From assembly GCA_024404675.1 (NCBI GenBank), contig JAKSPO010000010.1, positions 1-62,204 on the forward strand: DNA of 62,204 nt, in the 5' to 3' direction. Shown piece by piece: positions 1 through 62,204 of this stretch. A model generated the notes under the pieces. The model was given only the letters and a program-made list of their open reading frames with translations. It was not told the DNA's origin and ran no database searches. Position 1 is the stretch's first letter. Each line of letters begins with the position of its first letter. Source of the DNA: Lachnospiraceae bacterium. Its GTDB lineage: Bacteria; Bacillota; Clostridia; Lachnospirales; Lachnospiraceae. The position numbers were made by a program, and so were the translations under genes.

Positions 1-101
1 ATATACCAAAAGAGCGAAGAGGTGGTAACCCCTTCACTCTATATATTACGAATTCTTATTTTATAGACGATGACAAATCGAGTTTTAAGGAGAGATATTA
101 A

Positions 102-359
102 ATGGATCTGAACAAGATTATTTCAAAAGTAGGCTCATCAATTGTAACTGTAACAGTATTTCTGTTTGCATTGTTTCTGATGATCAATTTTCCTACGGGC
201 TACTTCTTTGTCTGCCTGATTTTACCTATAGGTTTTATCATGATGACAGCAGGTATTCAAAATGAGTGTGAAGGTGACCGCAAAGTCGCCGCGAATATTG
301 GTTTAATCCTTGCAGCGGTGTACGCCACGTTTATCATGCTCGTCTACTTTCCTATATAA
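102..359 (+). CDS. small hypothetical membrane protein
   Basis: This 85-residue protein has three hydrophobic stretches, at about residues 14-30, 33-50 and 62-83, with a short charged linker (ECEGDRK) between the second and third, so it is probably a three-pass inner-membrane protein. An AAGGAG ribosome site lies seven bases before the ATG. I recognise no family and see no catalytic residues. It stands alone on the plus strand and the following 570 bases carry no convincing gene. It could be cargo of a mobile element whose remains border rpsI, but nothing in the protein itself shows this. Confidence 0.6.
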   Translation: MDLNKIISKVGSSIVTVTVFLFALFLMINFPTGYFFVCLILPIGFIMMTAGIQNECEGDRKVAANIGLILAAVYATFIMLVYFPI

Positions 360-880
360 GTTTAATCGCTACCGTACGGATCATGGCGCACCTATAGGTT
401 CGGCTCCCAGGTAAGGGAACGTTCTGATGAACTGAACTATGCAATTTTCAAGGTTCAATTTCGAGGTCTGTGAAATATCCCTCTAATGTATAGCCATCGA
501 GAAAGGCCATTTTGCTACACCCCCTGCAAAAAAAGTTGAAAAAATTTTATTTTGGCATGATTTTGTGTGACTTGACCGGCAGATTGGTTCATCCTCCATT
601 CCAATAGATGAACCCATAAGAATATACGAAATAGAAAAGATACGACGGAAGCCCTTCCGGAGATCACTCTGTTTCGAGCATAAAAAAATGACGCCCCGCA
701 GATCATCTGCAAGACGTCAATTGGTTCTCATCTGATATAAAATTTATGTAGAAATATGCACTGAAAATCGCACTGGAAATTGTCCCAAAAATTGTCCCAT
801 TTGCGAAAAAATGGGGGTTCTGACCACGCTTTGTCCACCGAATTTCAGGCAATTTCGTAACAAAATGGATGATTCAAAAA
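360..880. other. gene-poor intergenic region downstream of rpsI
   Basis: No convincing gene is visible. The minus strand carries a tandem GGGACAATTT TTGGGACAATTT motif at about 780-803, of a kind often seen near the ends of integrative elements, and a terminator-like hairpin at 678-720. A 65-codon minus-strand frame at 515-712 lacks a clear ribosome site and looks random. Confidence 0.4.
678..720 (-). terminator. terminator-like hairpin
   Basis: On the minus strand the arms TGACG/CGTCA and GCAGAT/ATCTGC form a nested hairpin followed by seven T. No gene that it would end is recognisable between here and the rpsI terminator, so it may serve as a back-up terminator or belong to a lost gene. 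Confidence 0.55.
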
Positions 881-919
881 CAAAAGAAAAAGTCCCGAAA
901 ACCCAGTGTTTTCGGGACT
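880..919 (-). terminator. rpsI terminator
   Basis: Minus-strand hairpin with arms AGTCCCGAAAAC and GTTTTCGGGACT and a four-base loop, followed by TTTTTCTTTTG. It lies 13 bases after the rpsI stop codon and ends the rplM-rpsI transcript. Confidence 0.85.
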
Positions 920-931
920 TGTAAGCAAATA

Positions 932-1330
932 TTATCTCTTAGAGAACTGAGGTGCTCTACGAGCTGCTTTGAGACCGTACTTCTTTCTTTCCTTCATACG
1001 AGCATCTCTCGTGAGGAAACCTGCCTTCTTGAGTGCAGGACGATTCTCGATGTCTGCCTTGCAAAGTGCACGAGCGATACCCTGACGGATAGCGCCTGCC
1101 TGACCGGAGAAACCGCCGCCGCGTACGGTAACGATAACATCATACTTGTCAGCAACACCAAGGAGTTCAAGAGGCTGACGTGCGATTACCTTAAGGGTAT
1201 CAAGGCCAAAAAAGTTGTCAAGCTCTTTCTTGTTAACAGTGAAGTTGCCCTTACCAGAAAGTAAATATACTCTGGCAACGCTGCTCTTACGTCTACCTGT
1301 TCCATAGAATTTGGAAGTATTCTTTGCCAT
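932..1330 (-). CDS. rpsI: 30S ribosomal protein S9
   Basis: S9 of the small ribosomal subunit; its C-terminal tail reaches the P-site tRNA. The 132 residues are full length, with the family start [14 protein letters not shown] near residue 8, the central [19 protein letters not shown] and the basic tail ending in FSKR. It follows rplM by 23 bases, the usual bacterial L13-S9 pair. The pair is transcribed from the consensus promoter at 1839-1867 and ended by the hairpin at 880-919. The 3' end of rpsI is a known integration site of some integrative elements, and the sequence just beyond it is gene-poor. Confidence 0.98.
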
Positions 1331-1353
1331 ATTCGTAAATCTCCTTTCTAATA

Positions 1354-1782
1354 TTAGAACTTAAGCTCTTCAGGCTTCTGTGCTGCATGAGGATGCTCAG
1401 CTCCTGCATATACATGAAGCTTGGTAAGCATGCTTCTGCCAAGAGGTCCCTTCGGAAGCATACCCTTTACAGCAAGGGTAATAACATCAGTGGGCTTCTT
1501 TGCAAGCATCTCGCGGAGAGAGGTCTCTCTCATTCCGCCCGGATAATCAGAATGTGCATAGTAAATCTTCTGATCCATCTTCTTACCGGTAACCTTAATC
1601 TTCTCTGCATTGATAACGATGACATAATCACCGGTATCGATATGAGGGGTGTAAATCGGCTTGTTCTTTCCTCTCAAAACCTTTGCGATTTCGGAAGAAA
1701 CACGACCAAGGGTCTGACCAGCCGCATCAACAACGTACCATTTCTTTTCTACATCAGCGGTAGCTGCCATAAAACTCTTCAT
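1354..1782 (-). CDS. rplM: 50S ribosomal protein L13
   Basis: L13 is an early-assembling protein of the large subunit. The 142 residues are the normal bacterial length, with the family pattern [13 protein letters not shown] near residue 15, the [15 protein letters not shown] block and [12 protein letters not shown] perfect AGGAGG lies seven bases ahead of the chosen ATG, which gives the start MKSFMA. The gene has its own strong promoter and a leader of only about 50 bases, and is co-transcribed with rpsI. Its placement downstream of ecfT-truA is typical of Firmicutes. Confidence 0.98.
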
Positions 1783-1838
1783 AGGTTTACCTCCTATTAG
1801 TTTATCTTTTCGTTCGACTTATTTCAGTCACTTTCCGC

Positions 1839-1867
1839 ATTATACTTGACGGAAAATGATATGTCAA
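1839..1867 (-). promoter_or_regulatory. sigma-A promoter of rplM-rpsI
   Basis: Minus-strand TTGACA (1862-1867), a 17-base spacer and TATAAT (1839-1844): a perfect consensus match, as expected for a highly expressed ribosomal gene pair. Confidence 0.92.
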
Positions 1868-1941
1868 CAGAAGTTTTCGGATTTTCCGGATATTTTTCTG
1901 CATTTTGTCATTTTATATGTGACTTTCGGTATTATTTTGTT

Positions 1942-2679
1942 TTATTTGTAGCGAATAAAGCAAAGTTTCAGACCGCAGGCCGGTGCTGTCGGTCCGGCGA
2001 ACGACCGATCCTTCGCCGAAAGAATGTCTGGCATCGATCCGGCATCGATTCTATGCAGTCCTGCAGCAAGCAGCGTCCCCGCAAAAATCCGAATCATATT
2101 ATACAAAAAGCCGTCACCTTCAACCGCAATCACAATATGCCCGTTCTGCTCGGTAACCTCCGCAAGGCTCACCGTACGAACCTTACTCTTCACCTGCGCA
2201 CCTGCCGCACAGAAGCTCGTAAAGTCATGCTCGCCGACGAAATCTTCGGCCATCCGTTTCATTGCCTCAATATCAAGCTTCTCCCGAACATAGTGCGCAT
2301 ATCGCGTCTCTAACGGATTGGCTACCGGTCCGGTTATGATATGATACTCGTAACGCTTGCTGTGCGCGTCAAACCGCGGATGGAACTCCGCCTCCGTCTC
2401 CTTCGAATCCATAACGCGGATATCCTCCGGCAGAAACGAATTCAAAGCGGGAGTATACCGCTCTCCGGGAATCGTTGCATTTGTGTCGAAAACAGCCACA
2501 TTTCCGAGTGCGTGCACTCCTGCGTCGGTGCGGCTTGCACCAATCAGCTCCACACTCTCCCCGGTCAGCTTCCCGATAGCATCCATTACACGCTGCTCCA
2601 CAGTTGGCATCCCCTCCTGCTTCTGCCAGCCGAAGTATGCGGTCCCGTCATATGCAATTGTTAACATAATTCGTTTCAT
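1942..2679 (-). CDS. truA: tRNA pseudouridine(38-40) synthase TruA
   Basis: TruA converts uridine to pseudouridine at positions 38-40 of tRNA anticodon arms. From the chosen ATG the protein is 245 residues, normal for the family. The catalytic Asp is D52 within GASRTDAGVHA, and the start MLTIAYDGTAYFGWQKQ is typical. The frame is open 41 codons further upstream, but the ATG at 2679 overlaps the ecfT stop as ATGA, which indicates translational coupling, and family homology starts there. The order ecfA-ecfT-truA after rplQ is the standard Firmicute arrangement. Confidence 0.95.
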   Translation of the reverse strand: MKRIMLTIAYDGTAYFGWQKQEGMPTVEQRVMDAIGKLTGESVELIGASRTDAGVHALGNVAVFDTNATIPGERYTPALNSFLPEDIRVMDSKETEAEFHPRFDAHSKRYEYHIITGPVANPLETRYAHYVREKLDIEAMKRMAEDFVGEHDFTSFCAAGAQVKSKVRTVSLAEVTEQNGHIVIAVEGDGFLYNMIRIFAGTLLAAGLHRIDAGSMPDILSAKDRSFAGPTAPACGLKLCFIRYK

Positions 2680-3476
2680 ATCCACCTGCGCAATACAATA
2701 ATCAAAGCCAAATACACGAAGAGGTAGGCAAATGCCAGATAATCCCTCATATGAAACTGAAGCGGATGCAGCTTTGTTCGCCCCGCACCACCGTTGTAAC
2801 AACGCGCTTCCATCGCCATCGCAAGGTCAAATGCTCTCCGGAACGCAGATATCAGCAGCGGAACGAAAATCGGGATCATTGCTTTAGCTCTCGTAAAGAT
2901 ACCGCCGCTCTCAAAATCCGCACCACGCGCCTGCTGCGCCTTCATGATCTTATCGGTCTCCTCTAAAAGGATCGGTATGAAACGAAGGGCAATCGACATC
3001 ATCATCGCAATATCGTGAACGGGAACCTTGACCCATTTTAGCGGCTTCATCAGGCTCTCTAAGCCATCCGTCAGCTGCATCGGCGTCGTCGTAAAGGTCA
3101 GAATGGACGAACCGAATATAAGAAGGATCAGACGAAGTCCCACGAAAGCACCGCGGTACAGACCTTCCTTTGTGATCTTAAAGATCCAGAACTTCACAAG
3201 TATATCACCGGGTGTCAGGAAGAAATTGAAAAGGACGGTGAAGCACAGAAGAAAGAGAATCGGCTTCAGACCTCTTAGAATATATCGAACCGGCACCTTC
3301 GACAGAAATACGATTCCGCCGATAAAGGCAATCGCAGCAATAAAGCCGTAAAATGTATCAAACAGGAACAGACTCACCAGATAGACCATCGTGCCGACAA
3401 GCTTGACACGCGGATCCAGTCTGTGAATCAGAGATGCGCTTGGATAATATTGTCCGATCGTAATCTCTCTTAACAT
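2676..3476 (-). CDS. ecfT: energy-coupling factor transporter transmembrane protein EcfT
   Basis: EcfT is the membrane scaffold of ECF vitamin importers. It couples the EcfA ATPases to interchangeable substrate-binding S components. The 266 residues contain about five hydrophobic segments (near 30-50, 55-70, 85-105, 115-135 and 240-262) and the two Ala-Arg-Gly-type coupling motifs, visible as QQARGADF and the similar AMEARCYNGG. It lies five bases after the EcfA stop and overlaps truA by ATGA. No S component is encoded nearby, consistent with a shared group II ECF module whose S proteins are elsewhere. Confidence 0.93.
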   Translation of the reverse strand: MLREITIGQYYPSASLIHRLDPRVKLVGTMVYLVSLFLFDTFYGFIAAIAFIGGIVFLSKVPVRYILRGLKPILFLLCFTVLFNFFLTPGDILVKFWIFKITKEGLYRGAFVGLRLILLIFGSSILTFTTTPMQLTDGLESLMKPLKWVKVPVHDIAMMMSIALRFIPILLEETDKIMKAQQARGADFESGGIFTRAKAMIPIFVPLLISAFRRAFDLAMAMEARCYNGGAGRTKLHPLQFHMRDYLAFAYLFVYLALIIVLRRWI

Positions 3477-3481
3477 GCTCC

Positions 3482-5263
3482 TTAGAAATCTCCTTTAAGT
3501 GATAATGCCCGATACACCTCTGATACGGTGATAAACTCCGACTTCGGTGCGCTGGCCTGCGGAAACAGCTCCCGCATAATATAAGTTACCTGCGGCGCAC
3601 CAAGTCCGATACGCTCAAGCTCCTCCACATGGGTAAAAACAACGCTTGGCTTACCCGCATATAAAAGCGAGCCCTTATCCATAACATGGACCCAGTCCGC
3701 ATAACGCGCCACATCCTCCATGCTGTGAGAAACCAAAACAACCGTGATTCCTGCTTCCTCATGGATTCTTTTAATCTCCGCGAGAATCTCGTCGCGTCCC
3801 TTCGGATCAAGTCCTGCGGTCGGCTCATCGAGAATCAATACCTCCGGGCGCATCGCAAGAACACCTGCAATCGCCACACGCCTCTTCTGTCCGCCGGAAA
3901 GCTCCATCGGAGAGTCGTTCCAAAGCTCCTCATCAACATGGGTAAGTCTGAGGGCTTCCTTTGCGCGAAGTAACTGCTCTTCCTCGGAAAGCTTCTGGTT
4001 CTTCGGTCCGAAACATACATCACGAAGAATCGTCGATTCAAAAAGCTGGTGCTCCGGGTACTGAAATACAAGACCGACTCTGCTTCTTAAAAGTCGTCTG
4101 TCGTACTGCTCGCCGTTAATATCCTCGCCCTTAAACAAAACCTTACCGCCAGTCGGCTTCTCAAGACCGTTCAGAAGCTGAATCAGGGTCGACTTGCCGG
4201 ATCCGGTATGACCGATCAGGCACACAAACTCACCCTTTCTGATCTGGAGCGAAACATTCTTCACGGCCTGCTTCTCATACGCCGTATTGGGTGAATAGGT
4301 ATATGAAACATCGGCAATCTCGATAAGCGGAGCCTCATCCTCGGAAAGCTTCGTAACGGAAGTCTCCACCTCTTTCGGAAGCCTTTCGTACGGATCTGTC
4401 ACACGATACGCTTCAGGAAGTGCCCTGTAAGCCTCTACAAACTCCTCTGCGGAAAGAATTCCCTTCGGAAGGGGAATTCCCCCCTCTCTCAGCTTATGCG
4501 CAAGAATTGTGGCTTGTGGTGCGTCAAGGCCAAGCTCCGCGAGCTCATCGAGTCTCGAGAAGATCTCCCGAGGCGTTCCCTGCATCGCAATACGGCCGCG
4601 TTCCATAACAATCACACGGTCAGCCTTTGTAACCTCGCTCATATAGTGCGTAATCAGAATAACCGTGATGCCTTCCTCGCGGTTCAGTCGCTGAACGGTA
4701 TCAAGCACCTCTTTACGTCCCGTCGGATCAAGCATTGCCGTAGGCTCATCAAGGATGATACACTCCGGCTTCATCGCCATAATGCCAGCAACCGCGATAC
4801 GCTGCTTCTGCCCGCCGGAAAGCTTGTTCGGCGAGTCCTTCCTGCGATCGTACATCCCTACGGAGCGAAGGCTTTCCTCTACACGCTTGATCATCTCCTC
4901 ACGCGGAACGCCAAGGTTCTCAGGGCCAAATGCCACATCGTCCTCCACAACGGTCGCAATAATCTGGTTGTCCGGATTCTGGAATACCATACCGGCTGAT
5001 TTGCGGATATCAAAAAGAAGCTCCTCGTTCTTCGTATCCATACCGCACACAAGCACAGTTCCCTCTGTCGGCACTAAAAGCGCATTGATATGCTTCGCCA
5101 TCGTGGATTTGCCGGAGCCGTTATGACCTAAGATGGCTATAAACTGCCCTTTTTCAATATCGAGGTCGACCTCATCGATTGCACGCTTTGCACCGATCGG
5201 ATCACCGTTCTCGTCGTGACGCTGATACTCATAGATCAGCTTCTCTGCAGATACGATACCCAT
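3482..5263 (-). CDS. ecfA: fused ECF transporter ATPase (EcfA1-EcfA2 in one chain)
   Basis: A single 593-residue chain contains two complete ABC ATPase domains. Domain 1 has Walker A GHNGSGKST at 46-54, signature LSGG at 148-151 and Walker B IILDEP at 169-174. Domain 2 has GHTGSGKST at 351-359, LSGG at 455-458 and LILDEP at 476-481. The two are joined by a linker at roughly 270-312. In most Firmicutes EcfA1 and EcfA2 are separate adjacent genes that form a heterodimer, so here the pair is fused. Both halves keep the motifs needed for ATP hydrolysis. With EcfT it powers uptake of vitamins or metals through S components encoded elsewhere. Confidence 0.93.
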   Translation of the reverse strand: MGIVSAEKLIYEYQRHDENGDPIGAKRAIDEVDLDIEKGQFIAILGHNGSGKSTMAKHINALLVPTEGTVLVCGMDTKNEELLFDIRKSAGMVFQNPDNQIIATVVEDDVAFGPENLGVPREEMIKRVEESLRSVGMYDRRKDSPNKLSGGQKQRIAVAGIMAMKPECIILDEPTAMLDPTGRKEVLDTVQRLNREEGITVILITHYMSEVTKADRVIVMERGRIAMQGTPREIFSRLDELAELGLDAPQATILAHKLREGGIPLPKGILSAEEFVEAYRALPEAYRVTDPYERLPKEVETSVTKLSEDEAPLIEIADVSYTYSPNTAYEKQAVKNVSLQIRKGEFVCLIGHTGSGKSTLIQLLNGLEKPTGGKVLFKGEDINGEQYDRRLLRSRVGLVFQYPEHQLFESTILRDVCFGPKNQKLSEEEQLLRAKEALRLTHVDEELWNDSPMELSGGQKRRVAIAGVLAMRPEVLILDEPTAGLDPKGRDEILAEIKRIHEEAGITVVLVSHSMEDVARYADWVHVMDKGSLLYAGKPSVVFTHVEELERIGLGAPQVTYIMRELFPQASAPKSEFITVSEVYRALSLKGDF

Positions 5264-5296
5264 AATAGCTCCTTTCCCTTTTATCGCGAGATGTGA

Positions 5297-5327
5297 AAAC
5301 AGCGTAGCCGTTTCCGGCTACGCTGCT
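5297..5327 (-). terminator. hairpin between rplQ and ecfA
   Basis: Inverted repeat AGCGTAGCCG (5301-5310) and CGGCTACGCT (5315-5324) with a four-base loop. On the minus strand it is followed by TGTTTTC, a weak U tract, so it may only partly end the ribosomal transcript and let some read into ecfA. Confidence 0.65.
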
Positions 5328-5344
5328 GTAATAATCAAAGAATT

Positions 5345-5878
5345 CTATACAAGCTCGATAAGAACTTCCATAGCTGCGTCACCCTTACGAGGGCCAATCT
5401 TTACGATTCTGGTGTAACCACCCTTACGATCAGCATACTTAGGTCCGATCTCATCAAACATCTTAGCAATAAGATCAACTTCCTTGATTGCCTTTCTTCC
5501 CTTCAGCTCGGTATCCATCTTGGTAACCGGGTAGAAGAAAGCCATCATCTCTCTTCTGGCATGAAGTCTGGAAGCCTTGTCCTTCTTGATGGTCTTCTGT
5601 ACTTCATCAAATACATCAACCTTCTTACCGTTAACAACTTCCTTTACTCTCTTGCCATCTTTATCCTTACGAGCAACCTTGCCGGTAACCGTTACAGTCT
5701 CGTAATTGTCCTTCTCCTTAGCTGCAAGAGTAATGTACTTTTCAGCAATTCTGCGAATTTCCTTAGCTCTGGCTTCGGTGGTAACAATCTTACCATTGGA
5801 CAAAAGAGCGGTAACCTGGTTTCTCAACAATGCTTTTCTCTGACTTGAAGTCTTTCCAAGTTTTCTGTAGCCTGCCAT
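5345..5878 (-). CDS. rplQ: 50S ribosomal protein L17 (long form)
   Basis: L17 sits near the peptide exit tunnel of the large subunit. The start MAGYRKLGKTSSQRKALLRN and the end GDAAMEVLIELV are canonical, but the protein is 177 residues rather than the usual 113-130. The extra length is a lysine-rich segment at about residues 62-100, within what is normally a short loop. An in-frame ATG four codons upstream is part of the GGAGG ribosome site, so the start at 5878 is preferred. It is the last ribosomal gene of the alpha operon and follows rpoA by 51 bases. Confidence 0.95.
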   Translation of the reverse strand: MAGYRKLGKTSSQRKALLRNQVTALLSNGKIVTTEARAKEIRRIAEKYITLAAKEKDNYETVTVTGKVARKDKDGKRVKEVVNGKKVDVFDEVQKTIKKDKASRLHARREMMAFFYPVTKMDTELKGRKAIKEVDLIAKMFDEIGPKYADRKGGYTRIVKIGPRKGDAAMEVLIELV

Positions 5879-5929
5879 GTTAACCTCCATCTGCCGTCAA
5901 ATGCGGCACCTATTTAGTAATGACGAATA

Positions 5930-6889
5930 TTATTCATCGCCTAAGTTCAAAGACAATCCAAGCTCTTTCAACTTGGAAAGTACTTCCTCAAGAGACTTAC
6001 GACCAAGGTTACGAACCTTCATCATGTCCTCGGAAGTCTTGTTTGTCAACTCTTCAACAGTGTTGATACCAGCTCTCTTAAGGCAGTTGTAAGAACGAAC
6101 GGAAAGCTCAAGCTCATCGATATTCATCTCAAGAACCTTCTCCTTCTCGTTGGTAACGCTCTCAACCATAACCTCAGCGGTCTTAGCACTCTCGGACAAG
6201 TCAATAAACAGATTCAAATGCTCACTGAGCACTTTTGCAGCAAGGCTTACAGCCTCATCGGGAGCAAGGGTACCGTTGGTGTAAACATCAAGGGTAAGCT
6301 TGTCGTAGTCGGTAACCTGACCAACACGGGTATTTTCAACCGTAAGGTTTACTCTCTCTACAGGAGTATAGATAGAATCGATAGCGATAACACCAATCGG
6401 TGTATCCTCTTTCTTATTCTTATCGGAACTGATGTAGCCTCTGCCCTTTGTGATGGTAAGCTCAGCATAAAGCTTGCTGTCAGCACCGCCGTTCAGAGTT
6501 GCAATAACCTGATCGGGGTTCATAATTTCAATATCGGAATCAGCGTGGATATCGCGTGCGCAAACCACACCTTCTCCGGAGAACTCAATGTAAGCGGTCT
6601 TGGGCTCATTCGAATCACTGCTGTTCTTAATTGCAAGACTCTTAATGTTCATAATGATTTCGGTTACATCCTCCATAACACCGGGGATGCAGCTGAGCTC
6701 ATGAACAACGCCGTCAATCTTCACCTGACTTACAGCAGCGCCGGGCAGGGAAGAAAGCATAATTCTTCTGAGAGAATTACCCAATGTTGTACCATAGCCT
6801 CTCTCAAGAGGTTCAACAACAAAACGGCCATACTTCTTATCTTCGGAAATCTCTGCAATTTCAATCCTAGGCTTCTCAAAATCAAACAT
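5930..6889 (-). CDS. rpoA: DNA-directed RNA polymerase subunit alpha
   Basis: The alpha subunit dimerises to start RNA polymerase assembly and its C-terminal domain contacts upstream promoter DNA and activators. The 319 residues are full length. The N-terminal domain includes [20 protein letters not shown] near residues 33-52. The C-terminal helix-hairpin-helix domain at about 250-315 contains [13 protein letters not shown] and [12 protein letters not shown]. It lies between rpsD and rplQ as in nearly all bacteria. Confidence 0.98.
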
Positions 6890-6928
6890 TTGCGCCCCTC
6901 CTTCTGGGTATAACCGTTATATTCCGTA

Positions 6929-7531
6929 TTATTTGGAATACAACTCGACAATAAGCACCTCGTTAACCGGAACATCAATCTGATCTCTGGTAGGATAAGC
7001 CTCAACAGTACCGCTAAGGTTCTCAGCATCAGCAACAAGCCATGCCGGAACTGCTCTGCCGGAGGTTACCTCAAGGATGTCCTTGAATCTCTGAGCAGCC
7101 TTTCTCTTAGCCTTCTCACAGATAGCAATGGAATCGCCGGGCTTTACGGAATAAGAAGGAATGTTTACGCACTTGCCATTAACCAATACGTGCTTGTGGT
7201 CAACGATCTGACGAGCCTCCTGACGGGTTCTTGCAAAACCAAGACGGAAGATAATGTTATCAAGTCTGGTCTCAAGAATGATCATCAGGTTCTCACCGGT
7301 CGTACCATTCTTCATCTTCTTAGCTTTCTCGAAATTGTTGCGGAAAGGCTTCTCAAGTACACCGTAGATGAACTTAGCCTTCTGCTTCTCACGAAGCTGC
7401 ATACCATATTCGCTAACCTTCTTGCCTGCTCTTGCATTTGCACGGTTAGACTTCTTATCAATACCGATTACGGAAGGTTCAATACCCAGTGAACGGCATC
7501 TCTTTAAAACAGGACCCATCTCTCTAGCCAT
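6929..7531 (-). CDS. rpsD: 30S ribosomal protein S4
   Basis: S4 is a primary 16S rRNA binder, an assembly nucleator and in many bacteria a translational repressor. The 200 residues include the S4 RNA-binding domain near 90-150 ([20 protein letters not shown] and [18 protein letters not shown]). There is no zinc-binding cysteine cluster at the N terminus, so this is the zinc-independent form. In Bacillus the gene stands alone, while here it is in the alpha operon between rpsK and rpoA, as in many clostridia. Confidence 0.97.
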
Positions 7532-7551
7532 AGTTTATATTCCCTCCTTAA

Positions 7552-7956
7552 TCAGACTCTACGACGCTTAGGCGGTCTGCAACCATTGTGCGGAACCGGG
7601 GTAACGTCCTTAATACTCGTAACATCAATACCACATGCCTGAAGAGCACGGATTGCAGCCTCACGGCCGGAACCGGGTCCCTTAACCATAACGTCAACGG
7701 ACTTCAAACCGTGCGGTACAGCTGCCTTTGCAGCGGTCTCAGCTGCCATCTGAGCAGCGTAAGGGGTAGACTTTCTGGAACCACGGAAACCGAGGCCACC
7801 AGCACTTGCCCAAGAGATTGCGTTACCTTCTGCATCAGTCAGGGTAACAATTGTATTATTAAAGGAAGACTGGATATGTGCCTGACCGTGATCAACGTTC
7901 TTCTTGACACGCTTCTTAGCTCCCTTTTTCGCCGCAGCTACTAATTTCTTAGCCAT
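7552..7956 (-). CDS. rpsK: 30S ribosomal protein S11
   Basis: S11 lines the platform of the small subunit near the E site and the mRNA Shine-Dalgarno helix. The 134 residues hold the typical basic N terminus ([20 protein letters not shown]), the central [17 protein letters not shown] and the C-terminal [10 protein letters not shown]. The frame is open one codon upstream through a GTG, but GGAGG is seven bases ahead of the ATG at 7956, which is preferred. It sits between rpsM and rpsD. Confidence 0.97.
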
Positions 7957-7990
7957 CACGAAACCTCCTATAAGTTTTCACAAAGTTTAA

Positions 7991-8359
7991 TTATTTCTTC
8001 TTGTTTGCAACAGTACGCTTCGGACCCTTACGAGTTCTAGCATTGGTCTTGGTCTTCTGTCCACGAACAGGAAGTCCCTTTCTGTGACGTACTCCTCTGT
8101 AGCAACCGATTTCCTGAAGTCTCTTGATGTTCAGGGCAATTTCTCTCTTCAAATCACCTTCTACCATCATTGTTTCATCAATGACAGCGGCAATTCTCTT
8201 AACCTCATCGTCAGTCAAATCACGAACACGAGTATCCGGATTAACCTCAGCCTGAGCCAAGATGCGATTGGAACTTACTCTACCGATACCATAGATATAA
8301 GTGAGACCAATCTCGACACGTTTCTCTCTCGGTAAATCAACACCACTGATACGAGCCAT
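7991..8359 (-). CDS. rpsM: 30S ribosomal protein S13
   Basis: S13 forms part of the small-subunit head and the intersubunit bridges. The 122 residues begin [21 protein letters not shown] and end in the basic [11 protein letters not shown] tail, with the internal helix-two-turn-helix [16 protein letters not shown]. The ribosome site CGGAGG lies nine bases upstream. Unusually, about 346 bases of highly folded sequence separate it from rpmJ, and an internal promoter is present there, so rpsM starts a separate transcription unit with rpsK-rpsD-rpoA-rplQ. Confidence 0.97.
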
Positions 8360-8705
8360 GTACTAAATTCCTCCGTAAATAATTATTCTCTGGGCTTAAT
8401 GCCCGGGACGTATGTCCCCGGGAGTACTCTCCCTGCCGGCCTGAACCGGCTCAGCCGCTTTAAAATGTGACAGCCCGAATTACCTCGGAACCGAAAGCCT
8501 TGCGTATAATGACCGCCAGACTAAAGCAAAGTCGTCTCTCCTGACGTGACGCTCCTTGCCCACACTATCACAATTTGTGCCGCTTCTTTCAAAACGGCGA
8601 GTCATCTTATGGGTTAATAAGACGACGATTGTAACACAAAAAGCAAGTGCTGTTCTATAGAGCACAACAATACTCATACGAACAACATATCAAGTATTGT
8701 TGATA
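8360..8705 (-). promoter_or_regulatory. long structured leader between rpmJ and rpsM with internal promoter
   Basis: This 346-base gap in the ribosomal operon has no gene. On the minus strand an extended -10 element TGTTACAAT (8628-8636) probably starts a leader of about 260 bases. Several hairpins are visible near its 3' end: CCCGGG GACATACGT CCCGGG, GGGC ATTAA GCCC and GCCGGTTCAGGCCGGC, just before the rpsM ribosome site. The position is right for an autoregulatory ribosomal protein leader, for instance one bound by S4 or S13, but I do not recognise a known leader motif. Confidence 0.55.
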
Positions 8706-8819
8706 TTAGCCTTGTCTCTGTTTGTGTCTCGGGTTCTCACAAATGATCATGATGTTCCCTTTTCTCTTAATGATTTTGCACTTTTCGCAAATGGGCTTTA
8801 CTGAAGATCTAACTTTCAT
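8706..8819 (-). CDS. rpmJ: 50S ribosomal protein L36 (zinc-binding form)
   Basis: The smallest large-subunit protein, 37 residues: [20 protein letters not shown] at the N terminus and [10 protein letters not shown] at the end. C11, C14, C27 and H32 form the zinc site, so this is the zinc-dependent (C+) form. An upstream in-frame ATG exists, but GGAG lies eight bases ahead of the start given. The usual infA-rpmJ adjacency is broken here by a VanZ-like gene. Confidence 0.97.
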
Positions 8820-8998
8820 TAGTTCATACACTCCTTTCCTCGAAAAAAGTCCGTTTACTATTGTAGCAGAGGGTTTGGCAAATTGCAAGCGTTATTTTCC
8901 ATAAAAACTAACGTTTTTTAAGGTATTTTGTTGTGTTTTTGCATTTCCCGGAACTCTTGCTCTTAAAACCACTCAGAAATCGCTTCCAAGTCAGTTGC

Positions 8999-9661
8999 TT
9001 ACGCTTCTATCCATCCAAGCTTTCGAAGCACTGCCTGCCCGAGGCGGCTCCATATTACGACAAATGCGACAATCGTTCCGGTGAAATTGAGCATCACATC
9101 GTCAACATCCATCGTTCCGCGCATCGTCAGATACTGCATAACCTCTACGAGGACAATCATCAGAAGAAGAAGCCCTGCGTAACGTAACAGTTTCCTTAGC
9201 TTCTTAAATAATAGCGGCAGAAGAAGCGCCATCGGCATAAACAGGATGAAGTTCCCCATCAGATTGGAAACCACCGCAGAGGTCTCGATTGCTCCTTTTT
9301 TATATGCCTTCAGAAAGCTCTTCGTCGTATGGAACGGGCGAAGCGACAATCTCGCATCGCCGACACGGATGATGACCAGGCGGTCACGATTCCCAAACAG
9401 TGTAAAAAAGAGCGCAAAGAAATAGACAATCAGAAGAATGCTCAGAACAAATGTTACGATGCCTCTTCGCTTCTCCTTCGGACTCGCCGACAGAAGAAGC
9501 TGCAAGCCCGTAACGGCGCAAAGAACGAGCGCAAGGCAGACAGGAATGATCTCCCCCGGATTATCAAGCGCTCCGTTTAAAAGCGCGACGAAGAACAAGC
9601 CGGATATAATAAGTGCCGCGGCAAGAAGTAACACAGCCGTAAGCTTCATAATTTTCTTCAT
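8999..9661 (-). CDS. VanZ-like membrane protein
   Basis: A 220-residue protein with about five or six hydrophobic segments (near 4-26, 36-54, 68-90, 132-150, 160-178 and 188-208). It carries the VanZ-family pattern: a membrane segment NFILFMPMALLLPLLF followed by a VEVMQYLTMRGTMDVDDVMLN segment. VanZ was first described in teicoplanin resistance, but most homologues have no known function. It is inserted between infA and rpmJ and has its own promoter (9694-9722) after the infA terminator, so it is not simply a member of the ribosomal operon. Whether it is tied to envelope stress is inference. Confidence 0.8.
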   Translation of the reverse strand: MKKIMKLTAVLLLAAALIISGLFFVALLNGALDNPGEIIPVCLALVLCAVTGLQLLLSASPKEKRRGIVTFVLSILLIVYFFALFFTLFGNRDRLVIIRVGDARLSLRPFHTTKSFLKAYKKGAIETSAVVSNLMGNFILFMPMALLLPLLFKKLRKLLRYAGLLLLMIVLVEVMQYLTMRGTMDVDDVMLNFTGTIVAFVVIWSRLGQAVLRKLGWIEA

Positions 9662-9693
9662 TAAATCAGGTCCCCCAGAGAGCATTTTCCTGC

Positions 9694-9722
9694 ATTATAC
9701 CACACATTTTCCGTTCCGTCAT
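9694..9722 (-). promoter_or_regulatory. promoter of the VanZ-like gene
   Basis: Minus-strand TATAAT (9694-9699), 17-base spacer and a weak -35 ATGACG (9717-9722). It lies between the infA terminator and the VanZ-like start codon. Confidence 0.65.
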
Positions 9723-9725
9723 CAC

Positions 9726-9756
9726 AAAAAGGCGTCCTCCGAAGAGAACGCCTTTT
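9726..9756 (-). terminator. infA terminator
   Basis: Minus-strand hairpin with AAAAGGCGT and ACGCCTTTTT arms and an internal TTCG, ending in a run of T. It follows infA by about 25 bases. Confidence 0.85.
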
Positions 9757-9781
9757 AAAGAACAATAGAAAGCTCCGGAGA

Positions 9782-10000
9782 TTATTTATCTCTCCAGATG
9801 ATACGACCCTTTGTGAGGTCATAGGGAGAAAGCTCCATGGTAACCTTGTCACCGGGTACGATCTTGATATAGTTCATACGAAGCTTACCGCTGATATGGG
9901 CAAGAACGATATGACCATTCTCAAGCTCAACACGAAACATCGCGTTCGGGAGCTTCTCTACTACAGTTCCTTCAATTTCAACAACATCAGCCTTAGACAT
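9782..10000 (-). CDS. infA: translation initiation factor IF-1
   Basis: IF-1 binds the ribosomal A site during initiation. The 72-residue OB-fold protein has the signatures [20 protein letters not shown] and [19 protein letters not shown] and ends in KGRIIWRD, all canonical. It follows map by 14 bases and ends in a strong terminator, so in this organism the spc-type transcript probably stops after infA. Confidence 0.98.
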
Positions 10001-10014
10001 GCAAATCCTCCGTT

Positions 10015-10770
10015 TTATTCCTTAATCATTGATAAGATTTCCGGCTCACCCTCGGTGATTACGATCGTATTCTCGTAATGTGCTGCGAGAGAACCGTCCT
10101 CTGTAACAATCGTCCATTCATCATCCAATATGCAGATCGGCCAGTCACCCATGTTGACCATCGGCTCGATTGCAAGCGTCATACCGGGCTGCAGGCGAAT
10201 GCCGCGGCGCTTCTGGCGGTAGTTCGGGATGGACGGATCCTCGTGCATCGCAGTTCCGATGCCGTGTCCAACCAGATCCCGTACGCAGGAATATCCGTGC
10301 GCAACTACATAGTCCTCAATCGCTGCGGAAATATCATGCAGATGATTTCCGGCCTTCGCGTATTTAATTCCTTCAAAAAAGCTTTCCTTTGTAACCCTGA
10401 TCAGGTCCTCTGCTTCCTTGGAAATCTTGCCGACACCATATGTTCTTGCTGCGTCGGAATGATACCCCTGGTAAATAAGGCCTGCATCGAGGCTTACAAT
10501 ATCGCCTTCCTTAAGAATCTCCTCTCTGCTCGGAATGCCGTGTACAACACGATCATTGACCGAAATACAGATTGAAGCAGGATAACCGTTATAATTCAAA
10601 AACGAAGGGATACATCCGAAACTGCGAATCATCTTATCGCCGATATCATTCAGCTCCATTGTGCTGATGCCGGGCTTAATGTGCTTCGCCATTTCTTCAT
10701 GAACCAAAGCAAGCAATCTGCCTGCCTCTCTCATCTTTGCAATCTCACTTTTCGACTTAATAGTAACCAT
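10015..10770 (-). CDS. map: type I methionyl aminopeptidase
   Basis: Removes the initiator methionine from nascent proteins. The 251 residues are of the bacterial type I length. Metal ligands are visible in order: Asp in [10 protein letters not shown], Asp in [10 protein letters not shown], His in [14 protein letters not shown] and Glu in LAIEPM and [13 protein letters not shown]. It lies 11 bases after adk and 14 before infA, the classical Firmicute adk-map-infA order. Confidence 0.97.
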
Positions 10771-10781
10771 AAGGCACCTCT

Positions 10782-11456
<675 letters not shown>

Positions 11457-11484
11457 TCATTCTGCATACGCAAATGTAAAATGA

Positions 11485-11518
11485 GAAAAAAGGGTGAAGC
11501 AGCGAAGCCTCACCCTTA
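11485..11518 (-). terminator. terminator between secY and adk
   Basis: Minus-strand hairpin AAGGGTGA...TTCACCCTT with a TTCG loop, followed by TTTTTTCTC. It is strong and sits inside the otherwise continuous secY-adk-map-infA series, so it must act as an attenuator, or adk has its own promoter. Confidence 0.82.
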
Positions 11519-11536
11519 TATTCCAAAGTCAAAGCA

Positions 11537-12880
11537 TCACTCGCTGAGGAAACCTCTGTAGTGACGAGTCAACATCATAGATTCGAGCTGCTTAAGTGTC
11601 TCAAGAATAACGCCAACAACGATGATCAGTGAAGTACCACCGAAGCCGAGGTTACCGGTCTTAAATACACCCGTGCAAACAATCGGAATCATTGCAACAA
11701 TCGTCAAACCAATTACGCCGATGAAGATGATCTTATTCAGAACATCGGTAAGGAAATCGATTGTAGGCTTTCCGGGACGAATACCCGGAACAAAACCGCC
11801 GTTCTTCTTCAGATTACCTGCAATCTCAATCGGATTAAAGGTAATGCTTGTGTAGAAGTATGCGAAGAATACAAGCATTACGATGTAGAACAAAGCAAAT
11901 GCTGTATACTTCAGATAACGAAGGTTATTACTGAAATCAAACCAGCTTCCCATGTTACAGCCGTAAAGGATCTTCTCCCAAAGCTTACCCTCTCTGTTGG
12001 CGGAAACGCCGAAGAAGGAAGAGATAATAACCGGGAACTGATAGATGGAACCGGCGAAAATAACCGGCATAACGCCTGCGGTGTTAACCTTAAGCGGAAT
12101 GTAGGTGGATCCGCCGCCTACGGTCTTCTTGCCAACCATCTTCTTGCTGTACTGAACAGCAATTCTTCTCTCACCGTCCTGAAGATATACAATCAAAACA
12201 AGCGTTACAAGAATGATTGCTACGATAAATGCAGCTACCAGAATCTGGTATACAAGCTTAGTCTGAGAACCAACCTTGTTCTTGAACAATACACCGAACT
12301 CCTGAGGGAACTCAGATACGATGTTGATCAAGAGGATGATAGAGATACCGTTTCCGATACCGTACTCGGTAATGTTCTCACCAAGCCACATAAGAAATGC
12401 GGAACCCGCAGTAAATGCAACAACAACGAGAATTACGCCAAGCCAACCATCCTGAATCGGAGAAGGATTACTGTTCTTGAAACCGATTGCCATTGCAGTA
12501 CTCTCAATAAGAGCAAGTAATACAGTCACATAACGGGAATACTTAGTAATCTTCTTACGACCGCTCTCGCCATCCTTCTGCAACTCACCGAGTGCAGGAA
12601 TTGCGATGGTAAGAAGCTGCATAATAATGGATGATGTAATGTAAGGTGTAATACTCAACGCGAAGATTGACATCTGTGTAAGAGAACCACCGGTAATCAT
12701 ATCGATGAAGCCCTTACTATCCTGGAAGGTTGTTGTCAACCATTCTTTTGCGGCTGCGTTGTTGATTCCCGGAGCGGGAATCAACGAGCCAAGACGTACA
12801 AGCACCAGACAGCCAAATGTGAAGAGAAGTCTTCTTCTGATCTCTTTGACCTTAAATGCGTTGATAAACATCTTAAACAT
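11537..12880 (-). CDS. secY: protein translocase subunit SecY
   Basis: SecY is the channel subunit of the Sec translocon for secretion and membrane insertion. The 447 residues give ten predicted membrane segments. The family blocks KEIRRRLLFTFGCLVLVRLG near the N terminus, GSLTQMSIFALSITPYITSS and the C-terminal VILETLKQLESMMLTRHYRG are all present. It starts one base after rplO, consistent with co-translation, and ends before a hairpin terminator. This is the usual spc operon position. Confidence 0.98.
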   Translation of the reverse strand: MFKMFINAFKVKEIRRRLLFTFGCLVLVRLGSLIPAPGINNAAAKEWLTTTFQDSKGFIDMITGGSLTQMSIFALSITPYITSSIIMQLLTIAIPALGELQKDGESGRKKITKYSRYVTVLLALIESTAMAIGFKNSNPSPIQDGWLGVILVVVAFTAGSAFLMWLGENITEYGIGNGISIILLINIVSEFPQEFGVLFKNKVGSQTKLVYQILVAAFIVAIILVTLVLIVYLQDGERRIAVQYSKKMVGKKTVGGGSTYIPLKVNTAGVMPVIFAGSIYQFPVIISSFFGVSANREGKLWEKILYGCNMGSWFDFSNNLRYLKYTAFALFYIVMLVFFAYFYTSITFNPIEIAGNLKKNGGFVPGIRPGKPTIDFLTDVLNKIIFIGVIGLTIVAMIPIVCTGVFKTGNLGFGGTSLIIVVGVILETLKQLESMMLTRHYRGFLSE

Positions 12881-12881
12881 A

Positions 12882-13322
12882 TTAGATCACCTCAGCACTT
12901 CCACCAAGAGCCTGAATCTTCTCTACTGCAGACGCACTAAAGGCATTTGCCTTAACATTCAACTTCTTGGTAAGTTCACCGTTGCCAAGAACCTTGACAC
13001 CGTCCTTCGGGTTGCTGAACAAGCCGATTTCTACCATGGACTCGATGGTAACCTCAGCACCGTCATCGAAACGATTCAACATAGAAACATTAACGGAAAC
13101 GATTTCCTGGGTGTTTCTATTCTTGAAACCTCTCTTAGGAAGACGACGGTACAAAGGCATCTGACCACCTTCGAAACCGGTTCTCGGAGCTCCGGAACGT
13201 GCTTTCTGACCCTTATGACCCTTACCGGCAGTCTTGCCGTTTCCTGAGCCATGACCACGGCCTCTACGGAAATTATCGCTATGCTTAGAACCATCAGCGG
13301 GCTTAATATCTGTCAAATTCAT
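12882..13322 (-). CDS. rplO: 50S ribosomal protein L15
   Basis: L15 joins late in large-subunit assembly. The 146 residues start [20 protein letters not shown] and hold the glycine-rich [20 protein letters not shown] and [20 protein letters not shown] signatures. The start is set by an AGGAGG eight bases ahead of the ATG at 13322 rather than three codons upstream. It lies 22 bases after rpmD and touches secY. Confidence 0.97.
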
Positions 13323-13344
13323 CGTGTGCACCTCCTATCAAATA

Positions 13345-13524
13345 TTAGATTTCTTCTACCTTAACCAAATGCTTAACCTGAGCAATCATACCTCTGGTTG
13401 CAGCATTGTCAGGCAATGTGTTGAAGCTGTTCAGCTTGTGAAGGCCGAGCGACGCAACAACTTTCTTATGCTTCGGAATTGCACCGATTGTGGACTTAAC
13501 CAATGTAACTTTCAACTCTGCCAT
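13345..13524 (-). CDS. rpmD: 50S ribosomal protein L30
   Basis: A 59-residue protein that translates from the ATG at 13524 as MAELKVTLVKSTIGAIPKHK, then a core with LGLHKLNSFNTLPDN, ending VKHLVKVEEI. This is the bacterial L30 pattern, with the single ferredoxin-like domain. It sits in its normal place between rpsE and rplO, with an AGGAGG-like site upstream and 13 bases from the rpsE stop. Confidence 0.96.
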   Translation of the reverse strand: MAELKVTLVKSTIGAIPKHKKVVASLGLHKLNSFNTLPDNAATRGMIAQVKHLVKVEEI

Positions 13525-13537
13525 TTCGTAATTCCTC

Positions 13538-14041
13538 CTATAAATCGCTTACGGAGATGCCACGACGAGCAGCAACTTCCTCAGGTGTCTTCAACTCGCT
13601 GAGACCTGCAATGGTAGCAAGAACTACGTTCTGCTTATTGTTGGAACCCAGAGACTTGGTACGGATGTTCTTGTAGCCTGCAAGCTCAAGTACGATACGA
13701 GCAGGACCACCGGCGATGATACCGGTACCAACGGAAGCCTTCTTAAGAAGAACAGAAGCACTACCGAAGTTTCCGATGTAATCGTGCGGTACAGAACCGT
13801 TCTCGTCGATCGGAAGAGCTACCATCTTCTTGAGAGCATCTTCCTTAGCCTTACGGATAGCTTCCGGAACCTCGGCAGCCTTACCAAGACCTGCACCTAC
13901 ATGACCGTTCTTATCACCAACTACAACCAAAGCAGCGAATCTCATGTTACGACCGCCCTTTACGGTCTTGGATACACGCTTGATGGCAACAACCTTATCT
14001 TCAATCTCCAACTTGCTTGCATCAATAATTGTACGTTTCAT
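13538..14041 (-). CDS. rpsE: 30S ribosomal protein S5
   Basis: S5 helps set decoding accuracy and mRNA helicase activity at the entry channel. The 167 residues hold the double-stranded RNA-binding-like N-terminal domain ([39 protein letters not shown]) and the C-terminal fold with [20 protein letters not shown]. It lies between rplR and rpmD in the standard spc order. Confidence 0.97.
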
Positions 14042-14056
14042 ATTCTACCTCCCTGA

Positions 14057-14425
14057 CTAGAAGTTCAGACCAGCTTCGCGAGCTGCATCTGCTAATGCCT
14101 GAATTTTGCCTGCATATATGAAACCGCCTCTGTCGAAGACAACATCGGTAATACCGCACTCAATTGCCTTCTTTGCAATTACAGTTCCGAGATAAGCTGC
14201 AGCTGCAACATTGTCCGTGTAATCAAGCTCTGCCTTAACATCCTTATCAAGGGTGGAAGCAGCAGCAAGAGTCTTACCGCAAACATCATCGATGATCTGT
14301 GCATAGATGTGCTTGTTGGAACGGAATACAGCCAGTCTGGGTCTTTCAGCAGTACCGGAGAAACGATTACGAATCTTCATGTGCTTTTTAACACGGATTT
14401 CAGATCTACATTCTTTATTAACCAT
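14057..14425 (-). CDS. rplR: 50S ribosomal protein L18
   Basis: L18 binds 5S rRNA together with L5. The 122 residues carry the typical [20 protein letters not shown] block, [20 protein letters not shown] and the C-terminal [20 protein letters not shown]. An AAGGAG site precedes the ATG. It sits between rplF and rpsE. Confidence 0.97.
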
Positions 14426-14442
14426 GATTAATTTTCTCCTTT

Positions 14443-14985
14443 CTACTTCTTACCAGTCTTGCCGACCTTACGTCTGATAACTTCATCAGCATACTTAATA
14501 CCCTTGCCCTTATACGGCTCCGGTCCTCTCTTGCCTCTGATCTCAGCAGCGTACTGTCCAACTTTTTCCTTATCGATACCCTTAACGGTGATCTTGTTCT
14601 GTCCCTCAAGAACAGTCTCGATACCCTCGGGATCGATCATGATAACGGGATGAGAATAACCAAGAGTAAGGTTAAGCTCCTTGCCCTGCTTTGCAGCTCT
14701 GTAACCAACACCGTTGATCTCAAGAACCTTCTCATAGCCGTTGGTAACACCAACAACCATGTTGTTAAGAAGCGTTCTGGTGAGACCGTGAAGAGACTTA
14801 ATTCTCTTCAGGTCGTTGGGTCTTTCAACAATAATCTCTGCACCCTCAATCTTAATGCTAAGCTCAGGAGCAAGATTTCTTTCAAGGGTACCCTTAGGTC
14901 CCTTAACAGTCACTTTATTATTTTCTGCTACATCAACAGTTACACCTGCCGGAATAGCGATTGGCATTTTTCCTATACGTGACAT
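14443..14985 (-). CDS. rplF: 50S ribosomal protein L6
   Basis: L6 lies near the factor-binding site of the large subunit. The 180 residues form the two repeated L6 domains. Signatures are [15 protein letters not shown] at the start, [20 protein letters not shown] in the middle and the C-terminal [20 protein letters not shown]. It follows rpsH by 22 bases. Confidence 0.98.
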
Positions 14986-15007
14986 GCCCGTACCTCCTTA
15001 TAAATGA

Positions 15008-15406
15008 TTACCAGATATAAGCAAGTACTTCGCCGCCAACGCCTGCGATTCTTGCTTCCTTATCTGTGATAACGCCTTTGTTAGTGGAAAGAATTGCAAT
15101 ACCGAGACCGCCCAATACACGGGGAAGCTCTTCCTTGTTTGCATAAACACGAAGACCGGGCTTGCTGATTCTCTTAAGACCGGAAATGGTCTTCTCGCTC
15201 TTATCTTTACCGTACTTAAGGGTGATGTGGATGTTCTGGAAAGCACCATCCTCCTGCATCTCCCAACCCTTAATATAACCTTCCTTAACAAGAATGTCAG
15301 CAATTGCAACCTTCATCTTGGAAGCGGGAACATCTACGGTATCATGCTTTGCAGTGTTTGCATTACGAATTCTAGTAAGCATATCTGCAATCGGATCACT
15401 CATCAT
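15008..15406 (-). CDS. rpsH: 30S ribosomal protein S8
   Basis: S8 is a primary binder of 16S rRNA helix 21 and in E. coli the repressor of the spc operon. The 132 residues start [17 protein letters not shown] and end with a C-terminal block that includes [17 protein letters not shown] precedes the first of two adjacent ATGs. It lies between rpsN and rplF. Confidence 0.97.
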
Positions 15407-15441
15407 TGATATGTACCTCCTATAATCTCTGTAAGACAGGC

Positions 15442-15627
15442 TTACCAGCTTGCCTTCTTAACTCCAGGGATCTGTCCCTTGTATGCCAACTCACGGAAGC
15501 AAATTCTGCAAATTCCGTACTTTCTCAATACAGCGTGCGGACGACCACAGAGTCTGCAACGGGTATATGCTCTGGTGGAGAACTTAGGAGTGCGCTGCTG
15601 CTTAATCTTCATTGATGTCTTAGCCAT
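15442..15627 (-). CDS. rpsN: 30S ribosomal protein S14, zinc-binding (type Z)
   Basis: A 61-residue S14 of the short, zinc-ribbon type. C24, C27, C40 and C43 form the metal site (CRLCG and CRICF). Many bacteria also keep a longer, cysteine-free S14 for zinc starvation; none is in this window. The gene is in its normal spc position between rplE and rpsH. Confidence 0.97.
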
Positions 15628-15643
15628 GAAATTATCCTCCTAT

Positions 15644-16183
15644 TTACTTAGCGAACGGCATGCCGAACAGTCTCAGCAACTCACGTGCCTCTTCATCCGT
15701 CTTAGCGGTAGTAACGAAGATTACGTCCATACCACGAACCTTGTCAACCTTATCGTACTCGATCTCGGGGAAGATAAGCTGCTCCTTGATACCAAGAGCG
15801 TAGTTACCTCTGCCGTCGAAAGCGTTCGGGTTAACACCACGGAAGTCACGTACACGAGGAAGAGCGAGGTTGATCAGACGATCAGCGAACTCGTACATCT
15901 TCTCACCACGAAGAGTAACCTTACAACCAATAGCGAGACCTTCACGGATCTTGAAGTTTGCTACAGACTTCTTAGCCTTAGTAACAACAGCCTTCTGACC
16001 GGAAATGGTTTCCATATCCTTAATAGCGGACTCGAGTGCCTTGGCATTATCCTTTGCCTCACCAACACCCATGTTAATAACAATCTTGTCGAGTTTCGGA
16101 ATTTCCATTACATTCTTGTAACCGAACTTGCTCTGCATAGCAGCCGAAATCTCATTTACGTAAGTATCCTTTAATCTAGCCAT
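15644..16183 (-). CDS. rplE: 50S ribosomal protein L5
   Basis: L5 binds 5S rRNA and contacts the P-site tRNA in the central protuberance. The 179 residues hold [40 protein letters not shown] and the [20 protein letters not shown] ending. It lies between rplX and rpsN. Confidence 0.98.
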
Positions 16184-16200
16184 ATTTGAGACCTCCTCTC

Positions 16201-16503
16201 CTATTTGTCGATTACAGCGCCGGTAGCCTTGGCAACACGAACCTTCTTGTCACCATCCATCTTAAATCCGACTCTTGTAGCCTTACCGTCAACAACAAGC
16301 ATTACGTTGGAAGCGTCGATCAAAGCCTCGGCCTTTACGATGCCGCCCTTCGGGTTAGCCTGACTAGCCTTCTGATGCTTGGTTACCATGTTGCAGCCCT
16401 CAACCAAAACCTTGCCGTCTTCAACACGGAGAACCTTACCCTCACTACCCTTATCCTTACCGGTAATGATTTTTACGATGTCACCTTTTTTAATCTTATT
16501 CAT
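16201..16503 (-). CDS. rplX: 50S ribosomal protein L24
   Basis: L24 is one of two assembly initiators of the large subunit and lies by the exit tunnel. The 100 residues start with the KOW motif [20 protein letters not shown] and include [20 protein letters not shown]. It lies 12 bases after rplN and 17 before rplE. Confidence 0.97.
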
Positions 16504-16515
16504 GCTGACACCCTC

Positions 16516-16884
16516 CTATAATACTTCCGGAGCAAGGGAAACGATCTTCATGAACTTCTTATCACGAAGCTCTCTTGCTACGGGTCCAAAGATACGAGTA
16601 CCCTTGGGGGTCAAATCGTCTTTAATGACAACAGCTGCGTTCTCATCGAAACGGATGTAAGAACCATCCTTACGACGAACGGACTTTACAGTACGAACTA
16701 CAACTGCCTTTACTACGTCGCCTTTCTTAACAACACCACCGGGGGTAGCATCCTTAACAGCGGCAACAATGATATCACCAATACCGGCATATCTTCTGGT
16801 AGAACCACCCATAACACGAATGCAGAGCAGCTCTTTCGCACCGGTATTATCAGCAACCTTAAGTCTGGTTTCTGTCTGAATCAT
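16516..16884 (-). CDS. rplN: 50S ribosomal protein L14
   Basis: L14 forms intersubunit bridges and is the docking site of the silencing factor RsfS. The 122 residues start [20 protein letters not shown] and include the [20 protein letters not shown] signature and the end [11 protein letters not shown]. It follows rpsQ by 46 bases. Confidence 0.98.
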
Positions 16885-16930
16885 AGCGAAAATCTCCTTT
16901 CGTAATCTCTTCGGGATCTCCCGAAAATGA

Positions 16931-17185
16931 TTATTTTGCCTTTTCTACGATTTCAACAAGTCTCCATCTCTTGTCCTTAGACAGAGGTCTTGTCTCCATA
17001 ACCTTTACACGATCACCAATCTTGCATTCGTTGTTCTCGTCATGAGCCTTAAGCTTATAAGTTCTCTTAACGATCTTGTTGTAAAGGGGATGCTTTACGT
17101 TGTCGACAACAGCAACGACGATGGTCTTGTCCATCTTATCACTTACGACCTTACCGGTACGTACTTTTCTCAAACTTCTTTCCAT
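16931..17185 (-). CDS. rpsQ: 30S ribosomal protein S17
   Basis: S17 is a primary 16S rRNA binder. The 84 residues start [20 protein letters not shown] and include [20 protein letters not shown] and [20 protein letters not shown]. The frame is open six codons upstream, but the AAGGAG site is seven bases ahead of the ATG at 17185. It lies between rpmC and rplN. Confidence 0.97.
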
Positions 17186-17208
17186 GAGAATTCTCCTTTC
17201 CAAGCCGA

Positions 17209-17421
17209 CTAGTTAGCAGAATTCTTAGCGGTGATAACCGTCTGAATTCTGGCGATGTTCTTACGAACTTCCTTAATTCTGCTTGTGTTCTCAAGCTGAT
17301 TGGTTGCGTTCTGGAATCTCAGGTTGAAGAGTTCCTTCTTGGCAGCAACCAACTCGCTGTTAAGTTCTGCTACGGACTTGGAGTTAAGATCCTCCAAATA
17401 GCTCTTAGTCTTTGTTGCCAT
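17209..17421 (-). CDS. rpmC: 50S ribosomal protein L29
   Basis: L29 is a two-helix protein at the exit tunnel, part of the docking site for trigger factor and SRP. The 70 residues include [40 protein letters not shown] and a basic C terminus. Its ATG overlaps the rplP stop by one base (TAATG), which couples their translation. Confidence 0.96.
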
Positions 17422-17849
17422 TAGTTCGCACCTCCCTCAAGGTCTGCCTTGGATGCAATCTTGCACTTGCAAGGCAACTTGTGAGTAGCAAGACGGAGAG
17501 CCTCTCTAGCAGCCTCCTCCGGTACACCGGCGATCTCGAAAAGAACACGGCCGGGCTTAACAACAGCTACCCAGTACTCAGTAGATCCCTTACCGGAACC
17601 CATTCGGGTCTCAGCGGGCTTAGCGGTTACAGGCTTGTCCGGGAAAATCTTGATCCAAACTTTACCGCCACGCTTAATGTAACGGGTGATCGCGATACGG
17701 GCTGCCTCAATCTGATTTGACTTAATCCAGCAAGGCTCGGTAGCAACAATACCAAATTCACCATTGGAAATGAAATTGCCTCTCAGGGCCTTACCCTTCA
17801 TGCTTCCACGAAACTGCTTACGCCGTTTCACTCTCTTAGGCATTAACAT
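17421..17849 (-). CDS. rplP: 50S ribosomal protein L16
   Basis: L16 supports the A-site tRNA and peptidyl transfer centre. The 142 residues start [20 protein letters not shown] and include [20 protein letters not shown] and the [20 protein letters not shown] block. It overlaps the rpsC stop by one base as TAATG and overlaps rpmC the same way. Confidence 0.98.
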
Positions 17850-18508
17850 TACTTATCCGCTCCTTCCTTCTTGGTTCCCTTAGTAGGGAGAACTTCACCA
17901 TGGTAAATCCAAACCTTAACGCCGACTTTACCATAAGTAGTATCTGCTTCAGCAAAACCATAATCGATATCTGCACGAAGAGTCTGCAACGGGATGGTAC
18001 CCTCACTGTAAGACTCGGAACGAGCGATATCAGCACCGCCAAGACGACCGGAACAGGTGGTCTTGATACCCTTAGCGCCGGACTTCATGGTTCTGGACAT
18101 GCAGGACTTCATAGCACGACGGAAGGAAATACGGTTCTCAAGCTGCTGAGCAATGTTCTCAGCAACAAGCTGTGCACAATTGTCAGGTCTCTTGATCTCT
18201 TTGATCTCAAGGTTCAACTTCTTAGTTGTAAGCTTCTGAACTTCAGCCTTAAGCTTCTCGATCTCCTGGCCACCCTTACCGATTACAACACCGGGCTTAG
18301 CAGTATGAACGATAACCTTCATCTTATCGGAAGCGCGCTCAATCTCGATATCGGAGATTGCTGCAGCTGCCAGCTTATTCTTCAGGAACTTTCTGATTGT
18401 CTGGTCTTCAACAAGGTTGTCTGCAAAATCAGCTTCTGCATACCAACGAGAATCCCAGTCACTGATAACGCCGACTCTCAGGCCATGCGGATTAACTTTC
18501 TGTCCCAT
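17849..18508 (-). CDS. rpsC: 30S ribosomal protein S3
   Basis: S3 lines the mRNA entry channel and has helicase activity with S4 and S5. The 219 residues start [20 protein letters not shown], with a KH domain around residue 65-105 ([20 protein letters not shown]), [20 protein letters not shown] and the C-terminal [16 protein letters not shown]. It lies between rplV and rplP. Confidence 0.98.
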
Positions 18509-18518
18509 ACTCTTCCTC

Positions 18519-18905
18519 CTATCTCTCGTTCAACACCACAGTGATGTGACTCATTCTCTTCAAAATTCTGTATGCTCTGCCCTGAGATCTGGGATGAATT
18601 CTCTTCATCGTAGGAGCCTCATTTGCAAAACACTCAGCAATGTAGAGCTTCGTAGCATCCATGCCGTTGTTGTTCTCCGCATTTGCAATTGCGGACTTGA
18701 GTAACTTCTCAACTAATCTGGAAGCATATCTGGGGTTATATGCCAAAATACCAAGTGCTGTCTGTACATCCTTGCCTCTGATAGCGTCGAGAACGAAGCA
18801 AGCCTTCTGAACAGAAACACGAGCAAATGACAACTTTGCTGACGGTCTGGTGTCCTTCTTGGCATTTCTCTCACGCTTAATTTGGGATCTATGTCCTTTT
18901 GCCAT
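18519..18905 (-). CDS. rplV: 50S ribosomal protein L22
   Basis: L22 lines the exit tunnel; its beta hairpin is a site of macrolide resistance and stalling-peptide contact. The 128 residues include a basic N-terminal extension, [20 protein letters not shown], and [20 protein letters not shown] in the hairpin region. It lies between rpsS and rpsC. An 88-base gap to rpsS contains no gene. Confidence 0.97.
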
Positions 18906-18993
18906 CGGATGTTTACCTCCTTTAATAAATTAACGGTTCTCCGTTAGTAAGTCTTCCTGCGCATTGCGCGCACAATTTATATTGTGGGATGAA

Positions 18994-19272
18994 TTATCTT
19001 CTGCCCTTCTTCTCGTCCTTACCGTGACCGCGGAAGGTTCTGGTAGGAACGAACTCACCAAGCTTGTGGCCAACCATATCTTCGGTTACGTATACCGGAA
19101 CATGCTTTCTTCCGTCATATACAGCAATCGTATGGCCAACAAATGCAGGGAAAATAGTGGAACGACGAGACCAGGTCTTAAGAACGCTCTTGTCTCCGTT
19201 CTTATTCATTTCATCAACCTTGTCAAGCAGATACTGGTCTGCGAAAGGTCCCTTCTTCAAAGAACGTGCCAT
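18994..19272 (-). CDS. rpsS: 30S ribosomal protein S19
   Basis: S19 forms part of the small-subunit head with S13. The 92 residues start [20 protein letters not shown] and include [20 protein letters not shown] and [20 protein letters not shown]. It lies 15 bases after rplB. Confidence 0.98.
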
Positions 19273-19287
19273 TATGGTTACCTCCTA

Positions 19288-20136
19288 TTATTTATTCTTA
19301 ATTACGCTGCCATCTTTTCTACGGATGATGAGCTTGTTGGAAGCCTTCTTCTTATCACGGGTCTTAAGACCAAGAGCAGGCTTACCCCAAGGAGTGCTCG
19401 GACCGGGACGACCGATACCACACTTACCTTCACCACCACCATGAGGATGGTCATTCGGGTTCATTACGGAACCACGAACAGTAGGACGAGTTCCCATATG
19501 ACGGGTACGACCAGCCTTACCGATATTGATAAGCTCGTGGTCGATATTGCCAAGCTGGCCAACGGTTGCACGGCATACGATCGGAACCATTCTCATCTCA
19601 CCGGACGGGAGACGAAGGGTTGCGTACTTGCCTTCCTTAGCCATCAGCTGAGCGCTGTTGCCGGCTGCACGAACAAGCTGTCCGCCCTTACCGGGATAAA
19701 GCTCAACGTTGTGAATCATAGTACCAATCGGAATGTTCTGAAGAGGGAGGCAGTTGCCTACTCTTACCTCGGCCTCAGCACCGTTCATAACGGTCTGGCC
19801 AACCTCAAGTCCAAGAGGTGCAAGGATGTATGCCTTCTCGCCGTCTGCGTAGCAGATCAATGCGATGTTAGCGGTTCTGTTCGGATCATACTCAACAGTC
19901 TTAACAACTGCCGGAATGCCGTCCTTCTTTCTCTTAAAATCAATAATTCTATACTGTCTTCTAGAACCACCGCCGATATGTCTTACGGTAATCTTACCCT
20001 GGTTGTTACGACCAGCGGTCTTCTTAAGAGATACACATAAGCTCTTCTCAGGGGTGCTGCAGGTGATTTCTGCGAAATCAGAGCAGGTCATGTTTCTTCT
20101 GGAAGGTGTATATGGGCTAAACTTTTTAATTCCCAT
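19288..20136 (-). CDS. rplB: 50S ribosomal protein L2
   Basis: L2 is needed for subunit association and peptidyl transferase activity. The 282 residues start [20 protein letters not shown] and end in the [20 protein letters not shown] region and the basic tail [14 protein letters not shown], which includes the universally conserved histidine segment. It lies between rplW and rpsS. Confidence 0.98.
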
Positions 20137-20159
20137 TGTTGTAACTCCTTTCGATTATC

Positions 20160-20459
20160 CTACAGACCAGTGAAGATTTCGATATCTGCGCTGTCTGCTG
20201 TCAACTGTACGATTGCCTTCTTCTTCTGAGCAGTCTTACCAACTACCATACCACGTCTGCGGTTTTTACCGTCAAGATTCATGGTGTTAACCTTGGCAAC
20301 CTTGGTGCCTGCGAACATCTTCTCTACAGCTTCTGCAATCTGATTCTTGGTAGCATCGGGATTAACATAGAATGCGTACTTCTTCTCAGCCATGGAGTTC
20401 ATGCTCTTCTCGGTAACTACCGGCTTCAAAATGACGTCATAATACTTAAGGTCTGCCAT
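20160..20459 (-). CDS. rplW: 50S ribosomal protein L23
   Basis: L23 is the main docking site for trigger factor and SRP at the exit tunnel. The 99 residues include YYDVILKPVVTEKSMNSMAE, KYAFYVNPDATKNQIAEAVE and the KVNTMNLDGKNRRRGMVVGK loop. Its ATG overlaps the rplD stop by one base (TAATG). Confidence 0.97.
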   Translation of the reverse strand: MADLKYYDVILKPVVTEKSMNSMAEKKYAFYVNPDATKNQIAEAVEKMFAGTKVAKVNTMNLDGKNRRRGMVVGKTAQKKKAIVQLTADSADIEIFTGL

Positions 20460-21079
20460 TATGCATACACCTCCTCGATCTTAGCTACAGCATCCTTGGT
20501 GATTACCAGATTGGAATACTTCAGGATATCGTAAACATTAATTGCATTGGATGCTACGGTACGAACCTCAGGAAGGTTTCTTGCGGAAAGGATAACGTTC
20601 TCATCCTTATCTGCGGTAACAATCAATGCCTTGGTAAGAGAAAGCTTGTCAAGTACTGCCTTAACCTGCTTTGTCTTGATGGTCTCGAAGGAAAGATCCT
20701 CCATTACGTAAATCTTCTCTTCTGCAACTCTGGTGGTGAGGGCGGACTTGATAGCGCCTGCCTTCTCCTTCTTGTTCATCTTTACAGAATAATCTCTCGG
20801 CTTCGGTGCAAATACAACACCACCACCGGTCCACTGAGGAGAACGGGTTGAACCCTGACGTGCATGTCCGGTTCCCTTCTGTCTCCAGGGCTTTCTTCCG
20901 CCGCCGCTTACTTCGGCACGGGTCTTTGCGCTCTGTGTTCCCTGACGCTTGTTTGCAAGCTGACTAACAACTGCAAGGTGCATCAAATGGGTATTTACTT
21001 CAACGCCGAAGATGCTGTCATTGAGGTCCATAGTACCTACTGCAGCGCCTTCTTTATTATAAACTTTAACGTTTGCCAT
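20459..21079 (-). CDS. rplD: 50S ribosomal protein L4
   Basis: L4 is an early large-subunit assembly protein and, in gammaproteobacteria, the repressor of the S10 operon. From the ATG at 21079 the protein is 206 residues and contains the RAEVSGGGRKPWRQKGTGHA tunnel loop and SPQWTGGGVVFAPKPRDYSV. The frame is open seven codons upstream, but AAGGAG lies nine bases before this start and it matches the family. It overlaps rplW by one base. Confidence 0.97.
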   Translation of the reverse strand: MANVKVYNKEGAAVGTMDLNDSIFGVEVNTHLMHLAVVSQLANKRQGTQSAKTRAEVSGGGRKPWRQKGTGHARQGSTRSPQWTGGGVVFAPKPRDYSVKMNKKEKAGAIKSALTTRVAEEKIYVMEDLSFETIKTKQVKAVLDKLSLTKALIVTADKDENVILSARNLPEVRTVASNAINVYDILKYSNLVITKDAVAKIEEVYA

Positions 21080-21103
21080 TGATTTATTCTCCTTTCTCAA
21101 GAA

Positions 21104-21739
21104 TTACTTGCCGCTCTTAACGCTTTCCTTAAGAATAACCAGGGACTTCTTAGCTCCGGGAACAGCACCCTTAACGAGGATCATGTTGTTCTCAACATCA
21201 ACACGAACGATCTCAAGGTTCTGTACGGTTACATTAACATTACCCATCTGTCCGGGCATGTGCTTTCCCTTGAAAACACGACCGGGGGTAGTTGCCGGTC
21301 CGTTGGAACCTGCATGTCTGTGGTACTTAGAACCATGTCCCATAGGTCCTCTGGAAAGACCGAATCTCTTGATTGCGCCGGCATAACCCTTACCTTTGCT
21401 TACGCCGCTTGCATCAATCTTGTCGCCTGCGGAGAAGATGTCAGCCTTGATTTCCTGACCAACACTGTACTCAGCTGCGTTCTCGAAACGGAACTCCTTG
21501 AGAAATCTCTTGCTTGCAACATTTGCCTTAGCAAAATGTCCCTTAATCGGCTTATTTACCAGTTTCTCTCTGATGTCACCGAAACCTACCTGTACTGCCT
21601 CGTAGCCATCCTTCTCGGTTGTCTTAACCTGAACAACAGGGCAAGGACCTGCCTGCAATACGGTAACCGGAATGAATGCGCCGTCTTCGTTGAAGATCTG
21701 GGTCATTCCGACCTTAGTAGCCAAAATAGCTTTCTTCAT
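21104..21739 (-). CDS. rplC: 50S ribosomal protein L3
   Basis: L3 reaches the peptidyl transferase centre. The 211 residues start [20 protein letters not shown] and include the [20 protein letters not shown] and [20 protein letters not shown] blocks and the [17 protein letters not shown] end. It is the second gene of the S10 operon, 64 bases after rpsJ. Confidence 0.98.
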
Positions 21740-21803
21740 TTTGTTACCTCCTGTTAAATCTACAGCGGACCCCTTTCAGGGTCATTCTAAATTACAAGAT
21801 GAT

Positions 21804-22121
21804 TTATTTGGTGATCATCTTGATGCCGATAAATACACCGGCAGGCATCTCCAAACGCTGAAGAGCCTCAACGGTCTTCTCGCTCGGATTAATGATATCA
21901 ATCAATCTCTTATGCGTTCTCTGCTCGAACTGCTCACGGGAATCCTTATACTTGTGAGTAGCACGGAGGATGGTGATGATTTCCTTCTTCGTCGGCAACG
22001 GAATAGGTCCGCTCACCTTAGATCCGGTCTTCTTTGCATTCTCCACAATCTTAGCAGCAGATGCATCAATCAACTGATGATCATAAGCTTTCAATGTGAT
22101 TCTCATTACATTGTTTGCCAT
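21804..22121 (-). CDS. rpsJ: 30S ribosomal protein S10
   Basis: S10 is part of the small-subunit head and also NusE, the partner of NusB in antitermination. From the ATG at 22121 the protein is 105 residues, with [20 protein letters not shown] and [20 protein letters not shown]. The ribosome site AAAAGGAGG supports this start over one eight codons upstream. It heads the S10 operon, after a leader of about 280 bases. Confidence 0.97.
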
Positions 22122-22484
22122 AAAAATAGCGCCTCCTTTTCGCACTTAATAATGGATAAAGTACAACAAGTGGTGCCTGTACACTCAACCGTGTGTTTCC
22201 AGTCTCGGTTAAAAGAATACCAAGCATCGCTGCTTGGTTCTGATACCGTACAACATTCGTTTCACACGTCTTATCTGCCTCAATGGCAGAAAATGTTGTT
22301 AATGGTACAGTGACTTGTCGCCAGAATCAACTCATGACATTCGCTCCACGGAAAACTCAATCTTGCGATTGACAACCTCACGCTTCACAGCTATCACGTC
22401 ACAGCACTATAAACTATAACACACCGGAAATCAAATTGCAAGAAGAAAATTTATTTTTTTGAAAATATTTTTCTTCCCGCAAAA
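22122..22484 (-). promoter_or_regulatory. S10 operon leader region
   Basis: No gene is present. On the minus strand the transcribed leader of about 280 bases can fold into several hairpins: ACCAAGCA GCGA TGCTTGGT with a GNRA loop, CTGCC ATTGA GGCAG, and AACAACATT pairing with AATGTTGT around it. It likely has a role in controlling the operon, but I do not recognise a named leader. Confidence 0.6.
22406..22441 (-). promoter_or_regulatory. two overlapping promoters of the S10 operon
   Basis: Minus-strand TTGATT (22429-22434), 17-base spacer and TATAGT (22406-22411). Seven bases upstream a second set fits equally well: TTGCAA (22436-22441), 17-base spacer and TATAGT (22413-22418). They are offset by exactly seven bases, so two start sites are possible. 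Confidence 0.8.
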
Positions 22485-23225
22485 TCATCTCCAAAGTGGT
22501 CTGAATTCCTTCTGCAATTCCTCCGGAAGCCGCATTCCCTGCACCGTCGTCTTATGGTCAGGACTTGACTTCTTATCATAGAAGCGAACCGTCAGATAAA
22601 CCTTCTCTTCATAAAGAAACAGCTCGTACACCGGATGGTACAAGGCCTCATCCTCGGTAAATGCAATAATCTCTCTTCTCTCCCCGAGATTCTCTGCGAT
22701 CGCACTGCTGTTGACCGATACATCGACATGCGGACTTTCGGCGTATTCTATAAGGATTCGCATCCCCTCCTCGGAAACCCTTACCATATCATCAAAACGC
22801 TTACGATATCTTGTTACCTTATATATAGGAAAGGATTCAAAAAGGCTAAGCCGTTCGCGTTCGGCCTCTGCGTCCTCAGCTTTTACGTAAATATTGCCGG
22901 AGGTGTCCATAATATACTTGCCATTTGCATCGTTTTGTACTTTATAGATTACGGCAACCGGCATACCACCCGAGGAAACGGAGGCGATTCGCTCCCCGAT
23001 CTGCGCACGAATCACATCTGCTACCTGGGAGCCGATATACGCATCCGTCTGCATGTCATTCACGACTTTATAGCGAACGCCGTCGAGTTCAAGCTCGGAA
23101 CCGATTTCGATGAATTTGCCCCTGTCATCCTTCGGTTTCATCGCAAGTGCTGCCCAGATGATTCCGCCGACAAGCACAATCGTGACAGCAAGAAGCAACG
23201 ACCATTTTTTCAAAAACTCAAGCAT
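22485..23225 (-). CDS. hypothetical membrane-anchored protein
   Basis: A 246-residue protein with one N-terminal membrane anchor (about residues 8-29, LLLAVTIVLVGGIIWAALAM) and a soluble remainder rich in beta-strand-like segments, probably outside the membrane. I recognise no family. The start at 23225 gives a gap of four bases after the methyltransferase stop, so the two are probably co-translated. Reading further upstream would overlap that gene. It ends about 40 bases before the S10 promoters, which are therefore in or after its 3' flank. Confidence 0.7.
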   Translation of the reverse strand: MLEFLKKWSLLLAVTIVLVGGIIWAALAMKPKDDRGKFIEIGSELELDGVRYKVVNDMQTDAYIGSQVADVIRAQIGERIASVSSGGMPVAVIYKVQNDANGKYIMDTSGNIYVKAEDAEAERERLSLFESFPIYKVTRYRKRFDDMVRVSEEGMRILIEYAESPHVDVSVNSSAIAENLGERREIIAFTEDEALYHPVYELFLYEEKVYLTVRFYDKKSSPDHKTTVQGMRLPEELQKEFRPLWR

Positions 23226-23229
23226 AATT

Positions 23230-24105
23230 CTACCTTTCCCATCTGCAGGCCGCACCGCACGGAAGTACCAACCCCGTGTCGCTAACCGGAAGTCCGATCT
23301 CATCACCCTTAACCGTTCCGCCGTATTGCGGCACCAGAAGAAGTCCTGCAATGTACGCCATCATCGCCGGCTGCAGTCCGGTTGTATAGGAATTAACAAG
23401 GAAGAAAAGCGGCTCCTCACTGAGTACCTCTGCACAAAGCTTAACAAGCTCGTAGATTGCATCCTCTATCTTCCAGACCTCACCGTTCGGTCCTCTGCCG
23501 TAAGAAGGCGGGTCCATAATAACGGCATCGTAACGGTTGCCTCGGCGAAGCTCTCTTTCGACAAATTTGCGGCAATCATCTACAATATAACGAATCGGCG
23601 CATCGGAAAGTCCGGAAGCTGCCGCATTCTCCTTCGCCCAATTGACCATACCCTTAGAAGCATCTACATGCGTTACCTGTGCACCGGCTGCTGCGGCTGC
23701 AAGCGTAGCACCACCCGTATATGCAAAAAGATTCAGCACCTTAACGGGTCTATCCGGCTGTTCTTCTCTTCTCTTACGAATCAATGAAGAAAACCAGTCC
23801 CAGTTCGCTGCCTGCTCCGGGAAGAGGCCGGTGTGCTTAAAGCTGAAGGGCTGCAGATTAAAGCGAAGACTTCCGTAGGAAATCTGCCATGCCTTCGGCA
23901 GGTTAAAGAACTCCCACTCACCACCGCCTTTGTTGCTGCGGTGATAATGTGCATTCGGCTTCTTCCAGCCGTAATGCTTCCGCTCCGTATTCCAGAGCAC
24001 CTGCGGGTCCGGGCGAATCAGCATATAATCCCCCCATCGCTCTAACTTTTCCTTATCGGAGGTATCGATGACCTCATAATCTTTCCAGCCGTCCGCAATC
24101 CACAT
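23230..24105 (-). CDS. class I SAM-dependent methyltransferase, RlmI/RlmK-like
   Basis: The 291-residue protein has a Rossmann methyltransferase core: SAM-binding NLFAYTGGATLAAAAAGAQV, acidic HVDAS, DDCRKFVERE and the catalytic-type DPPSYGRGPNGEVW. This combination is seen in the RlmI/RlmK group of rRNA cytosine and guanine methyltransferases (Methyltrans_SAM domain), but the N-terminal PUA domain of RlmI is lacking, so the substrate is not certain. It is transcribed from 24158-24186, divergent to pspA. Confidence 0.82.
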   Translation of the reverse strand: MWIADGWKDYEVIDTSDKEKLERWGDYMLIRPDPQVLWNTERKHYGWKKPNAHYHRSNKGGGEWEFFNLPKAWQISYGSLRFNLQPFSFKHTGLFPEQAANWDWFSSLIRKRREEQPDRPVKVLNLFAYTGGATLAAAAAGAQVTHVDASKGMVNWAKENAAASGLSDAPIRYIVDDCRKFVERELRRGNRYDAVIMDPPSYGRGPNGEVWKIEDAIYELVKLCAEVLSEEPLFFLVNSYTTGLQPAMMAYIAGLLLVPQYGGTVKGDEIGLPVSDTGLVLPCGAACRWER

Positions 24106-24157
24106 AACTTTCGCCTCGTATGCCTTCCCGGGTACATTGTCCCAAAATCTTCTATTT

Positions 24158-24186
24158 ATTATATAATAAAGGAAGTAATTTCACAA
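24158..24186 (-). promoter_or_regulatory. promoter of the methyltransferase gene
   Basis: Minus-strand TTGTGA (24181-24186), 17-base spacer and TATAAT (24158-24163). It is divergent from and 27 bases away from the pspA promoter. Confidence 0.75.
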
Positions 24187-24213
24187 GTGTAAATATTTTT
24201 TACCCTTTACTAC

Positions 24214-24242
24214 TTGACGAACTACCGTAAATATAATAAAAT
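24214..24242 (+). promoter_or_regulatory. promoter of the pspA-like gene
   Basis: Plus-strand TTGACG (24214-24219), 17-base spacer and TAAAAT (24237-24242), about 50 bases before the pspA start codon. Confidence 0.78.
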
Positions 24243-24294
24243 AAGAACTGTCGGGACAACCGAACGAATACGATTTTTTGGAGGAAGAAAGATT

Positions 24295-24993
24295 ATGGGT
24301 ATTTTATCCAGATTCAAAGATATTATGTCTGCGAATATCAATGCACTTCTTGATAAGGTAGAAGATCCGGAGAAGATGATTGACCAGTGCCTTCGCAATA
24401 TGAACAACGACCTTGCTAAGGTCAAGCAGGAGACCGCTTCTGTTATGGCACAGGAGAAGGCTTGCAAGCGCCAGGTTGATGATTGCCAGGCTGATATCGA
24501 TAAAATGCAGAGTTTCGCCGTTAAGGCTTTGACCGCAGGCAATGAGGAGGACGCTAAGAGATTCCTTGCTGAGAAGGCTAAGTTCTCTGCTAAGCTTGCT
24601 GACCTTCAGGCTAACTACGCAATTGCTCATGAGAATTCTCAGAAGATGCGCGATATGCATGACAAGCTCTCTTCCGATATCAAGGAGCTTGAGGCAAGAA
24701 AGGAAACCATTAAGGGTAAGCTTGCCGTAGCAAAGGCACAGGAGAAGATCAACCAGATGACCTCCAGTGTTACAAGCGCTAACAACTCCATCTCCAGCTT
24801 CGAGCGTTATGAGGCTCTTGCTAACAAGAAGCTCGACAAGGCACAGGCTGTTGCTGAGCTGAATGCATCCAATCCTACTAACTCTATCAAGGATCTTACT
24901 GCTAAGTATGTAAACGATCCGAACGTAGATGCTGAGCTTGAAGCACTCAAGGCAAGCCTTGGAATGAACATTCCGACTGAATTGCCGCAGTAG
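24295..24993 (+). CDS. pspA: PspA/IM30 family phage shock protein
   Basis: PspA/IM30 (LiaH in Bacillus) assembles into ESCRT-III-like polymers that protect and repair the cytoplasmic membrane. The 232-residue protein is almost wholly helical and coiled coil and starts MGILSRFKDIMSANINALLD, followed by EDPEKMIDQCLRNMNNDLAK, the family signature. A GGAGG lies nine bases ahead of the ATG at 24295; an upstream in-frame start would run through the promoter. It has its own promoter and terminator and lies ahead of a DUF4364, NfeD and SPFH gene series that also concerns membrane integrity. Confidence 0.93.
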   Translation: MGILSRFKDIMSANINALLDKVEDPEKMIDQCLRNMNNDLAKVKQETASVMAQEKACKRQVDDCQADIDKMQSFAVKALTAGNEEDAKRFLAEKAKFSAKLADLQANYAIAHENSQKMRDMHDKLSSDIKELEARKETIKGKLAVAKAQEKINQMTSSVTSANNSISSFERYEALANKKLDKAQAVAELNASNPTNSIKDLTAKYVNDPNVDAELEALKASLGMNIPTELPQ

Positions 24994-25009
24994 TTTTACA
25001 GGTATTCAA

Positions 25010-25040
25010 GGGCTGTTGTACGATGTGCAACAGCCCTTTT
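25010..25040 (+). terminator. terminator after pspA
   Basis: Hairpin GGGCTGTTG (25010-25018) and CAACAGCCC (25028-25036), followed by TTTTCT. Confidence 0.88.
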
Positions 25041-25072
25041 CTGCTGATTATGTATGAAAAGGAGCCCTTACC

Positions 25073-25627
25073 ATGCAGCCCGAAGCACTGATGCTTTACA
25101 AACTGATCGTTTTATATATTCTGGACCGCGTTGATTTTCCTATGACCAATTCGCAGCTTGCGGACTTTATCACCGAGAAGGAGTATACCAATTATTTCAA
25201 TGTACAGCAGGTGCTTAACGAGTTAGTGGACGATGGGTACATCTCCCTGCAGGAGGCCGCCAAGAACAGCTACCTCTACCGGATCACCAAGGATGGTAAG
25301 GAGACACTCTCCTTTTTCTACAAAAACATCTCCCGTAATATCCGCGACGATATCGATATGTTCCTCACCGAGAAGCAGTACGCACTCCGCGAGGAGGTAT
25401 CCAACATTGCCGACTATTACGAATCGAAAACCAACGAGTATGTCTGTGAGCTTAAGGTCATCGAGCGTGACACCGTCATCATCGAGATCCGGCTTACAGT
25501 ACCTACAGAGGACAATGCCAAGACCATATGTGCGCACTGGCGCCAGAATAACGCCGACATCTACGCATATGTGATCAACGTTCTGCTCAGTAACGGCAGC
25601 GCTCCCGGTGGGGAGGATCGCAGCTGA
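25073..25627 (+). CDS. DUF4364 family protein
   Basis: The 184 residues match the clostridial DUF4364 family: an N-terminal winged-helix-like part (LYILDRVDFPMTNSQLADFI, VLNELVDDGYISLQ, YLYRITKDGKETL) and a beta-rich C-terminal domain. The winged helix suggests a DNA-binding regulator, but no function has been shown. It follows the pspA terminator and precedes the nfeD-SPFH pair by 32 bases, so its tie to the envelope-stress genes is by position only. Confidence 0.82.
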   Translation: MQPEALMLYKLIVLYILDRVDFPMTNSQLADFITEKEYTNYFNVQQVLNELVDDGYISLQEAAKNSYLYRITKDGKETLSFFYKNISRNIRDDIDMFLTEKQYALREEVSNIADYYESKTNEYVCELKVIERDTVIIEIRLTVPTEDNAKTICAHWRQNNADIYAYVINVLLSNGSAPGGEDRS

Positions 25628-25659
25628 GCGACACTTAATTAAGAAGGAGGTATACTGTT

Positions 25660-26094
25660 ATGGACATCTGGTTCTGGCTTGTGATGCTTGTGCTTTTGCT
25701 CGCAGTAGAAGCTGTAACGCTCTCGCTTACGACCATCTGGTTCGCATGCGGCGCCCTTGTTGCACTGATCCTAAGCCTCTTCTGTGACAAGCCGGTTGTG
25801 GAGGGAATCGTCTTTCTCGTCATTTCCCTGCTGCTTCTCTTAACGCTTCGCCCGTCAGCACTGCGCCGCTTCAACAACCGCCGTGCTCGCACAAATGCGG
25901 ACTCCGTTCTCGGACGCACCGTGCTCGTGAAGACGAAGGTCGATTATGAAAGTAACTCCGGCCGTGTAACCATTGGCGGCATGGAATGGGCAGCAAGAAG
26001 CCTTTCCGAGCATATGAGCTTCGCACCCGGTTCAAAAGCAACCGTGGACCACATTGAAGGTGTAAAACTGATTATTAAACCCAAGGAGGATTAA
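25660..26094 (+). CDS. NfeD family membrane protein
   Basis: A short NfeD protein of 144 residues. Two or three membrane segments occupy residues 2-24, 26-42 and 48-66, followed by an OB-fold-like C-terminal domain (GRTVLVKTKVDYESNSGRVTIGG split across residues 87-110). NfeD proteins are usually encoded next to a stomatin or flotillin and are thought to help form membrane microdomains. This one lies three bases before the SPFH gene. The long serine protease part of full-length NfeD is absent, as in the short class. Confidence 0.85.
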   Translation: MDIWFWLVMLVLLLAVEAVTLSLTTIWFACGALVALILSLFCDKPVVEGIVFLVISLLLLLTLRPSALRRFNNRRARTNADSVLGRTVLVKTKVDYESNSGRVTIGGMEWAARSLSEHMSFAPGSKATVDHIEGVKLIIKPKED

Positions 26095-26097
26095 ACC

Positions 26098-27075
26098 ATG
26101 ATTCATTTTCTTGATACCGAAGTAAGCAAGCTGCCCGATAATGCATATATCTGGATTGCCCTCGGCGTATTGCTTCTCATTCTCTTCATCTCCACCTGCC
26201 TGAAGGTTGTACCGCAGGCAAATGCCTACATCGTTGAGCGACTCGGCGGCTACCAGGATACCTGGGGCGTTGGTATTCACTTAAAGCTTCCCTTCTTCGA
26301 TCGCATCGCACTGCGCATCCTTCTTAAGGAGCAGGTAGTTGATTTCCCGCCGCAGCCCGTTATCACAAAGGATAACGTTACGATGCAGATTGATACTGTC
26401 GTATACTTCCAGATCACTGACCCGAAGCTTTATGCTTACGGTGTGCAGAATCCGATGATGGCAATCGAAAACCTTACCGCTACTACCCTTCGTAATATCA
26501 TCGGTGACCTCGAGCTTGATGAGACCCTGACCTCCCGTGAGCTGATCAACGGCAAGATGCGTGTCTCCCTCGATGAAGCTACCGACCCTTGGGGTATCAA
26601 GGTGAACCGTGTTGAGCTGAAGAACATCATGCCGCCGGCTGCTATCCGTGATGCCATGGAGAAGCAGATGAAGGCTGAGCGTGAACGTCGTGAGTCCATC
26701 CTTATCGCAGAGGGTGAGAAGAAGTCCACCATCCTTGTTGCCGAAGGTAAGAAGGAATCCGCAATTCTGGAAGCTGAGGCTGAGAAGGCTGCCGCAATCC
26801 TTCGTGCAGAGGCTAAGAAGGAAGCAACCATCCGTGAGGCAGAAGGTCAGGCAGAAGCAATTCTTCGTGTCCAGAAGGCTAACGCCGACGGTATCCGTTT
26901 CCTGAACGAAGCTGCTCCCTGCGACCCCGTTCTTCGCCTGAAGAGCCTTGAAGCCTTCGCTAAGGCTGCAGACGGCCGTTCCACCAAGATCATCATTCCG
27001 TCTGAGATTCAGGGGCTTGCAGGTCTTGCAACCGGAATTACCGAGGCTGCCGGCAAGAACAATTTAACCGAGTAA
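26098..27075 (+). CDS. SPFH/band 7 (stomatin-like) membrane protein
   Basis: A 325-residue SPFH-domain protein of the QmcA/stomatin kind. One membrane segment at about 18-38 is followed by the SPFH domain (ANAYIVERLGGYQDTWGVGI through residue 200) and a long Ala/Glu-rich coiled coil at about 195-275, where EAEK/EAKK repeats occur. Such proteins form large oligomeric cages or scaffolds in the membrane. It is coupled to NfeD and ended by the hairpin at 27096. Confidence 0.92.
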   Translation: MIHFLDTEVSKLPDNAYIWIALGVLLLILFISTCLKVVPQANAYIVERLGGYQDTWGVGIHLKLPFFDRIALRILLKEQVVDFPPQPVITKDNVTMQIDTVVYFQITDPKLYAYGVQNPMMAIENLTATTLRNIIGDLELDETLTSRELINGKMRVSLDEATDPWGIKVNRVELKNIMPPAAIRDAMEKQMKAERERRESILIAEGEKKSTILVAEGKKESAILEAEAEKAAAILRAEAKKEATIREAEGQAEAILRVQKANADGIRFLNEAAPCDPVLRLKSLEAFAKAADGRSTKIIIPSEIQGLAGLATGITEAAGKNNLTE

Positions 27076-27095
27076 TCATCATTCTACGAATGTAG

Positions 27096-27138
27096 AAAGG
27101 GTATGAACTATGCGAAAGCATATTTCATACCCTTTTTT
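27096..27138 (+). terminator. terminator after the NfeD-SPFH pair
   Basis: Hairpin AAAGGGTATGAA and TTTCATACCC with inner TATGC/GCATA pairs, followed by TTTTTT. The convergent engB gene ends 77 bases further on. Confidence 0.88.
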
Positions 27139-27214
27139 ATTATGCATTGCTACTACTATAATTTAAGAAAGCTTATGCTTAAGCCGTGCCACTGCATCTA
27201 CTGCTTCTGCTGTT

Positions 27215-27919
27215 CTACGGCGTCTTCTGCACCTGCATCTGCTGTTCTACGGCTTCTCCCGCATCCATTGCATCCACCGCTCCTACGGCTCCTACGGCTT
27301 CTACCGCATCTTTATCCGCCACTTCTGTTGCAGGCGGATAAAGGATCTGCTCCATCACCTGCCAAACCTCGTCATAACCCTGTTTCGTCTCTGCGGACCA
27401 AGGAATCAGGACCTCAGAAGACTTCATCTTCAGTGCTTTACGAATCATCGGGAGCTGCTGCTTCACCTGATTACGACTGAGCTTGTCAGCCTTCGTTGCA
27501 ATCACGACCGGGGTAAATCCCTTTGCGACAACCCACTCATGCATCTGCTTATCTCCCGCACTCGGCTCGTGGCGAATATCCACCAGAAGGAATATCACGC
27601 GAAGCTGCTTCGAGTTTACCAGGTAACGCTCGATCATCTTCCCCCATTTGGCCTGCAGTTCCTTAGAAACCTTGGCATAGCCGTAACCGGGCAGGTCCAC
27701 GAAATAGAACTCCTTGTTTAGCAAAAAGAAGTTGATTGTCTGCGTCTTTCCGGGCTGCGAGGAGGTTCTCGCGAGCGCCTTTCGGTTCACAAGCTTGTTG
27801 ATCAAAGAGGATTTGCCGACATTGGAACGACCGGCAAATGCAAACTCCGGCAACAAATTGGCCGGAAGCTTACTGGTCACACCGCATACGGTTTCCAGAT
27901 CCGCTGACTTGATAATCAT
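27215..27919 (-). CDS. engB: ribosome biogenesis GTPase EngB/YsxC with repetitive C-terminal tail
   Basis: EngB (YsxC/YihA) is a GTPase needed for late large-subunit assembly. The GTPase core is complete: G1 GRSNVGKSS near residue 29, G2 region SSQPGKTQT, G3 DLPGYG and G4 TKAD. The core ends near residue 197. An additional tail of about 35 residues consists of Ala/Val/Asp/Glu repeats (AVEAVGAVGAVDAMDAGEAV) and matches a tandem nucleotide repeat at about 27235-27310. AGGAG lies eight bases before the ATG at 27919. It lies 16 bases after lon. Confidence 0.94.
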   Translation of the reverse strand: MIIKSADLETVCGVTSKLPANLLPEFAFAGRSNVGKSSLINKLVNRKALARTSSQPGKTQTINFFLLNKEFYFVDLPGYGYAKVSKELQAKWGKMIERYLVNSKQLRVIFLLVDIRHEPSAGDKQMHEWVVAKGFTPVVIATKADKLSRNQVKQQLPMIRKALKMKSSEVLIPWSAETKQGYDEVWQVMEQILYPPATEVADKDAVEAVGAVGAVDAMDAGEAVEQQMQVQKTP

Positions 27920-27935
27920 CTCGCTGACTCCTTTC

Positions 27936-30263
27936 CTATCGAAGGAAGGCCTCTGCCACAACCTGCTCCATCGCAGTCACAAAATGCACTTCCATACCCG
28001 ATTTGATTTCTTCCGATATCTCACTTACATCGTCCCTGTTGTCCGCAGGAACCAAAAGCTTATAAATTCCAACATTCTTAGCGGCAAGCATCTTCTCCTT
28101 CAAACCGCCGATCTTCAGTACACGCCCGCGCATCGTCACCTCACCGGTCATCGCCAGCTCGGAATCCACCGGAATCCCGGTAATTGCCGAAAGCACTGCG
28201 GTTGCCATGGTGATTCCCGCACTCGGTCCATCCTTCGGAACAGCGCCCTCCGGAATATGAATATGAATATCATGCTTCTGAAAATAATCCTCGGAAATCG
28301 CATACTGCTCAGCGATTGAACGAATGTAGCTGATGCCGGCCGATGCCGACTCCTTCATCACATCGCCCATCAGACCGGTCAGCTCAACCTTACCGTTTCC
28401 GGGCATGGTATTGACCTCAATCTCAAGCGTTGTTCCGCCAACACTCGTCCACGCAAGTCCTCTTACGATACCGACCTGCGGCTTACGAATCCGCTCCTCC
28501 TTACTAAAGCGATACGGTCCGAGAAGCTCCGTAAGATTCTTTCCGGTAACATTGTATCGATTGACATCCTCGGTACCTGCGTTCCGAAGAACAACCTTTC
28601 TGCACACCTTGCCAATCGCGCGCTCTAAGCTACGCACGCCGGCCTCCTTTGTGTAGTAGTTTATTATGTCGAGCACAGCCTTATCGGAAAATGTGAGCTC
28701 CTTCTTCGTCATACCGTGACTCTTAAGCTGCTTCGGAATCAGATAATTCTTCGCAATATGCACCTTCTCGTTGTCGGTGTAGCTGCTAAGCTCAATAACC
28801 TCCATACGATCAAGAAGCGGTCTCGGAATCGTTTCGGTCGTATTCGCGGTAGCGATAAATGTCACGTGGCTCAGGTCCACAGGAATCTCAATATAATGAT
28901 CCACAAAACGACTGTTCTGCGCGCTGTCAAGAACCTCCAAAAGCGCTGCGGAGGGATCACCCTTATAGTCGCTTCCAAGCTTATCGATCTCATCGAGAAG
29001 CATCAACGGATTATTAACACCCGCCTGCTTCAACCCTGCAATGATTCGTCCGGGCATCGATGCAAGATACGTACGGCGATGTCCGCGAATCTCTGCCTCA
29101 TCTCTGACGCCGCCGAGACATACACGGACATAGGTTCTGTTCATCGACTCAGCGATGCTTTTTGCAATGGAAGTCTTACCGGTTCCGGGCGGTCCGACAA
29201 GACACAGAATCGGCGTTTCCGCCGCCTGCACACGCGCCTTCACCGCAAGGAACTCAAGGATTCTCTCCTTGACCTTCTCAAGGCCGTAATGATCTCTCTC
29301 AAGAATCGAAGAAGCACGTTTGATATCGATGCTGTCCTCCGACGCTTTATCCCACGGCAGGCTTAAAAGCGTTTCCACATAGGTGCGAATTACCTGGCTC
29401 TCACCGTTATTGGCACCCATATTCATATAGCGACGAATCTCGGTTCGAATCGCCTTCTTCACATCCTCCGAGGCCTGAAGCGCATCGGTTTTTGAAAGAA
29501 ATGTCTCACATTCGTCCTCAGAGCCCTCACCGAGTTCGTTTCTGATTACCTTCATCTGCTCGCGAAGCACATACTCACGCTGGTTCTTATCGATATGCTT
29601 CTGCACCTGAGAATCGATCTCGTTACGGATACGAAGCACCTCCATCTCCCCGACAAGAATCGCCGACAGTCTCTGAAACTGCGAAACCACATTCTCCGAC
29701 TCCAGAATATCCTGCCGCAGTCTTACGGGAATCGGAATCAGAACGATTGCCTGACGCATCAGATTCCGAAGCTCGTTAATGCGAAGAAGTGTATTCTTAA
29801 TCTCCTTCGGCAGCTTGGAATTCGCACTGAGGAAGCGGTCGATTGTATCACGAAGCGAGCGAAGCAGAGCCTCCTCCTCGGCAGGATTCAAGTCAACCTC
29901 CTCCATAGGAAAATGCTCAACCTCGACGCTCGGTCCCTCCGGACGATCGAACCACTGCGTGATGCGACCTCGAAATGCACCGCGAAGCATCAGTCTCGTC
30001 TGGTTGTTCGGAAGCCGCATCACCTGCGTCACCTCACCGACTGTACCGATACGTGCAACCTCGCTCTCTCTTACCGGCGTCTCGTTCACTTCCTTACGAA
30101 GCACAACGAAAACCTTCTTCTTTTCGCGAAGTGCGCGTCTTGCAGCCTCGGCATCTCTTCCGTCCGAAAGCTCAAGCTGCATCAGCATCTCCGGAAATAC
30201 AACCATATTGTTCATTGCAATCAACGGGTAAATATCATATTTGTCCTGGTCAAAGCTGTCCAT
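27936..30263 (-). CDS. lon: ATP-dependent protease Lon
   Basis: Lon unfolds and degrades misfolded and regulatory proteins. The 775 residues comprise the N-terminal substrate domain (from [15 protein letters not shown]), the AAA+ module with Walker [10 protein letters not shown] and Walker [10 protein letters not shown], and the protease domain with catalytic dyad Ser681 (PKDGPSAGI) and Lys724 (GGLKEK). AGAAGGAG lies ahead of the ATG at 30263, while frames further upstream lie in the clpX terminator. It is part of tig-clpP-clpX-lon-engB but separated from clpX by a hairpin. Confidence 0.97.
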
Positions 30264-30307
30264 AATACTCCTTCTATCCATCGCTATACATGATAGCCAT
30301 ATGTTGC

Positions 30308-30338
30308 AAAGAGTCTGCCCGGTTGAGGCAGACTCTTT
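30308..30338 (-). terminator. hairpin between clpX and lon
   Basis: Perfect 12-base arms AAAGAGTCTGCC and GGCAGACTCTTT with a seven-base loop. The U run is only three, so it may be a leaky terminator or attenuator. Confidence 0.72.
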
Positions 30339-30362
30339 CATCATCTCTTTCGTTTGATAAGC

Positions 30363-31604
30363 CTACTGGTTCGTAGTGCGAATCAGTACCGGCTTCTCCG
30401 TTCCCTCTGCCGCTTCCTTCGTGATAATGCAGCGAACCACATCCTCTTCGGAAGGAATCTCGTACATCGGGTCAAGCATAATGGATTCCATAATCGCACG
30501 GAGTCCTCGAGCACCGGTCTTACGCTCATTGCTTCTGTGGGCAATGGTACGAAGTGCCTCCTCCTCAAACTCCAGTTCTACGTCATCCAGACGGAACATC
30601 TCCGTATACTGCTTGGTAATTGCATTCTTCGGCTCGGTAAGAATACGCATCAGCGCTTCCTCATCAAGCGTATCGAGTGCAACCGTTACCGGAACACGTC
30701 CGACAAATTCGGGAATCATTCCGAACTTCACCAGATCGTGCGGAAGTGTCTTACGGAACAGTTCACCGATATTCTCCTTGCGACTCTCCTCTACGGAAGC
30801 CTCGAAGCCCATGGACTTCTGTCCGATACGAGCCTCGATAATCTTCTCCAGGCCGTCAAATGCACCGCCGCATATGAACAGAATATCCGTCGTGTTGATG
30901 TGATACATCTCCTGCTGCGGATGCTTTCTGCCGCCCTGCGGGGGAACACTTGCATCAGTGCCCTCGAGAATCTTTAAGAGTGCCTGCTGTACGCCCTCAC
31001 CCGATACATCTCGGGTAATCGACGTATTCTCAGACTTTCTTGTAATCTTATCAATCTCATCAATATAGATGATACCGTGCTCGGCGCGTTCGATATCGTA
31101 GTCCGCAGCCTGAATAATCTTCAGAAGAATATTCTCTACGTCCTCACCGACATAGCCCGCCTCGGTAAGTGCCGTTGCATCTGCGATAGCAAACGGAACG
31201 TTCAGAATCTTCGCAAGCGTCTGCGCAAGATAAGTCTTACCGGAACCGGTCGGTCCAATCATCAATATGTTACTCTTCTGCAAATCGATATCCAGATTCT
31301 TCTTCGCGAGAACTCTCTTGTAATGGTTATAAACCGCTACGGAAAGTGTCTTCTTCGCCTCATCCTGACCGATTACATACTCGTCAAGGAAAGCCTTCAT
31401 CTCACGAGGCTTGATCAGATTAATCTGCTCCTCGGAGCCCTCGTGCTCGTCCTCCTCGAAGTAAAGCTCCTCACGAAGAATATCGTCGCAAAGTCCGATA
31501 CACTCGTCACAGATCTTTACACCGTTCGGTCCAACAATCAGCTTTCGAACCTGATCCTGCGACTTACCGCAGAAGGAACATATGCTTTTATCATTTTTCG
31601 TCAT
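30363..31604 (-). CDS. clpX: ATP-dependent Clp protease ATP-binding subunit ClpX
   Basis: ClpX is the AAA+ unfoldase that feeds ClpP. The 413 residues start with the zinc-binding dimerisation domain (C9, C12, C32, C35), followed by Walker A GPTGSGKT, Walker [11 protein letters not shown] and sensor segments. It follows clpP by 21 bases. Confidence 0.98.
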
Positions 31605-31625
31605 TGAAAACCCCTCAATCCGGAA

Positions 31626-32207
31626 CTAACGGCTGGTGATAACCTTATCGATCAAGCCGTAATTAACTGCCTCCTCAGCGGTCAACCAGTTATCACGATC
31701 GGTATCGGCAGCAACCGTCTCATAATCCTTGCCGCAATTCTCGGCAAGCATACGGTTCAGCTTCTCCTTCGTCTTGAGAATGTGCTTTGCAGCAATCTCA
31801 ATCTCGGTAGCCTGTCCCTGTGCGCCGCCAAGCGGCTGATGAATCATGATTTCGGAATTCGGAAGTGCCATACGCTTTCCTTTGGTACCGCCTGCAAGCA
31901 GGAATGCACCCATGCTGGCAGCCATACCGATACAGATGGTTGCTACATCACATTTGATGTAACGCATCGTATCATAGATTGCCATACCTGCCGTAACAGA
32001 GCCGCCGGGGCTGTTGATATACAGGCAGATATCCTTCGTGGGGTCCTCTGCTTCAAGGAACAGAAGCTGTGCAACAACAAGGCTTGCCGTCGTCTCATTA
32101 ACCTCTTCGCCAAGGAAAATGATACGATCCTTCAGCAAACGGGAATAGATATCATAGGAGCGCTCGCCGCGGCTGGTCTGCTCAATGACATAAGGTACTA
32201 AACTCAT
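31626..32207 (-). CDS. clpP: ATP-dependent Clp protease proteolytic subunit
   Basis: ClpP forms the two-ring serine protease chamber. The 193 residues hold the full catalytic triad Ser98 (GMAASMGAF), His123 (MIHQPLGG) and Asp172, and start [20 protein letters not shown]. It lies between tig and clpX in the typical clostridial order. Confidence 0.98.
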
Positions 32208-32233
32208 GGTAACCTCCTAACATACAAAACAAC

Positions 32234-33520
32234 TTACTTCTCTACAGCATTCTCGGCAACAAGAGCTACAGCCTTCTGGCATGCAAGGTCAAGTGCAAGT
32301 GACTTCAGGTTCTCCTCGCCCATGTACTCCTTAATCTGCTCAACTTCCATCTTGTACTGCTCAGCCATCTTCTTGAGCTCGTCCTCTACTTCCTCATCGG
32401 TAGCGGTAAGACCCTCAGCCTCAACAATTGCCTCAAGAACGAGACGTGTATTGATTCTCTTCTCAGCCTGGGGCTTCATCTGCTCAAGGAAGGTCTTCTG
32501 GTTCAGACCGGTGAACTGGAAGTACTGCTCAAGGTTAAGACCCTGAGACTGGATACGATATGCGAAATCCTCAGCCATCTGCTCCTGTGTAGCCATAACC
32601 ATAGCTTCCGGAATCTCCATGGAAGCATTCTTCACACAAGCCTCAACAGCCTGGTCTTCCTTCTTATTCTGTGCATCCTTGGTCTTCTTCTCAACAAGGT
32701 TCTTCTTTACATCTTCCTTGTACTCAGAAAGAGTATCGAACTCGGAAACCTCGGAAGCAAACTCGTCATCAAGCTCCGGAAGCTCCTTAGCCTTGATTGC
32801 GTTAACCTTGCACTTGAAAACAGCGGGCTTACCTGCAAGCTCTGCTGCATGATACTCGGTAGGGAAGGTTACATTAACCTCGCACTCTTCACCGACATTC
32901 TTGCCGATGAGCTGTGCCTCAAAACCATCGATAAAGCTGTGGGAACCGATAACAAGCGGATGATTCTCACCCTTGCCGCCCTCGAAAGCAACACCGTCAA
33001 CGAAGCCCTCGTAATCGATTACTGCGGTATCGCCGTCCTGTACCGGACGATCCTCGATGGTGATCTCTCTTGCGTTCTGCTCCTGCGTCTTCTTGATCTC
33101 GGCATTGATCTCCTCATCGGTAACATCGATTACAGCCTTCTCAACCTCAACGCCCTTATACTGACCAAGCGTAACCTCAGGCTTCTTAGCAACGGTTGCG
33201 GTGAAGATGAAATCCTTACCGGACTCGATCTGCGTTACATCAATCTCGGGACGGGATACGATGGTAACACCGCAAGCCTTAGCAGCCTCTTCGTATGCAC
33301 CGGGCATAAGAATGTTGGCAGCCTCCTCGTAGAACATCTCCTTACCGTACATCTTAGCAACAACGGCGAAGGGAGCCTTGCCCTTACGGAAGCCCTGAAT
33401 GTTCAGTTTATCTCTGTTCTTCTGGAAAGCCTGCTCAATAGCCTTCTCGAAATCTGCAGCCGGACAATCAATTGTCAGCTTAATCATATTCTTTCCTAAA
33501 TCTTCAATTTGATAACCCAT
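32234..33520 (-). CDS. tig: trigger factor
   Basis: Ribosome-bound chaperone and prolyl isomerase. The 428 residues include the ribosome-binding signature GFRKGK at 43-48, an FKBP-type domain at about 150-245 and the helical C-terminal arms. AGGAGG lies nine bases before the chosen start. It heads the tig-clpP-clpX unit and has an extended -10 promoter. Confidence 0.96.
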   Translation of the reverse strand: MGYQIEDLGKNMIKLTIDCPAADFEKAIEQAFQKNRDKLNIQGFRKGKAPFAVVAKMYGKEMFYEEAANILMPGAYEEAAKACGVTIVSRPEIDVTQIESGKDFIFTATVAKKPEVTLGQYKGVEVEKAVIDVTDEEINAEIKKTQEQNAREITIEDRPVQDGDTAVIDYEGFVDGVAFEGGKGENHPLVIGSHSFIDGFEAQLIGKNVGEECEVNVTFPTEYHAAELAGKPAVFKCKVNAIKAKELPELDDEFASEVSEFDTLSEYKEDVKKNLVEKKTKDAQNKKEDQAVEACVKNASMEIPEAMVMATQEQMAEDFAYRIQSQGLNLEQYFQFTGLNQKTFLEQMKPQAEKRINTRLVLEAIVEAEGLTATDEEVEDELKKMAEQYKMEVEQIKEYMGEENLKSLALDLACQKAVALVAENAVEK

Positions 33521-33556
33521 AACGGTAATCCTCCTAGTATAAACTCACAAATAAAT

Positions 33557-33565
33557 ATTATAGCA
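33557..33565 (-). promoter_or_regulatory. promoter of tig-clpP-clpX
   Basis: Minus-strand extended -10 TGCTATAAT at 33557-33565. The -35 is poor. No CIRCE or CtsR operator is obvious near it. Confidence 0.65.
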
Positions 33566-33586
33566 CATTATCCATTGAAAATCCAG

Positions 33587-36500
33587 TTATTTTTTCTTAA
33601 CTGAGATCAATGTTTCAAAATCCTCCGGCGGCATCGGCGCACTGAGCCTTCTCTGCTCCATCGCAAGCAGTAATCTTGCATATCCGGGGTTCTGTTTTAC
33701 CACACTCACAGGCAGATCCTTCGGCAGTGCATTCATCGCACAGCGCTCGAGATAGGAATCGATTTCCACATGGAAGCCCGCATTCTGAAGCTCCTGCAGA
33801 ATTGCCATGGCGGCATTGAAGTTCTCCGTACTCATCTCTCCGTCCGGAATCACGATTTCAATCAACCCCTCAGGAATACTGTAGCGCTGCTGCAGGAAAC
33901 GGGTCCGGTTCATAAAATCGGCACTGAACATATACTGCCACGAAAGCTGCATAGAGATACGCGGCGGCTCACTGCCTCCGTCGAGCCACTCTCTGATCAG
34001 GCGGCAGGTCTCCTTATGCACATAATAATCAAGCTCGGTAACAAAGCCGTTCTCCTCGAAGATCGGCTGGAAGGAGCAGGGTTCTATCACCTGTCCCTCG
34101 GCGGTAATCCAGCGGACCAATGCCTCCGCACCGATAATACTGCCGGTTTCGAGATCTCTCTTCGGCTGGAAGAATACCTTGAATTCCCGGTTGCTCATCG
34201 CATCGCGCATGGAATTTTCGACAAATTCCCGGAAGCTGTTAATGCTTCGAAGCCCCTCTTCAAAGAAGTTGATGGCAACAGTCGGCGGATCCTGCATGCT
34301 GCCGATACTTCTTGCGGCCAGCTTCGCACGGTCCATCGCCTCATTCACGCTGTCCTCATGGTTTACAAAGCGGTAGATACCACACCATACATTCAGCTTC
34401 ATATCCGGATACAGGCGCGTCACGGAGGTATGCGCGGATTCCATCATCATGGAAAGCCTTGCTTCCGTTCGCTCACGGTCATCGTACTGAAGCATCAGCA
34501 TGAAGTTGGCACCGTTGATTCTCGCGAAGAGCTCGTCGCTCTTCAAAAAGGAATTCAAGGTTCCCGCGAACACCTTTAGAATCTCGTTGCAGGCGTTGTA
34601 GCCCCATACATCATTCAGATCTCCGAACTGCGGAAAATAAAACGATACGAAGCACCGATTAAGCTTCGCATGCTCGGAAACGCTCCGGTTCGCCTCCTCC
34701 TCGAACTTTTCGATGGTAAGGCGCCCGGTCAAAGCATCCTTTGAGCGAACTCTTTCGACAAATTCGGTAACGTCCGACCAGCACACAAGCACATGGCTGT
34801 TCTCCTTCTCCTCCACAATGGAAGCCGTCGTAGATATCCAGCGCTTCTGCTTCTCGTAGTAGGACTCCGTCGTATAAAGCCTCGTCTTCTTGGTAAGTCC
34901 CGCAACCGGGCAATTCACGCAGGGCTCCTTACGTCCCATAATGGAGCTGAAGCAGGTCTCGCCGGAATGTGCCTTCGGATACTGCCTGCCGGTATAATCG
35001 CCGACATACACCAGTTCAAAGGTGTCCGGCTTAATGGCATAGTTTGTAATCTGGCGGTTCTCAATGATTGCACGGGCGTAGCGCACCTCTTCATCCAGAA
35101 GCTCCGCCGTCCTTGCACGCTCTAAGAAGATGCCGATCAGCTTACTGAGGTGAATCAGAATCTCCTGCTCCTCCTTCGTAAACACAGCATTGACTTCTTT
35201 GGAAAATGTCAGACACGCAAAGGTATCCTCACTGTTTATGACCGCATACTGCATCAGCGACGCATTCGGATATACTGCTGCCATCTCCGCAGGAATTGTC
35301 ATCCCGAGCTGTGCGGAATTGGTGCATAAGAATACCGGTTCATTCGTAAAGCGGCCAAGCAGCTCCTTACGCTGGCTCTTAAGCATCGTTTCAAATGCTT
35401 CCACGTAAGGATTCTCACCGCCTTCCCAATTATAGCGGAGCCGAAGCGTCTGCTTCTTTTTGTCTATCATAACCGCGTAAATGCGGGAATAGTTGTAATA
35501 TTTGCCGATCTCACCGAAGATATCGACAAGGTCGTCCTCCGACGTACCGTTCTGCGCCAGAATATTGAAAATCTTATTAACGATATATTTCTCTACGGGA
35601 CCGTACTGCGACTGTCTGTCATCCTCGACGATTCGCTTCGACTCAGGAACCGGCTCCTCCTTCTTCTCCTCGGGAGCCGTATGATATACGCGGCGCTCCT
35701 CCATCGACTCCTCGTAAATCATGCAGTTGGTATTCGGATTCTTCTTCGCTTCCTCGAGCGCGATCAAGGCCTTTTTGTGAAGCTCCATATACTCGCGTCC
35801 GTCATTCGGGAAGATCGCAACACCCATATTGACGCCGACCGTACCGCCTCGCTTCAGCTCGATACGCTCTGCTGCCTTGCCGACCGCACGCGCGATCGCA
35901 TAAACCTCGGCTGCGGTGCGAATCTCCTTTTTCAGCATCACGAACTCGTCATCCGCAATACGCGTCAGACTATCGGCATCCATGAATACGGAGCCAAGTC
36001 CGCCGGCAAGCTTCTCAAGAATGTACTCTCCGTAGGCATTGCCATAGGTGTCCGTGATGGAGCGAAACGCATCAATGTTCAGCGTAAAGAAAGCAAACCG
36101 GTCCGCCTCTCCGCTGTCGCGCACGCATTCCTCCAGCTTCTCGCGAAACGCATTCTCGGTCAGAAGTCCGGTAACAGGGTCCTTCTCCGCTTCCTTAACG
36201 GTAACCTGCTCGTCCCGTTTCTCCTGGTCGACATTCAGCGTACGTCCCATAACCTTGGCAGGATTGCCTTTGCTGTCGAAAACGGTATAGCCTTCATAGC
36301 GAAGCCATATCGTCTTGCCCTTGTCCACATACGAGCGAATATCGTAGGAAAATGCCTCGTCGCCGTTCGAAAGACTGGTGCAAAGTGCCTCAAAAACGCC
36401 CATGTCCTCCGGAACGATCAGCCCGGCACTTAGCATGCTCTCGCGAAAATGCGGGATACGCAAACGGTCCTTCTCGCCCATGCCCTCCCCAAGACGGCAC

Positions 36501-36643
36501 TGCACAAGAATGCCCGTGGAAACTGTGTATTCCCACAAGCCGCATTTGACCATACCGGATATGATTCGGTACTTCTGCTTTTCAATCTCAAGCTGCTGCT
36601 CAAGCTCTTGTATTCTTTCTTCCCCATTCGCATTATTAGCCAT
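33587..36643 (-). CDS. multidomain PAS/GGDEF/GAF/PAS/GGDEF/EAL-like protein with degenerate active sites
   Basis: A 1018-residue cytosolic protein without membrane segments. Domains in order: PAS-like at about 25-140; GGDEF-like at 153-315, with IADDEF at 229-234 in place of GG(D/E)EF; GAF-like at about 350-510; a PAS-like domain at about 520-630 with clustered cysteines (TCFSS, EPCVNCP at 564-578); second GGDEF-like at 634-795, with INGANF at 709-714; and EAL-like at 805-1000. In the EAL-like domain E840-A841-L842 is kept, but the Asn of NxS, the second Glu, the DDFG pair and the Lys of KID are replaced. All three c-di-GMP enzyme domains therefore look inactive, so the protein is more likely a sensor or effector than a cyclase or phosphodiesterase. 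It stands alone upstream of tig. Confidence 0.88.
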   Translation of the reverse strand: MANNANGEERIQELEQQLEIEKQKYRIISGMVKCGLWEYTVSTGILVQCRLGEGMGEKDRLRIPHFRESMLSAGLIVPEDMGVFEALCTSLSNGDEAFSYDIRSYVDKGKTIWLRYEGYTVFDSKGNPAKVMGRTLNVDQEKRDEQVTVKEAEKDPVTGLLTENAFREKLEECVRDSGEADRFAFFTLNIDAFRSITDTYGNAYGEYILEKLAGGLGSVFMDADSLTRIADDEFVMLKKEIRTAAEVYAIARAVGKAAERIELKRGGTVGVNMGVAIFPNDGREYMELHKKALIALEEAKKNPNTNCMIYEESMEERRVYHTAPEEKKEEPVPESKRIVEDDRQSQYGPVEKYIVNKIFNILAQNGTSEDDLVDIFGEIGKYYNYSRIYAVMIDKKKQTLRLRYNWEGGENPYVEAFETMLKSQRKELLGRFTNEPVFLCTNSAQLGMTIPAEMAAVYPNASLMQYAVINSEDTFACLTFSKEVNAVFTKEEQEILIHLSKLIGIFLERARTAELLDEEVRYARAIIENRQITNYAIKPDTFELVYVGDYTGRQYPKAHSGETCFSSIMGRKEPCVNCPVAGLTKKTRLYTTESYYEKQKRWISTTASIVEEKENSHVLVCWSDVTEFVERVRSKDALTGRLTIEKFEEEANRSVSEHAKLNRCFVSFYFPQFGDLNDVWGYNACNEILKVFAGTLNSFLKSDELFARINGANFMLMLQYDDRERTEARLSMMMESAHTSVTRLYPDMKLNVWCGIYRFVNHEDSVNEAMDRAKLAARSIGSMQDPPTVAINFFEEGLRSINSFREFVENSMRDAMSNREFKVFFQPKRDLETGSIIGAEALVRWITAEGQVIEPCSFQPIFEENGFVTELDYYVHKETCRLIREWLDGGSEPPRISMQLSWQYMFSADFMNRTRFLQQRYSIPEGLIEIVIPDGEMSTENFNAAMAILQELQNAGFHVEIDSYLERCAMNALPKDLPVSVVKQNPGYARLLLAMEQRRLSAPMPPEDFETLISVKKK

Positions 36644-36756
36644 AAGAGTTTCCTCCTGTTCTTCCCATAAGGTCCTATAGAAAGGGATAATACCTCAACC
36701 TTAATTTTACATCATATCGGTTGGAAAATCCATTGATTTATTCGCATTTGCCGAGG

Positions 36757-36796
36757 AAAAAAAGGCGGGAAGAGACAAATCGCCGTCTCTTCCCGC
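36757..36796 (-). terminator. terminator after the DJ-1 gene
   Basis: Perfect 12-base arms GCGGGAAGAGAC and GTCTCTTCCCGC with an eight-base loop; on the minus strand it is followed by CTTTTTTTCC. Confidence 0.9.
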
Positions 36797-36832
36797 GGTA
36801 TTCGCTTTTCATGACAAAAATCGTTGCATTTC

Positions 36833-37378
36833 TTATGCAAACTGAATCTGCTTCGCTACCTTCTTCGAGGTCTCCTCGTCAAAAATTGCCAGCAGCGTAA
36901 GTGCAAAAGGAATGGAAACGCCCATGCCCTTCGCGGTAATAATATTGCCATCCTTAACGACCGGCTCCTTAACAAGCACTGCCCCGAGAAGCTTATCCTC
37001 AAAGCCCGGGAAGCAGGTCGCGCGATGCTCCTTCAACAGACCGTTCATTCCAAGAACGCTCGGTGCCGCACAGATCGCAGCCAGGTATTTGTCCGCATCT
37101 CTATATGCAAACAGCAGCTCTCTGAGCTCCTCGTGCGCCATCAACGCATTGGTGCCGCGTCCACCGCCCGGAAGAACAAGCATGTCCGCATCCGTAAGCT
37201 TGTCCGCGTCAAACAGACTATCCGCACCGATCTTAATATCGTGCGCGCCGAGAATCTCGTGCTTGCCGGTAATCGAAACCGTCTCTACCTCTACGCCGCC
37301 CCTGCGAAGAATATCCACTACAGTAAGCGCCTCAATCTCTTCTACGCCGTTCGCCAGAAAAAGATATACTTTAGCCAT
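36833..37378 (-). CDS. DJ-1/PfpI family protein
   Basis: The 181 residues match the DJ-1/ThiJ branch: MAKVYLFLANGVEEIEALTV at the start with the conserved Glu, VLPGGGRGTNAL, and the nucleophile elbow AAICAAPSVLG with the reactive Cys near residue 107. Members act as glyoxalases or deglycases, chaperones or redox sensors; the exact activity cannot be read from the sequence. It stands as a single gene with a strong terminator. Confidence 0.9.
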   Translation of the reverse strand: MAKVYLFLANGVEEIEALTVVDILRRGGVEVETVSITGKHEILGAHDIKIGADSLFDADKLTDADMLVLPGGGRGTNALMAHEELRELLFAYRDADKYLAAICAAPSVLGMNGLLKEHRATCFPGFEDKLLGAVLVKEPVVKDGNIITAKGMGVSIPFALTLLAIFDEETSKKVAKQIQFA

Positions 37379-37511
37379 ATCATCGCCTCCTAAACCGTTC
37401 TGTCGGAATTTTCTGCAATATTAGCACACTCTTTCGGAAAATGCAATTGTCCTATCCTCTTTTTTCAATAAAACAGGACAAAATAGCACAAGCAAATCCA
37501 TTAAAGATCAA

Positions 37512-37540
37512 TTGAAATCCATTCTTTTTTGCGATAAAAT
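37512..37540 (+). promoter_or_regulatory. promoter of the arabinofuranosidase gene
   Basis: Plus-strand TTGAAA (37512-37517), 17-base spacer and TAAAAT (37535-37540), about 33 bases ahead of the start codon. Confidence 0.72.
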
Positions 37541-37573
37541 AAGCATATTATCTAAAAAACGGAGGTACCCCCT

Positions 37574-39058
37574 GTGATTACGAAAAAGCTGCATATAAAG
37601 ACTGCATCAAGGCTTGCACACATCAACAAGGAAATATACGGCCATTTCTCCGAGCATCTCGGCCGCTGTATCTATAACGGAATCTATGTCGGAGAGGATT
37701 CCGAAATTCCGAACACAAACGGTATGCGAAACGATGTCGTTTCGGCGCTTAAGGAGATGGCAATTCCGGTGCTTCGCTGGCCGGGTGGCTGCTTTGCCGA
37801 CGAATACCACTGGATGAACGGTATCGGTCCTAAGGACAAGCGTGTGAAGATGATCAACACCAACTGGGGCGGCGTAACCGAGGACAACAGCTTCGGTACC
37901 CACGAGTTTATGGAGCTTTGCGACCAGATCGGCTGTGAGCCCTACCTGAGCGGCAACGTGGGAAGCGGTACGGTGCGTGAGCTTTCCGAGTGGATCGAAT
38001 ATATCACCTCTGACAACGTATCTCCCATGACCGATCTTCGTAAGCAGAACGGCCGTGAGAAGCCCTGGCATCTGAAATACCTCGGTATCGGCAACGAAAG
38101 CTGGGGCTGCGGCGGCTTGATGACGCCGGAGTATTATGCCTGTCAATACCGTCAGTATCAGCAGTTCTGTAAGAATTATAATGGCAACAAGCTTTATAAA
38201 ATCGCTGTCGGACCGAACGGCAACGACACGAACTGGACGGAGAAGCTGATGCCTTACATGCAGCCTTCCTTTACCGATGCCATAAGCCTTCACTTCTATA
38301 CCGTTCCGACCGGAAACTGGGACGACAAGGGCAATGCGACCAATTTCAGCGAAGAACAGTATCATATGACCATCAGAGAGACCCAGAAGATCGGACCGAT
38401 GATTGAGGAGCATCTTGCCATTATGGACAAGACCGATCCCGAACACAAGATTGGTCTTGCAATTGACGAATGGGGTTGCTGGTACAACGTCGAGGAGGGG
38501 ACCAATCCGGGCTTCCTCTTTCAGCAGAATACGATGCGTGATGCAGTCGTAGCCGCAATCAATCTGAATCTGTTCAACCGCCGTGCCGACCGTATCGTAA
38601 TGGCCAATATCGCACAGGTTGTGAATGTACTGCAGTCGGTTATTCTCACAGAAGGTGCGAAAATGCTTAGAACGCCGACCTACTATGTATTCAAAATGTT
38701 CAAGAAGCATCATGATTCTACTCTTGTAGAAAGTACGCTTGAGAATACCATTCTTGCGCATGACGGCATCTCCTATGAGGATGTTTCCGTTTCAGCATCC
38801 ATCTTAGAATGCGGGGATCTGTTCATCACACTTTGCAATGCCAATCCTGACGAGACCTACACAATCGATACCGCAATCGATGAGAGCTATTCTTGCTTCG
38901 AGGCTTCCATTCTGACCGGAGAGATGGGGGCGCATAACACCTTTGATGAGCCGGATACCGTGAAGGATTGTTCCTACGGCGGCGTGGCACTCATCGGAAG
39001 CCATGCTTCCATCACACTTCCGCCCTGCAGTATCGTAACGGTACAGCTGAAGCGATGA
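37574..39058 (+). CDS. abfA: GH51 alpha-L-arabinofuranosidase
   Basis: Removes terminal arabinofuranosyl residues from arabinoxylan, arabinan and related plant polysaccharides or oligosaccharides. The 494 residues form a TIM barrel plus C-terminal beta domain. The acid/base Glu175 is in YLGIGNESWGCGG and the nucleophile Glu299 in LAIDEWGCWYN, as in clan GH-A GH51 enzymes. No signal peptide is seen, so it works in the cytoplasm on imported oligosaccharides. The start codon is GTG at 37574, supported by GGAGG nine bases upstream. It overlaps the next gene by ATGA. Confidence 0.95.
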   Translation: MITKKLHIKTASRLAHINKEIYGHFSEHLGRCIYNGIYVGEDSEIPNTNGMRNDVVSALKEMAIPVLRWPGGCFADEYHWMNGIGPKDKRVKMINTNWGGVTEDNSFGTHEFMELCDQIGCEPYLSGNVGSGTVRELSEWIEYITSDNVSPMTDLRKQNGREKPWHLKYLGIGNESWGCGGLMTPEYYACQYRQYQQFCKNYNGNKLYKIAVGPNGNDTNWTEKLMPYMQPSFTDAISLHFYTVPTGNWDDKGNATNFSEEQYHMTIRETQKIGPMIEEHLAIMDKTDPEHKIGLAIDEWGCWYNVEEGTNPGFLFQQNTMRDAVVAAINLNLFNRRADRIVMANIAQVVNVLQSVILTEGAKMLRTPTYYVFKMFKKHHDSTLVESTLENTILAHDGISYEDVSVSASILECGDLFITLCNANPDETYTIDTAIDESYSCFEASILTGEMGAHNTFDEPDTVKDCSYGGVALIGSHASITLPPCSIVTVQLKR

Positions 39059-39309
39059 GCGATTATCGAATTCCCTGCAGACGTTGCCTTCTTGACGGGA
39101 TCTCCCGTGAGGGCATCGAACGGAAAATAACCGAATACCTTTCATCACTTTCCGAAGAGGAACGAACTCCCTCTGCGCTCTATTCCGAGCGCCTTGCTGT
39201 ATGCGAGTCGTGTGCTTCTCTTGAAAACGGACTCTGCCGAGAATGTGGCTGTTTCGTTCTCTATCGCGCCGGAAAGGCTCAGGCAAGCTGTCCGCTTATG
39301 AAGTGGTGA
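39055..39309 (+). CDS. small Cys-rich DUF6171-like protein
   Basis: An 84-residue protein with cysteine pairs CRRC near residues 8-11 and CESC...CRECGC around residues 50-64, plus SCPLMKW at the end, probably a metal-binding protein. It resembles the DUF6171 group of Lachnospiraceae, whose function is unknown. Its ATG overlaps the abfA stop as ATGA, so it is translated together with the arabinofuranosidase. A function in sugar use is only suggested by position. Confidence 0.72.
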   Translation: MSDYRIPCRRCLLDGISREGIERKITEYLSSLSEEERTPSALYSERLAVCESCASLENGLCRECGCFVLYRAGKAQASCPLMKW

Positions 39310-39319
39310 TCTGTAAACG

Positions 39320-39348
39320 AAAAGGACACGGAAACTCCGTGTCCTTTT
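39320..39348. terminator. bidirectional terminator
   Basis: Perfect 13-base arms AAAAGGACACGGA and TCCGTGTCCTTTT with a three-base loop, flanked by A and T runs on both sides. It serves the abfA unit and the convergent PqqD gene. Confidence 0.9.
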
Positions 39349-39372
39349 AATCATCATAGAATTATCAATGTC

Positions 39373-39639
39373 TTACGAAACGATCACGCCCGCATTGCGA
39401 AGGCCACCGACGAATTTGTTAATCTCGCCTTTGAAGAATTCCTCTGTGCCCTCATACTGCTCCATAAGCTTTGTAAGGAGGTCCGTCTCGGTGATTTCAT
39501 TCTTCAGAAGCTCCATCATAATCTTGCCGCTCTTATTCATACGGATGATGCCGTGAAATTCCTCCGCATTGTCTCCTACTGCAACTGCTACGTAACGGTC
39601 CCCGACCTCACGAATGATAAATTCATATTTCAGTTTCAT
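39373..39639 (-). CDS. PqqD family protein
   Basis: An 88-residue protein of the PqqD fold, the RiPP recognition element that binds leader peptides (family features: IREVGDRYVAVAVG near the start, NKSGKIMMELLKNEIT in the middle, VGGLRNAGVI at the end). No radical SAM enzyme or precursor peptide lies next to it, so it is a solo PqqD as often found in clostridia, and its function is unknown. A near-palindrome ACAGGA CA TCCTGT at 39678-39691 lies 40 bases upstream. Confidence 0.78.
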   Translation of the reverse strand: MKLKYEFIIREVGDRYVAVAVGDNAEEFHGIIRMNKSGKIMMELLKNEITETDLLTKLMEQYEGTEEFFKGEINKFVGGLRNAGVIVS

Positions 39640-39752
39640 CTCGTACCTCCGCTCGATTCAAAAACTCCTCTTCCCTTACAGGACATCCTGTTACTATACT
39701 ACCAAATCCTTTGCTACAATTCAACAACAACTTCGCCCGGCTATGGAGATGA

Positions 39753-39781
39753 TTGACAACATCTCCCGACAATGCTACAAT
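39753..39781 (+). promoter_or_regulatory. promoter of tRNA-Leu(UAG)
   Basis: Plus-strand TTGACA (39753-39758), 17-base spacer and TACAAT (39776-39781), 13 bases before the tRNA. Confidence 0.88.
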
Positions 39782-39794
39782 GAAACAGTTCCGT

Positions 39795-39879
<85 letters not shown>

Positions 39880-39885
39880 ACCTAG

Positions 39886-39926
39886 TAAAATAAGGCAAAG
39901 CGAGAAATCGCTCTGCCTTATTTTTT
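39886..39926 (+). terminator. terminator after tRNA-Leu(UAG)
   Basis: Hairpin with arms AATAAGGCA and TGCCTTATT around GCGA GAAA TCGC, ending in TTTTTT. It lies inside the island, so the element supplies the tRNA's terminator; the former native one is probably the hairpin at 43464-43500. Confidence 0.85.
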
Positions 39927-40090
39927 ATGTCATTTATGGGATTTCCCAAAATTTTTCCCCAAATTTCTGAAAAAAAGAAAAAACGCATCAGCCAATGCGT
40001 CTTCTCCGTTGTTGTAGGGCGGGCATTATGCCTCGCTCCAATATCATTCATTTAATACATTATAGCATGTTCGAGCGAGGGTGTCAGGCA

Positions 40091-40150
40091 ATTTTCTTGA
40101 CAGCAAAGAAAAGGAGCACGAATATGCTTATTATTATTGATTCATCTTAA
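40091..40150 (+). other. short translated leader ahead of the structured RNA (promoter-like TTGACA, ribosome site, eight codons)
   Basis: A TTGACA at 40097-40102, a good ribosome site AAGGAG at 40111-40116 and an ATG at 40124 open a frame MLIIIDSS that stops at 40148-40150, just before the folded region begins. It may be a leader peptide or the 5' remnant of a gene interrupted by the structured RNA. Confidence 0.4.
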
Positions 40151-40620
40151 TGGGCGAGTTGTCGCATTCTGTCGCGACGAGGCTGACAGACGCTTGCCTA
40201 TGAGCAACATTGGGAGATCGTGTGATGCGGAGCGTACTACTCTGCGTGCATCGGCATCCGGGGAGACTTGCCCGGAATAATCAAGGATGTTCGGCGCAGC
40301 CAATTCAATAAGTGTGCCCGGCGGGAACAATCAGACCATCATTGTGAACGTCGTCAGGGGTTGAAGAGCGGACGGATGACCTCGTTATGCCCGGTTTAGT
40401 AATACCGGGTTAAAACTAACCCGCGGGGGCTCCAGGGTGTCGTATGCCGGTACCAATACGAGGAGTCACGCCTATTGTCAGCAATGGCAAGCAAGCAGTT
40501 GCCCGGAGACGCTTGTTGGGGCGTGTGCACATAGCAGTGCAAGTGCAGATGGTCAGCAATACGGATACTTCGCCGATATACGGTGCCAGTCCAGTGCACT
40601 ACTTGAAGTAGATGAGTGCA
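40150..40620 (+). ncRNA. candidate large structured non-coding RNA, family unassigned
   Basis: About 470 bases, GC-rich compared with the AT-rich flanks, with no sensible reading frame but dense complementary helices on the plus strand. Visible stems: TGGGCGAG/CTTGCCTA (40150-40157 with about 40193-40200); GTCGC/GCGAC; GATGCGGAG/CTCTGCGTGCATC; GGCATCC/GGATGT enclosing CCGGG/CCCGG; ACAAT/ATTGT; GACCTCGT/ACGAGGAGTC enclosing CCCGGT/ACCGGG and CGTAT/ATACG; ATTG/CAAT; and GACGC/GGCGT. The multi-helix layout inside a mobile element next to a tRNA recalls ornate large RNAs such as ROOL or GOLLD, or an omega/HEARO RNA without its IscB-type ORF. I cannot assign it without covariance models. No group II domain V or group I core motif was found. 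Confidence 0.6.
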
Positions 40621-40736
40621 ATGAACTTTGTCATGGCAATTGGATTGAAATCGAACGCAAAAGTAAATATATTCAATTACTCAAGGATCTATTATCCGAA
40701 AACAACATATCTTTTCCGGAAGAATACGAAATATAA
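40602..40736 (+). pseudogene. C-terminal protein fragment after the structured RNA
   Basis: A plausible coding tail of about 44 codons (reading LLEVDECNELCHGNWIEIER, then KSKYIQLLKDLLSENNISFP and EEYEI before the stop) without its own in-frame ATG or ribosome site. Composition changes from the structured, GC-rich RNA to normal AT-rich coding sequence here. It could be the 3' part of a gene whose start is the eight-codon frame at 40124. No family is recognised. Confidence 0.4.
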
Positions 40737-40773
40737 CATATTCTTTGGCAAAAGGGGTTGGGATTAATCCCAG

Positions 40774-40836
40774 ACCCTTAAACCAGACCCTCACGAAGTA
40801 CCCTCAATCCAAACCCTCTCCAAGAACCCTCAAAAA
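40774..40836 (+). repeat. five phased 13-bp repeats (ACCCTY iterons)
   Basis: ACCCT(T/C) starts at 40774, 40787, 40800, 40813 and 40826, exactly 13 bases apart. The remaining seven bases of each unit vary, with a preference for CAA/GAA. They follow the palindrome GGGATTAATCCC (about 40760-40771). The fixed period with a conserved hexamer is what an array of protein-binding sites (iterons) or a repetitive RNA looks like. Confidence 0.7.
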
Positions 40837-40881
40837 ATTTGATTATCCAAAAAAAGACCCCTATACCATTTCTGATATAGA

Positions 40882-40916
40882 GATCTTCGTTATGTCATCT
40901 TAACTTAATGACATTG
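40882..40916 (+). repeat. 35-bp inverted repeat, left copy
   Basis: GATCTTCGTTATGTCATCTT followed by AACTTAATGACATTG. Its reverse complement matches 43021-43055 at 34 of 35 positions. The two copies bound a 2174-bp segment. Confidence 0.9.
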
Positions 40917-40959
40917 GAACAAGTTCCTACCCATTAATAATCCTACTCGCTAAAGAAAA

Positions 40960-41337
40960 TTAAGCTTCCTTCTGCTCAACAACCTTCTTGTTGTATCTAC
41001 CGCAAGACTGGCACATTCTGTGAGGTATCATCAACGCACCGCACTCCTGACACTTTACAAAATTCGGAGCGGTCATCTTCCAGTTTGCTCTACGGCTATC
41101 TCTTCTTGCTTTCGAATGTTTATTCTTCGGACCAATAGCAGCTTTTTCAAATTCCGGGGTTCTTCTCCGTCTTTTAAAGTCCGCCGGAGAAACTCTGTTG
41201 CCTGCCTCCCGGGTTAATCCACCGGATTCCGAATCCATACTCTCTTCCGAATCGGATTCAAATCTCTCTTCGTCTTCCTTGATCGCTGCCCCCAGATAGT
41301 CAATTCCCCTTCTTGGTCTAATGGACCTTACCGCCAA
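40960..41337 (-). CDS. ribosomal protein L32-like protein with a foreign N-terminal extension
   Basis: Of 125 residues, the last 57 (about 69-125) are a near-complete bacterial L32: GPKNKHSKARRDSRRANWKM, then the zinc ribbon C96, C99, C109, C112 (CQECG, CQSCG). L32 normally starts MAVPKNK at this point. Here the initiator Met is missing and the frame continues into about 68 upstream residues, rich in acidic and arginine stretches (EDEERFESDSEESMDSESGG, FKRRRRTPEFEK), with its own ATG that overlaps the previous gene by 20 bases. Either rpmF was captured and fused, or this is a specialised L32 paralogue. The housekeeping rpmF is not in the window. It lies inside the inverted-repeat segment. Confidence 0.72.
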   Translation of the reverse strand: MAVRSIRPRRGIDYLGAAIKEDEERFESDSEESMDSESGGLTREAGNRVSPADFKRRRRTPEFEKAAIGPKNKHSKARRDSRRANWKMTAPNFVKCQECGALMIPHRMCQSCGRYNKKVVEQKEA

Positions 41338-41806
41338 TCGGAAAGAGCGGAAGATTTAACGTTGCCCCATACTCCACTAAGACAACATCCTCCAATATTA
41401 CAGCTTCCAAAAATTCCGAAGCACTATTAGAAGATAGCAGAGCCTTAATGCCGTAAAACTTTCCAATCGTATCACAGGAATATTGTTCCGTCAGCACATC
41501 CGTGGAAAGTGTGTGAGATTCTCGATAATACTGTGGTATCGCCAGCGAACCGGTCTGTTTTATGGAATCGCACTGCCAGCCCTCGCTGATTAATTGCTGT
41601 TTCAATTTCCGATACTCTTCCGGGCTCATTTCAAGTCTCTGTCGCACACGTGTTAATGTATGCTCATCTTCCAGAACCACATATTTCTTATATTGATTAA
41701 CATTTCGTCGAAAAGAAGATATCGGAATAAAATAGGATATAACACAGGAAACAAGTAAAATCAAAACCACAATGAAAACTATCATTATAATACGTTTTTT
41801 CTTCAT
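41318..41806 (-). CDS. hypothetical protein with one N-terminal membrane anchor
   Basis: A 162-residue protein from the ATG at 41806, which has GGGAGG nine bases upstream. One hydrophobic segment (residues 6-29, MIVFIVVLILLVSCVISYFI) anchors or exports it, and the remaining 130 residues are soluble with LEMSPEEYRKLKQQLISEGW as a helical part. I recognise no family. It ends 20 bases inside the L32-like gene and follows the secreted-protein pseudogene closely, so all appear to be one operon within the inverted repeats. Confidence 0.6.
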   Translation of the reverse strand: MKKKRIIMIVFIVVLILLVSCVISYFIPISSFRRNVNQYKKYVVLEDEHTLTRVRQRLEMSPEEYRKLKQQLISEGWQCDSIKQTGSLAIPQYYRESHTLSTDVLTEQYSCDTIGKFYGIKALLSSNSASEFLEAVILEDVVLVEYGATLNLPLFPIGGKVH

Positions 41807-41823
41807 CTTCCACGCCCTCCCGT

Positions 41824-42235
41824 CTATAATCCGCACCATTTGAGCATTGTACTAATTGAAATCGTTATTTCATTCATTTTTTTGATGGTAACCGTTGAAC
41901 CATAATTACTTGACATATACGAGTACCACCCTTTTGTTGAAAATGTTATAAATGATCCCCCAATCATATGCATTACAGTACCATCTGCCGCAATCACCGT
42001 CCCCGCATTTACTTTTTTGCAAAAGGCCCTAGCAATATTACTATCTCGGGTTGCATAATGTCCACAATTGCATCCCAAAAGAATCAAAGCACCAATACTT
42101 TTTCTTGGGAGATTATTCACTGCATCTATCGGAAAGGATAAGCCATTTCCATTATTACCTAGCAACAGAAAGGCTTGAAACTCCCGATGTGATAAGCATC
42201 ACAATCAGAAATAGGGCAGATATTCTTCTCTTCAT
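41824..42235 (-). pseudogene. secreted protein gene with frameshift (signal peptide plus mature part in two frames)
   Basis: The ATG at 42235 opens a typical signal peptide, MKRRISALFLIVMLITSGVS then SLSVAR, which stops at 42155. The next frame, open from about 42165 to 41824, carries 112 residues beginning LGNNGNGLSFPIDAVNN and including SIGALILLGCNCGHYATRDS and VNAGTVIAADGTVMH. The parts join sensibly if one base is added or removed near 42160, so the gene is probably broken by a frameshift. The mature part with GCNCGH and ADG segments resembles domains of clostridial surface proteins, but I cannot name the family. Confidence 0.65.
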
Positions 42236-42258
42236 TCTCTTCCACTCCCATAAATTAT

Positions 42259-42314
42259 TGTCAGGGAGTTCCCTGACAACAAAAGTATACCCATTACCCT
42301 CCCACATTGTCAAG
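42259..42314 (-). promoter_or_regulatory. promoter with operator-like palindrome
   Basis: Minus-strand TTGACA (42309-42314), 18-base spacer and TATACT (42285-42290), followed directly by a perfect palindrome with arms TTGTCAGGGA and TCCCTGACAA and a two-base centre at 42259-42280. The palindrome covers the expected transcription start, 24 bases before the signal-peptide ATG, so it fits a repressor operator. Confidence 0.75.
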
Positions 42315-42394
42315 TCTTTTAGTTAAAGTGCTCATTTTTGGAAAAACGGCAGTGTTGTTAAAGTCCTATATAGTATTTCGATTTAATCAATATT

Positions 42395-42977
42395 TCATCT
42401 TCCCCCTTCCGTTCCGAACATCTCCATCTTATATTCCGGTGTCTGGATTAAAAACTTGTACCGTTCGTTGCCACACCGGAACAGGCATCTTGCCTTGGAT
42501 GCGGTCCGGATTACCTTAAACTCGCACTCCTCCAGTTGCAGGAAATCACAGTACTCTGACTCCTCAATGGTTCCCGGATAGAAAAGGAAGCGGTGTGCCG
42601 GAATTGAAAGAAGGGTTTTCGTATAATCGCTCAAATACATGCTGATGCAGCTTCTTCTTTTCGAAATACTCCTGCACTCCCCCGTAACGCTCCTTCTGCT
42701 CCTGATACTTTCCGCAGAGCATCTTCTCATCCTTCTCGGTGATCTGCACCCCAAAGACATCCGACAGCACCACCGGCGCCATACAGGACATCAACGAGGA
42801 TGACACCCAGACGATAATGATGATGAAAAGAAGAATCGGCAGGAACGGGACAAATGCGATAGCGAAAAGGCAGCCGCATCCCAGCCGTCTCGAATGGGTC
42901 TCTTCTTCCGTCTCCTGATTCTTCTTTCCGCCGATCAGGTTGAGAAGAAACAGGATGATTCTCCGTTTCAAAGGCAT
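42395..42977 (-). pseudogene. frameshifted membrane protein of integrative-element type
   Basis: The first frame (42977 to 42564) gives a basic N terminus MPLKRRIILFLLNLIGGKK, a CGC-containing membrane segment (LGCGCLFAIAFVPFLPILLF) and a charged region ending VQEYFEKKKLHQHVFE. Around 42630-42650 the sense continues in another frame, with YTKTLLSIPAHRFLFYPGT, ECEFKVIRTASKARCLFRCG and the end KMEMFGTEGGR at 42395. The whole protein would be about 190 residues. It resembles small membrane proteins encoded in clostridial conjugative elements, but no transfer genes are left here. Confidence 0.55.
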
Positions 42978-43020
42978 CGCTCCTTTCTTTTGGGTATGAA
43001 AAAAGAGCCGGTCCTATGCT

Positions 43021-43055
43021 CAATGTCATTAAGTAAAGATGACATAACGAAGATC
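43021..43055 (-). repeat. 35-bp inverted repeat, right copy
   Basis: Matches the reverse complement of 40882-40916 at 34 of 35 positions. It ends five bases before recognisable integrase coding sequence begins, so one boundary of the inverted-repeat segment is also the break in the integrase. Confidence 0.9.
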
Positions 43056-43056
43056 A

Positions 43057-43239
43057 ATCCACGGATACCGTTTCCACGATCTACGCCACTTCGCCGCGAC
43101 TTATATAATAAAGCAAAGCGGCGATATCAAGCTGGCCCAAGAGATGCTCGGACATGAGCAGATTACGACAACGATGGATACATATGCGAAGTACACCACA
43201 CAAGACATGATTGATAAGGTTAAGGCTTCTCATCTGTAA
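43057..43239 (+). pseudogene. C-terminal fragment of a tyrosine recombinase (integrase)
   Basis: The plus strand encodes IHGYRFHDLRHFAATYIIKQ, then SGDIKLAQEMLGHEQITTTM and DTYAKYTTQDMIDKVKASHL before the stop. These are box II of phage-type integrases: the Arg and His of HDLRH, the LGH His and the catalytic Tyr in TYAKY. Everything N-terminal to this, including the first catalytic Arg, is missing. The fragment lies next to attR, the usual place of such an integrase. Confidence 0.9.
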
Positions 43240-43411
43240 GGGATTTCTGGACATCCCCAAAAAATCCCCAAATCAACAAAAACAAGCCAGCCCTACAACC
43301 CATTACATTTCAGATTTTCGAAAAAGAAAATGCACAAGAAATCCTTATTTTGCTGGGTTTGCAGACATGTACAGACCGTCATCAATGACTACTAACATTT
43401 ATACATTAATA
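43240..43411 (+). other. right inner end of the island
   Basis: No gene. TCCCCAA at about 43254 and TCCCCAAAT at 43265 repeat motifs found at the left end (39956), as expected for integrase arm sites. Confidence 0.5.
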
Positions 43412-43467
43412 AGATTTAGGTTCTGGTCCGTGAGGGTGCAGGTTCAAGTCCTGTTATCCGCAAAAAA
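43412..43467 (+). repeat. attR: partial tRNA-Leu copy (56-bp direct repeat copy 2)
   Basis: Identical to 39824-39879. It lacks the 5' half of the tRNA and cannot give a functional tRNA; it marks the right end of the island. Confidence 0.93.
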
Positions 43468-43500
43468 GCAGGGTGGCATTTAATCATGCCCCCTGCTTTT
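43464..43500. terminator. terminator at the right end of the island
   Basis: Arms AAAAGCAGGG and CCCTGCTTTT with inner GCAT/ATGC pairs. It works on the minus strand for the protease gene and was probably the native terminator of tRNA-Leu before the island entered. Confidence 0.82.
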
Positions 43501-43510
43501 CTATATCATC

Positions 43511-45046
43511 TTACTTCTCCTGAAATCCAACCAGATAATAGCAGCCAACCTTGTACGGATACTCAGACGCAACTCTGACATCAATATAGTAATCGCCTGC
43601 GGCCGGAACACGGAACGAAGCCGCCATCCATTCATCCTCATAATCACTGATGCTGATTAACGCCTCCCGCCCGATGGTATCGGTCGCCATCACACGACCA
43701 TTCGCATCGCGAAAGCAAGCATACAGGTAATCATCGTCATCGTGCCAGTAAGCCATAAGATATACCGTAATCCAGTCGGCTTTATCGACACTGATGCGAA
43801 ATACATCCACGTCCTCGCCCTTCACATAACCGGCCGTCCAATAGTCGTTCTGCAGGCGGTTCGCGGTATTCAGATTGTCGTTCGACTCATATTCAATACT
43901 CGAGGCAATCTCATAAACCTTCTCGCCCTCATCACCGGTTCTGACAACTGTATAGTGAGGACTGTAATCAATACTGGTTAGCTCACCAAAGCGTTTGATT
44001 GTAATCGATTCAGAGCGATCAATCTTACTAAGCTCGGTGATTGCTACCGCAAAATTCAGGTTCTGTCCCTCCTTGTACTGGAAGGTATTGACACCTAACA
44101 CCTCACCGAACTCGTTGACAAGCGGTCCGCCGCTGTTGCCGCCGGAAATCGGAGCGGTAATCTGGATGCAGGCCACACCGTCCCGCTCACGACCTGCTGC
44201 CGAAACGATACCGTTTGAAAAGGTTCCGGTAAGTCCCTTCGAGCTGCCGAGCGTATAAACCGTTTCACCGGTCTTCGCTTCGCCCTCATAGAAGGTAACG
44301 GGCACAGTATCCTTCGCCAATGTCTTAATCACGCAGAAATCGATATTCTTATCGTAGCCCTCCACACGGGAAACCATATAATCGATACCGTCACTCGTAT
44401 AAATACGGGCTGAATATGCCGCCTCCATCACATGAAAATTCGTGAGTACGGTTCCATCCCGATCGATGAAGAACCCGGAGCCAAGTGCGATGCCCTGTCC
44501 AACCTCATCATAGGTACGAATCTCTACAACGCTCACGGAAAGCTTCTCAAAAATCTCCTTGGCAGTCGGAATCACACGCTCCCACTGCGCGGTATAAACC
44601 ATGGGCTCCTTAGCGCTCACAAGCTCCTTATCCCATCCGATAAAGCGATAGCCGTCTCTTGTCACGCGGGGTGCAACAGGCATCTTCCCTGCTGCCAGCT
44701 CCTGCGAAGCATTACCGCTTACAACCTCTCCGCCGTCCGGATCAAAAAGGATTGCAATCGCCGGCGTCCATTTTGCAAAGATAACGGTGTCCTCGGTGAT
44801 ATTCGTGTAATCATTATCCCAACCAACGAAAACATAACCCTCCTTCTCAACCTCCGGAGGGATTGCACTCTCGTTTTTCTCTACCGTCTGCACGAGGGCA
44901 CCCTGTATGCGGTCTCCACCCTCCAGATTAAAGCGAACCTCATAAGGTCCCGTCTTGCCCGTCTTCTTCTCCTGCTTACCGCAGGCTGTCAGTGACAGGA
45001 TTGCCAGAACAACAAGTAATGCCGTAAGAAACCTACTTCTCTTCAT
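43511..45046 (-). CDS. HtrA/trypsin-like serine protease lipoprotein with two InlB-type repeats
   Basis: A 511-residue surface lipoprotein: signal peptide with lipobox LTAC (Cys22). Two Listeria-Bacteroides (InlB B-type) repeats follow at about 35-93 and 97-156, each with the YxFxGWD core. A trypsin-like domain at about 165-340 carries His205 (TNFHVM), Asp236 (NIDFCVI) and Ser305 (GGNSGGPL). The C-terminal 120 residues resemble a pre-peptidase beta domain (DVDVFRISVDKADWITVYLM). No PDZ domain is seen. It probably degrades or processes proteins at the cell surface. The next gene upstream ends 27 bases away. Confidence 0.88.
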   Translation of the reverse strand: MKRSRFLTALLVVLAILSLTACGKQEKKTGKTGPYEVRFNLEGGDRIQGALVQTVEKNESAIPPEVEKEGYVFVGWDNDYTNITEDTVIFAKWTPAIAILFDPDGGEVVSGNASQELAAGKMPVAPRVTRDGYRFIGWDKELVSAKEPMVYTAQWERVIPTAKEIFEKLSVSVVEIRTYDEVGQGIALGSGFFIDRDGTVLTNFHVMEAAYSARIYTSDGIDYMVSRVEGYDKNIDFCVIKTLAKDTVPVTFYEGEAKTGETVYTLGSSKGLTGTFSNGIVSAAGRERDGVACIQITAPISGGNSGGPLVNEFGEVLGVNTFQYKEGQNLNFAVAITELSKIDRSESITIKRFGELTSIDYSPHYTVVRTGDEGEKVYEIASSIEYESNDNLNTANRLQNDYWTAGYVKGEDVDVFRISVDKADWITVYLMAYWHDDDDYLYACFRDANGRVMATDTIGREALISISDYEDEWMAASFRVPAAGDYYIDVRVASEYPYKVGCYYLVGFQEK

Positions 45047-45073
45047 CGTCAGTTCCTCCTTGTTATGATTCTA

Positions 45074-47251
45074 TCATTTATCGTCTGCCTCGTCCGAAGA
45101 ATCCGCGGTATTCGCTTCCTCCGTAAGGCCGTAACGCTTCTTCTCTTCTGCAAGAATCGCTTCCATCGCCGCCGACGAAATCTCCCGATCCGCTTCCGCC
45201 ACAACCGAATCATTGGCAAATGCGTTGAAGGTCTCCTTCTTCTCTGAAAGAATCTCCAGAATCCGCTCATCCACCGTGTCGGACATAAGCAGTCTGTAGA
45301 CCATCACCTTGCGGCTCTGTCCCATTCGGAAGGCTCGACCGATTGCCTGCTCTTCCATCGAGGGCTTCAGCTGCGGTTCACAGAATATAATAACACTCGC
45401 TGCCTGAACATTCAAGCCCACGCCTCCGGCGATAACCTGGCAGACAAGCACGGATTTGTCATTATCCTTCTGAAAATGGTCCAGAAGCTCCTGCCTCTTC
45501 TCAAGCGACTTCGAGCCGTCAATCACACCTGCCGAGCGCTCTCCAAGCATCTCCGAAACAAGCCTGAGCGTATTGCGAAAGAAGGAAAAAACAAGCACCT
45601 TCCGCCCCTCTGCCTCCGCAGCGTCTACAATCTCCAGAAGACGCCTTGCCTTCGTGGATTCGCTGATACTTGAAACATTGAACGAAAGCTGCCGAATCTC
45701 CATAAAATTCCCGGTCTGAAGCGTCTCGCAGTACGCCTCCTTCTCTACGTCGGACATCACGCACCATTCCTGGATCTCCTCCTTATCGGGGAGCTCCTTA
45801 AGCACCTGCTCTCTGGTACGTCGCAGGTACACGGGTGCGATTGCCTGACGGAAACGCTCCGCATTGGCAAGTCCTGTATTTCGCTTAAGTTCCGGAACAA
45901 GCTCCGGCTGAAGACAGTCAATAATATGGATCATCTCGTCAACATGATTCTCAAGCGGGGTGCCGGACATCATCAGCACACGCTCTGCGCGCTCACAAAG
46001 GCGTCGTACCGCTTTGCTTCGCTGTGCGCCCGGATTCTTAATGTACTGTGCCTCGTCCACTACAAGCATGTCGATCACAATTCCGTCCGGGATGTCAAGC
46101 TTCTGCGCAGTCTCGTAGGTTGTGATTGCCGTTCCGCCCTGCTCTACCCAGCGCGTAAGCTCCTCCGCACGGTCAAAGCCGTAGATTTCATCCACCGGGA
46201 TATCGCTGAACGAGGCAACCTCTCGCTTCCAGTTGACAAGCACACTTAACGGGCATACTACCAAAAAATGCGTCCCGCCCTCTGCCTGAATATGTGCCAT
46301 CGCAGCGATTGCCTCTATCGTCTTGCCAAGACCCATCTCATCGCCAAGAAGCACCCTTCTGCCGTGAATAATATATTTCGTACCAAAATCCTGGTATCTT
46401 CGAAGCTCAGCCTTCAAATGCTCCTTCTTAAGGGAAATCGCATTCACCAATCCGACAAGCTTCTCCGGAATCCCGCCGTATTCGGTCTGCGCCTCCGTAT
46501 TGCCGTCGACGACGGAGAACATTAATGCATAATACGGTGCAGCATTCTTACAAAAATCCTGCCACAGCTCCTCTGCGGTCAACCCCTGTGCCTTACGGTA
46601 TTCTTCAATATGCTCACGTGCCTCCGCATAATACGCACTGTAAGCATACTCATGCAGCTCTCCGTAGGCAAGCAGCGCACGCTGCTTTTTCTCATTGCTG
46701 TTAAAAAGCCAGGTAATCGGATTGCCGATAATATCCGAAACCTGTAACCGGACCATAATACCGTCATGGCTTCCCTGATAGAGCTTATCCGCACCCTTGA
46801 TAGCCTTACCCGCCCGTAACAGCTTACCGACCGCATGCACAAGCTTATTCTGTGCCGGGCGTCTGACATCGGCATCGATCTGCACACGAATACCGTGTCC
46901 CTTGGAGATTCGAAGCGCATCCGCATTGCGCTTTGCCTTGGCCGCCATCACCGGTCCTACTCCGGGGATAGACTCAAGCGCGCGTGTCGAAGCCTTCACG
47001 ACGTCCGCAACGGTCTTAACGCCCGCACTGCGAAAGGCAGCTACACGAATGCCCTCCTTGTCGGTATTTAACACCTCAACATCGACCGACTTCAGCTGCT
47101 CTAACGAAAGAACACTTCGAAGCTCATCATATGCCTTCTGAATCTCGCTGATCAGTGCCGGCTCTGCAGTACTGATAGCATAAAGCGCTGCATCCGTTTC
47201 GCGTATCGTTTCCGCAAAGCTCTTATATTGTCTCCGTTCCTCTGCTTTCAT
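45074..47251 (-). CDS. SNF2 family DEAD/DEAH-like helicase with N-terminal helix-hairpin-helix
   Basis: A 725-residue superfamily 2 ATPase. The start at 47251 has AGGAG seven bases upstream. An N-terminal HhH-like segment at about 75-112 (VKTVADVVKAST, SIPGVGPVMAAKAKRNADAL) suggests DNA binding. Motif I GDEMGLGKT is at 303-311, motif II DEAQ at 399-402, and motifs V/VI at the end (GGVGLNVQAAS, QAIGRAFRMGQSRKV). It resembles the SNF2 proteins of Firmicutes whose role is unclear (DNA repair or transcription recycling such as RapA/HepA). It lies upstream of the protease, and its start lies close to the tRNA cluster's terminator. Confidence 0.88.
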   Translation of the reverse strand: MKAEERRQYKSFAETIRETDAALYAISTAEPALISEIQKAYDELRSVLSLEQLKSVDVEVLNTDKEGIRVAAFRSAGVKTVADVVKASTRALESIPGVGPVMAAKAKRNADALRISKGHGIRVQIDADVRRPAQNKLVHAVGKLLRAGKAIKGADKLYQGSHDGIMVRLQVSDIIGNPITWLFNSNEKKQRALLAYGELHEYAYSAYYAEAREHIEEYRKAQGLTAEELWQDFCKNAAPYYALMFSVVDGNTEAQTEYGGIPEKLVGLVNAISLKKEHLKAELRRYQDFGTKYIIHGRRVLLGDEMGLGKTIEAIAAMAHIQAEGGTHFLVVCPLSVLVNWKREVASFSDIPVDEIYGFDRAEELTRWVEQGGTAITTYETAQKLDIPDGIVIDMLVVDEAQYIKNPGAQRSKAVRRLCERAERVLMMSGTPLENHVDEMIHIIDCLQPELVPELKRNTGLANAERFRQAIAPVYLRRTREQVLKELPDKEEIQEWCVMSDVEKEAYCETLQTGNFMEIRQLSFNVSSISESTKARRLLEIVDAAEAEGRKVLVFSFFRNTLRLVSEMLGERSAGVIDGSKSLEKRQELLDHFQKDNDKSVLVCQVIAGGVGLNVQAASVIIFCEPQLKPSMEEQAIGRAFRMGQSRKVMVYRLLMSDTVDERILEILSEKKETFNAFANDSVVAEADREISSAAMEAILAEEKKRYGLTEEANTADSSDEADDK

Positions 47252-47286
47252 GTAAGGCTCCTGTTTCAAAATGGATTCCAAAAGGG

Positions 47287-47315
47287 AAAAAGCGGGCTGC
47301 GTTACCGCAACCCGC
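47287..47315 (-). terminator. terminator of the Pro-Gly-Arg-His-Gln tRNA cluster
   Basis: Minus-strand arms GCGGGTTGCG and CGCAGCCCGC with a GTAA loop, followed by TTTTT. Confidence 0.88.
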
Positions 47316-47324
47316 CAAACAATC

Positions 47325-47396
47325 TGGGCCAGCTGGATTCGAACCAGCGAAGTGCAGGGATCAAAACCCTGTGCCTTACCGCTTGGCGATGGCCCA
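47325..47396 (-). tRNA. tRNA-Gln(UUG)
   Basis: Acceptor TGGGCCA/TGGCCCA, anticodon stem CAGGG/CCCTG with loop TTTTGAT (anticodon TTG), T loop TTCGAAT. It is the last gene of the five-tRNA cluster. Confidence 0.96.
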
Positions 47397-47478
47397 ACGT
47401 GACTCGCAGCCTGTCCTTCGACGGCCGCAAATATGATAAAAAGCCTTTACTATATCACTAGAAAAGGCTTTCTACTAG

Positions 47479-47553
47479 GGTGGATACTGGGATTCGAACC
47501 CAGGGCCTCCAGAGCCACAATCTGGCGCGCTAGCCAACTGCGCTATACCCACC
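47479..47553 (-). tRNA. tRNA-His(GUG)
   Basis: Extra 5' G opposite C73, acceptor GTGGGTA/TATCCAC, anticodon loop TTGTGGC (GTG). The extra G is the His identity element. Confidence 0.96.
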
Positions 47554-47586
47554 ATATAAAATTATAAACGTTGGTTGCCCAACAAT

Positions 47587-47660
47587 TGTGCCAGAAGGGA
47601 TTCGAACCCCCGACACACGGCTTAGAAGGCCGTTGCTCTATCCAACTGAGCTACTAGCAC
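47587..47660 (-). tRNA. tRNA-Arg(UCU)
   Basis: Acceptor GTGCTAG/CTGGCAC, anticodon stem ACGGC/GCCGT with loop CTTCTAA (TCT). Confidence 0.96.
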
Positions 47661-47723
47661 ACAGTCCAAATCCGTTTGACAGGTTATAAAACCAATCGGC
47701 ACAGCCGATCTTATCAAAACGAA

Positions 47724-47794
47724 AGCGGGTGATGGGAATCGAACCCACGTGTCTAGCTTGGAAGGCTAGTGTTCTACCATTGAACTACACCCGC
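47724..47794 (-). tRNA. tRNA-Gly(UCC)
   Basis: Acceptor GCGGGTG/CACCCGC, anticodon stem CTAGC/GCTAG with loop CTTCCAA (TCC). Confidence 0.96.
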
Positions 47795-47817
47795 AAAATT
47801 ATGAAATTGTAGGGGAT

Positions 47818-47892
47818 TCGGGATGACAGGATTCGAACCTGCGACCTCTTGATCCCAAATCAAGCACCCTAGCCAAACTGGGCCACACCCCG
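47818..47892 (-). tRNA. tRNA-Pro(UGG)
   Basis: Acceptor CGGGGTG/CATCCCG, anticodon stem CTTGA/TCAAG with loop TTTGGGA (TGG). It is the first gene of the cluster, 12 bases from the -10 box. Confidence 0.96.
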
Positions 47893-47904
47893 TCAGCGTT
47901 ATTT

Positions 47905-47950
47905 ATTATATTATGCGGAATCTCAAATGTCAACAAGAAATTCCGCATAA
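47905..47950 (-). promoter_or_regulatory. tRNA cluster promoter overlapped by an inverted repeat
   Basis: Minus-strand TTGACA (47928-47933), 17-base spacer and TATAAT (47905-47910), a consensus match. A perfect inverted repeat ATGCGGAAT...ATTCCGCAT (47913-47949) has the -35 in its loop and one arm inside the spacer, so it could be a regulator site. Confidence 0.82.
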
Positions 47951-47974
47951 CACAAAAAAACTTTACTGCCCTAT

Positions 47975-49237
47975 TTACGTCCCTGATTCGTCCTCACGGC
48001 GGATATAAAGCTGCCTGTACACATGCCGGTCAATGAGCAATAGCGCAATACAGCCAAGAAGCGTTGCCATAAGCACGCCAAGAATCATTATCCAGGCAGA
48101 TACCGAGCCGAACTCATCGAATAGAAAGCCGGCGCCGAACTGCATCACATCGATGATGATTCCGGAAAGCACGCTGATGAAGCTGTTCACGCGGCCGCGA
48201 TGACTGGCGGGAATACGCTCGGTGAGATATGCACCGCTTACGGTCGTCACCAGAATCTCACCAAGGGTGAACAGAAAGATTGCAAGGTAGTACATCGGAA
48301 GGATTCCGAGACCCTGAAGAAATACCGCATACCCCGCTATAACGAAGACGATTCCAAGAAGAATCTTAGCGGTCTTTCGAACTTTTTCGAGAAGCTTTGT
48401 CAGAATCGGCGTAAACAATACGACCTCGATACAGTTCAGGCTGGATACGGTGCCGAATATTACCGCACCGTCATCTCCGTGGACGCGTCCCATATCAAGC
48501 GGCATCAGGAACCCATACTGGTTATATGCACCCCAGAACATCGCCATCACAAAGATGTACAGAAGGATCAGCTTATTGCCGGATAAAACCTGCCAGATGG
48601 AACTACCCTCCTTGGCCTTCTGGTAAACCGAATCCTCACCGCTTTCCTCCATCGGCGTAATGTCCTTTATTAACAGGCCGATCAGTAAGGTAGAGACTGC
48701 GATGGAACAGCCGCACAGAAGAAATGAAAGCCAGAGAAATCGCTTGAATAATAAGCCTGCAATCGTCGGTGCAAGCATCAAGCCTAGATTATTGCCGAGA
48801 TACTCTAGCGAGTAAGCCCTTTCCCGGTCCTTTGTCAGCGAAAGATCTGCTAAAAGTGCCTCGTAGGACGGTCCCTCCATCGCCTGCGCGGTCGCCGCAA
48901 TCAGTATCAGCACAAGCGTTGCATAGGAAATCGGAAGTGCCGCTCCGATAAGAAACAGCACAATGGAAATCGAGTCGCACACCACGATAATGTGCTTCTT
49001 ATTTCTTATGTCCGCAAGCTTTCCGCCAATCAGATTAAACGGCAGCTGAAACAGGCCGCATACAATCAGAAAGAGGGCGATGGTTTTCGCATCCATCCCA
49101 AGCTTTCTCGACATAATCAGTGTCATAACCGGCCACACCATCGAACCGAAATTCGTTACGATACGACCGATGAAAAGAATATAAATCTCACGACGCAGAC
49201 CACGATACTGCGTAATGAGGCTCTTGATTTTGTTCAT
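47975..49237 (-). CDS. MFS transporter
   Basis: A 420-residue integral membrane protein with about 12 hydrophobic segments and the MFS loop 2-3 motif GGKLADIRNKKHI. It resembles multidrug or unknown-substrate exporters of the DHA1 type. The start at 49237 has GGAGG five bases upstream and excludes eleven codons that overlap the region after rdgB. The substrate cannot be told. It follows rdgB by 45 bases. Confidence 0.85.
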   Translation of the reverse strand: MNKIKSLITQYRGLRREIYILFIGRIVTNFGSMVWPVMTLIMSRKLGMDAKTIALFLIVCGLFQLPFNLIGGKLADIRNKKHIIVVCDSISIVLFLIGAALPISYATLVLILIAATAQAMEGPSYEALLADLSLTKDRERAYSLEYLGNNLGLMLAPTIAGLLFKRFLWLSFLLCGCSIAVSTLLIGLLIKDITPMEESGEDSVYQKAKEGSSIWQVLSGNKLILLYIFVMAMFWGAYNQYGFLMPLDMGRVHGDDGAVIFGTVSSLNCIEVVLFTPILTKLLEKVRKTAKILLGIVFVIAGYAVFLQGLGILPMYYLAIFLFTLGEILVTTVSGAYLTERIPASHRGRVNSFISVLSGIIIDVMQFGAGFLFDEFGSVSAWIMILGVLMATLLGCIALLLIDRHVYRQLYIRREDESGT

Positions 49238-49282
49238 GTAGTCCTCCAGAAAGGGCGCAGGATATTCCATGCACGCCCCGCC

Positions 49283-49882
49283 CTACAGGATTCCTTCCTT
49301 CGTAAGAAGCTCCTTCATCGCACGAAGTGCACGTCCGCGATGACTGATGGCATTCTTCTCCTCTCTCGGAAGCTCCGCCGTTGTCATCCCGCATTCGGGA
49401 AGGAAGAATATCGGATCGTATCCGAAGCCGTTCTCCCCCGCCTGCCTGTCATGGATTCTGCCTTCCACGGTTCCGCGAATAACCCATTCTCTTCCGTCCG
49501 GAAGCACACAGGCAATCGCGCAGACAAATCGTGCGGTACGTTCCTCCAAAGGAACCTGCATTGCTTTATCAATTATATAGTGATTCTTAATGTCATAGGA
49601 GGTATCCTCCCCAAGAAAACGGGCAGAATAGATTCCCGGGGCTCCGCCCATACAATCTACCTCGAGGCCCGAGTCATCTGCCATCGCCATGATGGAAGCT
49701 GCCCTGCTCACCGCACGCGCCTTGATCAGTGCATTTTCCTCAAAGCTGGTGCCGTCCTCAACAATATCAATATCAATCCCGGCTTCCTTCATCGAAAGGA
49801 TCTCGGGGATGCTATCACCAAGAATCTCGCGAATCTCACGCATCTTACCCTGATTACCGGTTGCAAAAACAAGTCGTTCCAT
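49283..49882 (-). CDS. rdgB: XTP/dITP diphosphatase (RdgB/HAM1)
   Basis: Hydrolyses deaminated purine nucleoside triphosphates such as dITP and XTP to keep them out of DNA and RNA. The 199 residues are full length, with LVFATGNQGKMREIREIL at the N terminus, the catalytic MADDSGLEVDCMGGAPG, NGFGYDPIFFLPE and AISHRGRALRAM. It follows the methyltransferase by nine bases. Confidence 0.96.
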   Translation of the reverse strand: MERLVFATGNQGKMREIREILGDSIPEILSMKEAGIDIDIVEDGTSFEENALIKARAVSRAASIMAMADDSGLEVDCMGGAPGIYSARFLGEDTSYDIKNHYIIDKAMQVPLEERTARFVCAIACVLPDGREWVIRGTVEGRIHDRQAGENGFGYDPIFFLPECGMTTAELPREEKNAISHRGRALRAMKELLTKEGIL

Positions 49883-49891
49883 AAATCCTCC

Positions 49892-51043
49892 TTACGGCTG
49901 CGTATTCTTCGGCGGCTTCGGCCCCGGATACTGGTAGAAATAGGTTTTAATCATACCGTTGTAGATCTTACGATTCTTCGCCGCCTGTCGGCCGATATGC
50001 TTCTGCGCATCCTCATAAGAGGTGATCAGATAGTAGGACCAGGTATCAAGCTTTGCAAAGGTGGCGCCGATGTCATGGTAGAGTGCCGGCAACGCGGACT
50101 TCTCCTCCAGTCGCTCACCGTATGGCGGGTTGGTGATGATGAAGCCGTATTTCTTCGGATGCGAAAGCTCCTGCATCGGGCGCACCTGAAAATGAATCTG
50201 CTCGGCAACACCGGCCATCTCCGCATTCTGCCTTGCAATCTTAATGGCGTCTCGGTCAATATCGAAGCCCTGAATCTGCAGCTTTACGTCATGCAGCTCC
50301 TGGCTCTTCGCCTCCTCTCGCGCCTCACTCCAGTATCTGGACGGAATCCGCTCGCGAAAGCTCTCTGCCTGAAAATGCCTGTTCACACCGGGTGCAATCC
50401 GCAGTCCCTTCATCGCCGCCTCGATCGGAATCGTACCGCTTCCGCAGAACGGGTCGACGAGAATTCGATCTTTATTCCACGGGGTCAGAGAAATCAATGC
50501 TGCAGCAAGTGTCTCGCTGATCGGTGCTTTGCCGACAAGCTTACGATAGCCTCTTTTGTGAAGCGACTCGCCGGATGTGTCGATGCTCACCGTAAAGATA
50601 TCCTTCAGAACCGAAACACGAATCGGATACTCGTTACCGGTCTCCGGAAACCAAGCGATGTTGTAGCTTCTTCGCATGCTCTCAACGATTGCCTTCTTCA
50701 TAATCGACTGGATATCCGAGGTACTGTAGAGCTGACTCTTCACAGAGGTTGCCTTCGCCACCCAGAACTTCGAATCGGCCGGCAGAATATCTGCCCACGG
50801 CAGCTCCTTCGTCTCCTCGAAAAGCTCTTCGAAGGAGGTGGCCTTAAACTCTCCCACCTTCCACAAAATCCGCTCCGCCGTTCTCAGAAATATATTGGCA
50901 CGGCAGAAGGCATGCTCGTCTCCGACAAATGTGACGCGCCCGTCCTCCACCTGCGTAATCTCATACCCAAGCTCCGTAATCTCCTGTTTCAAAACGCTCT
51001 CAAGCCCAAAATGGCAGGGAGCCATAAATTCATATCTGCTCAT
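49892..51043 (-). CDS. THUMP-domain class I RNA methyltransferase (RlmL/YpsC-like)
   Basis: Probably methylates 23S rRNA guanine (m2G), as RlmL does in E. coli. The 383 residues start MSRYEFMAPCHFGLESVLKQ, with a THUMP domain at about 45-160, SAM-binding VDPFCGSGTIPIEAA near 196-210 and the NPPYGERL catalytic motif at 305-312. An AAGGAG site supports the ATG at 51043; the frame is open further upstream only across the tRNA-Arg complement. Fused RlmK is absent, as in Gram-positive YpsC. It is followed by rdgB and the MFS gene. Confidence 0.92.
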   Translation of the reverse strand: MSRYEFMAPCHFGLESVLKQEITELGYEITQVEDGRVTFVGDEHAFCRANIFLRTAERILWKVGEFKATSFEELFEETKELPWADILPADSKFWVAKATSVKSQLYSTSDIQSIMKKAIVESMRRSYNIAWFPETGNEYPIRVSVLKDIFTVSIDTSGESLHKRGYRKLVGKAPISETLAAALISLTPWNKDRILVDPFCGSGTIPIEAAMKGLRIAPGVNRHFQAESFRERIPSRYWSEAREEAKSQELHDVKLQIQGFDIDRDAIKIARQNAEMAGVAEQIHFQVRPMQELSHPKKYGFIITNPPYGERLEEKSALPALYHDIGATFAKLDTWSYYLITSYEDAQKHIGRQAAKNRKIYNGMIKTYFYQYPGPKPPKNTQP

Positions 51044-51192
51044 ATCCTTCTCCTTATTCGTCATTCGCGACGAAACACTCTTGATTGTAAGGGTATATGC
51101 AAAAAAAGTCAAGGAAAGGCGGAAAATCTGAAAAATACCTCTTGACTTTTTCGTAAAAGCAATATAGAATACTGATTGTTGCAAAGCAATGT

Positions 51193-51266
51193 GTGCATGT
51201 AGCTCAGCTGGATAGAGCACTTGGCTACGGACCAAGGTGTCGGGAGTTCGAATCTTCTCATGCACG
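51193..51266 (+). tRNA. tRNA-Arg(ACG)
   Basis: Acceptor GTGCATG/CATGCAC with G73, anticodon stem TTGG/CCAA region with loop CTACGGA (anticodon ACG, read as ICG). Confidence 0.96.
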
Positions 51267-51271
51267 CTACG

Positions 51272-51301
51272 AACCGGTTACCGCAAGGTGGCCGGTTTTT
51301 T
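51272..51301 (+). terminator. terminator after tRNA-Arg(ACG)
   Basis: Arms AACCGG and CCGGTT with an inner ACC/GGT helix and GCAA loop, followed by TTTTTT. Confidence 0.88.
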
Positions 51302-51311
51302 AATTGCACAC

Positions 51312-51354
51312 TTGTACCAAGGAGGGGCCCGCGCATTGTACCAAGGAGGGGCCC
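51312..51354 (+). repeat. two 19-bp direct repeats
   Basis: TTGTACCAAGGAGGGGCCC occurs at 51312-51330 and 51336-51354 (period 24). The GTACCA core is shared with the 53-bp array downstream. Confidence 0.85.
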
Positions 51355-51359
51355 ATACG

Positions 51360-51519
51360 AAGTATGGGAAGATTCCTTGGTACGAAGCGCACGCTTTCAC
51401 CCCATCTCCCCTGCTCCGTCAGGGGAATGGGGTGATATTCATTCAGCGTGCGCTACCCGTAGGCCTCACCAAAGTGGAACTTGTACCAAGTATGGGAAGA
51501 TTCCTTAGTGCGAAGCGCG
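51360..51519 (+). repeat. 31-bp direct repeat copies flanking a long hairpin
   Basis: AAGTATGGGAAGATTCCTT and the following bases to GAAGCGC occur at 51360-51390 and again at 51489-51519, 129 bases apart, with two differences. Between them is the hairpin at 51387-51453. Confidence 0.8.
51387..51453. repeat. 67-bp long hairpin with three nested stems
   Basis: GCGCACGCT/AGCGTGCGC (9 bp), TCACCCCAT/ATGGGGTGA (9 bp) and TCCCCTG/CAGGGGA (7 bp) around a CTCCGT loop. All three stems are perfect. There is no U tract, so it does not look like a terminator. Confidence 0.88.
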
Positions 51520-51550
51520 ATGGTACCAAAAGCAAGTATTCCGGAATTCA

Positions 51551-51968
51551 GTACCACAATATTTCAGGAACCATGGTACGAAATCTCACTTTCTCGGAAT
51601 TCAGTACCACACATTCTTCAGAAAGGTGGTACGAAACCGCACTTTCCCGGAATTCAGTACCACAATATTTCCGGAATCGTGGTACGAGAATCTGATTTCT
51701 CGGAATTCAGTACCACGCACTCTTCAGAAAGGTGCTACGAGAATCTGACTTCTCGAAATTCAGTACCACACATTCTTCAGAAAGGTGGTACGAAGCCCAT
51801 GTTTCCCAGAATTCAGTACCACGCACTCTTCAGAAAGGTGGTACGAGGATCTGACTTCTCGAAATTCAGTACCAGCTATTCTTCAGAAAGGTGGTACGAA
51901 ACCGCACTTTCCCGGAATTCAGTATCACCGTATCACCAACGAAAGGGTACGAAGCCTCAGCAAGGATA
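51551..51968. repeat. tandem array of eight 53-bp double-hairpin units
   Basis: GTACCAC-type arms start at 51551, 51604, 51657, 51710, 51763, 51816, 51869 and 51922: an exact 53-base period. Each unit is GTACCAC, 15 bases, GTGGTAC, then 24 bases ending in GAATTCA. The 24-base part holds a second small hairpin in two versions, CGAGAA TCTGAT TTCTCG and CGAAACCGCACTTTCCCG. The last unit is diverged, and a partial unit precedes the first (51520-51550). The period is not a multiple of three, so it is not coding. There are no unique spacers, so it is not a CRISPR. Confidence 0.92.
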
Positions 51969-51969
51969 C

Positions 51970-52003
51970 AAAAACTCCCCGAAGCACTGTGCTACAGGGA
52001 GTT
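51970..52003 (-). terminator. terminator of the methyltransferase gene
   Basis: Minus-strand arms AACTCCC and GGGAGTT with an inner AGCAC/GTGCT helix, followed by TTTTTGT. Confidence 0.8.
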
Positions 52004-52065
52004 ATCTATCAAGACTTCAATTTCTTTGAATCACAGCGTTCTTCGCATCACGAATAATCACCATT

Positions 52066-53229
52066 CTATTCCGCCTGCCCGCCGAGCAGCTTGAGAAGAG
52101 TCGGTGCAACCGAGAACGCCGCCGCGGCTCTTAAAACCTCTTCCATTGCCTGCTTCTTAACCGAAGGCGGCTGGAAGCATCTGACAGCGCGAATCAACAG
52201 ATTCTTCGGCGTATGAGACATATCCACGAATTCAAGTACCTGCGCCTTATAGCCATTTGCGATAAGCAGGTTCGCACGAATCGCATCCGTGAGTAGTGCA
52301 GCCGTACGTTCCTTGATGATTCCATAATGCGTAAGAAGCGACAGCTCATTCGTCTTCATCTGCTTATTGAGCTCATGCTGACAGCACGGCACGGACAGAA
52401 TCAGCGAGGCCTTCATGCGTACCGCATGATACAAAGCGTAATCCGTAGCGGTATCACAGGCATGCAACGTGACAACCATATCGATTTTAGTGTCGCTTTC
52501 GTACCCGTTTACATCCCCGACCTCGAAGTGCAGGTTCTCATAACCGTAACGTTCCGCTGCGCGGTTGCAGGCGGCAATCACGTCCGCCTTCAGGTCTAAG
52601 CCGACAATATGCACCTCTCGCTTCTTGATTTCCGTAAAATAGTAATACAGAATAAATGTCAGATATGATTTGCCGCAGCCGAAATCCAGAATGTGAATAG
52701 GTTGCTCCTTTGGCAGTGCATCAAATCCATCCTCAACCATCTCGACAAATCGGTTAATCTGTCGGAATTTGTCCTGCATGGAATTAACAACCTTTCCCTC
52801 CTTCGTAAAGACTCCCATATCCACCAGGGCCGGCACAACCGTCCCCTCCGGAATCAGATAATTCTTCACGCGGTTGTTCGTAAGCGACTGCGCCTTAGCC
52901 GCCGACTCAGTAAGCCTTCTTGTGCGCATCAGCTTACCGCTCTTTGAAATACGATATTCATATGCGTAGGTCCCGCCATCAGACAAAACACTCATATTCA
53001 GCTGCTTATACTTCGTTCCAAGAAGGCCGCTACAAAGCTCGGCCGCCTCCGCTTCGGAAAGATTCTTATGGAACACCTGCTTCTCTGTATAGCTCTCCTG
53101 CTGAAAGCCCTTGGCCTTTTTGACATAAACAATTCGGCGGTACTCTTCCCCGGAGAGCGGATTGCTTAAAACCGCCCTGACCAATCCCGCCGTAAAATGC
53201 TGTCTGATCTCATCTAAAAACTCATTCAT
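52066..53229 (-). CDS. class I SAM-dependent methyltransferase (METTL25-like domain)
   Basis: The 387 residues have a methyltransferase core in the second half: SAM motif ILDFGCGKSYLTFILYYYF near residue 178, acidic VGLDLKADVIAAC, VVTLHACDTATDYALY and VPCCQHELN, the pattern of the Methyltransf_32/METTL25 group. The N-terminal 150 residues are unassigned. Members act on proteins or rRNA; the target here is unknown. It has its own terminator next to the repeat array. Confidence 0.82.
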   Translation of the reverse strand: MNEFLDEIRQHFTAGLVRAVLSNPLSGEEYRRIVYVKKAKGFQQESYTEKQVFHKNLSEAEAAELCSGLLGTKYKQLNMSVLSDGGTYAYEYRISKSGKLMRTRRLTESAAKAQSLTNNRVKNYLIPEGTVVPALVDMGVFTKEGKVVNSMQDKFRQINRFVEMVEDGFDALPKEQPIHILDFGCGKSYLTFILYYYFTEIKKREVHIVGLDLKADVIAACNRAAERYGYENLHFEVGDVNGYESDTKIDMVVTLHACDTATDYALYHAVRMKASLILSVPCCQHELNKQMKTNELSLLTHYGIIKERTAALLTDAIRANLLIANGYKAQVLEFVDMSHTPKNLLIRAVRCFQPPSVKKQAMEEVLRAAAAFSVAPTLLKLLGGQAE

Positions 53230-53265
53230 CGTTCTACTCCTGTAGAATTACATATAATCATCATA

Positions 53266-53841
53266 CTAAAGCTGATGCCGGCTGTTTCTTATACGCAGAA
53301 GAAACGAAACTGTAACAGCTACCACAGCGACCGAATAGATGATGCTGAATCCAATCCTTGCTGCAAGCGGTGTCCCTGCATCACTCCAAAGAACAATCAA
53401 CCCGAGCGCATAAATCAACACAAGCGGAAGGAGCACAAGCCCAAGAAGCAGCGCCCAGATTCCTCGATCCGCATTAAACTCGCGGCATTCCCGGTCGTTT
53501 ATGACAGAACCTTCGTCCGCAATAATAGCATAGTGTCCCTCGTTACATACAAGTGTTACGGATACATCTTCCTCGCCGACCGGACATACACTTCCCGTAA
53601 GCTCGGCATAAAACGGAGAAGGAATATCCAAGCCGTAGCGTATCTGTTTAGCGGAAAATGCCGAACGAAGGTACATCGCAAACAGCTCCCCGCGGGCGGG
53701 GCGAACGGTTCTGTCCTGAACGATACGAAGCTGAACCCTCTGCCCATCCGAAACCCGAATCTCTCTGCCTTCCTGTCCATCCAAGTATACACGCACAGAA
53801 GTTCCTGCCGGACAATGTGTATGAACCCTAACGATTCCCAT
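53266..53841 (-). CDS. hypothetical protein with two C-terminal membrane segments
   Basis: A 191-residue protein: a beta-rich N-terminal 125 residues (VRVHTHCPAGTSVRVYLDGQ near the start) and two membrane segments at about 130-155 and 163-185. It is not recognised. The frame is open further upstream only through the tRNA-Leu complement; GGGAG before the ATG at 53841 supports the start. It lies just after the terminator of the tRNA cluster and 36 bases before the methyltransferase. Confidence 0.65.
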   Translation of the reverse strand: MGIVRVHTHCPAGTSVRVYLDGQEGREIRVSDGQRVQLRIVQDRTVRPARGELFAMYLRSAFSAKQIRYGLDIPSPFYAELTGSVCPVGEEDVSVTLVCNEGHYAIIADEGSVINDRECREFNADRGIWALLLGLVLLPLVLIYALGLIVLWSDAGTPLAARIGFSIIYSVAVVAVTVSFLLRIRNSRHQL

Positions 53842-53865
53842 ATTCTTCTCCCTTCTCCATAAGGT

Positions 53866-53895
53866 AAAAAAGCGCCTCGGAACATTCCGAAGCGC
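53866..53895 (-). terminator. terminator of the Glu-Thr-Met-Asp-Val-Leu tRNA cluster
   Basis: Minus-strand GCGCTTCGGAA/TTCCGAGGCGC with a short loop, followed by TTTTTT. Confidence 0.88.
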
Positions 53896-53904
53896 ATAAT
53901 AGTC

Positions 53905-53990
53905 TGCCGGCGGCCGGGGTCGAACCGGTACAAGTATCACTACTCGCAGGATTTTAAGTCCTGTGCGTCTGCCAATTCCGCCACGCCGGC
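53905..53990 (-). tRNA. tRNA-Leu(UAA)
   Basis: Acceptor GCCGGCG/CGCCGGC, anticodon stem AGGA/TCCT region with loop CTTAAAA (TAA), and a long variable arm. It is not interrupted by an intron. Confidence 0.96.
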
Positions 53991-54020
53991 ACATCTAAAG
54001 GGTTCCTGTATAAAAGGAAA

Positions 54021-54093
54021 TGGGGCCTATAGGGCTCGAACCTATGACCCTCTGCTTGTAAGGCAGATGCTCTCCCAGCTGAGCTAAGACCCC
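54021..54093 (-). tRNA. tRNA-Val(UAC)
   Basis: Acceptor GGGGTCT/AGGCCCC, anticodon stem TCTGC/GCAGA with loop CTTACAA (TAC). Confidence 0.96.
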
Positions 54094-54160
54094 ATGATCA
54101 CACATGTGAAACCTTTAAATTGTATTGCCTGACGAATCAAGCATTGCTGCCTTTCGGCAA

Positions 54161-54234
54161 CGACCCGAATGGGGCTCGAACCCATGACCTCCGCCGTGAC
54201 AGGGCGGCGCTCTAACCAACTGAGCCACCGGGCC
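54161..54234 (-). tRNA. tRNA-Asp(GUC)
   Basis: Acceptor GGCCCGG/TCGGGTC with G73, anticodon stem CCGCC/GGCGG with loop CTGTCAC (GTC). Confidence 0.96.
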
Positions 54235-54268
54235 AGATATATGATGTGGTTTGATCCCGAAAAAGCAA

Positions 54269-54342
54269 TGGACCCTCGGGGACTCGAACCCAGGACCGAC
54301 CGGTTATGAGCCGGCTGCTCTAACCGACTGAGCTAAGGGTCC
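54269..54342 (-). tRNA. tRNA-Met(CAU), or possibly tRNA-Ile2
   Basis: Acceptor GGACCCT/GAGGGTCC region, anticodon stem CCGG/CCGG with loop CTCATAA (CAT). The anticodon alone cannot separate elongator Met from the lysidine-modified Ile2 tRNA; no initiator features (unpaired first base pair) are seen. Confidence 0.9.
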
Positions 54343-54346
54343 ATAC

Positions 54347-54419
54347 AGCCGATGATCGGACTCGAACCGATAACCTGCTGATTACAAGTCAGCTGCTCTG
54401 CCAATTGAGCCACATCGGC
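54347..54419 (-). tRNA. tRNA-Thr(UGU)
   Basis: Acceptor GCCGATG/CATCGGC, anticodon stem CTGA/TCAG region with loop CTTGTAA (TGT). Confidence 0.96.
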
Positions 54420-54441
54420 ACTATGTCAAGCTTCCACTTGA

Positions 54442-54513
54442 TGACTCCAAGGGGATTCGGACCCCTGTTACCGCCGTGAAAGGGCGATGTCTTAACCGCT
54501 TGACCATGGAGCC
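54442..54513 (-). tRNA. tRNA-Glu(UUC)
   Basis: Acceptor GGCTCCA/TGGAGTC, anticodon stem CGCC/GGCG with loop CTTTCAC (TTC). It is the first gene of the six-tRNA cluster. Confidence 0.96.
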
Positions 54514-54525
54514 GTAACATTGATT

Positions 54526-54554
54526 ATTATAAATGCTCCGGCGCAAAAAGTCAA
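54526..54554 (-). promoter_or_regulatory. promoter of the six-tRNA cluster
   Basis: Minus-strand TTGACT (54549-54554), 17-base spacer and TATAAT (54526-54531), 12 bases before tRNA-Glu. Confidence 0.9.
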
Positions 54555-54679
54555 CACATATTTTTCAATAAATCCATACTTTTATAAAAAACACTCCGTA
54601 AACCACTTTAGACACGGCTAAACTCTAGAACGATTCCGTTGAACTTCTTTCATTCTATCCTGATAGCGAATCTTCTTTT

Positions 54680-55900
54680 CTAATTCGCAAAATACTGATC
54701 CGTCGGTTCATTGTTTTCATATAATAGCCTGATCTTATCCAGGTTACCGGATTTGAAATCCTCGAACGTAAGTGTTGCACATGCCGGACCGTACTCCCCG
54801 TCTACCTTCAAATACAAACGTTCCCGAAATGCTTCCTTCATTGTTATATACCCAAAGCTGTTATACTCCGGAAATTCCCTGATTTTCTGCGTCGCTTTAT
54901 CATAGATTCCCAGTATATTACCGCTTCGGGAATAATATATTTCATCCTCCGCAATAATTCCACTAAATCCGGAGCAATTATCAATGAGGAGGATATCATC
55001 TTCCCCCTGTACGGTTCCGAAATATATATCCTTCTGATAATTCTCATCGACAACAGCGTATAAATACCCATATAGATTAAAGGCTTCTATACTTCCTGCC
55101 AACGTTCTTAATAGTATTTCCGTATCATTCTTTAGATTGTATTGCCATATCTCCGTAACCATGTTCCCATTCTTTATATAGTCTAAAGAATAATACAGAA
55201 AACTGTCATCACACACGAATTGAGAGATTATAGCATCCCCTTTGGGAACAGACTTGCTGACGAGTTTTCGAGCCTTCCCGTCTTTCATGGAAACCATACT
55301 GATTTCAGCGATACGATCTTCAAGCGTTGTAATCCCCTGCTCTTCAATATTGCTGTAATCCTGAGAAATAACATAAGAAAGGAATAAAGAATCCTCATCT
55401 ACCAGACAGTTTTTGAAAATCAACGAAGTATTCGCCCATGCGAGTTCTGCAACAATCTGCGGTTCAAACACATCAAATCCGGTTCTGACCAAATCTATTC
55501 CATGCCCGATTCCCTTAGAAGATTGTGATAAAAAGTATATACCATCACGATACACGCAAACCTTTGTCAACGCTTTGTTAACTATCTCCAATGCCGGACA
55601 ACTCGTTCTCCAAGTACCATCTACTCTACGCCATTTGTGTTCACAGGAGGGATCGAAACACATCAGTCCTCTCTCCCCGGTAGCTGCATCCACATATTGT
55701 AGCGCTATCCCAGCATCCATGTAAACTCCGTCATAATATAACACTTCATCAAAAGTTGAAACAGAACATTCTGATTCCGTGCCAATTACATAGTGCCTTT
55801 CAGTATCGACCTTACTTTTATTCTTACCACACGCCACAGAAAAACAGCTTAGCATGGTGCATACCCCAACTATTACCACTCTCTTCATGAAGGCTCTCAT
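54680..55900 (-). CDS. hypothetical lipoprotein, beta-propeller-like
   Basis: A 406-residue protein with a lipoprotein signal peptide (VVIVGVCTMLSCFSVAC), so it is anchored on the outside of the membrane. The mature part has repeated blocks of the kind VYRDGIYFLSQSS and DEIYYSRSGNILGIYDK, which suggests a beta propeller (DUF5050-like) but no catalytic residues. GGTGGAG lies before the ATG at 55900. It follows the solute-binding gene and could work with it; the function is unknown. Confidence 0.72.
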   Translation of the reverse strand: MRAFMKRVVIVGVCTMLSCFSVACGKNKSKVDTERHYVIGTESECSVSTFDEVLYYDGVYMDAGIALQYVDAATGERGLMCFDPSCEHKWRRVDGTWRTSCPALEIVNKALTKVCVYRDGIYFLSQSSKGIGHGIDLVRTGFDVFEPQIVAELAWANTSLIFKNCLVDEDSLFLSYVISQDYSNIEEQGITTLEDRIAEISMVSMKDGKARKLVSKSVPKGDAIISQFVCDDSFLYYSLDYIKNGNMVTEIWQYNLKNDTEILLRTLAGSIEAFNLYGYLYAVVDENYQKDIYFGTVQGEDDILLIDNCSGFSGIIAEDEIYYSRSGNILGIYDKATQKIREFPEYNSFGYITMKEAFRERLYLKVDGEYGPACATLTFEDFKSGNLDKIRLLYENNEPTDQYFAN

Positions 55901-55970
55901 CTCAATCTCCACCTCTATAGAATCAGGTCGGGTAAGCACTCCTTGCTCACCCGACCTTACCCAATCGAAC

Positions 55971-57455
55971 TCACTGCTTATTCCACTGCTCATATTGATC
56001 TCTCGCTTTTTCTACGTAAGCATCAATATTAGCTTCTTTCATCTTCTGTCTTAATTGCGATTTAAAATATTCATATTCCGGTAATTCCCATATATTTGCA
56101 TAATCGGAACATAAGCCCGAAAGAATACCGGAAGTCTCCATGTCCATCACGCCATTCGGAACAAACTTCTGATATGCAAACTCCATAAACCATTCATCAA
56201 CGGAAGTATTCAACTCCCCGCTCTCTCCGATCAACACCTCTCTGGTTCCAATAAAAGACGTGTCTACAAGATGCTTCTCAAATCGTTCGACAGAGCTCAT
56301 GCTTTCATCATCCTCTCCAAGCGGATCAAAAAACATGCCTTGGAGTTCTGTGTTTGTGTAAAAATCCATCAGAAAAGCAAATGCCAACTCCGGATTCTTA
56401 GAGGTACTCCATACACCGGCAGACCAATTGAGCGGCGTCCAGCCAAGCACATGCGGCGCTCTTCTTACCAAAACATTCTCGCCGCTAAAATCTTTTCTTG
56501 ATGAAGATATCAAAATACCGAAATCCAAACCTTCATTCCACTCCACTGCGCTACTATCTTTACCCAGTGCCTCATATGCGGTTCTTAATTCCTTAAGTCC
56601 TCCGGTAATGTAACCATTACTCTTCATCACCGGGCCTTTTACCAGCCCGTCCATCGCATACCGATGAAGAATATCCAAGACATTCCAATATGTCGAATCA
56701 TCTGTAAGCGCATTTATCCCATTAGTAGGAGAATAGACAATACTCCTGCGGACATAACTCCCAAAAGTGGAAAGCATGGTCTCCGGGTCAACATGAAAAT
56801 ACAGTGGACAAGAGACCTTCTGCTCTTTCAGCTCTTGAAGCACCGATTCCAGTGCCTCTAATGAAAGGGAAAGTCCATCCACCTGCTCCTCAGTAAAATA
56901 CTTTCGGTTAAAAACAAAAAGCGGTCCATCCATACAAGTTCCGCCTAAAGCCGGTACGGAATAAATATTTCCGTCAATTCGAACAGCCTCCCAAAGCTTT
57001 GCACTATAATGCTTATAAAGTTCTGTACCATTCAGCCACTCGTCAAGAGGCAGAAAACAACCACTTTCAACAGTATTCCAATAATCTTCGCTGCCAAAAG
57101 AGGCAATATCCACTCCGTATTGCGTTATGCTGCTCGGATAATTCATAAAATCAGCCATAGAAAAAGCTATATGATACTCACGCCCCAACCGATCAAGCAC
57201 CGTGTTCATCGCATCAGCTTTTTCCTTAAGTGCCGTCTCTGAAAAGAACCTCGGTAAGCACCAGTTCAAAGTGACTCCCGTAAAAGCCGGCGTTGGAGTA
57301 ACCGTGCCGGACGGAATGCTCGTAACAGACGGAGCCCCCGCCGTAATATTAGGCGTTGGGCGCTTGTTCTTCTCAACTTCGTGCTTGTTTCCACAACCAA
57401 CCACAAGGATAGCACTCATCACCATTAAGAAAGCAAACTTCAGATACTTTTTCAT
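55971..57455 (-). CDS. extracellular solute-binding protein-like lipoprotein
   Basis: A 494-residue lipoprotein: lipobox VVGC near residue 21, a Thr/Pro-rich linker (GAPSVTSIPSGTVTPTPAFT), then a domain that looks like a family 1 substrate-binding protein (DIASFGSEDYWNTVESGCFL, PLDEWLN, YSVPALGG, NPELAFAFLMDFYTN). Permease genes of a sugar importer are not adjacent; instead the ABC-2 exporter lies upstream, so a role as binding or sensing protein for that system is possible but not shown. GGGAGG lies four bases before the ATG at 57455. Confidence 0.78.
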   Translation of the reverse strand: MKKYLKFAFLMVMSAILVVGCGNKHEVEKNKRPTPNITAGAPSVTSIPSGTVTPTPAFTGVTLNWCLPRFFSETALKEKADAMNTVLDRLGREYHIAFSMADFMNYPSSITQYGVDIASFGSEDYWNTVESGCFLPLDEWLNGTELYKHYSAKLWEAVRIDGNIYSVPALGGTCMDGPLFVFNRKYFTEEQVDGLSLSLEALESVLQELKEQKVSCPLYFHVDPETMLSTFGSYVRRSIVYSPTNGINALTDDSTYWNVLDILHRYAMDGLVKGPVMKSNGYITGGLKELRTAYEALGKDSSAVEWNEGLDFGILISSSRKDFSGENVLVRRAPHVLGWTPLNWSAGVWSTSKNPELAFAFLMDFYTNTELQGMFFDPLGEDDESMSSVERFEKHLVDTSFIGTREVLIGESGELNTSVDEWFMEFAYQKFVPNGVMDMETSGILSGLCSDYANIWELPEYEYFKSQLRQKMKEANIDAYVEKARDQYEQWNKQ

Positions 57456-57524
57456 ATTCCTCCCCCGAAAAATCAACCCTACTATCAATTAAGTTATCGA
57501 TTCCTGTAACCAAGTGCCAAATTC

Positions 57525-57911
57525 TTAACGAATTGTGGTCATACTCGTGCGCCAAAACTGTCCCAGATATTCCACCGCATAACTTGTGATAATCTGAACA
57601 GTTCTACAGCTTCCGGGTGCTGTAAAATTTGCAGAGTAGCCTTGCTGCTGCGTTCCATAATTACGCTGTGAAGATACAACATTTGTGCTAGGATCAACAT
57701 AATAGTAAGTTGAATCCAAACCCGCAGAAGCTTCTCGCTTATCAGTAGAAACTCTTGCATAACCGGTTGTATCCTCGACATTATTCTTCGCAGTAACATT
57801 ACAATCACCCAAAGACGCCGTACGCGTGTGCGTTAATGCAAAAGCCAAACAGGTCATCAAAGAAATCATGGCAGTTAAAGAAACAAATAGCAATATACAT
57901 CTTTTCTTCAT
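57525..57911 (-). CDS. small secreted protein, possible bacteriocin-like product
   Basis: A 128-residue protein with a signal peptide (MKKRCILLFVSLTAMISLMT, cleavage after ALT or similar near residue 28) and a mature part of about 100 residues rich in Thr, Ser, Tyr and Asn (STYYYVDPSTNVVSSQRNYG, GYSANFTAPGSC). Two cysteines (GDCN and GSCR) could form one disulfide. It lies between a solute-binding lipoprotein and an ABC-2 exporter. The layout recalls lactococcin 972-type loci (secreted beta-sandwich peptide with a large permease and an ATPase), but I see no clear sequence match. AGGTG lies before the ATG. Confidence 0.6.
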   Translation of the reverse strand: MKKRCILLFVSLTAMISLMTCLAFALTHTRTASLGDCNVTAKNNVEDTTGYARVSTDKREASAGLDSTYYYVDPSTNVVSSQRNYGTQQQGYSANFTAPGSCRTVQIITSYAVEYLGQFWRTSMTTIR

Positions 57912-58040
57912 TATTTTGTCACCTCACAAACATATTATATATTACACAATAACACATATTGGCACCAAAATCAAGTACCCGTACCGTTCCCGCCATACAG
58001 GCGTCACACTACTTCCTCTACCCTGTACAAAGCATCCTAT

Positions 58041-60263
58041 CTACCACATTTTTGCCAACCACAACGGATTTAACAGAATATATTCACTTCCGCGAATAGA
58101 AAGCATCCCCATTAAAAGCGGAACCGCTAACAGCGCAGTCCCAACAGCAATCGTGACCGACAGTTTTTTCGCTTTTACAGAGAGTAGAAGAACAACTGCC
58201 ATCGTGATTAACATGGCTATGTACCGAAGGATGCACACCAGGATAAGGTATGTCAGGATGCTGCAGGAATAATTCTGCAATGCCGGTATGCTGGATGCTT
58301 TTTCAAATATGCTTTGCGTGCCATAACATTGGAACACATTATAATAATACGATCCGTATGTGACGACATATAATATGGTGGATATGATCCACGAAATACC
58401 AACCTTGCAGCACACCGTATATCCCCGACCATAGCAGCACGTACGTATCGGAACAATCATTCCGGTTTCATATTCCACTCCATATACATAAGCCAGGCTT
58501 ATCAGCATCATACAAGTAAGAAGCAATGCCAACTCCCAGGACTTTCCTTTCGCAAAAGCATCATCGTATATCAGTTGGTATCCCGTCTCATAGACAAATG
58601 CAGTCCCTTCTCTCTTCCCAAGATACTCTGCACGTTCTTTCACCTGTCGCAAAGCCTTGTCCTTCTTATCAAGAGACTGCATGCGAATCTCAAAAGAAAT
58701 ATCGAAGGGTGCATCCAAAACGCTTATACGCTCTTCCTGAATTCTATTCTCTTCTTCAGCAATCCAGGCTTCTTTCTCCGACGTATACGTGCCTTCTAAA
58801 TGATGCATATAATAATAGTAATATGCGTCAGCTTCATCAAAAAAATAATGCCTGATGGGCTTATAGAAATACATAATTCCCGCAATATAAACTGTCAGAA
58901 ACAACAGCACACGGCCTCGGATAAAAATCTTATAGCATTCCTGCAGGAACAGATTTCCTTTGTTTCCAAAAGAAAACTTACCAAACAATTTAATCCGTCT
59001 AAGCTTTATCCCGGTATAGCTTCCCATATATGCAAAGAGGACGATGCAAAGGCTTATCTCTCCTATCAGAACCAATATGCCAAAATACCAAAACAAGCTC
59101 TGATAATTAACCGGGGTATTGAAGACATTCAGATTGCGATAATCCTTCAAAAGAACATCTGTGTTGAGAAATGCAACAACATTTATATTCTTCAACAGAA
59201 CACCGATTCCCCGGTTTGGAAGAACCTTGTACAGAAACAATTCCGCCCCAAATGCCCCCATTCCGAAAGCAAACAAAGTGATCGCATTTTTGCAAAGTAT
59301 TGCGCCAAGCATAAGAAATAGCACAACACCGATGTATACTACGCACTTTCCAAGAATGAATAACCCTATATAGCCATATAAAGATATCGTATATTTGCAG
59401 GATTGATATGAAAAGATCGTATAAATCGGACGCGTCAAATCTCCCAAGCCATAAAGCATGCCGTAGATTATCAGATTCTCCGCATACAAAAGGGCAACAG
59501 TCAATATTGCAATTACGGCACTTGTTAAAACCTTAGAAGCGCCGAGAGGCATTCTTCCCATATCTGTTGTACGGATCAGCAGCAGCTGTTGTGTTTCCCT
59601 CTCCCGTATAAGCAATAACATGACCGCTGAGAAAAGAACGAAAACACCAAGTATATCCGTAAATGTACTATTGAATGCGCGCTCAATCCCCCGGCTCGGA
59701 CCACCGATCTTCTCTATCACCTTAATGTTCTTCTTCAGGTCTTGCGCTGTTTTTATCACGTTTTGGTAGAGGAAACCGTTTGTATCATATCGTTTGGCAA
59801 GTAACTCCATCTTCTTTGCCGAATCCTGTATCTTGGCAAGATATTCCCCATAATGACCTGCTGCATCGTATTCACTTTTAATTAAATATAGCATTTCCCT
59901 TTCGGAATATGCATTGTCATTATAGAGCGGATACGTTCCGTTCCCATATCGTTCTGCAAGTACGGGATACTGCTCACCGAATTGTGCCATAAGGGTTTCC
60001 TGACTAAATCCCGCCAAAATACTAAAGGCAAACTCACTGAGGCGCAAGCGCTCGTCAACTGTAACCAAAGCCTCATCATATGTTTTTGGGGACAAATCCT
60101 TATGAATACTGCGATATGCCTTTTCTGAATAATAATTCTCATTCTTAATACTAAAAAGAGCAAAAATGCCGTTCACCAAAAGAGTTCCGAGTATAACCCA
60201 TAACGCGGCTCGATTTCTGAAAACCTTCTGTAATTCACCTAATATAAGTTTCATATTATTCAC
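58041..60263 (-). CDS. ABC-2 type exporter permease (large)
   Basis: A 740-residue membrane protein with two halves, each with an N-terminal membrane segment, a large external loop and a group of five or six membrane segments (MLLLIRERETQQLLLIRTTD linker in the first, MMLISLAYVYGVEYETGMIV in the second), the build of a fused ABC-2 permease. A GTG at 60263 follows the ATPase stop directly; an ATG three codons on (60254) is an equally likely start. It must pair with the ATPase encoded just upstream. Confidence 0.82.
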   Translation of the reverse strand: MNNMKLILGELQKVFRNRAALWVILGTLLVNGIFALFSIKNENYYSEKAYRSIHKDLSPKTYDEALVTVDERLRLSEFAFSILAGFSQETLMAQFGEQYPVLAERYGNGTYPLYNDNAYSEREMLYLIKSEYDAAGHYGEYLAKIQDSAKKMELLAKRYDTNGFLYQNVIKTAQDLKKNIKVIEKIGGPSRGIERAFNSTFTDILGVFVLFSAVMLLLIRERETQQLLLIRTTDMGRMPLGASKVLTSAVIAILTVALLYAENLIIYGMLYGLGDLTRPIYTIFSYQSCKYTISLYGYIGLFILGKCVVYIGVVLFLMLGAILCKNAITLFAFGMGAFGAELFLYKVLPNRGIGVLLKNINVVAFLNTDVLLKDYRNLNVFNTPVNYQSLFWYFGILVLIGEISLCIVLFAYMGSYTGIKLRRIKLFGKFSFGNKGNLFLQECYKIFIRGRVLLFLTVYIAGIMYFYKPIRHYFFDEADAYYYYYMHHLEGTYTSEKEAWIAEEENRIQEERISVLDAPFDISFEIRMQSLDKKDKALRQVKERAEYLGKREGTAFVYETGYQLIYDDAFAKGKSWELALLLTCMMLISLAYVYGVEYETGMIVPIRTCCYGRGYTVCCKVGISWIISTILYVVTYGSYYYNVFQCYGTQSIFEKASSIPALQNYSCSILTYLILVCILRYIAMLITMAVVLLLSVKAKKLSVTIAVGTALLAVPLLMGMLSIRGSEYILLNPLWLAKMW

Positions 60264-61124
60264 TCAGTCAAAATGATAAAGATACACATCTTCCAGATCC
60301 GGGTTCGCAACTTTCGCATGAAGTTCCTGCGGAGGTGTGTCTGCGATAACCTTTACGAAAACCGTGTCCATTTCTTCTCTGATGCTGCTTATACGGTAGC
60401 TGTCCCGCACTTTTTCAAACATCTCCCGCGAAAGTGCCAACTCATAAACCTTTCCACGCTTTCTTTCACACAAATCAATCGGTCTTCCGGCATCAATAAC
60501 CGTCCCCTTCTTCATCAATAGCACTTCCTTCGCAACAAATGAAATGTCCGTTACTACATGTGTTGCTATTAAAACAATGCGATCGAAGGCAACCTCGGCA
60601 ATCAAATTTCGAACATTAATCCGTTCCCTTGGATCCAAACCTGCCGTCGGTTCGTCAAGAATGATAATTCTCGGATTCCCAAGTAATGCCTGTGCAATCA
60701 ACGCCCTCTGTTTCATTCCTCCCGAAAACTCTCCAAGCCTTCTATGCAAACAATCCGAAAGACGAACCCGTTCTACAATTTCAGAAACAGATCTTTCTGC
60801 TTCTTTACGAGGAATCCCCTTCAAAACAGACATATAAAAGAGAAATCTTTCTAACGTATATCCGGAATAGACTCCCTGCTGCTGTGGCATGTATCCAAGC
60901 AGCTTACGATATGCTCTTCCCATATCAAAAATATCCTGACCATCGAACTGTACGCATCCCTCAGAAGGTTTCAAATTCGCAGTCAAAATATTCATCAGAG
61001 TTGATTTTCCGGCTCCATTCGGTCCTAAAAGTCCATAGATGCCTTCGGTGAAAGAATATTGAAAAGAATCCAACGCTTTCACACTTCCATAAGATTTCGA
61101 TAATGACTTAACTGTAAGTTCCAT
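60264..61124 (-). CDS. ABC exporter ATP-binding protein
   Basis: The 286 residues hold Walker A GPNGAGKST near residue 34-42, Q-loop GYMPQQQGVYSGYT, signature EFSGGMKQRALIAQ, Walker B IIILDEPTAGLDP and the H-loop THVVTD. It belongs to the group of ATPases for ABC-2 exporters of peptides, antibiotics or bacteriocins. The stop codon is followed at once by the permease start. It is the first gene of the exporter pair. Confidence 0.93.
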   Translation of the reverse strand: MELTVKSLSKSYGSVKALDSFQYSFTEGIYGLLGPNGAGKSTLMNILTANLKPSEGCVQFDGQDIFDMGRAYRKLLGYMPQQQGVYSGYTLERFLFYMSVLKGIPRKEAERSVSEIVERVRLSDCLHRRLGEFSGGMKQRALIAQALLGNPRIIILDEPTAGLDPRERINVRNLIAEVAFDRIVLIATHVVTDISFVAKEVLLMKKGTVIDAGRPIDLCERKRGKVYELALSREMFEKVRDSYRISSIREEMDTVFVKVIADTPPQELHAKVANPDLEDVYLYHFD

Positions 61125-61312
61125 ACCAGACGTAAACTCCCCATTTTACAAATCATAATTCTGTTAAATAAAAAGCGAACAGAATCATAGCATATGAATC
61201 GTTTCATAATCGGATACAATAGCCGATTAGTTATAGAATACCATATAAAAACACAAAAAGGAACCAGGTTACTATAATAATCTGATTCCTTCCATCATAC
61301 AATTATACTAGT

Positions 61313-61879
61313 TTATGCTTCATCGGCGAATACAGCCTTCAGATACCAGGCAAGCTCCTGCCAGGCAGGATAGCCGGAATATTCCTCGAGTGCCTTCAGG
61401 ACTTCCTTATAATACCAGTGATGCTTCTCCTTATCCTTCATGTTAAAACGCTGCCATACCGCATCCCCAACCAGAAGATAATTCTGATAGGTCGCACGCA
61501 TATTCGACAGCTTATCGGCAAGAGTTATCATCTTCACCGCTTTATCGTCAGTCGATTTCAGATGCTCTATGGTTTCCGCTTTACGAACGCACCAGGATTC
61601 CTCTCTTGATAACTCCGGATGCTTATTCTCGGATTCTGATGCAACAAGCGAAGCCACACGCGGACCGAAGAACTTATATATATCTTCGATTACAACATTC
61701 GTATCTTCAACAACATCATGCAATACTGCCGCAGCAAGAATATCGTCTTCATTCGTCATGGATCCGACAATCGCAGCAACCTCCATAGGATGCACGATAT
61801 ACGGTGTCCCGGAACCCTTTCTTGTGTAACCGCTATGCGCCTCAACGGCAAATTCAATTGCATGATTGAAATTACTCAT
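61313..61879 (-). CDS. MESH1-like HD-domain (p)ppGpp hydrolase
   Basis: The 188 residues match the hydrolase half of RelA/SpoT proteins (small alarmone hydrolase, MESH1-like): AHSGYTRKGSGTPYIVHPME at the start with His30, the metal-binding HDVVEDT (H54-D55) and MITLADKLSNMRAT further on. There is no synthetase, TGS or ACT domain. It probably removes the 3'-pyrophosphate from (p)ppGpp, or a similar nucleotide. It stands alone upstream of the exporter genes. Confidence 0.88.
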   Translation of the reverse strand: MSNFNHAIEFAVEAHSGYTRKGSGTPYIVHPMEVAAIVGSMTNEDDILAAAVLHDVVEDTNVVIEDIYKFFGPRVASLVASESENKHPELSREESWCVRKAETIEHLKSTDDKAVKMITLADKLSNMRATYQNYLLVGDAVWQRFNMKDKEKHHWYYKEVLKALEEYSGYPAWQELAWYLKAVFADEA

Positions 61880-62114
61880 ATGTCACCTCATCATTTCTCA
61901 ATAAATCTGACACTTCGGTTCCGCTTAAAAGCGTCCCGCAAAACATACATCGGTTTCTAACAGTATAACACACACACCTATCGCAATCAACGAAGGGTTA
62001 CAGATTCTTTTCAAAACAATAGATAAATGTAACATTTATTTCCATAAAGTAACCAATTCGAAGCATCACCAGATTCTTTCAAAGTCATATAAAGTAAGCC
62101 TTACAAAATAAGCA

Positions 62115-62146
62115 CAAAAAAAGACTATCGAAACATCGATAGTCTT
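62115..62146 (-). terminator. terminator after tRNA-Asn
   Basis: Minus-strand arms AAGACTATCG and CGATAGTCTT with a six-base loop, followed by TTTTTTT. Confidence 0.9.
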
Positions 62147-62149
62147 AAG

Positions 62150-62204
62150 CTCCCCCAGTTGGACTCGAACCAACGACATCATGATTAACAGTCATGCGCT
62201 CTAC
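62150..62204 (-). tRNA. tRNA-Asn(GUU), cut by the window edge
   Basis: The 3' part of a tRNA: D-arm end GTAGAGC, anticodon stem with loop CTGTTAA (GTT), T arm GTTGG TTCGAGT CCAAC and acceptor end TGGGGGAG. The 5' acceptor and part of the D arm lie beyond the right edge. Confidence 0.93.

Follow-up and report, generated by a model that had tools for sequence, protein, structure and literature searches.

The DNA from 40150 to 40623 on the forward strand of contig JAKSPO010000010.1 (Lachnospiraceae bacterium, GCA_024404675.1; its 62,204 nt are referred to here as the window) almost certainly represents a real, conserved RNA family. We tentatively assign this segment, with somewhat less than even confidence, to a new family of ~470-650-nt RNAs of mobile elements that aids the maintenance of the elements carrying it. 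An initial annotation of this DNA had proposed that a tRNA-linked island here holds a large structured RNA, and homologues and covariation now back that proposal. It had also seen no protein gene across the region, and the ten frames scanned there (shorter frames were left out) indeed gave no Pfam match at E ≤ 0.01.

The RNA lies in a 3.6-kb island with a 56-bp direct repeat at its edges, identical in both copies and corresponding to the 3' end of tRNA-Leu(TAG) (Table 1). Because the 3' end of this tRNA recurs as a direct repeat, the tRNA gene seems to be where the island integrated and not a member of a tRNA array; the tRNA neighbourhood pointed out initially is genuine in that tRNA-Leu adjoins. 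Six ORFs of the island were scanned, and no replication or integrase gene is among them. The description of the segment as GC-rich within an AT-rich island was accurate: GC content is 0.505-0.555 in four 200-base intervals starting at 40100-40400, against 0.355-0.45 in the flanking intervals (39700-40199 and 40500-41099). At curated thresholds, Rfam models match only tRNAs and one S10-Clostridia ribosomal protein leader (22315-22396, minus strand, 70.1 bits) in the whole window. The Rfam check proposed initially yielded no match on the strand of the RNA, and a permissive search of 39900-40900 returned nothing but a Termite-leu match at chance level, located on the opposite strand outside the RNA.

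Other features of the island were observed in passing. A 35-nt inverted repeat (97%) at 40882-40916 and 43021-43055 encloses 2.1 kb, and a like sequence occurs near contig starts of G313, a genome of the same genus, as with transposon ends. The ORF at 40960-41337 (-) belongs to the Ribosomal protein L32 family and has an N-terminal extension; part of it is 83% identical to a spot on contig C14 of the same genome. Positions 41283-42001 are 96% identical to C29:82304-83021, also of the same genome.

Homologues were difficult to reach by blastn. The blastn check suggested initially matched only the stretch at ~40605-40733, which is the terminal part of an ORF, and this in 4 of the other 298 genomes of the bacterial family; the members came through models and patterns. 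In addition, blastn of the window copy against phages and plasmids gave no match. A search with 40130-40600 against 392 genomes of the order, its own included, returned something at E ≤ 1 in 168 of them; L027, L030 and L034, matches of this search that were inspected, lack the motifs of the RNA family. Two colinear weak matches, singly non-significant (E 0.076 and 0.26), lie on contig C8 of the same genome beside a second tRNA-Leu(TAG). The alignment of this diverged paralogue shares blocks along its length with the window copy (TACTACTC, a GGGGYT...RCCTC hairpin, GGTTAAAACTANCCCGCGG, and AATACGGATAC...GATATACGG), and the predicted fold of the paralogue beats all 20 of its shuffles (z -3.62). 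Searched against 22 genomes of the genus, it gave E ≤ 0.1 in five, its own included; one such match (L048) resembles transporter coding DNA by eye. Two motif patterns applied to 52 loci matched only loci of the window's own genome.

A covariance model of 225 columns built from the window copy and the paralogue (R1) found one further full-length member among 397 genomes of the bacterial family (G192, 83.9 bits); matches of up to 19.2 bits in 24 of the 397 were treated as chance. A conserved-block pattern matched 17 loci in a genome collection, five of which are members by R1 and 12 are not. R1 scores of 67.7-115.4 bits were obtained for L086 (a Lachnospiraceae MAG), L082 (Lachnoclostridium UBA7122), L087 (a MAG labelled Bacteroidota) and L084 (an Oscillospiraceae MAG), while L096 (Lachnoclostridium UBA3320) is the same locus as G192. 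A second covariance model, R2, was made from seven sequences; the window copy, one of its training rows, scores 153.1 bits with it. The Butyrivibrio fibrisolvens plasmid pNP21, located by blastn with L086, scores 98.5 bits with R2. Among the 392 order genomes R2 scored G577 at 92.1 bits and G327 at 39.6 bits, both members, with G351 and G437 treated as chance; 199 genomes of the phylum held no credible new member, the match in G852 again being treated as chance. A pattern search of viral contigs led to L111, an IMG/VR phage contig (105.7 bits); another viral pattern gave L097, a non-member, several others found nothing in viral sequences, and a further one re-found L111. By blastn, L086 and L099 matched no phage, and L098 only itself among plasmids.

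The RNA family comprises 11 distinct loci, nine beyond the window copy and the paralogue, mostly in Clostridia, on a Butyrivibrio plasmid, a phage contig, a Tn7-like element and islands linked to an integrase or a tRNA. It is rare, since the two large scans matched convincingly in only 1 of 397 and 2 of 392 genomes besides its own. The window copy carries the diagnostic features of the family: helix c, the hairpin whose loop forms a pseudoknot, helix d and the GGTTAA block.

Table 1. Features of the RNA and of its surroundings in the window
Feature	Position	Strand	Remarks and basis
tRNA-Leu(TAG)	39794..39875	+	likely island integration site; ARAGORN, Rfam
56-bp direct repeat, left copy (att-like, tRNA 3' end)	39824..39879	+	
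56-bp direct repeat, right copy	43412..43467	+	100% identical
Structured RNA, new-family member	40150..40623	+	ends approximate
5' hairpin GGCGAG/CTTGCC	40153..40198	+	predicted by eye on alignments
Possible outer closing helix CATTG/CAATG	40208..40212 with 40619-40623	+	found by eye; private sequence
Hairpin a, loop GTACTACTC (40234-40242)	40224..40252	+	mostly paired in 7 members, exceptions exist
Hairpin b, CCGGG/CCCGG	40258..40275	+	by eye on alignment A6
Hairpin c, GGCGCA/TGTGCC, helix 40293-40298/40313-40318	40293..40318	+	structure-blind alignment, 9 members
Long-range helix d, 5' strand GACCATC	40334..40340	+	permutation test
Hairpin GGGGTT/GACCTC (40357-40362/40378-40383), loop makes pseudoknot	40357..40383	+	alignment and permutations
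Pseudoknot, 5' strand GCGG	40368..40371	+	permutations and alignment
Conserved block GGTTAAAACTA	40408..40418	+	member alignments
Pseudoknot, 3' strand CCGC	40421..40424	+	permutations and alignment
Long-range helix d, 3' strand GATGGTC	40548..40554	+	permutation test
Conserved block CGGATAC...GATATACGG	40562..40583	+	member alignments
3' hairpin GCACT/AGTGC	40596..40619	+	by eye, alignment
3' end of broken ORF, joined to RNA 3' end	40605..40736	+	intact relative in L002

Covariation among the members backs the fold. In A9, a MAFFT alignment of nine members made without structure (L100 and L111 were left out), 96.5% of the 141 cells of helix c, the GGGGUU/GACCUC hairpin and the pseudoknot are paired, and 9 of the 16 pairs have changed on both sides. 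The covariation score is 0.464, compared with 0.197 in shuffled alignments, and was reached by 0 of 500 shuffles; sliding the partners by 1-3 columns, as a control, left 35-55% paired. A weaker measure, further pair types, was reached by 19 of 500 shuffles. By element, paired cells amount to 100% in helix c (with both-side changes in 5 of 6 pairs), 98.1% in the hairpin and 87.9% in the pseudoknot.

A permutation test over all 11 members compared the pairing of each member's 5' strand with its own 3' strand and with the 3' strands of the others; the segments were picked after the helices had been seen by eye, and a control segment pair was equalled in 766 of 5000 permutations. The own totals of helix d (188, permutation mean 143.1) and the pseudoknot (124, mean 99.6) were reached by 0 of 5000. 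An earlier run with nine members gave 0 of 2000 and 1 of 2000, respectively, and the result survives removal of L082, a close relative of L054. The best helix d spans ~220 nt and takes nine different sequences in the 11 members, those of L084 and L100 (scores 16 and 11) being of doubtful homology; pseudoknot variants include GCGG/CCGC, GUGG/CCAC and UGCC/GGUA. Both models, R1 and R2, included just one of the two strands of helix d, and the pseudoknot pairs were absent from R2. For the outer helix CATTG/CAATG, 119 of 5000 permutations were as good, which is suggestive only. A six-base-pair pairing of GACCTCGT with ACGAGGAGTC, part of the initial annotation, exists in the window but has no clear backing in the 11 members, being equalled in 228 of 5000 permutations; GACCTC is instead supported as pairing with the upstream GGGGTT (18 of 5000). 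An alternation between these two pairings is possible.

These comparisons show a conserved fold in which long-range helix d encloses a hairpin whose loop pseudoknots with a downstream strand; helix c, helix d, the hairpin at 40357-40383 and the pseudoknot are supported by compensatory changes in relatives. The fold of the window copy alone gives no such signal: its 471-nt stretch (-164 kcal/mol) scores z +0.19, with 56 of 100 shuffles at least as good, so the density of helices emphasised initially is in itself nothing unusual. This z value would suit chance helices in decayed coding DNA, a reading to which we give virtually no credence, because the covariation refutes it; the homologues and the ten frames free of Pfam matches also oppose it. 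Lack of covariation and a convincing protein frame had been named as grounds for rejecting the RNA, and the corresponding tests did not refute it.

Two pairs of the hairpin are G-U or U-G in 8 of the 9 members of A9, and therefore an RNA of the window's plus strand is indicated; we infer from this that the RNA is probably transcribed from that strand. The same pairs bear on the reading of the element as a folded single-stranded DNA site (a single-strand origin, oriT or similar) instead of an RNA. A parallel for such a site exists in the structured high-GC region of the 5.6-kb S. mutans plasmids, discussed as DNA replication apparatus in the available part of PMC3547324, but in DNA these positions are poor pairs and become mismatches on the other strand, and we regard a DNA site as quite improbable.

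The window copy retains helix d, the pseudoknot and the conserved blocks. It lacks the AGCCGTT-like 3' tail motif that every other member except L100 possesses (9 of 10), and the ORF remnant starts where this tail would be. For these reasons the window copy, its core complete, may be a remnant that is no longer active. A promoter scan found no site directly 5' of the RNA; promoter- and terminator-like sites around the window copy are about as numerous as in shuffles, and terminator-like sites by the paralogue number 3 against 0.8 in shuffles. Separately, sigma-70 promoter-like sites in the two copies, at window 39976-40087 (-; 11/12) and L046:1241-1358 (+; 12/12), point tRNA-ward from the 5' side of the RNA and are followed by a terminator-like hairpin. 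They could perhaps produce a divergent transcript of ~80 nt; in the window the count of such promoter and terminator sites is no higher than in shuffles.

The known large RNAs named initially as candidates did not account for the element. Neither ROOL and GOLLD nor HEARO nor group I and II introns gave an Rfam match at E ≤ 10 in the window copy, the paralogue or a third member, a result that speaks against the ROOL/GOLLD and omega-RNA identifications. The rival view that the RNA is the guide of an IscB/TnpB-type nuclease, or an intron, could draw on the likeness to omega RNA noted initially, which is likewise an RNA of mobile elements, and on the broken ORF that the window RNA abuts; the missing matches count against it, no IscB or TnpB was noticed by eye in the ORF lists of the members, and we consider it very unlikely indeed. 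ROOL and GOLLD offer a closer comparison. According to the available portion of PMC12286853, they are large RNAs that occur in phages and prophages, in many cases close to tRNA islands, and ROOL has pseudoknots, whereas the tRNA by the window RNA looks like an attachment site. Size, pseudoknot and mobile-element or phage settings would thus suit an ornate RNA that self-assembles into a cage or oligomer and has a job separate from replication; given that no ROOL or GOLLD match appears in the three members, we judge this unlikely.

The nearest catalogued relative may be GEBRO RNA (RF02988) of Streptococcus plasmids. The two share a three-way junction with a GAAA hairpin, a GUAG...GACGC hairpin and AGAAAG; inspection by eye adds a 3' AGTCTGCCC strand and a hairpin resembling AGGTT/GACCT. 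The blocks GGTTAAAACTA and CGGATAC..TATACGG were, in contrast, not seen by eye in two aligned GEBROs. The GEBRO model matches weakly in 4 of the 9 members scanned (L082 and L111 were outside the scan): the C8 paralogue (19.4 bits, E 0.0027), L054 (27.4 bits, E 9.6e-6), L098 (19.9 bits, E 0.14) and L099 (24.3 bits, E 0.006). The alignment of L054 covers positions 1-350 of 350, those of the other three only the surroundings of the junction. There was no match in the window copy at E ≤ 10, and none in L086, L087, L084 or L100 at E ≤ 0.5. No member scanned reaches the gathering score of 284.7 bits (best 27.4), which the control plasmids pUA140 (347.0 bits) and pSt0 (289.6 bits) exceed. The reverse search, made with R2, a model that omits the junction, gave no GEBRO match at E ≤ 10 in either pUA140 or pSt0. 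Kinship of the new family with GEBRO is possible on these alignments.

A search with the GEBRO consensus returned six Streptococcus plasmid records, the two controls among them, and pUA140, with GEBRO at 5167-5510, also has a coupling-protein gene. In the accessible part of PMC3547324, two origins of the S. mutans plasmids pDC09 and pNC101 flank a high-GC region rich in secondary structures, and the SSO is put at 4,998-5,174 of pDC09. Because GEBRO lies near the position of the pDC09 SSO in the similar pUA140, we infer that GEBRO probably is this structured region. LOOT RNA (RF03000) resembles the new family in a GCCUAA-hairpin-UGG..AAAA element followed by GAAA-type hairpins, but members reach only 19.1, 14.2 and 27.5 bits (the best, in L086, at E 0.26 and over 121 positions only) against a gathering score of 46.4, and the window copy has no match at E ≤ 10. 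A LOOT search of 118 genomes of the class found nothing, but its controls were silent as well. That the new family, GEBRO and perhaps LOOT form one superfamily of large RNAs, each supplying replication or partition with an RNA component across replicons that are unrelated, is a conjecture we think unlikely.

Genes beside the members vary. On pNP21, parA (40-807) lies on the 5' side of the RNA, and an ADP-ribosyltransferase and a conjugative-transfer gene on its 3' side; L099 repeats this order of ParA and ADP-ribosyltransferase, and one of its ORFs looks VirD4-like by eye. An ADP-ribosyltransferase gene (PF03496) adjoins the RNA at L098:1257-1835 (-) and L099:582-1160 (+). Six ORFs scanned on L111 include TerL (terminase), portal, capsid, integrase and ParA; here the RNA sits between inverted, iteron-like 22-23-nt repeats 822-845 nt apart, the large ORF adjoining it has no Pfam match, and a small ORF is HNH-like by eye. 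L096 encodes TniB, TniQ and the C-terminus of a Mu-type transposase, as in a Tn7-like element, and L086 an integrase together with a RepL-like match just below its cut-off; L087 has ParA ~1.5 kb from the RNA. In L084 the RNA is close to a sequence that by eye resembles the 3' part of a tRNA; ARAGORN finds no tRNA there. A family of small proteins (33-35% identity, no Pfam match above cut-off) was also observed near the RNA, at L096:2301-2741 (-) and L086:2032-2490 and 3807-4211 (+), and a GcvB-like match at L087:5810-6008 (+), with 38.5 bits against a cut-off of 42 and ending in a terminator-like hairpin, was set aside.

The maintenance role is suggested because three of the 11 loci have the RNA next to parA (pNP21 and the G577 locus) or flanked by iteron-like repeats (the phage contig), because of the parallel with GEBRO, which is located near replication origins, and because of an RNA of the L. 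salivarius megaplasmid. The folded RNA would act beside the replication or partition region of its element and would raise the element's copy number or stability, a mechanism that we advance as possible but doubtful. As the available text of PMC5643018 reports, deletion of the megaplasmid RNA, which is of a different family from the window RNA, lowered copy number, perhaps indirectly according to its authors. In PMC12286853 an abundant, non-essential L. salivarius RNA is cited as a ROOL; in our own reading it is the same RNA. Against the maintenance role, the parA or iteron-like placing occurs in only 3 of 11 loci, and the window copy by itself folds like shuffles and has no promoter site directly before it. 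No replication or partition gene was recognised in the ORFs inspected of the window island, the paralogue stretch, L100, L084, L082 and L096, only part of the ORFs having been scanned in these six loci.

The same neighbourhoods could be read as those of a regulator that acts on conjugation or on adjacent cargo, such as the ADP-ribosyltransferase or mobilisation genes, and not on replication. Conjugative-transfer and ADP-ribosyltransferase genes stand beside the RNA in L098, ADP-ribosyltransferase occurs in L099, a NikA-like gene follows ~130 nt downstream of the C8 paralogue, and NikA/MobC is found ~4 kb off in L087; the ORFs scanned of L096, L086 and L111 contain no such genes, and we hold a regulatory role of this kind to be improbable.

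No description of this RNA family was met in the literature searched, which is no proof of absence, nor was the term "GEBRO RNA" found there; among the papers listed for the bare word GEBRO, which are clinical or laboratory work, it seems to be a company name. Bacterial RNAs of this size are few, and the functions of ROOL and GOLLD are poorly understood, according to the available part of PMC12286853. With this family comes a new fold that includes a covarying pseudoknot; its members span various types of mobile element, and one of them sits on a named small plasmid, pNP21 from Butyrivibrio fibrisolvens D1, on which the role of such an RNA for its element can be studied directly. The family may also link two catalogued orphan families, GEBRO and LOOT; if such a superfamily were true, it would be a portable replicon-maintenance RNA, present in rolling-circle plasmids, parA plasmids, a phage-plasmid and integrated elements.
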